A stretch of DNA of 33,732 nt, taken from positions 1 to 33,732 of the IMG/VR virus record IMGVR_UViG_3300037486_000296. One strand, given 5' to 3'. Source of the DNA: a virus. How positions within the stretch are numbered: position 1 is the first letter of the stretch; each line of letters starts with the position of its first letter. Of the stretch, positions 1 to 33,732 are shown piece by piece. The notes under the pieces are model-generated. The model saw only the letters and a list, made by a program, of their open reading frames with translations, did no database searches and was not told the DNA's origin. Made by a program: the position numbers and the translations under genes.

Positions 1-450
1 GACTTCCGTGAGATTGCTCGCTACAGCGGCAACCCCGGTCAAGGCATGTACATGGGCAACCCCATGATGCCTAACAACGCCAGCTTCTACATGGGTCCCC
101 AAGCTGGTCAGGGCTATTTCCTGGCTGGTGAACCTGTGATGCCGACCGGCGTTCAGTTTGAAGGTGTGAAGTTCTTCGAATCGACCAACTTCCCGACCAA
201 GACGGTTAGCGCAAGCTTCACCGACACTCCTTCTTACAGCAACCAAGAAGTTGCCCAAGGTTACTTCTTTGGTCCTCAAGCAATCGGTGTTGGCATCGGT
301 GGCCCTAACGCCCAGGTGCTCATCAACAACAACGATGACTTCAGCCGCTTCATCATCCTGATTTGGCAACTGTACGCTGGCTTCGAGATCCTGAACAAGG
401 ACTTCGTGACCACCGCCTTCAGCTTTGTCTCTGATGACGGCACCATCTGA
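1..450 (+). CDS. Major capsid protein, C-terminal part (N4-gp56-like), 5' truncated by window edge
   Basis: The reading frame is open from base 1, before the first internal ATG at 46, so this is the last 149 residues of a longer protein. The C-terminal region has the pattern I associate with N4-gp56-type capsid proteins: a beta-rich stretch (GVKFFESTNFP), then QGYFFGPQAIGVGIGG, where these proteins usually show a 'fGkdA' type motif, and a hydrophobic beta segment close to the end. It would form the icosahedral shell. The next gene follows after 34 bases with an AACGGAG ribosome site, as expected for a capsid operon. The assignment rests on C-terminal pattern and neighbours only; another abundant virion protein is possible. 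Confidence 0.6.
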   Translation, partial: DFREIARYSGNPGQGMYMGNPMMPNNASFYMGPQAGQGYFLAGEPVMPTGVQFEGVKFFESTNFPTKTVSASFTDTPSYSNQEVAQGYFFGPQAIGVGIGGPNAQVLINNNDDFSRFIILIWQLYAGFEILNKDFVTTAFSFVSDDGTI

Positions 451-484
451 TAAGGAAAATAAATCCAATTTAACGGAGAAATAA

Positions 485-1282
485 ATGTCCTACTTATCTT
501 CCAAGAAGATCTATCCAGGTAACTGGACCAATGCCCTGAACGGCTGGTACAAGAACATTGATGTTATCGCCGATAACACCAATGATTACTCCAAGGGTGG
601 CCCCACTTCGGTGCTGGCCGTCCCTGGTTACCGCTACTTCCAACAGCGTGGTTACGCTGTGGTGGAATGGACCTCTGGTGACGCCGCTACTCGTGGCCAA
701 ACCATGAACGTGATCGTTCCTTCGCCTTACCGCCAGGACGACACCCGCCCCGACATCACCGGCATGGTGATCTCTGGTAACGCCACCCAACCTGCTTTCG
801 TGTATCGCGCTGCGATCTCGGTTGCTTCTGGCTGGGGCGACAACCGCGTCACCACCGGCGTTTACGCCTCTACCGGTAACGTGATTACCTTCGGTGCTGG
901 TCCTACCGCTGTGACCGGCGTGGGCGAAGCAATCTCGCAGGCCAACCTCAGCTCCACCGTCTCTGGTGACGCCGCCACCAAGATTCTGTTTGCCGCTGGC
1001 ACTCAGGGTCTTAGCAGCACTCCCTTCCTGACCGCCACTGGCGCGGCTGGTCTGGGCCCCTCTGGCGTGTACAAGGCTGTGACCGGCGCTACCACCTTCA
1101 AGGTGTTCGCCCGTGGCACCACGACCGATACTGGTGTGTCTGGTGGCGTGTATCTGGCTGATGCCGACTACAACTCTGGCCTGAAAGGCTATCTGGTTGT
1201 GGAAGTGTGCTACATCCAGCCTGATGAAGCTCCTGGCTACGAAGATATCGAAGAGTATATCCTCGGCCGCACCGTTAGCTGA
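485..1282 (+). CDS. Virion protein downstream of capsid (unknown function)
   Basis: 265 residues, strongly enriched in Gly, Ala, Thr, Val and Ser, with almost no charged clusters until an acidic C-terminus (PDEAPGYEDIEEYILGR). Such composition and alternating beta-like segments (about residues 95-230) are typical of structural head-decoration or tail proteins. I do not recognise a family. It lies directly behind the capsid gene, uses similarly GC-rich codons, and has a GGAG ribosome site 6 bases before ATG. Codon use in this gene and the capsid gene is clearly more GC-rich at third positions than in the later structural genes, consistent with high expression. A decoration or cement protein is a reasonable guess, not shown. 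Confidence 0.7.
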   Translation: MSYLSSKKIYPGNWTNALNGWYKNIDVIADNTNDYSKGGPTSVLAVPGYRYFQQRGYAVVEWTSGDAATRGQTMNVIVPSPYRQDDTRPDITGMVISGNATQPAFVYRAAISVASGWGDNRVTTGVYASTGNVITFGAGPTAVTGVGEAISQANLSSTVSGDAATKILFAAGTQGLSSTPFLTATGAAGLGPSGVYKAVTGATTFKVFARGTTTDTGVSGGVYLADADYNSGLKGYLVVEVCYIQPDEAPGYEDIEEYILGRTVS

Positions 1283-1294
1283 TTAGGTTAAACT

Positions 1295-1321
1295 AGGACC
1301 AGAATTAAAACATCTGGTCCT
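1295..1321 (+). promoter_or_regulatory. Perfect 9-bp dyad abutting the start codon of the HhH gene
   Basis: AGGACCAGA (1295-1303) and TCTGGTCCT (1313-1321) are exact reverse complements around a 9-base AT-rich loop. The ATG at 1323 follows one base later, and a TTAAACTA motif (1288-1295) sits on the other side. As RNA it would form a stable hairpin over the ribosome landing site or end capsid transcripts, although no T-run follows. As DNA it could be an operator near the transcription start. Confidence 0.6.
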
Positions 1322-1322
1322 T

Positions 1323-1733
1323 ATGCTTTACCAGCATCGTAAAACTGGCGCTCGCGTCAAAGTTGTAAGCGAATGGGATAACGGCGATTGGTTCATGGTC
1401 GAAGATCAGGACGGTCGCCTTTACACTGCTTACAAAACTGAATTGACCCCAGATGAAGTAGCAACAAAAAAAGTTGCAACTCTTCAGGTTAAGGATAAGG
1501 CTGCCCAAGAAGAGCCTCGTGTTTTCCCACCCGAAACACGTTTAAATATTAATACCGCCACCCCTCAAATGATCGCTGATCACATCAAGGGAATTGGTGT
1601 CAAGACAGCTAGAGAGATTAAAGATCTTCAGATGTCCTTATCGGGTGAGAAGTTTAATAGCCTTGAGCAGTTAAGACAGATTAAGCGTGTGGACTGGGAT
1701 TCAGTTCTGGCAGCCGACTTAGTCAGGGTTTGA
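1323..1733 (+). CDS. Small helix-hairpin-helix protein with SH3/KOW-like N-terminus
   Basis: 136 residues. Residues 1-45 form a short beta-rich module (YQHRKTGARVKVVSEW, GDWFMVEDQDGRLYTAY) resembling small SH3/KOW-like folds. Residues about 72-136 match the ComEA-type helix-hairpin-helix pattern: LNINTATPQMIADHIKGIG followed by VKTAREIKDLQ, with the usual GIG hairpin. Such domains bind DNA backbone non-specifically. It sits between capsid genes and a peptidase, so it may act in head completion or DNA packaging; that role is inferred. No Shine-Dalgarno is visible: the perfect dyad at 1295-1321 ends one base before ATG. A strong terminator follows the stop. Confidence 0.75.
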   Translation: MLYQHRKTGARVKVVSEWDNGDWFMVEDQDGRLYTAYKTELTPDEVATKKVATLQVKDKAAQEEPRVFPPETRLNINTATPQMIADHIKGIGVKTAREIKDLQMSLSGEKFNSLEQLRQIKRVDWDSVLAADLVRV

Positions 1734-1753
1734 TCAATTCACTCCCATTGCAG

Positions 1754-1777
1754 CCCCTGGGAAACCGGGGGTTTTTT
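1754..1777 (+). terminator. Rho-independent terminator after the HhH gene
   Basis: CCCCTGG pairs with CCGGGG (one G-T wobble) around a GAAA tetraloop and is followed by six T (1772-1777). It ends the transcript that contains the capsid and HhH genes. Confidence 0.8.
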
Positions 1778-1803
1778 CGTTTTAAAATAAAAAGAAAAGG
1801 ATA

Positions 1804-2427
1804 ATGGCCGAAAGAAGTATTGCCGACGTTGGTCGCTATTTACAAAAATTTGGATTAAACATCGGTGAGCATCCAGAATTTGGCGGCGTAGGTAAAGGGC
1901 ACTCTCCAACTGGATATCACTATCGCCCAGGCGGCCAGGCTATTGATGTTCGCGACTGGCGTCCTGATGTGGCGCCTGCTTACACAGGAGGACCTGCAAA
2001 GCCCTGGAAGGAGCGTACCGGCGAGCTTCGTTATAGAGCACAAAAGCTTGGACTGTTTAATGAAGCTTTGGGCCCTGGCGATCCAGGACATGACACGCAT
2101 GTTCACCTGGCACTTGAGGGCAAAAAGTACATTACTGATCCGCAGCTTGAATGGCTTGCCACTGGGCGGTACAAAACGGCAGAAGGCAAGTTAACTGACA
2201 TCATGCCAGGTGCTGACCTAGTTGCTTCTACGCAACAAAAAAATAAAGCCTCCGGAGATGATCTTTCAACTTTGATGTCTCTTTTGCAACTGACAAAACC
2301 AAAGCAAAAGACATTGCAAGAGGTGATGCTTGAACAGACACTTGGGGAAGCCCTGGCACCACAACCCAGTATGTCGCAACAGTTTCTGGCTGAGTACATG
2401 AGCTCACCCCTGCCAGGTGTTGGGTAA
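1804..2427 (+). CDS. M15/VanY-like zinc peptidase domain protein, probably virion-associated
   Basis: 207 residues. Residues 33-48 (HSPTGYHYRPGGQAID) and 95-102 (GHDTHVHL) resemble the two zinc-ligand motifs of D,D-/L,D-peptidases of the M15 type (H...G.A.D and ...H.H). The first motif has a slightly longer spacing than VanY (H39 to D48). The likely ligands are H39, D48 and H99/H101. The remaining 90 residues are low-complexity and Gln/Lys-rich, without an obvious binding domain. It has no signal peptide and sits among head/tail genes, away from the lysis cassette, so it more likely opens peptidoglycan at infection than at lysis. The ribosome site AAAAGG lies just before ATG, downstream of the terminator. 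Confidence 0.65.
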   Translation: MAERSIADVGRYLQKFGLNIGEHPEFGGVGKGHSPTGYHYRPGGQAIDVRDWRPDVAPAYTGGPAKPWKERTGELRYRAQKLGLFNEALGPGDPGHDTHVHLALEGKKYITDPQLEWLATGRYKTAEGKLTDIMPGADLVASTQQKNKASGDDLSTLMSLLQLTKPKQKTLQEVMLEQTLGEALAPQPSMSQQFLAEYMSSPLPGVG

Positions 2428-2438
2428 ATTGATTACTT

Positions 2439-2444
2439 TATAAT
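2439..2444 (+). promoter_or_regulatory. Consensus -10 box TATAAT before the 2467 gene
   Basis: TATAAT ends 22 bases before the GTG at 2467 and is followed by an overlapping TTAAACTA (2444-2451) and an AAAGG ribosome site. No convincing -35 is seen at 16-18 bases. Confidence 0.45.
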
Positions 2445-2466
2445 TAAACTATAACGAAAGGTAGAC

Positions 2467-2928
2467 GTGCAGTTATCTGACTTTGACAAGAGTAGAGTTA
2501 GGTATCACCTGGGCTACTTTACCGTGTCCGTGCCAGCTGGTGATTACAGCAGGCTAGAAGAAGCAATGAATACCATTCCGGATTCATACTTCTATGACAA
2601 GGTTGTTATTCAACTTGGTCGTTGCGATACGGCTGAGAAGAAAACAGAAGTTGCATCGACACCTGCTACGCGAATTGAAAGCATCCTCGGCGACGTGGAC
2701 CGCACAATTCGCTCCAGCAATGCCAAGGAGGCGTTGAAGGTTTGGGACGAGATTTATCTCTACGAAACCAATCGTCTTGCTGGCATCCTTTACGTTCCCA
2801 ACTATAAAGATCCTTTCCAGGCTCGTTATCGTTACGAACGTTCAGGTGCGGAGTTTATTCAAGCTTTACCTGGTCCTGCTGATACTGCAGTGGGCTCACG
2901 TCTTTATTTACATGAGGTTTGGAGGTAA
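2467..2928 (+). CDS. Unknown virion-module protein, connector/adaptor candidate
   Basis: 153 residues from a GTG start with AAAGG five bases upstream; no in-frame ATG gives a better start. Mixed charged alpha/beta composition, no membrane segment, no motif I recognise. The C-terminus (GSRLYLHEVWR) runs to two bases before the next ATG, and the next gene's GGAGG ribosome site lies inside its last codons, so translation is coupled. Size, position between head genes and the tail region, and soluble composition would suit a head-tail adaptor or neck protein, but this is positional inference. Confidence 0.65.
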   Translation: MQLSDFDKSRVRYHLGYFTVSVPAGDYSRLEEAMNTIPDSYFYDKVVIQLGRCDTAEKKTEVASTPATRIESILGDVDRTIRSSNAKEALKVWDEIYLYETNRLAGILYVPNYKDPFQARYRYERSGAEFIQALPGPADTAVGSRLYLHEVWR

Positions 2929-2930
2929 TT

Positions 2931-3848
2931 ATGCCTATTGGATTTGTTGGTCCTGCTCTTCAAGGCGCACGTTTAATCGGTGGTGCTTCTCAGCTTGGTC
3001 GTTATGCTTTAGGACTTGGCTCGCTACTTGGGGCAGGATTAACAGGATCAACTGCGCAACGCTCGTCTAGAGTTGGCAGCATTCCGCCTAGTGCCAACGG
3101 TGAATCTTATCGTCGTGCTGAGCTTCGTTTAGCAGATGCTGCTAGAGCAGGTGGCGGTGGCGGTGGCGGCGGTAACGCAGGCTACTCGGTCCCTTTTGCT
3201 GCTTCTTCCCTGGCAGCCTCTTCAGACCCAGCGACTCGTGCTTATGAAGCCGAGAAGTCACGCGTTGCACAGCTAACTGCTCAAGACCCCGATCTTCAGC
3301 GGTACGAAGTAGCCCGTGCTGCAGCTAAGAGTCAAGAAGAAATGAATGCCGTTCGTGATGAAGGCATGCGCATCTGGGCTCAAAAGCATGGTGGACTTGC
3401 GGCAAAAGTTAAGCCCGGTGCCACTGGCTACGAAGCAATCCAAGCCGCAACAGGCCCCGTTATGCCCTCTGCTTTAAGTAATGAGCAGGTCCAGGGAGTT
3501 ATGAGTTTTGACCCCAACACTGTTTTGAGCACTACTCAAAATATTCAAGGTCAATTCCGACCAAATCAACAGCTCACTGATCAAGAAATTCTTGCCGCAA
3601 TGAGCTTTGACCCGAATGCAGCATTGCGTAGTGCCACAAACATGGCGTATGCCCCCATGTCCCCCGTGGAAGCGGCGATGCTTAAAGAAGTTGGTGGCGC
3701 TCAGGGAGAATACATCACGCCAATGAATGCTGTAGGATCTGCTGATCAAGCAAACCTTTCCTTTATTACGCCAGCAGAAAAGCGTCGTCAAGAAAGCTCG
3801 GCTCTGTTCCAGGAGCTTTTAAATCGCGCAAACGCTAAAGCTCGCTGA
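2931..3848 (+). CDS. Ala/Gly-rich virion protein with hydrophobic N-terminus and poly-Gly tract
   Basis: About 305 residues starting at ATG 2931, chosen because GGAGG (2921-2925) lies five bases upstream; an in-frame TTG at 2919 is less likely. Residues 1-45 are hydrophobic and Gly-rich (GFVGPALQGARLIGGASQLG and onward) and could insert into or cross a membrane. A run of eight Gly sits near residue 80. Residues about 110-165 are charged and helical. Two related segments, VMSFDPNTVLSTTQNI and AAMSFDPNAALRSATNM, form an internal repeat about 45 residues apart. Such a mix resembles internal or ejected virion proteins of short-tailed phages. No family was recognised. Confidence 0.7.
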   Translation: MPIGFVGPALQGARLIGGASQLGRYALGLGSLLGAGLTGSTAQRSSRVGSIPPSANGESYRRAELRLADAARAGGGGGGGGNAGYSVPFAASSLAASSDPATRAYEAEKSRVAQLTAQDPDLQRYEVARAAAKSQEEMNAVRDEGMRIWAQKHGGLAAKVKPGATGYEAIQAATGPVMPSALSNEQVQGVMSFDPNTVLSTTQNIQGQFRPNQQLTDQEILAAMSFDPNAALRSATNMAYAPMSPVEAAMLKEVGGAQGEYITPMNAVGSADQANLSFITPAEKRRQESSALFQELLNRANAKAR

Positions 3849-3935
3849 TTCTCCTGGCATTGCACAGCATGTAAGCCCAGCCAACTGGACGCGAATCCTT
3901 TGATTCATGGGGGCCAGTGTTGTTGCTTTAAAACC

Positions 3936-4058
3936 ATGATTCTCTGCCCTAAGTTTGTTAAACGTACTTTGACCTATTTAGCCACGGCCCTTGCGCTGCA
4001 AACCGTCTTTATCCCTGGTCTCAAGGCAAGTTCAAACTGGGTAGGAGCTAGAGGTTAA
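3936..4058 (+). CDS. Possible 40-aa peptide with basic N-terminus and hydrophobic core
   Basis: An ATG-to-TAA frame of 40 codons lies in the 217-base gap between the virion protein and the transglycosylase. The product begins MILCPKFVKR, continues with LTYLATALALQTVFIPG and ends KASSNWVGARG: a positively charged head, a hydrophobic core, then small residues, like a signal peptide or single-pass microprotein. Its stop lies 7 bases before the next ATG and its last codons hold the next gene's GGAG/GAGG region. No Shine-Dalgarno precedes its own ATG, so it may be chance. The preceding 87 bases contain short dyads (GAATC/GATTC, CTGG/CCAG) but nothing else I recognise. Confidence 0.35.
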   Translation: MILCPKFVKRTLTYLATALALQTVFIPGLKASSNWVGARG

Positions 4059-4065
4059 ACCAAAA

Positions 4066-4764
4066 ATGGCTACCGGACGCATTGGTACACTAAAACCAGA
4101 AGATCGTACAGCCGTATTCCAAACGGCGCAACGGCTTGGGTTAGACCCCTATGAATTTGGTGCGTTAATCCACCAGGAGTCTGGCTTTAGGCCGAACGTA
4201 TACGGTGGCGCCGGCGGTAATTATTACGGCTTGATTCAATTTGGTGGGCCGGAAAGAGCTAAATACTTAAACCCAGAAAAGCTTGGCAACTACACAATTG
4301 CTGAGCAATTACCTGCGGTTGAGAAGTTTCTTACTGACCGTGGTTTCAAGCCTGGTCAAATGGGAATCGATCGTGCATACGCCACGATTCTTGGAGGAAA
4401 TCCAAACGTAAGTTTAAACGCCAAGGATTCATTTGGAACCTCGGTTGCTTCTTCTTTGTCTGGGTTTAAGCCAGGCGGTAGTCGCTACAAGCAAGCGCAA
4501 GCTACCCTGGGTGATCCCTTAAGTGCTTCGTCTGCTGTTGCGCAGCCTGCTGGATCATCTGGCTTAGATGCCAAGAAATTCCTTGAGGGTTTTATCCTTA
4601 AGAACTTGTTGGTTAATCAGACTCTCAACGAGCCAACAGTGCAGCAGCAAATGCTCAAGTCACTGTTTCGGCGTCCAGCCACAGAGCTGGAATCCGACAT
4701 AAACACGGCATCCCTCTATACACCACGCACGCCCTTCCTAGAGTCCTTGACACAGTTCCAGTGA
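4066..4764 (+). CDS. Lytic transglycosylase-like (SLT/lysozyme-fold) virion protein
   Basis: 232 residues. The N-terminal 120 residues look like a soluble lytic transglycosylase domain: AQRLGLDPYEFGALIHQESG has the catalytic Glu at residue 38 in the classic helix ending ES.F, followed by GGNYYGLIQFGG, which matches the 'G.GLmQi' strand. Family members cleave the MurNAc-GlcNAc bond to 1,6-anhydro products. The C-terminal 100 residues are Ser/Ala-rich and then helical, probably a virion attachment region. There is no signal peptide, and it lies in the structural operon, so local wall penetration during DNA entry is more likely than lysis. A hairpin-plus-T-run overlaps its stop. Confidence 0.8.
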   Translation: MATGRIGTLKPEDRTAVFQTAQRLGLDPYEFGALIHQESGFRPNVYGGAGGNYYGLIQFGGPERAKYLNPEKLGNYTIAEQLPAVEKFLTDRGFKPGQMGIDRAYATILGGNPNVSLNAKDSFGTSVASSLSGFKPGGSRYKQAQATLGDPLSASSAVAQPAGSSGLDAKKFLEGFILKNLLVNQTLNEPTVQQQMLKSLFRRPATELESDINTASLYTPRTPFLESLTQFQ

Positions 4765-4782
4765 CTTCTGGAAGGGTTTTTT
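4756..4782 (+). terminator. Intrinsic terminator overlapping the transglycosylase stop codon
   Basis: TTCCAG (4756-4761) pairs with CTGGAA (4768-4773); the stop codon TGA is in the loop. GGG and six T follow (4774-4782). The stem is only 6 bp, so strength is uncertain. Confidence 0.55.
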
Positions 4783-4786
4783 CTAT

Positions 4787-4792
4787 TAGAAT
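4787..4792 (+). promoter_or_regulatory. -10-like TAGAAT before the 4821 gene
   Basis: TAGAAT ends 28 bases before the GTG at 4821, directly after the terminator T-run. The same hexamer recurs at similar distance before other genes in the window; no -35 is obvious. Confidence 0.4.
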
Positions 4793-4820
4793 GCAAACAT
4801 ATTGTTGAACTAAATAAGCA

Positions 4821-5600
4821 GTGTCGTCAACCTCCTCGAATAAACAACCGCTATTTATTGACCGCCCACTGTTTGACACGGTCTATGTGACCACTCAAAC
4901 AGTTGGTAGTCAGGCCAGCAATACTGTATTCGTACAGGGCGGCCAAGCGCCATCGATTCTGGTCGATATGGACGCTGCTCTTAGCGAAGATAACAACAAT
5001 GGCGGTGTTGTAGATTCCATTACTATTGCGCGTAACGATACGTACCGCGCTGCAGATTACACGGTTAACGCCACTACGTCTGGCACTCCGATTGCTTTAA
5101 CAAGTGGTCAGATTGTTTACGTTCAAAGCTCAGCCGTTTTAACCAACGGAACAGCAAGTGGTGTAGGTTACTACACTTACACAGGCTCTGGCACGCTTAC
5201 AGGCGTCAATACCGCTTTAAACTATTCAGGCGCGATCGTAAGTGGATTTAGGTATCAAACCATTGCTTACGCTTTACAGCCTGCCGTAACTTTTGTTTTT
5301 TATCAGACACGTAATACGACAACTCCGATTCCTGCTAGCGGCGACTATCGTGTGTTGTTTACAAAAACCGTCCCGGCTAGCAGCGGCGTTATCGACTGTT
5401 CAGACGTGATGCCTCAGCTGGCTGTGCCGATGCCTACAGCGGGCAACACGGCTGGTTTAGGCGCAGGTGCACCCCTTCGTAACAAGGGCATCTACCTGGA
5501 GCGAGGCGACCGTATTTATGTGGGTGTGTTTGCAGAAGGTCCGAATACTTCCGGTTACACACCAGGTGCGCACATTTATGCACAGGGCGGTTTCTTCTGA
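4821..5600 (+). CDS. Beta-rich structural protein, unknown function
   Basis: 259 residues from a GTG start. The composition (Thr, Val, Gly, Tyr, Asn, few Lys) and alternating hydrophobic pattern predict a mostly beta protein. The C-terminal half (residues about 170-259: YRVLFTKTVPASSGVIDCSD, then LRNKGIYLERGDRIYVGVFA) resembles the jelly-roll-like strands of head fibre or decoration proteins. I do not recognise a family. It follows its own terminator and -10-like box, so it is probably the first gene of a separate transcript shared with the 512-aa protein six bases downstream. Confidence 0.7.
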   Translation: MSSTSSNKQPLFIDRPLFDTVYVTTQTVGSQASNTVFVQGGQAPSILVDMDAALSEDNNNGGVVDSITIARNDTYRAADYTVNATTSGTPIALTSGQIVYVQSSAVLTNGTASGVGYYTYTGSGTLTGVNTALNYSGAIVSGFRYQTIAYALQPAVTFVFYQTRNTTTPIPASGDYRVLFTKTVPASSGVIDCSDVMPQLAVPMPTAGNTAGLGAGAPLRNKGIYLERGDRIYVGVFAEGPNTSGYTPGAHIYAQGGFF

Positions 5601-5606
5601 TGCATT

Positions 5607-7145
5607 GTGGCCAACACTAAAAATAACTTTGGATCCTTTTCTTCCTTTACCAAGGAAAAAGACAAGGATCCTTTTCGTTTAAAGCCAATTACAACAGAGT
5701 TCTCCCAAGGATCTGTTCCCGGCTCACTCAGTACAACAAATAGGGAATCCGCTTGGTCTAGATGGCGCCGTGGTTACGAGTTGGCTACGGCATCTTTTTA
5801 TGACAATGATTTCTCCTATCCATTTCAGTATCAAATCCCTGTACCGTCTGGCACCCCCAGTTCAATTGCAAACCCAAACCCGATAATCTCTGGTGTTTTT
5901 GTAGGGTTCCCAACAACAAACAAAGAGCTTGGCATGCATTGGGCCGGATGGCGTTATGCAGGCTCCATGAGAAGCGATAAGTTAAAAGACCCTGTCACCA
6001 ACAACAACCTATACATTGAAAGCATTACAGAAGATGCTTCAAACTGGTATGTAAAACTTGCGGGATCCTGGAGCCCTGCCAACCCCTTGCCTCCTCCTTT
6101 TTATGTGGCTGTGCCAGGGGTGCCAGGGGGATTAAAACCGTTGGTCACTGAAATCCTGGAAGACAGGGTCATTACTGTAAACGGAGATATCATTGACAAA
6201 GACACTATTGATCCAACCACTCAAAAGCGATACGGCTACGTACAAGCTGTATTAACAGCAGTGAATCAAAACACGGGCATCCTTACCTTTAAAAAGGCTG
6301 GTTCCGTGCAAGTAACGCCGGACCAAGAATACATAACGCCATCACCAGCAAAGTTCACAGTTGGTAGATACCTAATTACAGGCGCCAGATTCTGTTGCTC
6401 TTGCCAAGACTTTACGCACCGCGACTATTCATTTTTAACCAACCCTGCGGCTAGTGATCGTAAGTTTTTTCCTCGTGCCAACATTGCCTCAGTAAAGCCT
6501 GGACGATATGAAGTCACTACCCTCAGTGGTGTTGTTGACAACAATGCAATGAATGATGCAACTGTCAACAGACAAATGGACGTATATGCTCCCTCTGGCT
6601 TTACTGTTCCTTTCTCTTTGTCAACAAGCACGACGATTGACAATAGAGCCACTAGGGACAACGTAGGCGTATACAGAGATTTTGGGGCTACCTACTTAAG
6701 AAGCACATCCAACCCGGCTATCCCTGGTTCAAGGGCTGAGGGCATGCCTGTTTATGAGGACTACACATCAGAGCAGGGTGTAATTAATACCATTACGGAC
6801 AACTGGACTCCCTTGCTTGACGAGATGCGTTACTGCAAACATATTTACGCACTCAAATTTAAAGATAATACCTTTCCGCCAGAGCCCTCTGACTTTCCAG
6901 TGGAAGTCGGCAGCATGGTTGCATGGGAACAAAAGCTGGTTATTAATACAGAGAGCGAACAAAGAGAAGCAGCTTCTTTTTTGATGACAAAAAGATCTCT
7001 TTCAGATATGGACGTGCCTCCCTACAACTGTCAAAGCCCAATGATGATGCCAATGATGCAAAAACTATTTAACGTCCCAGCGGACTTCATCTTGATGAGT
7101 GGGTTCACCATGTACAACAAGAATGGCCAACCCTACAAGCCATAG
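5607..7145 (+). CDS. Large structural protein (512 aa), unknown function
   Basis: Starts at GTG 5607, six bases after the previous stop; no ATG is available near the N-terminus. Beta-rich, Pro/Asn/Thr-rich, with no signal peptide or membrane segment. A cysteine cluster, RFCCSCQDFTHRDYSF, near residue 260 could bind metal. The C-terminus ends with a Met-rich stretch (NCQSPMMMPMMQKLF) and a small amphipathic tail. Repeated statements about position (KYGYVQAVLTAV-type strands) suggest a multi-domain virion protein. Position at the end of the plus-strand structural block suits a tail or neck protein. Function unknown. Confidence 0.7.
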   Translation: MANTKNNFGSFSSFTKEKDKDPFRLKPITTEFSQGSVPGSLSTTNRESAWSRWRRGYELATASFYDNDFSYPFQYQIPVPSGTPSSIANPNPIISGVFVGFPTTNKELGMHWAGWRYAGSMRSDKLKDPVTNNNLYIESITEDASNWYVKLAGSWSPANPLPPPFYVAVPGVPGGLKPLVTEILEDRVITVNGDIIDKDTIDPTTQKRYGYVQAVLTAVNQNTGILTFKKAGSVQVTPDQEYITPSPAKFTVGRYLITGARFCCSCQDFTHRDYSFLTNPAASDRKFFPRANIASVKPGRYEVTTLSGVVDNNAMNDATVNRQMDVYAPSGFTVPFSLSTSTTIDNRATRDNVGVYRDFGATYLRSTSNPAIPGSRAEGMPVYEDYTSEQGVINTITDNWTPLLDEMRYCKHIYALKFKDNTFPPEPSDFPVEVGSMVAWEQKLVINTESEQREAASFLMTKRSLSDMDVPPYNCQSPMMMPMMQKLFNVPADFILMSGFTMYNKNGQPYKP

Positions 7146-7156
7146 CCTCTAGCCAT

Positions 7157-7186
7157 TAAAAACGGCCCTGCAAAGCGCAAGGCCGT
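7157..7186 (-). terminator. Terminator for the minus-strand HTH gene (possibly bidirectional)
   Basis: ACGGCC (7162-7167) and GGCCGT (7181-7186) form a 6-bp GC-rich stem with additional GC pairs possible inside. Read on the minus strand it is followed by five T (7157-7161). It lies between two convergent genes, so the hairpin may stop both transcripts. Confidence 0.65.
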
Positions 7187-7216
7187 GTGCCACAAGCGGA
7201 AGTTACTACAGGCAGT

Positions 7217-7435
7217 TCAAGCGGCTACAGACGGCTCCTGCATCTTGCACAGGCGCTTCTTGACGGCAGCCACGTTCCAGCGATAGTTCTCCCTGGAGCG
7301 AGTCTCTGGGAATGCTGCGAAGTGCGGGCCCAGTGTCAGAGTACCGTCATCACGCATGCGGAAAAGCTCCTTGCGTGAAATGCCCAGGAGTTCTGGGGCC
7401 CGATTGGTAGAAACCCAACCTGTGTTTTGAGCCAT
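7217..7435 (-). CDS. Small HTH (MerR/excisionase-like) DNA-binding protein
   Basis: 72 residues. WVSTNRAPELLGISRKELFR is a helix-turn-helix of the type seen in excisionases and MerR-like helix_turn_helix_17 domains, followed by a wing-like segment and NYRWNVAAVKKRL, where these proteins place the residue pattern 'yR....i..wl'. It is the only minus-strand gene between two plus-strand blocks and has its own sigma70-like promoter and terminator, as expected for a regulator expressed on its own. It could repress the neighbouring divergent promoter (7548-7553) or act on late genes. Phage cyanobacterial hosts carry similar short HTH proteins. Confidence 0.75.
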   Translation of the reverse strand: MAQNTGWVSTNRAPELLGISRKELFRMRDDGTLTLGPHFAAFPETRSRENYRWNVAAVKKRLCKMQEPSVAA

Positions 7436-7465
7436 GACTTAGGCGTCAGGGTGAACGACCTCTGT

Positions 7466-7493
7466 ACAGTACCGTGCTAGGCCCTCAAGTCAA
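7466..7493 (-). promoter_or_regulatory. Sigma70-like promoter for the HTH gene
   Basis: On the minus strand TTGACT (7488-7493) and TACTGT (7466-7471) are 16 bases apart, 30 bases before the ATG at 7435. The palindrome CTGTACAG (7462-7469) overlaps the -10 and could be an autoregulatory operator. Confidence 0.5.
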
Positions 7494-7547
7494 GGGTATT
7501 CATACTTTTTTAATGTGATTGTAACGGTGTGTGAAGCTTAAGGAAAT

Positions 7548-7553
7548 TAGAAT
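7548..7553 (+). promoter_or_regulatory. -10-like TAGAAT before the HNH gene
   Basis: TAGAAT ends 22 bases before the ATG at 7576, matching the position of this hexamer at other genes. Confidence 0.4.
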
Positions 7554-7575
7554 TAGTTAACGGCAACTTGAGAGC

Positions 7576-8001
7576 ATGTATTACAGCGAGCATGAGCCCA
7601 TTGCTTTACTCGTTGAACTGACTCCTAAACTAGCGAAGAAAAGATTTAGAGATGAAATCTACAAGTCCTGGAACCACTTATGCGCTTATTGTGGCGACAG
7701 TGCAACAAGCTTGGACCATGTAATCCCACGTTATAAATCAGGGGAAACAACACGAAAGAACCTTGTTCCTGCATGCCGTCGTTGCAATACTTCCAAGGCT
7801 TCTTGTAAGTTGCACGAATGGTACCTTGCGCAAGACTTCTTCTCCAAAGCTAGGTTAAATAGAATTGAAAGATGGATTGACCAGGATCCTTTTCAGCCAT
7901 TGCAGTGGGAAAGGGAAGGCGATTACTCTTTAGCGCACATTAACTATGTCGGACAAGCCAAAGAAAGCCGTTGCTGCAGCCAAGCGCTATCAGAAGGATA
8001 A
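7576..8001 (+). CDS. HNH endonuclease
   Basis: 141 residues with a complete HNH core: CAYCG (residues about 36-40), LDHVIPRYKSGETTRKNLV (the DH pair and the Asn), and ACRRCNTSKAS, giving two CxxC knuckles for zinc and the catalytic His in DHV. The family nicks or cuts DNA with one metal ion. In phages such free-standing HNH proteins act in homing or alongside packaging enzymes; no terminase lies nearby here. The C-terminal 70 residues are helical and Trp-rich. Its 3' end overlaps the next gene by 56 bases in another frame. Confidence 0.85.
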   Translation: MYYSEHEPIALLVELTPKLAKKRFRDEIYKSWNHLCAYCGDSATSLDHVIPRYKSGETTRKNLVPACRRCNTSKASCKLHEWYLAQDFFSKARLNRIERWIDQDPFQPLQWEREGDYSLAHINYVGQAKESRCCSQALSEG

Positions 8002-8248
8002 GATGGCATGCAACAAGCCACAACGGACTCCTGGGCATAAAACCAAGAGTCATGTCGTCAAGGCTTGCGAAAGAGGAGAGGAGAAGATTGTGCGTTTTGG
8101 CCAGCAGGGCGTAGAAGGCGCTGGCAAGAATCCCCAGAGTGCCGAAGACAAAGCACGTAAGCGCTCTTATTACGCACGGCATAATGCCCAGGATCCTAAC
8201 CCAGATAAGATGTCAGCACGCTACTGGTCGCACAAGGTTAAGTGGTAA
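7946..8248 (+). CDS. Small basic protein, DUF6321-like
   Basis: 100 residues, rich in Lys, Arg and His. KMACNKPQRTPGH, VVKACERGEEKIVRFGQQG and KARKRSYYARH...KMSARYWSHKVKW match the conserved layout of a small protein found in many phages that I know as DUF6321: Cys and Pro near the start, the IRFGQQG core and the RKS(F/Y)xARH motif. Its function is not known. It overlaps the HNH gene by 56 bases, an unusually long overlap, but the conserved blocks begin after the overlap, so a later start such as the Met at KMACN is possible. Confidence 0.75.
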   Translation: MSDKPKKAVAAAKRYQKDKMACNKPQRTPGHKTKSHVVKACERGEEKIVRFGQQGVEGAGKNPQSAEDKARKRSYYARHNAQDPNPDKMSARYWSHKVKW

Positions 8249-8293
8249 AGCTGTGGTTTGCTGCTAGGCTGCGTACGCCCACCCCAACTCACC

Positions 8294-8419
8294 ATGGCAA
8301 AACCCAAGTCCACCAACTCTCTCAAGATTGAGTCCAAGCCTAAGAAGACGAGACAGGGCCAAGGTCTTCACTCTCTTCCTAATCATGGACGCAAGAAAAC
8401 TCGCGGGCAGGGTAAGTAA
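8294..8419 (+). CDS. 41-aa Lys/Arg-rich peptide
   Basis: ATG-to-TAA frame of 41 codons in the 209-base space before the lysozyme gene. The product has two related segments, KKTRQGQGLHS and KKTRGQGK, and about 30% Lys/Arg, with no acidic cluster and no hydrophobic stretch. The repeated KKTR-G-QG-motif argues for a real coding sequence. Short basic proteins of this kind occur in cyanophages and presumably bind nucleic acid, but I cannot name a family. It lies 45 bases after another basic protein, on the same strand. Confidence 0.6.
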   Translation: MAKPKSTNSLKIESKPKKTRQGQGLHSLPNHGRKKTRGQGK

Positions 8420-8428
8420 TAATTTGTG

Positions 8429-8455
8429 TATGATTGGGGGTAACTTGGTTACCCC
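8429..8455 (+). promoter_or_regulatory. -10-like TATGAT and perfect 8-bp dyad before the lysozyme ATG
   Basis: TATGAT (8429-8434) is followed two bases later by GGGGTAAC (8437-8444), a TTG loop, and GTTACCCC (8448-8455); ATG is at 8458. There is no Shine-Dalgarno. The layout repeats that of the dyad at 1295-1321. It could be an operator over the transcription start or an RNA hairpin controlling lysozyme translation. Confidence 0.55.
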
Positions 8456-8457
8456 TT

Positions 8458-9129
8458 ATGTCTGATTTTTCTGCAGCGATTGAACTAATCAGAAAGTACG
8501 AAGGGTACAACGAGAAAGCATACCCAGATCCTGGCACCGGCGGTGAGCCGTACACGATTGGTTATGGCACACAGTATTATCCGGACGGCTCTCCAGTAAG
8601 GCGTGGACATCTCTGCACAAAACGCAAAGCCCTGGAGTATCTGTACCATGAGTTGGAAGTATTGGATACCGAGCTAAAGAAGTTAAACCTGGGTCTTGAT
8701 GACTCGATGCACCAGGCCCTTCTTTCGTTCATCCATTCGGTAGGTTGGAACTCTTTCCTCTACAGCACCATCATTGATTGCTTAGAACAAGAAAATTGGT
8801 ACGGGGTCAGCGGGGAGATCACTAAGTGGATCTTTGATCAAGACCACAAGATGGTTGGGGCTTTCCTGCACCGACGCCAAGACGAGGTAAGCCTGTTCCT
8901 TGGGGAAGTCAAAGAGAATGGGTGGCGCTCCACTGAGATCTTGCTGGCCGCATTTCGGAATTACTCTGCCGCTGCCCACCAGGTGCGAGCAATCCGGCGA
9001 CTAGAAGAGGGCATAAACCCTTATACTCTGTCGGAGTTTGCCAACGAATTTCGAGTTGACGAAGACCCCTGGGGCGACAGCACGCAAAGTGCCAATGAAT
9101 TTGACCTGACTGGCATCTGTGACATTTAG
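8458..9129 (+). CDS. GH24 phage lysozyme (T4-lysozyme-like muramidase)
   Basis: 223 residues from ATG 8458; an in-frame TTG at 8434 lies in the -10/dyad region and is unlikely. The catalytic triad is visible: E15 in RKYEGY, D24 in AYPDPGTG (nine residues later, as between E11 and D20 of T4 lysozyme), and T38 in IGYGT. These enzymes hydrolyse the MurNAc-GlcNAc bond. Residues 80-160 give the helical lobe. About 60 residues beyond the usual lysozyme length form an acidic, helical C-terminus (RAIRRLEEGINPYTLSEFAN). No signal peptide, so a holin would be needed. It is far from the other endolysin at 22578. Confidence 0.85.
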   Translation: MSDFSAAIELIRKYEGYNEKAYPDPGTGGEPYTIGYGTQYYPDGSPVRRGHLCTKRKALEYLYHELEVLDTELKKLNLGLDDSMHQALLSFIHSVGWNSFLYSTIIDCLEQENWYGVSGEITKWIFDQDHKMVGAFLHRRQDEVSLFLGEVKENGWRSTEILLAAFRNYSAAAHQVRAIRRLEEGINPYTLSEFANEFRVDEDPWGDSTQSANEFDLTGICDI

Positions 9130-9165
9130 CTTTAAAATGGTTTTAATTGGAGCACCCAGTTAGGA

Positions 9166-9453
9166 ATGGACAGATCCGTCGAACCCCGCGAGTTTGAGCT
9201 TCCTTTAGAGCTTCAATTTTCAATGCGCAAAGCCGAGCTTCAAGCGCAGGAGATGACATGGGAACAGCTGTATGCCGCGCTGTTAAACCTGTACCACCAA
9301 CGGTTAATGGAGTGGTATGCAGTCAAGTCTTTAATGGCCGATGAGAACATCGAAATTGATTTCGACATTCCCACCGATCTGGAATTAGCAGAACTCGCCG
9401 CCGCATGTATTTACGACGACGAGGATGATGAAGATGAGCTTCAGCCCTTCTGA
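9166..9453 (+). CDS. NblA-like phycobilisome degradation protein candidate
   Basis: 95 residues. Residues about 12-60 follow the NblA layout: ELPLELQFSMRKAELQAQEM (compare L..EQQF..R....Q...M), then TWEQLYAALLNLYHQRLMEW (S.EQ....L..LY.Q...), then an L near the helix end. NblA proteins are about 60-residue helical adaptors that mark phycobilisomes for Clp proteolysis, and some freshwater cyanophages carry nblA. This protein has an extra acidic tail of about 30 residues (IEIDFDIPTDLELAELAAA..., ending in Asp/Glu-rich residues) not typical of NblA. The match is from memory of the motif; a different helical protein is possible. It converges with DUF3310, overlapping 13 bases. Confidence 0.5.
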   Translation: MDRSVEPREFELPLELQFSMRKAELQAQEMTWEQLYAALLNLYHQRLMEWYAVKSLMADENIEIDFDIPTDLELAELAAACIYDDEDDEDELQPF

Positions 9454-9710
9454 ACTTCGTCCAGCTGAATAAGACGCTCCAGGTACCACTGTGCTTTCTT
9501 CAGTGATTCTATCCCGCCTTTATGGCGCTCACGCCAAACATACTTGGCGATGTTTCCCTTCAGATAGCCACGGTATTCTTCCGTGGTTAACTCGGCTTCA
9601 ATTGCCTCGATGCATTCAATTGCTCCGTCCACGTAATGAGACGGATGGTTCACAAGATCTTCCTTGACCTCTGGTGCAACTTCAAGGGTAGGCGTTGAGA
9701 ACCAGGGCAC
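9441..9710 (-). CDS. DUF3310 protein
   Basis: The C-terminal 70 residues match DUF3310: VNHPSHYVDGAIECIEAIEA, then YRGYLKGNIAKYVWRERHKG and GGIESLKKAQWYLERLI. It is a common small phage protein annotated as nucleotide-kinase-like or SaV-like; its function is unproven. The start is uncertain. The frame stays open to an ATG at 9941, but that part overlaps the upstream gene by 196 bases and reads like a low-complexity shadow (Gly/Asp/Thr). I chose GTG at 9710 (product about 89 residues), with AAGGA a little upstream. A fusion to the upstream gene by -1 frameshift is also possible. Confidence 0.75.
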   Translation of the reverse strand: MPWFSTPTLEVAPEVKEDLVNHPSHYVDGAIECIEAIEAELTTEEYRGYLKGNIAKYVWRERHKGGIESLKKAQWYLERLIQLDEVQKG

Positions 9711-9745
9711 TGGGCAAACGCCGTCCTTGCACTCAACTTTTTCTT

Positions 9746-10096
9746 CTACCGGAGCAAACCACGACGCTTGGCCGAGAGCATCTGCTCCTCCTGGTCCGGT
9801 CCTTCCAGTTCCAGTACTAAGCTCTTCGGTCGTGGCGAGGCTCCCATCGCCATCGCGTCCTCCATCGACGGGATGTAGCCCGTCATTCCAGGCCGTCCCC
9901 CCTCGAGGATTAGCGGATTCCTTTCTAGTCCCTGCTCGCATAGCGCAAGTCCGCGATTGTACTGATCATATAATGGCACGTCATTTTCTTCGTTGTCGAG
10001 CTCAGTACCGAATGTCGCCTGGTTCAGACAACGACACATGACCTCATCGATGATGCTTTGACCGAGACCGTCGCGGTAGTCAGCGGAGTTATGCAT
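9746..10096 (-). CDS. Unknown 116-aa protein upstream of DUF3310
   Basis: 116 residues, acidic and soluble, with no recognised domain. Segments such as SADYRDGLGQSIIDEVMCRC and DVPLYDQYNRGLALCEQG look like ordinary helical protein, and codon use favours this frame over the overlapping one. It ends 36 bases before the proposed DUF3310 start. Its ATG at 10096 is 41 bases from the divergent gene at 10138, so the short intergenic space must hold both promoters. It could be read through into DUF3310 if a frameshift occurs. Confidence 0.55.
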   Translation of the reverse strand: MHNSADYRDGLGQSIIDEVMCRCLNQATFGTELDNEENDVPLYDQYNRGLALCEQGLERNPLILEGGRPGMTGYIPSMEDAMAMGASPRPKSLVLELEGPDQEEQMLSAKRRGLLR

Positions 10097-10125
10097 GGGA
10101 ATATCTTGGCCTAAATTGCCTCGAT

Positions 10126-10131
10126 TACAAT
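10126..10131 (+). promoter_or_regulatory. -10-like TACAAT only 6 bases before ATG 10138
   Basis: TACAAT ends 6 bases before the ATG, so a transcript from it would be nearly leaderless; no Shine-Dalgarno is present. A coincidence cannot be excluded. Confidence 0.3.
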
Positions 10132-10137
10132 ATTAAC

Positions 10138-10599
10138 ATGGCAAGATTCTATGATCCTCGCGCCGAAAAAGCTGACCAACCAGTGGATACGCCGGTTGGT
10201 TACAGAGGGCGTGTGCAGTACGATCCACGACAAGACGCTGGTTCTTCTGGTGGTGAAGTAACTGACTTAACTCCTGAGCGTCAATATGACGTTGACTTAA
10301 GGCGTCTTGGTCAAGACAACGCACCAACCGCTGCTGCTGCAGATACTGAAAACGCTGTACAGCAAAGCAGAGTTTCTCGTTTCTTAAGTGCATCACGCGT
10401 TGCAAGTAAATACAAGCAGCAAGCGGATATTCGCTATCCAAATACAGGCAACTCCATAAGGAGAAACCCTGCATCTAGGCAGGGAGTTATTTTGCCCAGC
10501 CTTGGAGAGGCTCCTGGAGCTGGCGGAAGCACCAACTATGCCAACAAGCCTCAGCCAAGGTCAGGCAAACCCTATAACTGGCGTGACTCCTTTGGTTAA
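10138..10599 (+). CDS. Disordered 153-aa protein, unknown function
   Basis: 153 residues, rich in Arg, Gln, Asp, Pro, Ser and Gly, with few hydrophobics and no motif I know. The sequence is predicted to be mostly unstructured (PRAEKADQPVDTPVGYRG at the start; RSGKPYNWRDSFG at the end). Similar disordered, Arg/Gln-rich proteins are often minor virion proteins or scaffolds. It is flanked on both sides by minus-strand genes and its stop codon directly abuts the dCTP deaminase stop (no intergenic base). Confidence 0.6.
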   Translation: MARFYDPRAEKADQPVDTPVGYRGRVQYDPRQDAGSSGGEVTDLTPERQYDVDLRRLGQDNAPTAAAADTENAVQQSRVSRFLSASRVASKYKQQADIRYPNTGNSIRRNPASRQGVILPSLGEAPGAGGSTNYANKPQPRSGKPYNWRDSFG

Positions 10600-11187
10600 C
10601 TAGACCTTGCTGAAGACAACTTCAGGGGCCTGGTTTTGATACTTACCTTTCCTGTCCTGGTAGCTTACCTCGCAGGGGTTTCCGCGATAGAAAAGGAGTT
10701 GGGTGACGCCTTCATCAGCGTAAATACGGTTGAATAGACCAGTGCAGTTACTGATCTCAAGCGTAAGGTAACCCTCCCACCCGCTCTCTGCTGGCGTAAT
10801 GTTTACCAGGATACCAGATCGGGCATACGTAGATTTACCAACGGCTACCACGGTCACGTCACGAGGTAGCTTAAGGCGCTCACGAGCCACTCCCAGGCAG
10901 TACCCATAGGGAGGCAGCAGGAAATATTTGCCCTTCTCATCCTCCATGAGTTGAGCCTTAGTCAGGATCTCAGGCTTGAAATCCTTTGGGTCACATTCAC
11001 CCTCTGAGATGCGTCCAAAAATCAGACACTGCTCAGCGGACAGACGAATGTCATACCCGTAAGAGCTAAGGCCATAGCTCAAGATGCGACGACCGTCCTC
11101 CTTGCTTATCAGACGATCCTGGAACGGAACGATCATCTCGTCTTCTTCCGCAAGCAGGCGGATTTCCTTGTCGCAGAGAACGCTCAT
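10600..11187 (-). CDS. dcd: dCTP deaminase
   Basis: 195 residues, the usual family length. Deaminates dCTP to dUTP, supplying dTMP synthesis. Diagnostic segments are SYGLSSYGYDIRL near residue 40, GKSTYARSGI near residue 116 and the active-site strand TPAESGWEGYLTLEISN (residues about 128-145), where E131 corresponds to the catalytic Glu/Asp region; the more common 'DPGWeG' is here ESGWEG. The C-terminal VTQLLFYRG is also typical. AAGGA lies just before ATG and a -10-like TATATT about 20 bases upstream. It likely increases the thymidine nucleotide pool for phage replication. Confidence 0.9.
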   Translation of the reverse strand: MSVLCDKEIRLLAEEDEMIVPFQDRLISKEDGRRILSYGLSSYGYDIRLSAEQCLIFGRISEGECDPKDFKPEILTKAQLMEDEKGKYFLLPPYGYCLGVARERLKLPRDVTVVAVGKSTYARSGILVNITPAESGWEGYLTLEISNCTGLFNRIYADEGVTQLLFYRGNPCEVSYQDRKGKYQNQAPEVVFSKV

Positions 11188-11219
11188 AGTCCTTTTAAAG
11201 CTTTTTCAATATAGGACAC

Positions 11220-11807
11220 TCAGCAAAGGACGCGTCCCTTTTCAGCGTAAATGTCGATAAATCTTTGGGTTGCTTTCTCGACATCCCGTTTTGGTTGCAG
11301 GTAAACCAAGAAGGAGGTGCATGTGTTGTGTTTCTTGACACCTTCGCTTGTGCGTGCAACAAGGTTTGGAACAGTCCTCAGGATGCACACTGGAAAATCA
11401 AATAGCCGCTGTTCGTAACGGAACATGTCAGGGCAGTTAGAAAAATAAAGACCTTCTTCAATTTCGTTGTGGTACCAAGCTTTGAAGAGTCGCCGAAACC
11501 AAACGGCGTGAGAAGAAGTCAAGGTCGCTGAACAAGCCCTTGTCATTTTCCAACGAGCGTTCTGCTTGTCCCAGAAGTACGTACCGCTGGGAGGGAATAA
11601 GTAAACCTTGCCGAACCACTCTTGATCATTCAAACCATCGTCACTTGGTTTGAAATAGTTTTCGGCATTGACGTATTCGTTTGCAAAATCAGAGCTGGCT
11701 ACGTCAAGGTCAATGCGTCCCATCAGGCCATGCGCAGCTGCTACTAGATCTGCATTTGTAACAAGCTCCAGATCTTCACGGCGCATGCCGCTTTTAGTAA
11801 TTGCCAT
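11220..11807 (-). CDS. Dam-type phage N6-adenine methyltransferase homologue with altered motif IV
   Basis: 195 residues. RIDLDVASSDFANEYVNAEN, then FKPSDDGLNDQEWFGKVYLF follow the pattern of the small phage Dam family (D.AAs..na....y.t..DGL...W...v..NPPY). At the catalytic motif IV the usual NPPY/DPPY is replaced by FPPSG, so the acidic or Asn residue that contacts the target amine is missing. The protein may be inactive or have another role. C-terminal half is Cys- and aromatic-rich (FSNCPDMFRYEQRLFDFPVC). It starts with a TAATG overlap on the preceding gene, so it belongs to the operon 13113 to 11220. Confidence 0.6.
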   Translation of the reverse strand: MAITKSGMRREDLELVTNADLVAAAHGLMGRIDLDVASSDFANEYVNAENYFKPSDDGLNDQEWFGKVYLFPPSGTYFWDKQNARWKMTRACSATLTSSHAVWFRRLFKAWYHNEIEEGLYFSNCPDMFRYEQRLFDFPVCILRTVPNLVARTSEGVKKHNTCTSFLVYLQPKRDVEKATQRFIDIYAEKGRVLC

Positions 11808-12193
11808 TACTGATTGGTTGCTTGGTTGTAGTCAACTTCAAAATAACGGATGCCTTCGTCATCAGCGATGACATAGCCCGCTTTTTCCATCGGATCAATC
11901 TTTTGTGCAGCTGTCAAGATACGACGGAATGTCTCTGCCATGTCACCGTCGTTAGAACTTTCACAGCTCTCTTGGGCCGCATGAATTTCTTTTAAGGTCC
12001 AAAAGAACATTGAACGCTCTTTATTCTTAGGTTGAAAGACCATTACCCCTGGCCCTTCTACTTCCCACATTTTGTAGTAATGCTCGCCCATGTCACCCAA
12101 GATGATACGGACAGTGGCGTCCAGCATCTTTACCTTTGTGTCATTGATGTCAGGCCCAAGGGCTTGGCCAATTAGCTTTTCACGCCTGTTCAT
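11807..12193 (-). CDS. Unknown operon protein (128 aa)
   Basis: 128 residues, acidic, helical, no membrane segment; nothing recognised. Features: MLDATVRIILGDMGEHYYKM near the N-terminus and a C-terminal YVIADDEGIRYFEVDYNQ strand pair. It overlaps the upstream gene by 14 bases and the downstream Dam-like gene by one base (TAATG), so all four minus-strand genes here are translated together. A role in early takeover or replication accessory functions is possible. Confidence 0.6.
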   Translation of the reverse strand: MNRREKLIGQALGPDINDTKVKMLDATVRIILGDMGEHYYKMWEVEGPGVMVFQPKNKERSMFFWTLKEIHAAQESCESSNDGDMAETFRRILTAAQKIDPMEKAGYVIADDEGIRYFEVDYNQATNQ

Positions 12194-12668
12194 TTTTAAT
12201 CAATCCTTGTTTGTGTAAGACTTCTTGGAGCTTGGGTAGTGGTTGATAGATTACCACTAATTTTCCAAGGATGCCGCGTTTTTTAATTAACTTTCCGTTT
12301 TCGTCTCGTAGCTTGTCAAACTCCCCAGACCGGATCAAGTATTCGGCAACGCATCGAAGCCTTCGTTTCAAGGCCAGTTCTGCTGCTGGGAACTTGGTAC
12401 AGATCGTATCTGGGCTCATGTCACTGAAAGCAACACGCAACCTATTTGCCAGTGTCATACTGGAGTTAACGTCTTCCTCTTCATACGTCCTGACAACTTC
12501 CAGATAACGACGCAGGCAACCATCATCGAAGGATCCTTCGGGTGGAAGAAACTCTTCTACCTGTAAACACAGGGATACAGGCAGCAGTTCCTTATGGTTT
12601 TCAATTGTTACGTTTTCAATGTCAAACGTTTCAAACCGATGCGCCAGGGGGATTGTCGTTTTCTGCAT
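12180..12668 (-). CDS. Unknown operon protein (162 aa)
   Basis: 162 residues with Leu/Arg-rich helices (RLRCVAEYLIRSGEFDKLRD) and a Lys-rich C-terminal section (NGKLIKKRGILGKLVVIYQP). No domain recognised; the alternation of basic helices with a beta-like end could suit nucleic-acid binding. It overlaps the HTH gene upstream by 38 bases and the next gene by 14 bases. Confidence 0.6.
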   Translation of the reverse strand: MQKTTIPLAHRFETFDIENVTIENHKELLPVSLCLQVEEFLPPEGSFDDGCLRRYLEVVRTYEEEDVNSSMTLANRLRVAFSDMSPDTICTKFPAAELALKRRLRCVAEYLIRSGEFDKLRDENGKLIKKRGILGKLVVIYQPLPKLQEVLHKQGLIKNEQA

Positions 12669-13113
12669 CTGGGGTTTCTTCTAAGGAGGCGAGGTAGGCG
12701 TCAATCGAATGTTTGTTGGTTCGGTAGCTGTGGGAATCTTGAACCTTGTAGTCTTTAGTTCTTAGTTCAGGATTCTGCGCGAAGGACCGTACTAGTTGGT
12801 TCCAGGGAATACGTAGGCGATTCTTTTTTTCTGCAGAAGGATTGATGTTGACGTAATGAATTCCTTCAATCCAGCCCTTGCCAGTTTTATTTCCTTTTCC
12901 CAGGGCAATCCAATTCCTAATCGTTTGATCAGAAATTGACAAACGCCTGGCGCACTCTTCAGTTGAGATATACTCGTCTGCATACATCTCGGGGTTAGAG
13001 CTACCTTTTTCGTTTGCGCCCTCTTGCAAAGTCCACAGGCTGGCAAGGATGTTACGAATTCCTTTCAATTCGTAAGCAACATCTTCAAGTCCTTTTCTAA
13101 TCCCGTAGGCCAT
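12631..13113 (-). CDS. HTH (MerR/excisionase-like) protein heading a minus operon
   Basis: 160 residues. Residues about 48-75 (YISTEECARRLSISDQTIRN, then WIALGKG) form a helix-turn-helix in the style of MerR/excisionase helix_turn_helix_17 domains; a wing-like segment follows (GWIEGIHYVNINPSAEKKNR with R-I-P-W). The N-terminal 45 residues predict a coiled helix (VAYELKGIRNILASLWTLQE). The C-terminus is polar. As first gene of the operon 13113 to 11220 it may regulate its own transcription. A second HTH protein of the same kind is at 7217-7435. Confidence 0.75.
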   Translation of the reverse strand: MAYGIRKGLEDVAYELKGIRNILASLWTLQEGANEKGSSNPEMYADEYISTEECARRLSISDQTIRNWIALGKGNKTGKGWIEGIHYVNINPSAEKKNRLRIPWNQLVRSFAQNPELRTKDYKVQDSHSYRTNKHSIDAYLASLEETPDAENDNPPGASV

Positions 13114-13166
13114 ACGACAATTGTTTTGGTTAAATGCTAGGGTATTTGCAACAAGATTGTTAGGTC

Positions 13167-13508
13167 ATGGAAGAGCAAGTCCCTGGTAGCGTGCCACCAG
13201 AATTCCCAGCTCCCCAAAAGCTGTCCGCTGAGCAAATTGAAATGCTCAAGTCGATTGCTCGTGAGCGTGCCATTGCCCAGACCTTTGCCGAGCAGCAGAC
13301 CCAGCCCCAGCGCCTGGTATCGCCCCCACCTTCCTTGCAACCTCCAGCGCCAGTAGCTCAACCTCAGGTTGTCTATGTGAAACGCAACTTGACAGTCGCG
13401 GAGGTTTTGCTGGCCCTGTTGCTTGCATGCGGCGTGGTTACCGGCGTACAAGCGTTGTGGGGATTAGGGTCGCGCATCTTACCTCAAGTAGAGATCAGAG
13501 TCAAATAA
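13167..13508 (+). CDS. Single-pass membrane protein with Pro-rich N-terminal part
   Basis: 113 residues. Residues 1-75 are soluble, with a helical Glu/Ala/Gln-rich portion and a Pro/Gln-rich linker (QRLVSPPPSLQPPAPVAQP). Residues about 80-101 (LTVAEVLLALLLACGVVTGV) form one strong membrane helix, and the C-terminus is short and basic. It has no signal peptide. The layout suits a membrane-anchored accessory such as a lysis-regulating or spanin-like component or a superinfection factor, but no family was recognised. It is divergent from the HTH operon with only 53 bases between start codons. Confidence 0.65.
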   Translation: MEEQVPGSVPPEFPAPQKLSAEQIEMLKSIARERAIAQTFAEQQTQPQRLVSPPPSLQPPAPVAQPQVVYVKRNLTVAEVLLALLLACGVVTGVQALWGLGSRILPQVEIRVK

Positions 13509-13515
13509 AATAGGA

Positions 13516-13549
13516 CAAACCTAAACTATAATTTTAGTTATAAGGTTTG
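13516..13549 (+). promoter_or_regulatory. TATAAT within a dyad before the long tail-fibre gene
   Basis: Consensus TATAAT lies at 13527-13532, 28 bases before the GTG at 13561. It sits in an imperfect dyad: CAAACCT (13516-13522) with AGGTTTG (13543-13549), and AACTA (13524-13528) with TAGTT (13535-13539). A promoter with a cruciform or operator is plausible. Confidence 0.5.
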
Positions 13550-13560
13550 CGAGCATATAG

Positions 13561-15720
13561 GTGGCCAATAGGCGGATCTCAGATTTACCTGCAATCACTT
13601 CGATCGACATCGCTGATGCCGATCTATTCACTATTGTCCACGTAAGTGAAGTTGACCCAGGTTTAAAAAATAAAAAATTTACCGTAGCCGAACATAAGGC
13701 GTATCTAAATAATTACTACTTGCAGTTAAGTGGCGGCACTATTGCCAACAACTTAACTATTGCCAATGACTTTAATGTTTCTGGTGATGCAACATTTGCG
13801 CAGGACTTAAACGTTGTAGGGACGGGTACTTTTGGCGTCCTTTCTATCAGTGGTCTTACGAGCACTGGCATCATCAGTGGTGTAACAATTACAGGTACCA
13901 ATATCCTTGGTATTAACGTCAACGGAGACAACGGATATTTTGCTTCGCTGCAGGCGCCACTTGCGGCTCTTGGTGCTGTTACCGCAACAACGTTAAGTGG
14001 GGGTGCAATCACTGGTAACAGCATTGCTGCTAGTGGTATCACCGGCCAAACTATCACCGGAAACAATATTTACAGCCCAAGCATCAGCGGCACCACCATC
14101 ACGGGTGTAACTGGTGTATTTACTACTTCGTTATCTGGTGCTTTAGTCACAGGTAATGTAGGTAACTTTGCAAATCTGACGGGCGTTTCTGGAACTTTTA
14201 CAAGCCGTCTATCTGGTGCAGTCATCACCGGAGACACCGGAACATTTACGCAGCTCACAGGTGTTTCAGGCGTATTTACCTCCACCCTGTCCGGCGCTGT
14301 AATCACTGGTGTAACAGGGCAATTTACACAACTTAACGCTGTTACCGGCCAGTTTACTACTGTATCTAGTACAACAGTTACTGGTACGACAGGCGCATTC
14401 ACGGCCGTTACAGGCCAAACGGTTTCTGCTGCCACGATAAGTGGGCAAACCATTAATGGTGCAACTGGCATTTTTGTTTCTTTAACGGGAACTACTGGCA
14501 CATTCCTTAATGTTTTATCTGGCGCTGTTATTACAGGCCAAACTGGTTTATTTACTACTGTTAGTGCGGGCTCAGTTACTGCCACAGGAATCATCAGTGG
14601 TAATACTGTTACCGGTACAAGCGGTCAATTTATTACCCTTACGGCGCAAACGGGTATCTTTACCGATACCATCTCCATTCCTTCTATCACCACAACAGGC
14701 GACTTGTCCGCCAGTGGTGATTTAATTGTAAAAGGAAGCGGGTACATTAGTTCTGGCCTGGTTGTTTCAGGGACGATATCTGGTAATACAGTTACCGGTC
14801 AAACTTTTATCTTCAACACCGCCACCGGATCTTCTTTAACTGCAACAGGTTTCATCTCTGGTGTTTTAATCACCGGTAACACGATTCAGGCGACTTCTGT
14901 TACAGGTGTAACCGGCGTATTTAATACGTTAAGTGGAGCCACAATTACGGGCACCACAGTAAGTGCTACTACAGGTACTTTTGTTTCTGGTGTTTTCACT
15001 GCTCTTTCGGGGACAACAATAACTGGTGCCACTGGAAATTTTTCTACCATCACAGCTGTTTCTGGTACCTTTACTACCAGGCTTTCAGGCACAACCATAA
15101 CAGGTAATACGGGCCTGTTTGGAAACCTCTCTGGTGTTTCCGGTACTTTTAACAGCCTGTCCGGAAACACAATCACCGGAAACAGCATAAGCGGTACGGT
15201 CGGTACATTTATAACACTGAATGCAACTACTGTTAACTACACCTCCACATCGACAGGCAACATTGTTGCCAGTGGTAGTGGCATCTTTAATTCTGGTTTG
15301 CTGACCAGTGGCAGCCTGTTTGTTTCAGGAAGCGGCACTTTTGGTTCGGGGATCTTAACTTCTGGGGCGCTCTCGACACTAAGTGGGGTGCGCTGGTTAG
15401 ATGCCGATGCTAGTAACTGGGTAGCCTTCCGAGCGCCTACCGTAGTGCCCGTTGACACCACATGGACACTTCCTTCGGGAGACGCGACTACTTCTGGTTA
15501 TGCCCTGATCAGTGATGCCGCTGGTACTTTGACCTGGGGCGAAGCAGGCGGTGGTGCAAAAGGTGGTGGAACAGATGAAGTGTTCTACGAGAACGATCAG
15601 CTTGTTACTGCAAACTACACAATCACCACTAGCAAAAACGCAATTACGGCAGGCAGAATCAACATTAATTCTGGCGTCGTCATCACAATTCCAAGCGGTA
15701 GCTATTGGGTTGTGGCTTAA
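13561..15720 (+). CDS. Long Thr-Gly-repeat tail fibre protein
   Basis: 719 residues from GTG 13561 (no ATG near). The N-terminal 60 residues (RRISDLPAITSIDIADADLF) are the attachment module common at the head of cyanophage fibre proteins. From about residue 75 to 560 the protein consists of short repeats of the type ITG.TG.F..LSG and VSG.FT..LSG, giving a long beta-helical or fibrous shaft. Residues about 610-655 (LDADASNWVAFRAP, then TLPSGDATTSGYALIS) match a segment also present in the 21327 paralogue. The end (ITAGRININSGVVITIPSGS) is a small C-terminal cap. No enzymatic domain. It starts the fibre array. Confidence 0.85.
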   Translation: MANRRISDLPAITSIDIADADLFTIVHVSEVDPGLKNKKFTVAEHKAYLNNYYLQLSGGTIANNLTIANDFNVSGDATFAQDLNVVGTGTFGVLSISGLTSTGIISGVTITGTNILGINVNGDNGYFASLQAPLAALGAVTATTLSGGAITGNSIAASGITGQTITGNNIYSPSISGTTITGVTGVFTTSLSGALVTGNVGNFANLTGVSGTFTSRLSGAVITGDTGTFTQLTGVSGVFTSTLSGAVITGVTGQFTQLNAVTGQFTTVSSTTVTGTTGAFTAVTGQTVSAATISGQTINGATGIFVSLTGTTGTFLNVLSGAVITGQTGLFTTVSAGSVTATGIISGNTVTGTSGQFITLTAQTGIFTDTISIPSITTTGDLSASGDLIVKGSGYISSGLVVSGTISGNTVTGQTFIFNTATGSSLTATGFISGVLITGNTIQATSVTGVTGVFNTLSGATITGTTVSATTGTFVSGVFTALSGTTITGATGNFSTITAVSGTFTTRLSGTTITGNTGLFGNLSGVSGTFNSLSGNTITGNSISGTVGTFITLNATTVNYTSTSTGNIVASGSGIFNSGLLTSGSLFVSGSGTFGSGILTSGALSTLSGVRWLDADASNWVAFRAPTVVPVDTTWTLPSGDATTSGYALISDAAGTLTWGEAGGGAKGGGTDEVFYENDQLVTANYTITTSKNAITAGRININSGVVITIPSGSYWVVA
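13850..15240 (+). repeat. Degenerate Thr-Gly shaft repeats of the tail fibre gene
   Basis: Units of about 30-60 bases encoding S-G-x-x-I-T-G-x-T-G-x-F repeat some 30 times with third-position drift, so the protein pattern is kept while DNA identity has decayed. The repeats also keep long antisense frames open; these are not genes. Such tracts favour recombination between fibre genes. Confidence 0.75.
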
Positions 15721-15740
15721 TTTGTTTCTGTTTTATTGAG

Positions 15741-15758
15741 TAGAATTGAATTAAACTA
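15741..15758 (+). promoter_or_regulatory. TAGAAT and TGAATTAAACTA leader before the second fibre gene
   Basis: TAGAAT (15741-15746) and the adjoining TGAATTAAACTA (15747-15758) precede the ATG at 15787. The second motif begins the leader shared with the other two fibre cassettes. Confidence 0.4.
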
Positions 15759-15786
15759 AACAGTAAGGAAGCACTGAAAAGGAAAG

Positions 15787-16494
15787 ATGGCTTACGGAAC
15801 CCTGGCGGCTGATTATATTGTCTATACCTTTAACAATTCCGGTACAATTGCAACCATAAGCAGCGTTGTTAACGGAAATTTTGCCAGCGTTTCAAGTACT
15901 GGAACAATCTCTGGAGCATTGATTACAGGAGATACGGGTAGATATGGAACTATTACTGGAGTTACCGGTATTTTTACGGTTCTTTTAAGCGGAGCTTCTG
16001 TTACAGGAGCAGGTGCAGGTTTTACAACTATTACTGGAACAACTATTACCGGAACAACTGGTAATTTTGTTACTGTTTCTGCCGCAACTGGTAATTTTGC
16101 TACTATTACCGGAACAACTGGCAATTTTGTTACTGTTTCTGGCGCAACCATAACAGGTGGGACTGTCAACGACAATATTGGAGACGTTAGAAATATCCCT
16201 CAAAACGCACAAACAACTTCCTATACGCTTGTATCGGGAGATGCTGGTAAGCACGTTTTCACAACATCAGGAGTAACAGTTCCTTCTGGTGTGTTTGTAA
16301 TTGGTCAAGCAGTTACTATCTATAACAACACTACGGGTAATCTTACAATCACTCAAGGAACCAACGTGACCTTGCGTCAAGCTGGCGCATCAGGTACAGG
16401 CAACAGGACACTTGCTCAGCGCGGCTTGGCTACGGTATTATGTGTCTCTGGCTCTAGTGGCACAGAATTTGTAATTGCAGGAAACATTACATAA
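15787..16494 (+). CDS. Tail fibre paralogue 1 (Thr-Gly shaft and beta tip)
   Basis: 235 residues. The N-terminal 30 residues (MAYGTLAADYIVYTFNNSGT) are the common start of three paralogues in this array. Residues about 35-120 are Thr-Gly shaft repeats. From about residue 130 the sequence changes to a compact domain (VRNIPQNAQTTSYTLVSGDA, then TLRQAGASGTGNRTLAQRG, then VLCVSGSSGTEFVIAGN) of the type that ends many cyanophage fibres; it would be the distal tip or trimerisation unit. The glycine-rich adhesin begins six bases downstream, so the two may be assembled together. Confidence 0.8.
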   Translation: MAYGTLAADYIVYTFNNSGTIATISSVVNGNFASVSSTGTISGALITGDTGRYGTITGVTGIFTVLLSGASVTGAGAGFTTITGTTITGTTGNFVTVSAATGNFATITGTTGNFVTVSGATITGGTVNDNIGDVRNIPQNAQTTSYTLVSGDAGKHVFTTSGVTVPSGVFVIGQAVTIYNNTTGNLTITQGTNVTLRQAGASGTGNRTLAQRGLATVLCVSGSSGTEFVIAGNIT

Positions 16495-16500
16495 AACAAA

Positions 16501-17316
16501 ATGGCTTTACTTCAAATGCTTTTAGCCGCTTCTGGTGGAGGTCTACCAATAACTGTTGAATACCTCGTTGTTGCTGGCGGTGGCAGTGGTGGTGCCAACA
16601 ATGCAGGTGGTGCTGGCGGTGGTGCTGGCGGTATGCTTGCCGGTACCAGTAGTTTGTTTTTAACCAATACAACTTATGCCGTTACCATAGGTGCTGGTGG
16701 TAGCGGTGGTTATTATACGGAAACAAATGGCTCTGATTCTTCCGTAATCGGTGGTAATACTTCTATCACTTCTATTGGCGGTGGTCGTGGCCGAGGCTAC
16801 GGGAATGGTGGCACTGGTGGCTCTGGTGGCGGAGCCGGAACTACTAACAATACTGGTGGCGCAGGCACACCAGGGCAAGGTAATCCTGGCGGCAACGCAA
16901 CAACTTCTTACAACGGAGGCATGGCAGGTGGCGGTGGCGCGGGCGCATCTGGTGGTACTGCGACACAAACTTCTTGCGGGCCAGGTGGTATTGGTGCTTT
17001 AAGCTCTATTACTGGTACAAGTACGTATTACGCAGGCGGTGGCGGTGGATGGAGGTATCCATCAGGACCTGGTTGTCCAGGTGGCTCCGGCGGCGGTGCG
17101 AGCGCGACGGGTTCTGGAACAGCAAACACAGGAGGCGGTGGCGGTGGTGCGGCTGTTCCTGGGTATGTTTCTGGATCGGGGGGTTCAGGCGTTATAGTGC
17201 TTAGATATTCAAATACACTGCCACTTGCTACTACAACTGGGAGCCCAACGTACAGCAGTATAACCGGGTATCACGTTTACAGATTTACGGGCACTGGCAC
17301 GATTAGGTTTAATTAA
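16501..17316 (+). CDS. Glycine-rich receptor-binding adhesin
   Basis: 271 residues, close to half Gly in the centre. It opens with VEYLVVAGGGSGG and ends with GGSGVIVLRYS, then YHVYRFTGTGTIRFN; this bracket around a run of GGxGG segments defines the glycine-rich tip domain found on phage fibres, and resembles the polyglycine-type-II helices of T4-like gp38 adhesins. Such tips contact the receptor and vary quickly. Cysteines in SCGPGG and GPGCPGG could stabilise loops. It sits directly after a fibre protein and before a conserved small accessory protein, as expected for a fibre-tip module. Confidence 0.8.
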   Translation: MALLQMLLAASGGGLPITVEYLVVAGGGSGGANNAGGAGGGAGGMLAGTSSLFLTNTTYAVTIGAGGSGGYYTETNGSDSSVIGGNTSITSIGGGRGRGYGNGGTGGSGGGAGTTNNTGGAGTPGQGNPGGNATTSYNGGMAGGGGAGASGGTATQTSCGPGGIGALSSITGTSTYYAGGGGGWRYPSGPGCPGGSGGGASATGSGTANTGGGGGGAAVPGYVSGSGGSGVIVLRYSNTLPLATTTGSPTYSSITGYHVYRFTGTGTIRFN

Positions 17317-17318
17317 CG

Positions 17319-17696
17319 ATGGCGCACTTTGCTAAACTTGACAATCAAAACATCGTTACCGACGTAGTAACGGTAAACAATGTTGTTTTAATTGATGAAA
17401 CAGGACAAGAAAATGAAATGCTTGGCATTGAGTTTTTAACGGGTATATACAATTGGGCCAACTGGAAGCAAACAAGCTATAATAATAAATTTCGAAAGCA
17501 TTATGCCGGAATTAATTTTGCGTACGAATCGGCTTTAGATGCGTTTATCCCTCCAAAACCATATCCATCCTGGCTTTTAAACACTGAAACCTGCCTATGG
17601 CAACCCCCAACTCCCATGCCTGATGACGGAAAAAGGTATATGTGGGATGAAGAAAATCAAAAATGGGTTTTAATTCCTGATCCTGAATTAAAATAG
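17319..17696 (+). CDS. Conserved small cyanophage fibre-module protein
   Basis: 125 residues, starting two bases after the adhesin stop. MAHFAKLDNQNIVTDVVTVN, WKQTSYNNKFRKHYAGI and PPKPYPSWLLN...CLWQPPTPMPDDGKRYMWDE are blocks I have repeatedly seen in small proteins next to fibre genes of marine cyanophages. The C-terminus is rich in Trp and Pro. Its role is not established: it could be a chaperone for the adhesin or a minor component. The end of its coding sequence contains the beginning of the leader of the next fibre gene. Confidence 0.8.
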   Translation: MAHFAKLDNQNIVTDVVTVNNVVLIDETGQENEMLGIEFLTGIYNWANWKQTSYNNKFRKHYAGINFAYESALDAFIPPKPYPSWLLNTETCLWQPPTPMPDDGKRYMWDEENQKWVLIPDPELK

Positions 17697-17720
17697 AGGA
17701 TAAGGAAGAATAAAAAGATG
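17684..17720 (+). repeat. 37-base leader repeat, copy 1
   Basis: This 37-base stretch, ending with the ATG at 17718, matches the stretch ending with the ATG at 21327 at 34 of 37 positions. It begins TGAATTAAA and ends AAGAATAAAAAGATG. The first part lies in the end of the 125-aa gene. Confidence 0.8.
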
Positions 17721-18281
17721 AACTACGGAACGGTTAAATTAGATACTGTTATTTATACCTCGGCTGGCTTGGATGCCAGCATATCAGTTAGTGGGATTGC
17801 AAATGGGGTATTCTCTAACCTTGCAACTACTGGTACCATTTCCGGCAGTACGGGAATTTTTACAGTCTTAAGTGGAACCACTGTTACTGGAACAACTGCT
17901 AACTTTACTTCGGGAATTTTTGCAAATTCTCAACTAACAGACCCAGCAATTGTTGGAACTATTAAAGAAGATATTTATACGATTACAGACGGCGCTGCAT
18001 TTGAAATTGATCCAGGTAATGGCAGTATTCAATTAATTACTTTAGGCGCCAGTCGAACTCCTAAAGCAACAAATTTTGCAGCGGGAGAAACTGTTATTTT
18101 AATGGTTGACGATGGGAGCGCTTATACAATTACATGGACCGATACTACCTTTGGTGCATCGGGTGTTTTGTGGAAAACAAATGGTGGCGTAGCTCCAACC
18201 CTTAACACAGCTGGTTACACCGTGATTGTATTATGGGAAGTAGGTACACAAATCTATGGCGCTCGCGTGGGTGATGCGTAA
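17718..18281 (+). CDS. Tail fibre paralogue 2
   Basis: 187 residues. The start (MNYGTVKLDTVIYTSAGLDA) matches those of the 15787 and 21327 genes, followed by a short Thr-Gly shaft (about residues 38-75) and a different tip domain (residues about 80-187: IKEDIYTITDGAAFEIDPGN, then LGASRTPKATNFAAGETVIL). That tip is a beta-sandwich type found at the end of many cyanophage tail proteins. The stop overlaps the next start as TAATG. Confidence 0.8.
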   Translation: MNYGTVKLDTVIYTSAGLDASISVSGIANGVFSNLATTGTISGSTGIFTVLSGTTVTGTTANFTSGIFANSQLTDPAIVGTIKEDIYTITDGAAFEIDPGNGSIQLITLGASRTPKATNFAAGETVILMVDDGSAYTITWTDTTFGASGVLWKTNGGVAPTLNTAGYTVIVLWEVGTQIYGARVGDA

Positions 18282-20233
18282 TGTTAAATAAAGGTGCACT
18301 TGCAGCTTCTGTAGCAGCAGCAGCCAAAGTTTATGTTGAAGATGTCTTCAGCACCTGGCTCTACGCCGGCAACAGCAGCACGCAGACAATCACGAATGGG
18401 GTTGATCTGGCGGGCAACGGTGGAATGGTTTGGATTAAAGCAAGAAATCAAGCCTTCGATCATACTATAGTTGACACGGTAAGGGGAGGAACGAAAAGGC
18501 TCGCATCCAACCTTACTTCAGCTCAATCCACTGAATCCGTCATCACTTTGTTTGGATCCGCGGGATTTACACTTGGTACTGGTTTTGAGAATCCTTGGAA
18601 CCAGAATAATCCACCTACAAACTACGCCTCCTGGACCTTTCGCAAGGCCGCAAAGTTCTTTGATGTGGTGACTTTTACTGCTGGCACAAACACCAATCGG
18701 CGAATCAGTCATTCACTTGGCTCGGTACCGGGGTTAATCATCATTAAGTCGTACGACACAGCCGGTCAAGTCTGGCCGGTGTACCACCGGAGCACTGGGC
18801 GAGGCTCTGTCGGCGTTCTAAACAGCACGCAGGAATTTGGTACGGCGTTGCCCAACATTTGGGGCACCTCCGACCCGACAGCAACCGACTTTGGCTTTAA
18901 TGAAACGCTCCTCGCGACCCCCGGCGCCAACTATGTCGCCTACTTATTCGCGCACGACGCTGGTGGGTTTGGCGACAGCGGGAATAGCAACGTGGTGAGT
19001 TGTGGCAGTTATACGGGAAACGGTAGTGCTGCAGGTCCGACAGTAACGCTTGGATGGGAGCCCCAGTGGCTGATGATCAAAAGGACAGACGTAGCCTACG
19101 ACTGGTGGTTTTGTGACAACATGAGAGGGATGGTTGTTGGTGGTAATGACCAGTCTTCTCTTGCTAACACAACAAATACAGAACAGTCATTTGACTGGAT
19201 GGCTCCGACCGCGACGGGTTTTGAATTAACCACTTCTAATGTTAACTTTAACGCATCCGGCGGCAACTACGTTTACATCGCCATCCGCCGCGGGCCGATG
19301 AAGACGCCCACCGATGCGACGAAGGTGTTTGGACTGAGTGCACGTACTGGCACGGGAGCCAATGCAACGGTTACCGGCGGTCAAGTTGATGATGCAGTGC
19401 TGATCAAAAACCGTGGCTCTGCGGTTGGGGATCTCTTTGCAGCTCGCCTCACCAACACTGGCTACCTAGAGACTTCCTCTACCGTAGCAGAGGTGGCAGC
19501 AGGAACGACCATCCTGCAAGCCAATTCTTGGGACGTGATGGATGGCGTCAAGGTTGGCACTACCTCAACCATTACTAATGCTAGTGCTAATACGTTTATC
19601 AACTATTTGTTCCGCCGCGCCCCCGGCTTCTTCGACGTGGTGACGTACACAGGGACGGGTGTAGCACGCACGGTGAATCACAATCTTGGCGTGGCGCCGG
19701 AGTTGATGATTGTTAAGCAACGGAATGCAGGTCAATCCTGGCTAGTATATTCTGCCTTTACTGGAAATACAGCATATTTAATGCTTAACTCAACTAGTCC
19801 GACTGAAGAAATAGGCTCACTTATGTGGAACAGCACATCCCCGACTAGTACAGTGTTTAGCTTGGGTACTACTTATACAAACGGTTCCGGCGGCACCTAC
19901 ATCAACTACCTCTTTGCCTCCTGCCCCGGCGTCAGCAAGGTCGGCAGCTACACCGGCACCGGCACCACGCTGGATATCAACTGTGGCTTCGCAACAGGCG
20001 CACGCTTTGTGATGATTAAGCGCACCAACAGCATCGGCAGCTGGTACGTCTGGGACACCACTCGCGGCATCGTCAGCGGTAACGACCCCTACCTGCTACT
20101 TGAATCCACCGCCGCAGAAGTGACCAACACCGACTACATCGACCCGTTGAGTTCTGGCTTCCAGATCAGCTCCACCGCTCCTGCCGCCATTAACGCAAGC
20201 GGTGGTAGCTATATTTATTTATCAATTGCGTAA
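18281..20233 (+). CDS. Large fibre-associated protein with repeated DUF7483-like domains
   Basis: 650 residues. At least three copies of a module are visible: a hydrophobic FFDVVTFTAG / FFDVVTYTGTG strand, an N-HSLG.VPGLIIIK or NHNLGVAPELMIVK segment, a W-containing strand, and an end such as NYVAYLFAHDAGGFG, NYVYIAIRR, INYLFASCPG. This layout is what I know as DUF7483, common in phage tail proteins, each unit around 130-160 residues. It begins with a hydrophobic Ala-rich 17 residues. It likely forms a receptor-contacting appendage. Codon use is more GC-rich than in the neighbouring fibres, suggesting separate acquisition. Confidence 0.75.
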   Translation: MLNKGALAASVAAAAKVYVEDVFSTWLYAGNSSTQTITNGVDLAGNGGMVWIKARNQAFDHTIVDTVRGGTKRLASNLTSAQSTESVITLFGSAGFTLGTGFENPWNQNNPPTNYASWTFRKAAKFFDVVTFTAGTNTNRRISHSLGSVPGLIIIKSYDTAGQVWPVYHRSTGRGSVGVLNSTQEFGTALPNIWGTSDPTATDFGFNETLLATPGANYVAYLFAHDAGGFGDSGNSNVVSCGSYTGNGSAAGPTVTLGWEPQWLMIKRTDVAYDWWFCDNMRGMVVGGNDQSSLANTTNTEQSFDWMAPTATGFELTTSNVNFNASGGNYVYIAIRRGPMKTPTDATKVFGLSARTGTGANATVTGGQVDDAVLIKNRGSAVGDLFAARLTNTGYLETSSTVAEVAAGTTILQANSWDVMDGVKVGTTSTITNASANTFINYLFRRAPGFFDVVTYTGTGVARTVNHNLGVAPELMIVKQRNAGQSWLVYSAFTGNTAYLMLNSTSPTEEIGSLMWNSTSPTSTVFSLGTTYTNGSGGTYINYLFASCPGVSKVGSYTGTGTTLDINCGFATGARFVMIKRTNSIGSWYVWDTTRGIVSGNDPYLLLESTAAEVTNTDYIDPLSSGFQISSTAPAAINASGGSYIYLSIA

Positions 20234-20235
20234 AC

Positions 20236-20787
20236 ATGGCAACCAAGGATCCTTTTCGCAAAGCATATACCCAGCAAAAGGGCAATGTGCATCATCGCGG
20301 GCTTGAAATGCGGCTGACTTTTGAGGAATGGAAACAAATCTGGCTTGAGTCCGGGCACTGGGAAGAGCGCGGACGCGGTGCCTGCAGGTATTGCATGATG
20401 CGCAAGGACGATCAAGGCCACTACGAGGTCGGCAACGTCTTTATTGATACCAATGCTCAGAACGTAAGTGATGGCAATTTAGGGCGCCCTGATTCGGAAG
20501 AGACAAAGCGCAAAAAGTCAGAGGCGCTCACCGGCCTGCCAAAGCTCTGGGCTCGCGGTGACGGCAATCCAATGCACCGCCCAGAAGTAAAAGCAAAAAT
20601 ATCAGCAGCAATTGGTGGCGGGAAACATTACAGCGCAAGGCGGGTTGTAACACCGTTTGGCGAGTTTGATTCCGGCACCACAGCCGCAAAGGAGCTTGGC
20701 ATCCCCAAGCCAACTGTCTACTGGCGTTGCAGTCGTTCTTGGAATGGCTGGACTTACGCCGACCAATCAACCCTCGCTATCGCTTAA
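20236..20787 (+). CDS. NUMOD-type homing endonuclease inserted in the fibre array
   Basis: 183 residues. The N-terminal 80 residues (HRGLEMRLTFEEWKQIW, then GACRYCMMRKDDQGHYEVGN and VFIDTNAQN) match a degenerate HNH-like nuclease with CxxC and an Asn/His-containing loop. RPDSEETKRKKSEALTG (residues about 84-100) is a NUMOD3-type DNA-binding motif, and VVTPFGEFDSGTTAAKELGI with KPTVYWRC is a NUMOD1-like helix-turn-helix. These features are typical of free-standing homing enzymes. It lies two bases after the 650-aa gene and four before the next, so it travels within a fibre operon. Confidence 0.8.
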   Translation: MATKDPFRKAYTQQKGNVHHRGLEMRLTFEEWKQIWLESGHWEERGRGACRYCMMRKDDQGHYEVGNVFIDTNAQNVSDGNLGRPDSEETKRKKSEALTGLPKLWARGDGNPMHRPEVKAKISAAIGGGKHYSARRVVTPFGEFDSGTTAAKELGIPKPTVYWRCSRSWNGWTYADQSTLAIA

Positions 20788-20791
20788 ACCA

Positions 20792-21295
20792 ATGGAACTC
20801 CGTAATCGCGCCACTGGCGCCGTCATCACTGATTCTCAGTTCCGCGCTGAGAACAAGAACACCAGCTTTCCGCCTCAGCTAACTGCCGAGATCATCGACA
20901 GCTTCGGGTATGACCCGGTACTGGAGGGCCCCCAAGCTACTACCATCCCGCCTTACCAATACAGCCAACGCGATGGCGTGGTTGAGGTGAACGGCCAGTG
21001 GTTCACGCATTACATCGCCGGTCCGGTGTTCCAGGACTACACCGATGATCAAGGTGTGGTGCATACAGCAGCTGAGCAGTATGAATCCTACTGTTTTGCC
21101 AAGGATGCCGATCAGGCCAAAGTCGTCCGTGATGACCGGAATAACCGTTTAGCAAGCTGTGATTGGACTCAATTACCAGATGCACAGGTTGATGCTGTTG
21201 CATGGGCTGCTTATCGGCAGCAGCTACGAGATATCACCGCTCAAGCTGGCTTTCCTTGGACCGTAATATGGCCAGTAAAACCTGACGATAACTGA
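20792..21295 (+). CDS. Tail fibre assembly chaperone-like protein
   Basis: 167 residues from ATG 20792; the frame is open further upstream but that part overlaps the endonuclease gene. The C-terminal 55 residues (RNNRLASCDWTQLPDAQVDA, then WAAYRQQLRDITAQAGFPWT) match the assembly-chaperone domain of phage tail proteins (Phage_tail_APC type; R...LLa.tDwtqL.Da..... W..YRqaLRDi). The N-terminal part (PPYQYSQRDGVVEVNGQWFT) resembles fibre-chaperone leads. It probably helps folding or attachment of the neighbouring fibres. Codon use is GC-rich, like the 650-aa protein. Confidence 0.8.
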   Translation: MELRNRATGAVITDSQFRAENKNTSFPPQLTAEIIDSFGYDPVLEGPQATTIPPYQYSQRDGVVEVNGQWFTHYIAGPVFQDYTDDQGVVHTAAEQYESYCFAKDADQAKVVRDDRNNRLASCDWTQLPDAQVDAVAWAAYRQQLRDITAQAGFPWTVIWPVKPDDN

Positions 21296-21329
21296 ATTAA
21301 ACTAGAAGATAAGAAAGAATAAAAAGATG
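21293..21329 (+). repeat. 37-base leader repeat, copy 2
   Basis: Second copy of the leader at 17684-17720, with three substitutions. It begins within the stop of the chaperone gene and ends with the ATG of the third fibre paralogue. Confidence 0.8.
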
Positions 21330-22004
21330 TCTTACGGAGCACTTGCAGTAGATACCATTGTTTACACCTCGGGTGGGCTAGATGCTAGTACAACAATAAG
21401 CGGTATTGTAAATGGTGCTTTTCCTAATTTAGCAATTACGGGAACCCTAAGCGGTGCAACCGTCACCGGCAACAGCGGTTTATTTACTTCTCTTACTGCA
21501 GTTACTGGAACCTTTTCTTCAGGCCTGGTACTGCAAAGCGGTAATGCAACATTAAATGCACAGTCGCAACTTAGATTTGCGGATAGCGACAGTAGTAATT
21601 GGACCGCTTTAAGGGGTGCCGCATCTATTACCAGTAACGTAACTTGGACACTACCTGATGCAGATGGTGTTAGTGGTCAGGTTTTGTTTACGAATGGAAC
21701 AGGTACTCTTGGATGGAATACACCCCTTTCCTCTTACACCATTACAGTTACTGCAACAGGAAAAACACTTGTAAACCGTGAGCGCTGTACAATTACAGCA
21801 TCAGGGCAAACGTTGACACTACCGGGATCGCCTAGTGCTGGAGATGAAGTAACCGTGACAGTTGCTGGAACATTTATTGATACTGTTGTTGCTCGCAACG
21901 GTTCTAATATCATGTCCCTTGCTGAGAACATGACGCTAAATCAAGCCAATATTTCTGTTACACTATATTATGTAGATGCGATTAGAGGCTGGAGGTTAAT
22001 TTAA
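21327..22004 (+). CDS. Tail fibre paralogue 3
   Basis: 225 residues. Starts MSYGALAVDTIVYTSGGLDA, as in paralogues 1 and 2, then a short Thr-Gly shaft to about residue 60. Residues 75-125 (LRFADSDSSNWTALRGAASI, then TLPDADGVSGQVLFT) are similar to the C-terminal part of the 719-aa fibre. The last 90 residues form a further tip (TVTATGKTLVNRERCTITAS, then LYYVDAIRGWRLI). The stop overlaps the next start (TTAATGAG, a one-base overlap). Confidence 0.8.
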   Translation: MSYGALAVDTIVYTSGGLDASTTISGIVNGAFPNLAITGTLSGATVTGNSGLFTSLTAVTGTFSSGLVLQSGNATLNAQSQLRFADSDSSNWTALRGAASITSNVTWTLPDADGVSGQVLFTNGTGTLGWNTPLSSYTITVTATGKTLVNRERCTITASGQTLTLPGSPSAGDEVTVTVAGTFIDTVVARNGSNIMSLAENMTLNQANISVTLYYVDAIRGWRLI

Positions 22005-22315
22005 TGAGTACGCTTTCACAGTTTGTCACCCAAAGTTCAATTAAAACAATTCAAAGAGGTGTTTTAACTATTGTCGGAACAGGTACTTTTGCCTCTGGAA
22101 CTATTACCGCTGTAGACACAACAAAAACAACCCTCAATCACCTTGGCAATACTGCAGGCAGTTCTAATGCTGTTGGTACTATTAAACCTGATCTTGCAAG
22201 TATGGGTATATACATTTCACTTATAAACAGCACGACGGTTTACGCGCAAAGGAACACTCCAGGTACTAGTGGACTTAGTAACACTGTTAGCTATGAAGTA
22301 ATTGAATACAATTGA
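22004..22315 (+). CDS. Small fibre-tip protein (beta-rich)
   Basis: 103 residues, Thr/Ser/Val-rich and beta in character. SIKTIQRGVLTIVGTGTFAS, then TITAVDTTKTTLNHLGN and MGIYISLINSTTVYAQRN, ending VSYEVIEYN, is a layout I know from small tail proteins of many phages (residues 'IK.IQ.G...i', 'L..S.....R.....vsyeVieF'). It is probably a distal tail or baseplate-hub accessory. It overlaps the preceding fibre gene by one base and ends two bases before the next ATG. Confidence 0.7.
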   Translation: MSTLSQFVTQSSIKTIQRGVLTIVGTGTFASGTITAVDTTKTTLNHLGNTAGSSNAVGTIKPDLASMGIYISLINSTTVYAQRNTPGTSGLSNTVSYEVIEYN

Positions 22316-22316
22316 C

Positions 22317-22487
22317 ATGGAACCATTTTACTACGCGCAGATTAGCATCAATAACCAGTGTTACGCAGTTACGCAAACAGCGGGTGAAATTAATCAGCAA
22401 GATATGATTCGTATTGATAGCTATGACTTAAGCCTTCTTGGAAAAACTTGGCAAGACGGACAGTGGATTTCTCCGCCAGAAGTTTAA
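22317..22487 (+). CDS. Small 56-aa protein after the fibre array
   Basis: 56 residues from ATG 22317, one base after the previous stop; an in-frame TTG at 22302 is less likely. MEPFYYAQISINNQCYAVTQ and a C-terminal LLGKTWQDGQWISPP motif resemble short proteins that accompany cyanophage fibre genes; the Trp-containing tail looks like a binding peptide. No function is known to me. Confidence 0.65.
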   Translation: MEPFYYAQISINNQCYAVTQTAGEINQQDMIRIDSYDLSLLGKTWQDGQWISPPEV

Positions 22488-22531
22488 ATTAAAACAAATC
22501 ATAGGTTTACTTGAAAATATACAAGAATTTT

Positions 22532-22548
22532 ATTGTAAAATTTACAAT
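22532..22548. promoter_or_regulatory. Perfect 17-base AT-rich palindrome before the endolysin
   Basis: ATTGTAAA and TTTACAAT around a single A form an exact dyad 29 bases before the ATG at 22578. It contains TACAAT (22543-22548), a -10-like box whose distance to the start fits the pattern of the window. It is too AT-rich for a terminator; an operator or a bidirectional promoter element is likely. Confidence 0.5.
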
Positions 22549-22577
22549 AAAAAATTGCGATTTGGCATTAAATAACC

Positions 22578-23690
22578 ATGACAATAAAACTTGCAGATGC
22601 AGCGGAATATTTTAAAAAATTACCGCATCAAATTGATGCGTGGAATTGGCTTGAAACACAGACCTCAAAGGAAGTATTAGAAAAATTTGCCGTCAAATAT
22701 CGCACAGCGCTACAACCGGTAGCAACTTACTCAAATACCTGGGACGGCGTAATAAAAGCAGCTAAAGACGCTGGAGCAAAATACCCAGAATGTGTAGCTG
22801 CTCAGTGGGCCTTGGAATCAAATTGGGGAAAGGACACCTCAGGTACGCATAATTACTACGGCCTTAAGGGATCTGGCACGTCAGTAAATACACAGGAATT
22901 TATTAACGGTCAATGGGTAACAATCAAGGCTGGGTTTATTGATTTTCCAGATCTTTATACCTGCACTTGCTACTTAGTTGATAGGTGGTACAAAGACTAC
23001 GGTACATATAAGGGTGTTAACCGGGCCACAAGTAGAAATAACTGTGCCAACTTGTTGGTTTCAGAAGGGTACGCTACAGATCCAGGGTATAGTACTAAAT
23101 TAATTCAGATCCTGGACAGGCAGCTTGGTACTCCCGGCGGCAATACAACTGATGTAGTCACGTCAAAAACCCTGTCTGTACCTTACTTTTATCAGCTTGA
23201 TAATGTATCTGGCACCGGTTATCGCGAGTGTTTTTCCTCTAGCTGCGCGATGATCTCGGCTTATTATGGCCTGGTCAAAACTGATGACGAGTACAATAAA
23301 ATCCGCGCCAAGTACGGAGACACTACAAATAAAGACGCACAGCTAGCCGCGTTACATTCCCTGGGACTCAAGGCAAAATTTATTACCAACGGCAATGCTG
23401 CCTTGTTGGAAAATGAATTACGCAATGGCAGGCCAGTAGCAGTTGGTTGGCTGCACCAGGGGAATATCAATTACCCAACTGGGGGTGGCCACTGGACTTG
23501 TTGTGTAGGTTTCACGCCTGATGTGTTTGTTCACAATGACCCAAATGGGGAGGCAGATATGGTAAACGGAGGGTACGTTAGCAACTCTGCTTCGCGAGGC
23601 AAAGGTGTTAAGTACAGCAGGAAAAATTGGCTGCGCCGTTGGGAATGCGATGGCAACAATACAGGCTGGGCAATTATCGTATCAAAGTGA
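22578..23690 (+). CDS. Two-domain endolysin: glucosaminidase plus C39-like peptidase
   Basis: 370 residues. Residues 1-48 are a helical lead (LADAAEYFKKLPHQIDAWNW). Residues 50-182 are a FlgJ/LytG-like N-acetylglucosaminidase domain with E80 in WALESNWG and HNYYGLKG after it. Residues 197-370 are a cysteine peptidase C39_2-like domain: VPYFYQLDN, nucleophile C218 in RECFSSSCAM, H305 in GGHWTCCVGF and D321 in VHNDPNGE, all in the expected order. The protein would cut glycan and peptide of the host wall. No signal peptide, so holin-dependent. It is followed by a small gene with a 4-base overlap (GTGA). Confidence 0.85.
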   Translation: MTIKLADAAEYFKKLPHQIDAWNWLETQTSKEVLEKFAVKYRTALQPVATYSNTWDGVIKAAKDAGAKYPECVAAQWALESNWGKDTSGTHNYYGLKGSGTSVNTQEFINGQWVTIKAGFIDFPDLYTCTCYLVDRWYKDYGTYKGVNRATSRNNCANLLVSEGYATDPGYSTKLIQILDRQLGTPGGNTTDVVTSKTLSVPYFYQLDNVSGTGYRECFSSSCAMISAYYGLVKTDDEYNKIRAKYGDTTNKDAQLAALHSLGLKAKFITNGNAALLENELRNGRPVAVGWLHQGNINYPTGGGHWTCCVGFTPDVFVHNDPNGEADMVNGGYVSNSASRGKGVKYSRKNWLRRWECDGNNTGWAIIVSK

Positions 23691-23848
23691 AACGTAATAA
23701 AGATTTAAGACTTCGCATCAATATGTGCTGGGAAGTTGGCGACGAAAAAAAATGCGTAACCCTCAGTAAAGAAGAGGCTTACGCAACTAAAAAATGGGTT
23801 GAAGACAATGATGGCGTCGTGTTTTGGACACAGGTCTTGCCTAATTAA
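23687..23848 (+). CDS. Small 53-aa conserved-type protein overlapping the endolysin
   Basis: 53 residues from GTG 23687, overlapping the endolysin stop as GTGA; a longer start inside the endolysin is unlikely. The N-terminus is basic (MKRNKDLRLRINMCWEVGDE), followed by LSKEEAYATKKWVEDNDGVV, a helical segment. Such short, basic-then-acidic proteins occur downstream of lysins in cyanophages. Function unknown; it may modulate lysis. It is convergent with the holin-like gene, with no space between the stops. Confidence 0.7.
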   Translation: MKRNKDLRLRINMCWEVGDEKKCVTLSKEEAYATKKWVEDNDGVVFWTQVLPN

Positions 23849-24013
23849 TCAGCGTTGCTTGGCACGACCAATTACCAAACCGCCAATCTCAATAAGCCTG
23901 TAGAGCTTGCGGACAACTTTGTCATCCTTGGGAGTTGGCGTTAACGCACAGATTGCGGAGCAAGCAGCATGGATAGCCAGTGCTACTTCCAGGTATTTAT
24001 TGAGGTGTTCCAT
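23849..24013 (-). CDS. Holin-like small membrane-associated protein (54 aa)
   Basis: 54 residues, too short for common gene calling. MEHLNKYLEVALAIHAACSA, then ICALTPTPKDDKVVRKLYRL and IEIGGLVIGRAKQR: an N-terminal hydrophobic helix (residues 7-24), a TPTPKDD turn, and a second amphipathic helix with a basic end. I recall this turn and pattern from small phage proteins annotated as holin-like or unknown membrane proteins. It would pair with the endolysin next to it, although it is encoded on the opposite strand. A -10-like TAGAAT lies 24 bases upstream. Function is inferred. Confidence 0.65.
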   Translation of the reverse strand: MEHLNKYLEVALAIHAACSAICALTPTPKDDKVVRKLYRLIEIGGLVIGRAKQR

Positions 24014-24037
24014 GGGACAACCTTAGTGGATTTTTAT

Positions 24038-24043
24038 ATTCTA
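24038..24043 (-). promoter_or_regulatory. -10-like TAGAAT for the holin-like gene
   Basis: On the minus strand TAGAAT ends 24 bases before the ATG at 24013. Confidence 0.4.
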
Positions 24044-24054
24044 CGCCTAGCTAT

Positions 24055-24195
24055 TTAATCCTCATAGATACGGCACTCTTGCGCCCATGGTTCTGTTTCA
24101 CAGTATTGCTTAAAGGATTTTGTTGGGCACTTATCGATGTCAATTTGACATTGCTTGAACAGTTTACAGATCAACCAGTTGTAGAACTTAATCAC
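24055..24195 (-). CDS. 46-aa cysteine-rich small protein
   Basis: 46 codons from GTG 24195 to TAA 24055. The start overlaps the stop of the upstream minus-strand gene as GTGA, a typical coupled arrangement. Five Cys (residues 10, 16, 23, 32, 41) are spread evenly: MIKFYNWLICKLFKQC, DIDKCPTKSFKQYC, WAQECRIYED. The N-terminal 14 residues are amphipathic. The spacing is not that of a standard zinc knuckle, but the Cys number suggests metal or disulfide. No family recognised. The plus-strand frame that crosses it is a shadow. Confidence 0.6.
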   Translation of the reverse strand: MIKFYNWLICKLFKQCQIDIDKCPTKSFKQYCETEPWAQECRIYED

Positions 24196-24932
24196 GGCAC
24201 TGTAGTAAAGGGTACAAGGAAGGCAGGGAAGCGGTCGTCAGCCTGGTGCTCACGCTGCCATGCTTCTTCCCATTCGCTTAAAGAATGATCATGAACATCC
24301 TGGCCTTCATAGAATTCCGTGTGATCATTCAAAATAAAATCGTCGTTTTCTAGTAGTACATACGTAAAGTTTTCCAGCAGCAAAACAAAGTCGCCACTTG
24401 GAAACTCAATAACAACACCCACTTCATAGTCCAAGGGTTCATTTCGTGTTGTTGAAATGCACAAGAGGTATGTCCCTTGATTCAAGGGGTAATACCTGTC
24501 ATCACCCTTGTCAAGGCGATTGGGATTGAAGTTGTTATACAGATCTGACTGGGCATTCATAACGTGCCCCACATAGGGATTGTTGATTTCCCCATCGACT
24601 GTTGTAGTAATGCTGTCGTCTTGAAAGATTCCTCTGCCTTCAATTGGGTTGAGGTTTAAATCGTACACAGATGTGTTGATGTATTTAGGCCTTCGCCCAC
24701 CTTTTGCAATAATGATCCAGGCATTGGAAGTGATTGTGAAACTAAACCAATGGTTATAAGTTCCGCCACCGTAACCACCAAAGGACAATTGATTGGTATC
24801 ACTGCGACCAATCACCTGGTTCTTAGGCCCTAAGCTTCCCTTTAAATTACGCAGAGACAGCTGACTAAACTGCCCCATATTTAAAGGATTGTCCTGCGTC
24901 CTTTGACGTTGAACATCCTGACTACGTGCCAT
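24192..24932 (-). CDS. Conserved-type protein of unknown function (246 aa)
   Basis: 246 residues, acidic. The N-terminal 60 residues are polar; the middle contains beta-like strands with aromatic residues (SFGGYGGGTYNHWFSFTI, then NAWIIIAKGGRRPKYINTSV), followed by FNPNRLDKGDDRYYPLNQGT and LLCISTTRNEPLDYEVGVVI. This resembles a carbohydrate-binding or pre-peptidase-like beta sandwich, and cyanophages carry comparable virion proteins. No catalytic residues can be named. It is preceded by a -10-like TAGAAT and coupled to the Cys-rich gene by a 4-base overlap. Confidence 0.65.
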   Translation of the reverse strand: MARSQDVQRQRTQDNPLNMGQFSQLSLRNLKGSLGPKNQVIGRSDTNQLSFGGYGGGTYNHWFSFTITSNAWIIIAKGGRRPKYINTSVYDLNLNPIEGRGIFQDDSITTTVDGEINNPYVGHVMNAQSDLYNNFNPNRLDKGDDRYYPLNQGTYLLCISTTRNEPLDYEVGVVIEFPSGDFVLLLENFTYVLLENDDFILNDHTEFYEGQDVHDHSLSEWEEAWQREHQADDRFPAFLVPFTTVP

Positions 24933-24957
24933 TTATATTTTGTAAACCTTTAAATGT

Positions 24958-24963
24958 ATTCTA
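24958..24963 (-). promoter_or_regulatory. -10-like TAGAAT for the 246-aa gene
   Basis: TAGAAT on the minus strand overlaps the TAG stop of the upstream gene and ends 25 bases before the ATG at 24932. Confidence 0.4.
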
Positions 24964-25623
24964 CTCGTCTGGTATTTCTGTATCTTTTGGAAACGTTATG
25001 GTATTACGAAACACTTGATTGAATACCAGGGGCTGCTCTTTATTTTTGCCATAGGCCATAAGTTTTTCCGCCTCGAAAGTCAACTCAAACGGATGAACAC
25101 TTTCAGGTGGGATGGCTCTATTCCAGCTGGAGACTAGGTGCAGGGGGTTGCCACACCTTGGATTTCCGCAAGTGCGTGTCACAATCATTCCCCCCACATC
25201 CCCCCAGGCGCAGTTGTAGAGGGCCTTGTGGAAGCTCAGGTTCTCTGCCTTTTGGTGGCTGTAGGCAGACCGATAGGAGGGCATACACACACGCCTGGGG
25301 GCGTATGGGCCAGGAGCATCAATGGTCCAGCAGTCCCCTGGGGCGCCAACCGTGATTTTCTTCCACAGTTTTTGGTACTTGGATTTGTATTCAACGTGGA
25401 GGTAGTTGATATCAAAGCCACAAATATTGGATTGAATTTTATGGACGCAGTGGTAGCACCAATTATTTATGTTGTCCCTGATGGTATGGCCATGAGGGCA
25501 AACGAAACCGTGGTAGTACCCATGGTCACTCAGGGCGGTGTCGTCAAGCTGATCGATTTTTGGCACGAAGCGAAAATTAACAGTTTCAAGCAGTTTTTTT
25601 TCGGACCGGTGGAGGTTAGCCAT
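24961..25623 (-). CDS. Zinc-binding HNH-like protein (220 aa)
   Basis: 220 residues. Residues about 40-65 have the pattern CPHGHTIRDNINNWCYHC, a Cys/His zinc cluster. Residues 150-168 (TCGNPRCGNPLHLV) match the second half of an HNH_3-type nuclease: C-N-P-x-C-x-N-P-x-H-L; the first catalytic His, usually 'HtC', is replaced by Arg (TRTC), so activity is doubtful. The middle KYQKLWKKITVGAPGDCWTI corresponds to the 'CWiwtg' lead of those nucleases. Cyanophages carry similar proteins. It has two bases to the upstream gene and probably a shared transcript. Confidence 0.65.
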   Translation of the reverse strand: MANLHRSEKKLLETVNFRFVPKIDQLDDTALSDHGYYHGFVCPHGHTIRDNINNWCYHCVHKIQSNICGFDINYLHVEYKSKYQKLWKKITVGAPGDCWTIDAPGPYAPRRVCMPSYRSAYSHQKAENLSFHKALYNCAWGDVGGMIVTRTCGNPRCGNPLHLVSSWNRAIPPESVHPFELTFEAEKLMAYGKNKEQPLVFNQVFRNTITFPKDTEIPDE

Positions 25624-25625
25624 TG

Positions 25626-26006
25626 CTAAGCAAAAAGTTCTTGAAAGGAAGGGTGTTTAGTTTTTTGCGCATGTTTCTTACTTGCGACCAATTTTTTCCT
25701 ATTGTCCTTTTCCTTGTTTGAGTACTCGTGTACTACGTCGGTCTTGACTGGGTCCGCACCAGTACGCAAGTAGTACACCACACGGTGCGCGAGGTAGACA
25801 ACGTTATCGATGCAGACCATGTAATAGCCGCTGACCTTGTTGAGGCGGCCTGCCTGGCTGCCAGCGGGGTTGCATGCCTTCTTGACGCGCCACTCCAGGC
25901 CACTGGGGTACTGGTCGGAAAGCTGCAGCAACTCTTGGACGCGCCAGAGAGGCGGCATTTCCTTGTGGTTGCGGGACATCTGGAGGGCGTTGGGGCTCCA
26001 AAACAT
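25626..26006 (-). CDS. Degenerate HNH-type homing protein
   Basis: Product of about 126 residues from ATG 26006; TTG 26033 and ATG 25979 are alternative starts in frame. ELLQLSDQYPSGLEWRVKKA, AGRLNKVSGYYMVCIDNVVY and LAHRVVYYLRTGADPVKTDV follow the order of phage HNH homing nucleases (G..WR, then strands, then LAHR..w.l..G), with VVHEYSNKEKDNRKKL at the place of 'V.H.DgN..nN...NL', where His is kept (VVHEYSN). It is Lys-rich at the C-terminus. Base composition here is GC-rich on the opposite frames, which generates shadow ORFs. Only two bases separate it from the next gene. Confidence 0.6.
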   Translation of the reverse strand: MFWSPNALQMSRNHKEMPPLWRVQELLQLSDQYPSGLEWRVKKACNPAGSQAGRLNKVSGYYMVCIDNVVYLAHRVVYYLRTGADPVKTDVVHEYSNKEKDNRKKLVASKKHAQKTKHPSFQELFA

Positions 26007-26070
26007 AGTAATGGGCGAGCCGCGGGGAGTCAAGCGTGCAGAAAAACCTGAGAATAGGCCTTTTTATTCT

Positions 26071-26175
26071 TTATATATGGTTAGATGACGCCGCTTGACC
26101 AAAGTGTACGTACTTTATTTCTCTTTGCTTTCCCTCCGAACTTTCAGACATTACACCCTTTAACCACAGTGTCAT
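26071..26175 (-). CDS. Possible 34-aa peptide
   Basis: ATG at 26175 to TAA at 26071, 34 codons, in an otherwise empty 312-base gap. MTLWLKGVMSESSEGKQREI continues KYVHFGQAASSNHI. A TAAGGC sequence lies just before the ATG, and a second in-frame ATG has AAAGGG four bases upstream. A TAGAAT (26200-26205 on the minus strand) ends 24 bases before the start, the same spacing as elsewhere. No homologue known; a small early protein is possible. The plus-strand frame over this gap is not coding by any signal I see. Confidence 0.35.
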   Translation of the reverse strand: MTLWLKGVMSESSEGKQREIKYVHFGQAASSNHI

Positions 26176-26199
26176 TCGCCTTAGGGGGGAGTAGAAAGC

Positions 26200-26205
26200 A
26201 TTCTA
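26200..26205 (-). promoter_or_regulatory. -10-like TAGAAT before the 34-aa ORF
   Basis: TAGAAT on the minus strand ends 24 bases before the ATG at 26175; it is part of the small inverted repeat TAGAA-agca-TTCTA (26192-26205). Confidence 0.35.
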
Positions 26206-26256
26206 TTCTCTGTTCTTGCGCACCGCACTCGAGTCTCAACCCAAGATTTGGCACCC

Positions 26257-26293
26257 ACAAAAAAGGAGGCTGTTGTCGCAGCCCCCTCCTTGA
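26257..26293 (-). terminator. Strong terminator of the primase-speD-glycan operon
   Basis: Read on the minus strand, AAGGAGG pairs with CCTCCTT, with a GGG bulge, then CTG/CAG, around a CGACAA loop, and is followed by a run of T (26259-26264 as A on the plus strand). It lies just behind the cupin gene. Confidence 0.85.
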
Positions 26294-26318
26294 TTCAGCT
26301 CTCTGCAGGCCCTACGCC

Positions 26319-26660
26319 CTACTTGCGTCCGTAGTCGTCGCTCAGCCGGGTGATGTCCTCCTCATACAGCTGAGAGCCCCTCTGGACCTCAATTAACGTG
26401 AGTTCGGACTCTCCAGCCTCAAGCCGGTGGACCTCTCCCCTGGGGATATGGGCCGTGGTGCCGGGGAAGGCGACCAGCTGCCGATCGCCTACCGTGATGG
26501 TCCCAGTTCCGGCCACGACAACCCAGTGTTCCTCACGGTGCTCATGCTTTTGAAGACTGAGCCTTTCGTGTGGCTTGACCGAGAGCGTTTTGACTTTGTA
26601 GTTGGGACCTGAGCAGATCGTTTCAAAGGATCCCCAGGGTCTTTCCTCCCGATACGTCAT
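26319..26660 (-). CDS. Mannose-6-phosphate isomerase type II-like cupin
   Basis: 113 residues, a single cupin domain. RPWGSFETICSG at the N-terminus, then VKTLSVKPHERLSLQKHEHR (metal ligands H and H.H), EEHWVVVAGTGTITVG, and HIPRGEVHRLEAGE with the last His; the end EVQRGSQLYEEDITRLSDDY is diagnostic of the C-terminal isomerase domain of PMI-GMP enzymes (MannoseP_isomer). It would interconvert fructose-6-P and mannose-6-P toward GDP-mannose. It overlaps the glycosyltransferase stop by 4 bases and the terminator follows. Together with gmd at the window edge it points to GDP-sugar metabolism. Confidence 0.85.
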   Translation of the reverse strand: MTYREERPWGSFETICSGPNYKVKTLSVKPHERLSLQKHEHREEHWVVVAGTGTITVGDRQLVAFPGTTAHIPRGEVHRLEAGESELTLIEVQRGSQLYEEDITRLSDDYGRK

Positions 26661-27925
26661 GCAGAGGCACCCGTCAGCGCTTTGCCTTCAGCTTTTTTCT
26701 GCTTCTTGCGCTTGCTGGTACGGATCTGAGGCTCCTTCTGGGTCGCAAGCACCTCTTTGAATACGTCGTCAAAATCAGATGCGACCGTATCCCAGTTGAA
26801 GCAGGTGTCCGTCACGCGGTCGTAGCAAGCTTGCGCCACCTCATCCAGTTGTTGACGATCTTCATACAGCTCGGTCAGGATGCTTGCCAGATGGTTGTCA
26901 TCTGGGCATGGCATGATCCGCCCAAAGTTGGTGTCCACATCTGCGTGAAGGTTGCGAATCAGGGGACCGCAGCCCTCAAAGATTTCCTTACATGAGGTGT
27001 GATCGGGTACAACCTGCGCTACGCGGCAGGCTGCATGCTCAAAGTTGACGAGGCCCCAGCCTTCACCCTTACAGGTATTTACACCCACGTCAGCGCAGTT
27101 GTAAATAACGTTAAGCAGCTCTACGTCCACAGAAGGACCGTTGGGAGTAGGTGCCGTCATGATGATGCGGCCATTCGGATCAAGCCCTTGACGCAGCATC
27201 TCCCGGTTAAAGAGAGGCATGATGTCCCAGCCCTGGTCCTTTTGTCCCATGTGCAAGTAAAGCTTGGCGTTCGGCTTGTCGACCGCAAACTTTGCAAACC
27301 CAGAAATAGTAAGGTCAATCCGCTTGCGGAACTGATTACGGTTCCCGTTAAAGACAATGAAGTCCTCTGGATTAAGACCCAGTTTTTTACGACATTCGGT
27401 TTTGTCCAGCGGATAGAACTGACCAGCGGTTACACCGTGGGGAATAACCCAGATGGGCTTCTCAACACCAGCGTTAATCGTTTCTTCTGCACCAAATTTT
27501 GTATAGCAAACTGCTGCGTCCCACTCGTTCATGGTATCGGTCAGGCAACCGTACCAGCCATAGGAATCCATGGGGTAGTAGCCCACAAATTTAAAGCCGA
27601 TTTGATCACGCAAATCCTTGATTTGAGCCCATTGGTTATTGATAATCCAACAGTCGTTGATTGTAAAAATTACGTCAGGACGCACCCGCTCTGTAATTTC
27701 ACGAATCCGCGCCTCACCAAACGGGGCAGTCTGGTACATGTTGGAGGCAGGGTACAGGAAATATTCCTTTTGCAATGGCGTGTGATCACCATGCCAGTTG
27801 CAACCCAACACGTGGATTTCGTACTTATCTTTGAGACGACTTAGCACGTTTTCGGTAACACGCGCAAAACCAGTGGTGGCAACAATATCACCAACCCACA
27901 AGAGCTTGGGTTTATTTTCAGTCAT
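26657..27925 (-). CDS. Glycosyltransferase family 4-like
   Basis: 422 residues, GT-B fold type. The N-terminal domain opens with KLLWVGDIVATTGFARVTEN, a nucleotide-sugar transferase start (G-x-x-x-G-F). VIPHGVTAGQFYPLDKTECR (residues about 165-185) is the GT4 linker, and the second domain has FIVFNGNRNQFRKRIDLTI, NCADVGVNTCKGEGWGLVNF and EHAACRVAQVVPDHTS, with the acceptor-side E-x7-E-like motif GEGWGLVNFE. The C-terminus is Lys-rich and unordered. It probably adds a sugar to a host polysaccharide or to a virion/DNA substrate. Substrate cannot be told. A TATACT box lies 23 bases upstream. Confidence 0.85.
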   Translation of the reverse strand: MTENKPKLLWVGDIVATTGFARVTENVLSRLKDKYEIHVLGCNWHGDHTPLQKEYFLYPASNMYQTAPFGEARIREITERVRPDVIFTINDCWIINNQWAQIKDLRDQIGFKFVGYYPMDSYGWYGCLTDTMNEWDAAVCYTKFGAEETINAGVEKPIWVIPHGVTAGQFYPLDKTECRKKLGLNPEDFIVFNGNRNQFRKRIDLTISGFAKFAVDKPNAKLYLHMGQKDQGWDIMPLFNREMLRQGLDPNGRIIMTAPTPNGPSVDVELLNVIYNCADVGVNTCKGEGWGLVNFEHAACRVAQVVPDHTSCKEIFEGCGPLIRNLHADVDTNFGRIMPCPDDNHLASILTELYEDRQQLDEVAQACYDRVTDTCFNWDTVASDFDDVFKEVLATQKEPQIRTSKRKKQKKAEGKALTGASA

Positions 27926-27948
27926 TTAGTTGTTTATTGACTGAAGAT

Positions 27949-27954
27949 AGTATA
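27949..27954 (-). promoter_or_regulatory. -10-like TATACT for the glycosyltransferase gene
   Basis: TATACT on the minus strand ends 23 bases before the ATG at 27925, within the 33-base gap after speD; it can start an internal transcript. Confidence 0.4.
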
Positions 27955-27958
27955 CAAA

Positions 27959-28309
27959 CTATTGCGGAGTTGTAGACCGCACTAGTTCTTTTTCCTCTGA
28001 TCGTTTCGATTTGAGTTTAGTTTTTAGGAATTCGGCAGCCTTGTGGGTGTTTGTTGTGTCACCACAGGTGTAGAGATCGATGGCTGCATAGCCCAGCTCA
28101 GGCCACGAATGGATAGAGGCATGTGATTCTGCCAGCAACGCAAGGAGTGTGACCCCTTGCGGCTCAAACTTTTCACCAAAGACACGCAGGATTTTTGCAC
28201 CTGCCATATTGAGGGCCACCTCAAGTAGGCGTTCAAGCTCCTCGTAGTTATCGAGGATAGCTTGATCGCACTCATAGAGATCAAGGATGAGGTGGCGTCC
28301 GTTGCTCAA
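27959..28309 (-). CDS. speD: S-adenosylmethionine decarboxylase, prokaryotic type
   Basis: 116 residues, the length of bacterial class 1b SpeD. HLILDLYECD near the start and AESHASIHSWPELGYAAIDL hold the self-cleavage site: E61-S62, where Ser62 becomes the pyruvoyl group, with H67/H68 region and C82 in LYTCGD as the processing and proton-donor residues. The enzyme makes decarboxylated AdoMet for spermidine synthesis. Cyanophages commonly carry it as a host-derived gene. It overlaps the primase-helicase by 4 bases (ATGA), so the two are coupled. Confidence 0.9.
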   Translation of the reverse strand: MSNGRHLILDLYECDQAILDNYEELERLLEVALNMAGAKILRVFGEKFEPQGVTLLALLAESHASIHSWPELGYAAIDLYTCGDTTNTHKAAEFLKTKLKSKRSEEKELVRSTTPQ

Positions 28310-30933
28310 AGTTCTTCTCCAACCTCTTCCATTGTCGCATTAGATGCTTTGTCAATAATGTCCCCATAGAAGGTGCGCCATTCCTCCTTGTTCAGGCCAA
28401 CCTCCACAAGAGACGGATACTGCTCATACTTGGGACCAAACGCCCGAAGAGCAATGTTGACAACCCGCATGCCACGAGTGTTTTTAAATTGGTAGACGTT
28501 CAGCTTGAGCTGGTGGACACACACGTCCATGAGCAGGGATTCAAAGCGGCTGCGACCAAGGATGTTGCTATTTGAGCCACGCGAAAACTCGCAGTAGCTG
28601 GCATATAACCACTTATCCCAGTTGATGTACAGGTTTGATACACCTCCCGGCGCATGCTTAGCCAAGCCAACAGGAGTTGAAATACCTGGATCAAAGACCA
28701 CACAGTGCTGCATCCAATCCAAGATCTGGTTGGATTTAAGGATCTGCTCCTTGTGATGCTTGGCAAAGAAGTCAACTTTATCGTTGGTCTCCATCAGGTA
28801 TTCGCGCATCTCAGCTTCCGTCATATCCAAGACCCAGTTCACGAGACCAGGAAGCAAAGCCGCAAACTCACCGAAAGGATGACCGCGATCATCCATATCG
28901 ATAAGGGTGCGTTGCTCAGCGGAGCTACCAGTGAAAGGCTGATCGAATGGGATAGTAAGACGACGGCGAGCCAAGCCCGAAGTTGGGTCTGTGGTTTGGA
29001 TAGGTTCATTGGCGGTGATCATGACAAGTCCATTGAACTTAAACGGTTTCTGGCTACCCGCCTGAAACTTTCTTTCGTTACGGATCAAGTCACGTCCCGT
29101 GATTGCTTTAAGGACAGAGACCGAGCCACCGTAACGCTCCACGTCATTGAAGAGCAGCAGCTTTTTCTTGTACAGGTTGGCGGTCTCAAACCTGTTCTTC
29201 TCCAGGTGCTCCAGTGAGGAGATCATGGCGTTGTCGTCACCAACCAATGCGTGGGCAAGGTTGCTGTAGGTGGACTTACCTGATTTACCTGGGCCGACAA
29301 TCTCAACAAACTTCTGGATGTCAGAGTGACTAAGCAAGACTGCCCGCAGCCAAGCCCGCAGTACCTGGACGCGACCCCAGCTATCATGCTGCGTACTCTT
29401 TAGCCATTTAATGATTGATTCACATGTGGCATACGGATCGTAATCGTATGGCAGTTGTTGCGTGATGTACATTTCCCGGTTAAAGGGAAGAAGCTCCCGC
29501 GTATCTACCTTTAAGATGCCATTCATAAACAGCAGGTAGTCATTGCTTTCATACCAGTCATCAAAGATGGTAGAGATGCGTAACTGCTCCATCAAATCTG
29601 AGATCAGATTCATGGAATACCCGCTGTGCAGCAAGCCTTCTTTGATGGCATCAAGACGGCCTTTGATGTCGCCCTTTACCTCATACTCAGACAGTTGAGA
29701 CCACAGCCCCTTCCGCTGGTATTCATACATAAAGAATGCGCCATGGGCTTGGCTATATCGCAGGTTCCCTTTGTAGTCCTGCAACAAGATGCCAGTGATG
29801 ACATCTGAGGAAGGGTTACGAGTCTTCTGATTCTTTCCTTGTTTTTCCCCAAAATCAGTACGACGTTGCCGACTGTTTGTCGGGGCCTGCCATTGAGATT
29901 CAGTTGTTTCCGTCTTGTTTAAACCCAAGTCGTCTTCCAGTTCGTTTAATAATTTGGATACATGATCAAGCATGGCATCGTCTACATTCATTGCTTTGTG
30001 ATTTTCAGAAGGCTTCCAACCGTTCTCTTTGGCGACGTGAACGATAGAGCCAACGCTCCGGCCACCGCCCTTTGAGAAAGAAAGCCAACGCCGCTGGCAC
30101 TCGCCATCCCGATACTTATCAGATTGCCGAGACCATTCATCCCAATGATCCAGCAAGGATTCATCCAGTGAATGAAGTGACTGACCAACCGTGATCCAGA
30201 TGTCGTAGTCATCGGTTGCTTCCGGTGGCATGCCCCACATTGCTTCCAATGCAAGTTGCATGTCCCGTTCAAGGGAGATTTCAGCGTTGATTGCAAAAGA
30301 AGGTCCGATGATGCGCGTTGTTTCCTTTGCCGGCACCCCTTGCTTAACATTCTTTTGAACGATGGCATTCAGTAACCAGTCCGGAAACTCAGGCAGGTTT
30401 TCAATCCACTCAAACCCCTGGTCTGGAGCGGTGAAGTAACCGGATGTCTCTGGGTGCAAACCCATTAACACACCTTGGTGTCGCTTCCACAGAATCTCCA
30501 GCTTTTCTTTGGGTCCTTCCGAGTGCCAGGTGTATTTGTTTCGGATGAATTGCTTGTGCTGATCGCGGGAAAGCTTGTACAGCTTCCGCTCACGCCCCTC
30601 CTTCCCGCTAAGAATTGTTAAGGTTTGTGGAAGTGCTTGATCAAAGGGAAGCTCCGAGAGTTCCTCGATGAGCTGGTAGACGGTAGGACCATCGACATCA
30701 ACCCAGACGAAACCATAGGGGTGGTTGTAGACCGGGCCGCCAAGCAAACCAACAGCTTTGCAGCGCCCACCCAGGATTTCCTCTTCAATTTCCTGGGGAC
30801 TGAAAGGTTTCTTTTGCCAGCCAGCCACATACGGATCTTTGTTCGGACCCAAAGGGGTCAAGGGCCAGTCGACAGGAATGTAATCAAGCTTGATTTCACC
30901 AGGCTTGAGAGCTTGCTGATTGGTATTGGTCAT
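28306..30933 (-). CDS. Primase-helicase (prim-pol N-terminus, SF3/D5-type helicase)
   Basis: 875 residues. Residues 1-200 resemble an archaeo-eukaryotic prim-pol: FVWVDVDG (D79, D81) gives the metal-binding DxD and GLLGGPVYNHPYG a preceding motif. Residues about 225-310 (YDIWITVGQSLHSLDESLLD with W-WSRQSDKY) match the primase C-terminal PriCT_2 domain. Residues about 540-680 are an SF3/D5-like ATPase: Walker A GPGKSGKST, Walker B KLLLFNDVERYG, and later LVMITANEPIQTT with the Asn sensor and the Arg finger LARRRLTIPFD. The last 100 residues are a winged-helix-like tail. It would prime and unwind phage DNA. Confidence 0.85.
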   Translation of the reverse strand: MTNTNQQALKPGEIKLDYIPVDWPLTPLGPNKDPYVAGWQKKPFSPQEIEEEILGGRCKAVGLLGGPVYNHPYGFVWVDVDGPTVYQLIEELSELPFDQALPQTLTILSGKEGRERKLYKLSRDQHKQFIRNKYTWHSEGPKEKLEILWKRHQGVLMGLHPETSGYFTAPDQGFEWIENLPEFPDWLLNAIVQKNVKQGVPAKETTRIIGPSFAINAEISLERDMQLALEAMWGMPPEATDDYDIWITVGQSLHSLDESLLDHWDEWSRQSDKYRDGECQRRWLSFSKGGGRSVGSIVHVAKENGWKPSENHKAMNVDDAMLDHVSKLLNELEDDLGLNKTETTESQWQAPTNSRQRRTDFGEKQGKNQKTRNPSSDVITGILLQDYKGNLRYSQAHGAFFMYEYQRKGLWSQLSEYEVKGDIKGRLDAIKEGLLHSGYSMNLISDLMEQLRISTIFDDWYESNDYLLFMNGILKVDTRELLPFNREMYITQQLPYDYDPYATCESIIKWLKSTQHDSWGRVQVLRAWLRAVLLSHSDIQKFVEIVGPGKSGKSTYSNLAHALVGDDNAMISSLEHLEKNRFETANLYKKKLLLFNDVERYGGSVSVLKAITGRDLIRNERKFQAGSQKPFKFNGLVMITANEPIQTTDPTSGLARRRLTIPFDQPFTGSSAEQRTLIDMDDRGHPFGEFAALLPGLVNWVLDMTEAEMREYLMETNDKVDFFAKHHKEQILKSNQILDWMQHCVVFDPGISTPVGLAKHAPGGVSNLYINWDKWLYASYCEFSRGSNSNILGRSRFESLLMDVCVHQLKLNVYQFKNTRGMRVVNIALRAFGPKYEQYPSLVEVGLNKEEWRTFYGDIIDKASNATMEEVGEEL

Positions 30934-31115
30934 ACCTGGGACTCCTGTCGGACCTCTACTTTAAAGTTTTTATCTGCAAAAACCGCTTCTTTTAAGAGAT
31001 AAAAGGCGTGAAGGTGCATGTCAGTGGGCAGATAAAAGCAGTCTCCATCCGCCGCACTTGACATGCGACTCATGAGACTATTCATCCACTCACCCGTACA
31101 GACGTTGATGTCCAT
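30930..31115 (-). CDS. Small 61-aa protein upstream of the primase
   Basis: 61 residues. MDINVCTGEWMNSLMSRMSS, then DCFYLPTDMHLHAFYLLKEA with KVEVRQE at the end; a small alpha/beta protein of unknown role that I have a memory of in cyanophage genomes next to replication genes. The His pair in MHLHAF might bind metal. Its stop overlaps the primase start by 4 bases (ATGA). A TAGGAT box on the minus strand is 28 bases before its ATG. Confidence 0.65.
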   Translation of the reverse strand: MDINVCTGEWMNSLMSRMSSAADGDCFYLPTDMHLHAFYLLKEAVFADKNFKVEVRQESQV

Positions 31116-31189
31116 GGGGAGGGCTTGACTTGAATGTTTTTTTATCCTACGGCGCCCAACCCAGAGATCCCATTACAAGTTTCTGGAAA

Positions 31190-31363
31190 TCAGTAAGTCT
31201 TATGCGACTCACCAATTGGATCGATAATTTCAAATTGTTCCATTAGTCTTTCGTAAACTTGCAACGCATCTTCCCGCGTAACAACAACTGTTTGGCATGC
31301 AACATCCCATGCGTGACGCTTGCGGTTCTCCAACTTGTTGTTTATTTTTCTGTTAGTGTTCAT
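31190..31363 (-). CDS. Small 57-aa protein, unknown
   Basis: 57 codons from ATG 31363 to TGA 31190, just below common length cut-offs. MNTNRKINNKLENRKRHAWD, then VACQTVVVTREDALQVYERL and EQFEIIDPIGESHKTY: a basic start and an amphipathic helix. No domain recognised. The promoter box TATAAA (31386-31391 on the minus strand) ends 22 bases before the start and lies next to the opposite-strand box for the gene at 31404. Confidence 0.6.
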   Translation of the reverse strand: MNTNRKINNKLENRKRHAWDVACQTVVVTREDALQVYERLMEQFEIIDPIGESHKTY

Positions 31364-31376
31364 AAACTTATTTCGA

Positions 31377-31391
31377 TATAATTAGTTTATA
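31377..31391. promoter_or_regulatory. Divergent -10 boxes for the 31363 and 31404 genes
   Basis: TATAAT (31377-31382, plus) ends 21 bases before ATG 31404, and TATAAA (31386-31391, minus) ends 22 bases before ATG 31363. The two boxes are three bases apart, so polymerase cannot occupy both at once. TAAACTA is present on the minus strand at 31384-31390. Confidence 0.5.
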
Positions 31392-31403
31392 AGTCTTATT
31401 ACC

Positions 31404-31862
31404 ATGAAAGACAATCGTAGCCGCAAAGAACGCAAAGAACCTGTAAAAGGTGCTGTAGATAAAGCAGGCGGCAAACAAGGAATGCCTAAGCCCCGCCGCA
31501 AAGCTGCAAAACCTACTGGTGAAAACAGTCGGCCAAACACTGGCAAACCTGCCCGCAACAAAGATGTTCCCGCTGCTGGCGCGCGTCCTACCAAGACTTC
31601 CTCTCGCCCAGCTCCTGCCCCAACAACTGCTCCAACTTCTGGTGCGCGTCCGACCAAGTTAGTGCCTCGCCCAGAGCGTCCTTCTACTGCAGGTCAACGT
31701 CCCACTGCGACTCGTTCCAAGCCAACCAAGAGACCTTCATCGGCACCCACCAAGTCGCCTCAGGCTTCAGCTTCGTCCAATTATATGAACATGCTGAATC
31801 AGATGCGTTCTCAAACTTCTTCTGCCCAAGGCGCCGGTCCTTTGTCTTTCCCTAGTCTCTGA
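31404..31862 (+). CDS. Basic, intrinsically disordered protein (histone-H1-like composition)
   Basis: 152 residues of Lys, Arg, Pro, Ala, Thr and Ser, with almost no large hydrophobics until the end. The segment GARPTK occurs twice (GARPTKTSSRPAP and GARPTKLVPRPER) with further RPT/KPT units (QRPTATRSKPTKRP), forming a tail like those of H1-type or AlgP-type DNA-binding proteins. The C-terminal 25 residues (SNYMNMLNQMRSQTSSAQGA) form a short helix. A role in DNA compaction or as an internal virion protein is possible. Its stop directly abuts the stop of the convergent nuclease gene. Confidence 0.65.
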   Translation: MKDNRSRKERKEPVKGAVDKAGGKQGMPKPRRKAAKPTGENSRPNTGKPARNKDVPAAGARPTKTSSRPAPAPTTAPTSGARPTKLVPRPERPSTAGQRPTATRSKPTKRPSSAPTKSPQASASSNYMNMLNQMRSQTSSAQGAGPLSFPSL

Positions 31863-32717
31863 TTAGATCAGGTCAGGATCGTAGACATTACAGTTTTCAA
31901 TCTGAGTGTAATACTCGGCTACGATCTTCAGCCAATCTTCTCTTAGGGAATCCAGGAAGCGCCTGGAAATCTTAAAGACTTGAGTACGAACAGGCGTCGA
32001 CACCAAGATTGCCGCCTGTTGTACTCTCATGCCAAGGGTCTGTTCAATAGCGATATCATACGCAGCGAGCTGCTTGCAAGTCTTTTTAAATTTCAGATGC
32101 CCACCCAAGAGATCACGCCACTCAGGCGTACCTTTCTCTAAGTCTTTAGGCCACTTGCGGCTATAGGGTTTGACGCTGGTCTTTAGGTCAGCAAGTGTCA
32201 GTTTATTGTTAGCCACAGCAATAATATCAGGAGCACCAGCCCAAGCGCGTCCTTCTCCGTCACAACCCCAGACGCGAGCAACGTCATCAGCGCCAATAGT
32301 GAAGTCAAACTTATCCAGAACCGGAGACTCGGCCCAAAGGATTTCCTGGAATTGATCCAGAATCGCTGGCATGCCAGCCCAAAAGTCCGAATATTCATCT
32401 TTGATTTCCGGAGTCTTGTTACCTTTGAGGTACTGCTCCATACCATAGTGAATGGCAGTGCCCCGCTCGGCTGCTTGTTCTTTGACACCTGGGTTATTTT
32501 TAGACCACATCTCAAGCTTCCGTTTATTTGCTTCGGAAGCTGTTTCACTAATGATAGTAGTTACGGACGGCGCTGGTCCAGTGGGTAACGGCGTCGTGTA
32601 ATGACGTTTTCCGTTAAGCGTAATTCTGGCAGCGGTCCTATTAATAGACCGCATCATTTCTGGCTGCTGGTCCTTGGCATCAATCCAAGGATCTGATGTA
32701 TTCAGTTTAGCAACCAT
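31863..32717 (-). CDS. PD-(D/E)XK (RecB/Cas4-like) nuclease
   Basis: 284 residues. RGTAIHYGMEQYLKG (H near residue 89) is the His-containing helix of RecB-family nucleases, GAPDIIAVANNKLTLADLKT holds the core D and (D)xK: D at GAPD, then DLKTS with D and K, and CKQLAAYDIAIEQ is the QxxxY motif typical of Cas4/RecB-type exonucleases. It is likely a DNA exonuclease for recombination or host DNA degradation. On the minus strand a TATATT is 23 bases before the ATG at 32717. It is convergent with the basic protein gene. Confidence 0.8.
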   Translation of the reverse strand: MVAKLNTSDPWIDAKDQQPEMMRSINRTAARITLNGKRHYTTPLPTGPAPSVTTIISETASEANKRKLEMWSKNNPGVKEQAAERGTAIHYGMEQYLKGNKTPEIKDEYSDFWAGMPAILDQFQEILWAESPVLDKFDFTIGADDVARVWGCDGEGRAWAGAPDIIAVANNKLTLADLKTSVKPYSRKWPKDLEKGTPEWRDLLGGHLKFKKTCKQLAAYDIAIEQTLGMRVQQAAILVSTPVRTQVFKISRRFLDSLREDWLKIVAEYYTQIENCNVYDPDLI

Positions 32718-32737
32718 TACAGGTTTTGTATATTGGC

Positions 32738-32743
32738 TACAAT
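32738..32743 (+). promoter_or_regulatory. -10-like TACAAT before the 29-aa membrane ORF
   Basis: TACAAT ends 21 bases before ATG 32765; the divergent nuclease gene's box (TATATT) lies in the same stretch. Confidence 0.35.
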
Positions 32744-32764
32744 ATAGCAGATTTCAAACTAAGA

Positions 32765-32854
32765 ATGGAAGATTTTAAACTCGTTGTTTTGACAATATTG
32801 TTGGCTATGCTTGTGGCATCGATCATCCAGCTAGCACCCCATTGGATCCACTGA
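32765..32854 (+). CDS. 29-aa single-span membrane peptide candidate
   Basis: ATG 32765 to TGA 32854. MEDFKLVVLTILLAMLVASI, then IQLAPHWIH: a short acidic start and one membrane helix of about 20 residues (residues 6-25). Tiny membrane peptides of this kind occur in phages, but nothing identifies this one. The -10-like box upstream and an open hydrophobic frame just after it support a coding role. No Shine-Dalgarno is clear. Confidence 0.4.
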   Translation: MEDFKLVVLTILLAMLVASIIQLAPHWIH

Positions 32855-33018
32855 CAAAAATCCGACTGGGCATTGAGGGCTGGTTGTCCTGCCTAGGCGT
32901 TTTGTTGCAAATTACCTGGACTTGCATCAAGATCAAATGGATTGCGTTTTTGGCATGGCTTGCAACATTACTCGTTTCTATTACTGTGATCCACTCATTG
33001 ATCTCAAGTCATTCATAA
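32842..33018 (+). CDS. Possible two-span membrane protein overlapping the next gene
   Basis: A 58-residue frame from TTG 32842 to TAA 33018 with two hydrophobic helices: GWLSCLGVLLQITWTCIKI and IAFLAWLATLLVSITVIHSL. It overlaps the end of the 29-aa ORF and most of its second half overlaps the 32937 gene in another frame. No start signal other than TTG is available and no ribosome site is visible. It could be a holin-like overlapping gene or an accident of T-rich sequence. Confidence 0.25.
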   Translation: MDPLTKIRLGIEGWLSCLGVLLQITWTCIKIKWIAFLAWLATLLVSITVIHSLISSHS

Positions 33019-33137
33019 AGCTTGAGCACCGCAGCAGAAATGGTGTGGCTTTTGATGACGTGGACACAGCAAAAGCAAACGCCTTCGAGGATTGTTTAAC
33101 CCAAGAAGGCGAGCCCTACTTACGCGTTGACCTTTAG
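32937..33137 (+). CDS. Small 66-aa protein, unknown
   Basis: 66 residues from ATG 32937; an in-frame TTG at 32922 is less likely. MDCVFGMACNITRFYYCDPL, then LKSFIKLEHRSRNGVAFDDV and AFEDCLTQEGEPYLRVDL: four Cys, a basic middle, and an acidic C-terminus. No known domain. It is convergent with the gmd gene and their stops overlap by 3 bases (33134-33137). Confidence 0.5.
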   Translation: MDCVFGMACNITRFYYCDPLIDLKSFIKLEHRSRNGVAFDDVDTAKANAFEDCLTQEGEPYLRVDL

Positions 33138-33732
33138 ACAGTTGCCAAATCGTAGGTAATCATTTCTTTCACAAGATCCTCAAAGCCAATGCGTGGTTCC
33201 CAACCAAGCTCCCGATACGCTTTGGTGCAATCACCCAGGAGAGTGTCGACTTCAGCTGGACGGTAGAACTGTGGGTTGATGGCAATGACTGTTTTGCCCA
33301 GCTTATGGCTGTACCCAATTTCATTGACACCTTCCCCTTGCCACTCCAGTTCCAGCGCTAGGTAGTCAGCAGCAATCTCACAAAACTGTCGGACGCTGTG
33401 CTGGATACCCGTTGCAATCACATAGTCTTGGGGCGTTTCTTGCTGGAGGATCAGCCGCATAGCTTCCACATAATCTTTCGCGTGCCCCCAGTCGCGTTTA
33501 GCTTCTAGGTTCCCAAGCTCCAGCACAGGGATTTTATTGCGCATTACAGCAACTAATCCTTTAGTCACCTTCTTGGTTACAAAGTTATCACCACGGATGG
33601 GGCTTTCATGATTAAATAGGATGCCGTTGGCACCAAACATGTCATAGCTCTCGCGGTAATTAACGGTCAGCCAATAGCCAAACAATTTGGCGACACCGTA
33701 AGGACTCCTAGGGTAGAAGCCAGTCTCTTCAT
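33134..33732 (-). CDS. gmd: GDP-mannose 4,6-dehydratase, C-terminal part, 5' truncated by window edge
   Basis: The frame runs in from the window end on the minus strand; visible product about 198 residues. YPRSPYGVAKLFGYW at the edge holds the catalytic YxxxK of extended short-chain dehydrogenases. GILFNHESPIRGDNFVTKKV, LGNLEAKRDWGHAKDYVEAM and YVIATGIQHSVRQFCEIAA are diagnostic of GMD. FYRPAEVDTLLGDCTKAYRE also fits. The enzyme converts GDP-mannose to GDP-4-keto-6-deoxymannose. In this window it complements the PMI-like cupin and the glycosyltransferase. Confidence 0.9.
   Translation of the reverse strand, partial: EETGFYPRSPYGVAKLFGYWLTVNYRESYDMFGANGILFNHESPIRGDNFVTKKVTKGLVAVMRNKIPVLELGNLEAKRDWGHAKDYVEAMRLILQQETPQDYVIATGIQHSVRQFCEIAADYLALELEWQGEGVNEIGYSHKLGKTVIAINPQFYRPAEVDTLLGDCTKAYRELGWEPRIGFEDLVKEMITYDLATV

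Follow-up and report, generated by a model that had tools for sequence, protein, structure and literature searches.

The NblA proteins of cyanobacteria bring phycobiliproteins to ClpC and are also described as loosening the antenna (PMC7966870, PMC4103541). They form a dimer packed as a four-helix bundle, and their length of about 60 residues is given as a description rather than a formal criterion (PMC7966870); a motif in the C-terminal part is said to bind phycobiliproteins, and one in the N-terminal part to bind ClpC (PMC4103541). The occurrence of nblA in cyanophages is already known. The preliminary description of the locus reported here called NblA known from some freshwater cyanophages, which understates the range, since marine cyanophages are reported to carry the gene too; when phage NblA proteins are expressed in cyanobacteria, pigment loss follows, and they are described as acting on phycobilisomes (PMC9602691). 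Among the phage-borne proteins, the one of Planktothrix phage PaV-LD (ADZ31529.1) is annotated as 'phycobilisome degradation protein nbla' and has 54 aa; other NblA-like ORFs are found in the T7-like marine cyanophages S-TIP37, S-RIP2, MedDCM-OCT-S28-C3 and S-SBP1.

For the phages grouped with Synechococcus phage S-EIV1, Nishimura et al. 2017 list hli and ptoX and no nblA (PMC5332604, Table 2). Within the literature covered that names both S-EIV1 and nblA, no ascription of the gene to this phage was found; Chenard et al. 2015 and Nadel et al. 2025 lie outside that coverage. A prophage of Synechococcus elongatus UTEX 3055 is described as most similar to S-EIV1 (PMC9239245).

An NblA-like gene in an S-EIV1-type cyanophage

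The window, i.e. the whole stretch of DNA analysed, is the IMG/VR record IMGVR_UViG_3300037486_000296, with 33,732 bases and a GC content of 48.3%. The NblA-like gene occupies positions 9166..9453 on the + strand, starts with ATG and codes for 95 aa followed by a stop codon; it is supported by the ORF list, by its match to Pfam NblA and by the conservation of its family. It lies 36 bp downstream of a phage lysozyme (endolysin) gene (8458..9129, + strand; Pfam Phage_lysozyme, E 4e-17) and overlaps by 13 bp a convergent DUF3310 gene (9441..9941, - strand; Pfam DUF3310, E 1.5e-18), while genes for an HNH endonuclease, a dCTP deaminase, a second endolysin and a primase are found elsewhere on the window. 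The ORF and the motif order first described in it are both present, and it is a real gene, more than a chance reading frame, because purifying selection is strong (core pN/pS 0.04 in the PF-ending set and 0.10 over all, 159 pairs), its position next to lysozyme is kept among relatives and a lysozyme bait recovers it.

The sole good match to the 95-aa protein in 50,697 phage records comes from Synechococcus phage S-EIV1 (E 4e-31), which was isolated on a Synechococcus strain; the five remaining phage records matching the protein have E values of 3 or more. The S-EIV1 orthologue, AHV82245.1, has 64% identity over residues 1-81 of the window protein and is annotated as 'hypothetical protein'; it differs in a longer acidic linker and in its tip, ELAPF. 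Its gene stands directly after the lysozyme gene, as in the window, and before a convergent gene, with the dCTP deaminase beyond. Megablast of window positions 1-24000 returned S-EIV1 as the single match (77.8% over 837 bases). Thus, with S-EIV1 as best match for both protein and nucleotide sequence and with an identical gene order, the window comes from an S-EIV1-type cyanophage.

Scans of viral contigs for relatives of the protein gave 390 in a first run, and at least 427 and at least 576 in wider, overlapping scans. The loci kept provided 127 distinct complete proteins, which became 171 after addition of the loci obtained with the lysozyme bait; these 171 were made distinct from the core to the stop codon, and L294 (broken frame), L097 (incomplete) and L001 (the window again) were left out; L302 ends inside the lysozyme gene. 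A lysozyme gene is found directly upstream in 123 of the 127 distinct relatives, with gaps of 25-44 bp, and the remaining four contain no more than 145 bases upstream of the gene. In one scan of genome contigs there was a single match, a phage-like contig of 29% GC (L083, PAZU01000015.1) with lysozyme, NblA-like and DUF3310 genes in this order; its filing under a Euryarchaeota MAG most likely reflects wrong binning of a contig from a cyanophage.

Loci having the NblA-like gene were the source of the lysozyme bait, and the scan kept the best 80 of 588 relatives. All but one of the 97 new loci recovered in this way have the NblA-like gene; the one without it is a stub ending within lysozyme. Twenty of the 97 (counted by eye) lie on contigs fetched earlier; the other 77 carry the gene in 76 cases, including L294, whose copy has a broken frame. 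The gene is therefore a probable core gene of S-EIV1-type cyanophages, since 76 of 77 loci on contigs not fetched earlier carry it; it is called only probable because the bait came from gene-positive loci and the scan was limited to the best 80 of 588 relatives.

Relationship to NblA and predicted structure

The NblA-like core covers residues 11-57 (9196..9336, + strand) and aligns with positions 1-47 of the 50 in the Pfam profile. With cyanobacterial NblA (PF04485; Anabaena 1ojh) the window protein shares the order L.L...QF..R ... M ... L..LY.Q...E. Its best Pfam family is NblA, with 26.3 bits against a gathering cut-off of 25 (27.2 bits in the genome search), so that the comparison with PF04485, chosen beforehand as the point where the assignment could fail, left NblA standing. 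Among 60 diverse members of the family, 48 match Pfam NblA at E <= 0.1 (best 2.6e-6); DUF4030 matches 26 and PHF12_MRG_bd 19 at the same threshold, both more weakly than NblA, and for the window protein both stay below their own cut-offs. When a profile of the 60 members was searched against the PDB, NblA 1ojh was the only credible match (E 4.7e-4, the next being 0.67). Alignment of the family profile with 11 NblA sequences by hhalign gave a score of 30.9 (prob. 78%, E 1.7e-5), compared with a mean of 11.2 and a maximum of 21.5 in 500 column shuffles and with 13.3 for one reversed NblA profile.

The distance from known NblA is apparent in the same kind of data. In Pfam, the Anabaena NblA stretch reaches 78.4 bits and the PaV-LD protein 46.8, against 26.3 for the window protein; the four T7-like marine ORFs fall in the range of the latter, with 27.8, 23.9, 31.3 and 23.0 bits, two of them below the cut-off. 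Within the family, the S-EIV1 protein (16.3 bits), L134 (17.9) and L183 (22.1) lie below the cut-off, L105 has no Pfam NblA match at E <= 0.1, and only 10 of 28 family genes on the long contigs searched pass. The Pfam NblA search of 28 contigs gave a match at E <= 0.01 in 27, and the family gene was found in 25; the matches on G010 and G011, in frames 874 and 881 aa long and limited to profile positions 19-36, are not the family gene, and an eleventh passing match, a second, T7-type nblA on G004, is excluded from the 10. At the residue level, an EQ pair precedes the conserved F (LxxEQxF) in each of the 16 NblA sequences aligned, whether known or T7-type; the window protein has ELQF at this position, and [EHQ][LM]Q[FL] is found in the eight family members aligned. 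As read from the alignments, the C-terminal half of helix 2 diverges from known NblA, and the N-terminal half fits better. The family profile scored 24.2 (prob. 27.6%) against that of T7-like NblA in hhalign, while T7-type and cyanobacterial NblA scored 44.1 with each other. PHROGs gave a best E of 0.13 for the window protein. NCBIfam NF045916 (cut-off 100 bits) did not match it either, but this model does not discriminate, since accepted NblA proteins also remain far below its cut-off (PaV-LD 21.5, Anabaena stretch 23.7).

When the Pfam, PDB-profile and hhalign results, with the shuffles, are weighed against the low-scoring members and the change at the EQ position, the gene is best regarded as truly, but distantly, homologous to NblA. 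Membership in the NblA superfamily is thus borne out by the Pfam score above cut-off, by 1ojh and by an hhalign score beyond the highest shuffle; the simpler designation as plain NblA is not, in view of the EQ pair, the end of helix 2, the small share of family genes that pass the cut-off and the low score of the S-EIV1 protein. Compared with the roughly 60 aa of cyanobacterial NblA, the window protein has 95 aa, with the EQ pair replaced, the end of helix 2 diverged and an extension of 38 residues.

The hairpin expected from the preliminary description is predicted by single-chain AlphaFold2 with the 60-member alignment, which places helices at residues 14-29, 32-59 and 71-87 with moderate confidence (pLDDT 75.5, pTM 0.48). 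In this model the first two would form the NblA-like hairpin and the third would be an addition to it. For L134, the most distant member of the alignment, the predicted layout is alike, at low confidence (pLDDT 64). Foldseek against the PDB listed 7u1s alone, by chance (E 8.6), VIA-align compared four chains, with a Z of 2.4 at best, and the best of 32 matches in BFVD had an E of 2.0, NblA being absent from all three lists; for a short helical hairpin, such searches exclude nothing.

Two further observations concern T7-type genes. In S-TIP37 (MH540083) the NblA-like ORF (L391:230-469) has no listed feature, and a DUF3310 ORF comes next (430-681, 61.5 bits); nblA-like and DUF3310 genes thus adjoin in two phage lineages, once in line, in S-TIP37, and once convergent. 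Contig G004 (125,842 bases) carries, besides the family gene, the second, T7-type nblA-like ORF mentioned above (L389:2033-2287, - strand; 84 aa, 30.6 bits), which, as read from the letters, overlaps the start of a terminase-like ORF; G004 has the look of two joined sequences, one from a T7-like cyanophage and the other from an S-EIV1-type phage.

The C-terminal extension and its tip

An acidic tail of about 30 residues had been described for the window protein. Its acidic character is confirmed, with 16 D/E and no K/R, but the extension has 38 residues (58-95), and the pure acidic run covers only residues 84-91. It consists, in order, of a conserved linker with most of a predicted third helix (residues 58-83, 9337..9414; the helix spans 71-87), the acidic run DDEDDEDE (9415..9438), whose length differs among relatives, and the tip LQPF (residues 92-95, 9439..9450), all on the + strand. 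Because E60, P69, E73 and L77 are invariant among the 60 members, the extension is not merely acidic sequence of random make-up. Compared with the core, its acidic portion evolves faster (pN/pS 0.27 in 111 pairs vs 0.10 in 159 pairs). The total length is 93-105 aa in 126 of the 127 distinct members, with one of 89. No such extension is present in PaV-LD NblA, in nine cyanobacterial plasmid NblA proteins (60-70 aa) or in the T7-type ORFs; the latter, which belong to another phage family and keep the EQ pair, end in PEEQ, PEDQ or PEDP, without acidic run and tip.

At the very end, 105 of the 171 distinct proteins have PF and 37 have PF followed by one to four residues (142 together); among the 29 without PF, eight have P and another hydrophobic residue, 19 another hydrophobic end and two neither. 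An acidic end with PF occurs in 74 of 2729 ORFs (at least 70 aa, from the loci then in hand), and all 74 belong to the NblA-like family. The codons used for P, F and stop at the tip vary.

The PF tip might simply arise from the overlap with DUF3310; this explanation was considered and rejected. Among the 127 distinct members the two genes overlap by 12-13 bp in 48 and by 4 bp, i.e. in their stop codons only, in 49; there is a gap of 0 or more in 16, and no DUF3310 gene was found in 14. PF persists where the overlap is 4 bp and also where the genes are up to 337 bp apart, as in L214, where the NblA-like protein ends in DVIPF. A pN/pS of zero at the last two codons was discarded as evidence of conservation, being circular, as only PF-ending proteins were used.

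A similar end is known from single-stranded DNA-binding proteins (SSB), whose tip DDDIPF is reported to dock on many replication proteins, with binding through the carboxylate group of the last Phe (PMC5872125). The annotated ssDNA-binding protein of S-EIV1 (KJ410740 29657-30466) ends in TDEPF. SSB was found in 22 of 30 long contigs and in four of 12 further records, the rest being mostly fragments, and PF is the end of 25 of these 26 (22/22 and 3/4; loci L251-L272 and L381-L384), with G032 as the exception. An SSB-type tip would consist of acidic residues and a C-terminal PF with free carboxylate; of these features, the PF end occurs in the window protein and in 105 of the 171 members and is absent from 66. 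The NblA-like tip resembles the SSB tip, that of the phage's own protein included, but does not always match it: in G031 the SSB ends in DSDPPF and the NblA-like protein in REFSVF. The idea that the tip follows that of the phage's own SSB is unsupported, given these different ends in G031.

Proposed function and competing explanations

We consider it moderately probable that the protein is a divergent NblA, namely a small helical-hairpin proteolysis adaptor encoded by a probable core gene of S-EIV1-type cyanophages. It would be made together with the lysis gene and would pair into a dimer, whose hairpin may bind phycobiliproteins or another host protein; the bound protein would then be brought to the host ClpC-ClpP protease, and its proteolysis would free amino acids and lower light capture in a slow infection. 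The acidic linker and tip are most likely a tether that would dock on a further protein, either a Clp unfoldase or some other partner. A comparable case is SspB, whose linker and C-terminal peptide dock on ClpX; by analogy, a tether to a Clp unfoldase is at least as likely as docking of the SSB type. The tail thus raises a question of mechanism, i.e. which partner binds the conserved tip. If the gene encodes a working NblA, a widespread cyanophage lineage tabulated without nblA (PMC5332604) carries it almost always, and the estimate of viral dismantling of light harvesting would widen; a review attributes to known viral NblA an effect on as much as 5% of light capture worldwide (PMC12892361).

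Scores near the Pfam cut-off, the weak matches to DUF4030 and PHF12_MRG_bd and the place behind a lysozyme gene would also suit a protein with some other lysis-linked or late function, whose likeness to NblA is a chance match of two short amphipathic hairpins. We hold this to be very unlikely, as the 500 shuffled profiles and the reversed one all scored far lower, the NblA-like ORFs of marine cyanophages score about equally in Pfam, and NblA matches most of the 60 members at E <= 0.1 (48, vs 26 for the next family). A role in replication, in which the tail would mimic the SSB tip and bind an SSB partner such as the phage primase, the NblA likeness being secondary, draws on DDDIPF and on TDEPF in S-EIV1, on the PF ends of 25/26 contig SSBs and 105/171 NblA-like proteins and on the confinement of acidic ends with PF to this family (74/74 ORFs among 2729). 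It is nevertheless quite improbable: the tips do not track the SSB tip, as G031 demonstrates, and PF is followed by further residues in 37 of the 171 proteins and missing in 29, though in SSB the partners bind a terminal Phe by its carboxylate (PMC5872125). Both sets of features could be joined in a two-part adaptor, with the NblA-like hairpin gripping the target and the acidic linker, with its SSB-like or Clp-docking tip, delivering it, so that destruction of the antenna would be physically coupled to the phage replisome or to a Clp unfoldase; we regard this as unlikely. We know of no adaptor that joins an NblA-like hairpin to an acidic linker with such a tip.

A lesser but real possibility is that the protein is an NblA-fold Clp adaptor that has been redirected, keeping its ClpC-side features and acting on a host substrate other than phycobilisomes. 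The phage NblA proteins tested by others are described as acting on phycobilisomes (PMC9602691), and homology to NblA is the sole functional lead, both of which speak against such a redirection. The better fit of the N-terminal, ClpC-side half compared with the C-terminal half of helix 2 is what a redirected adaptor would display, and the near-universal presence of the gene at the bait loci (96 of 97, from a scan keeping the best 80 of 588 relatives) counts in its favour. A further point comes from psbA, found in four of 30 records searched, all of them AT-rich relatives with a GC content of 0.30-0.34 (L385:1411-2499 and L386, on contigs G018 and G029; L387 and L388). The single complete psbA in the comparison has its closest match in a Prochlorococcus phage (78.9%), but Synechococcus phage S-TIM4 follows at 78.5%, and a host guessed from nucleotide identity, which tracks base composition, makes Prochlorococcus a weak suggestion for the AT-rich relatives. 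Prochlorococcus has no phycobilisomes; if it is indeed their host, the target of the NblA-like protein there must therefore be a different one.
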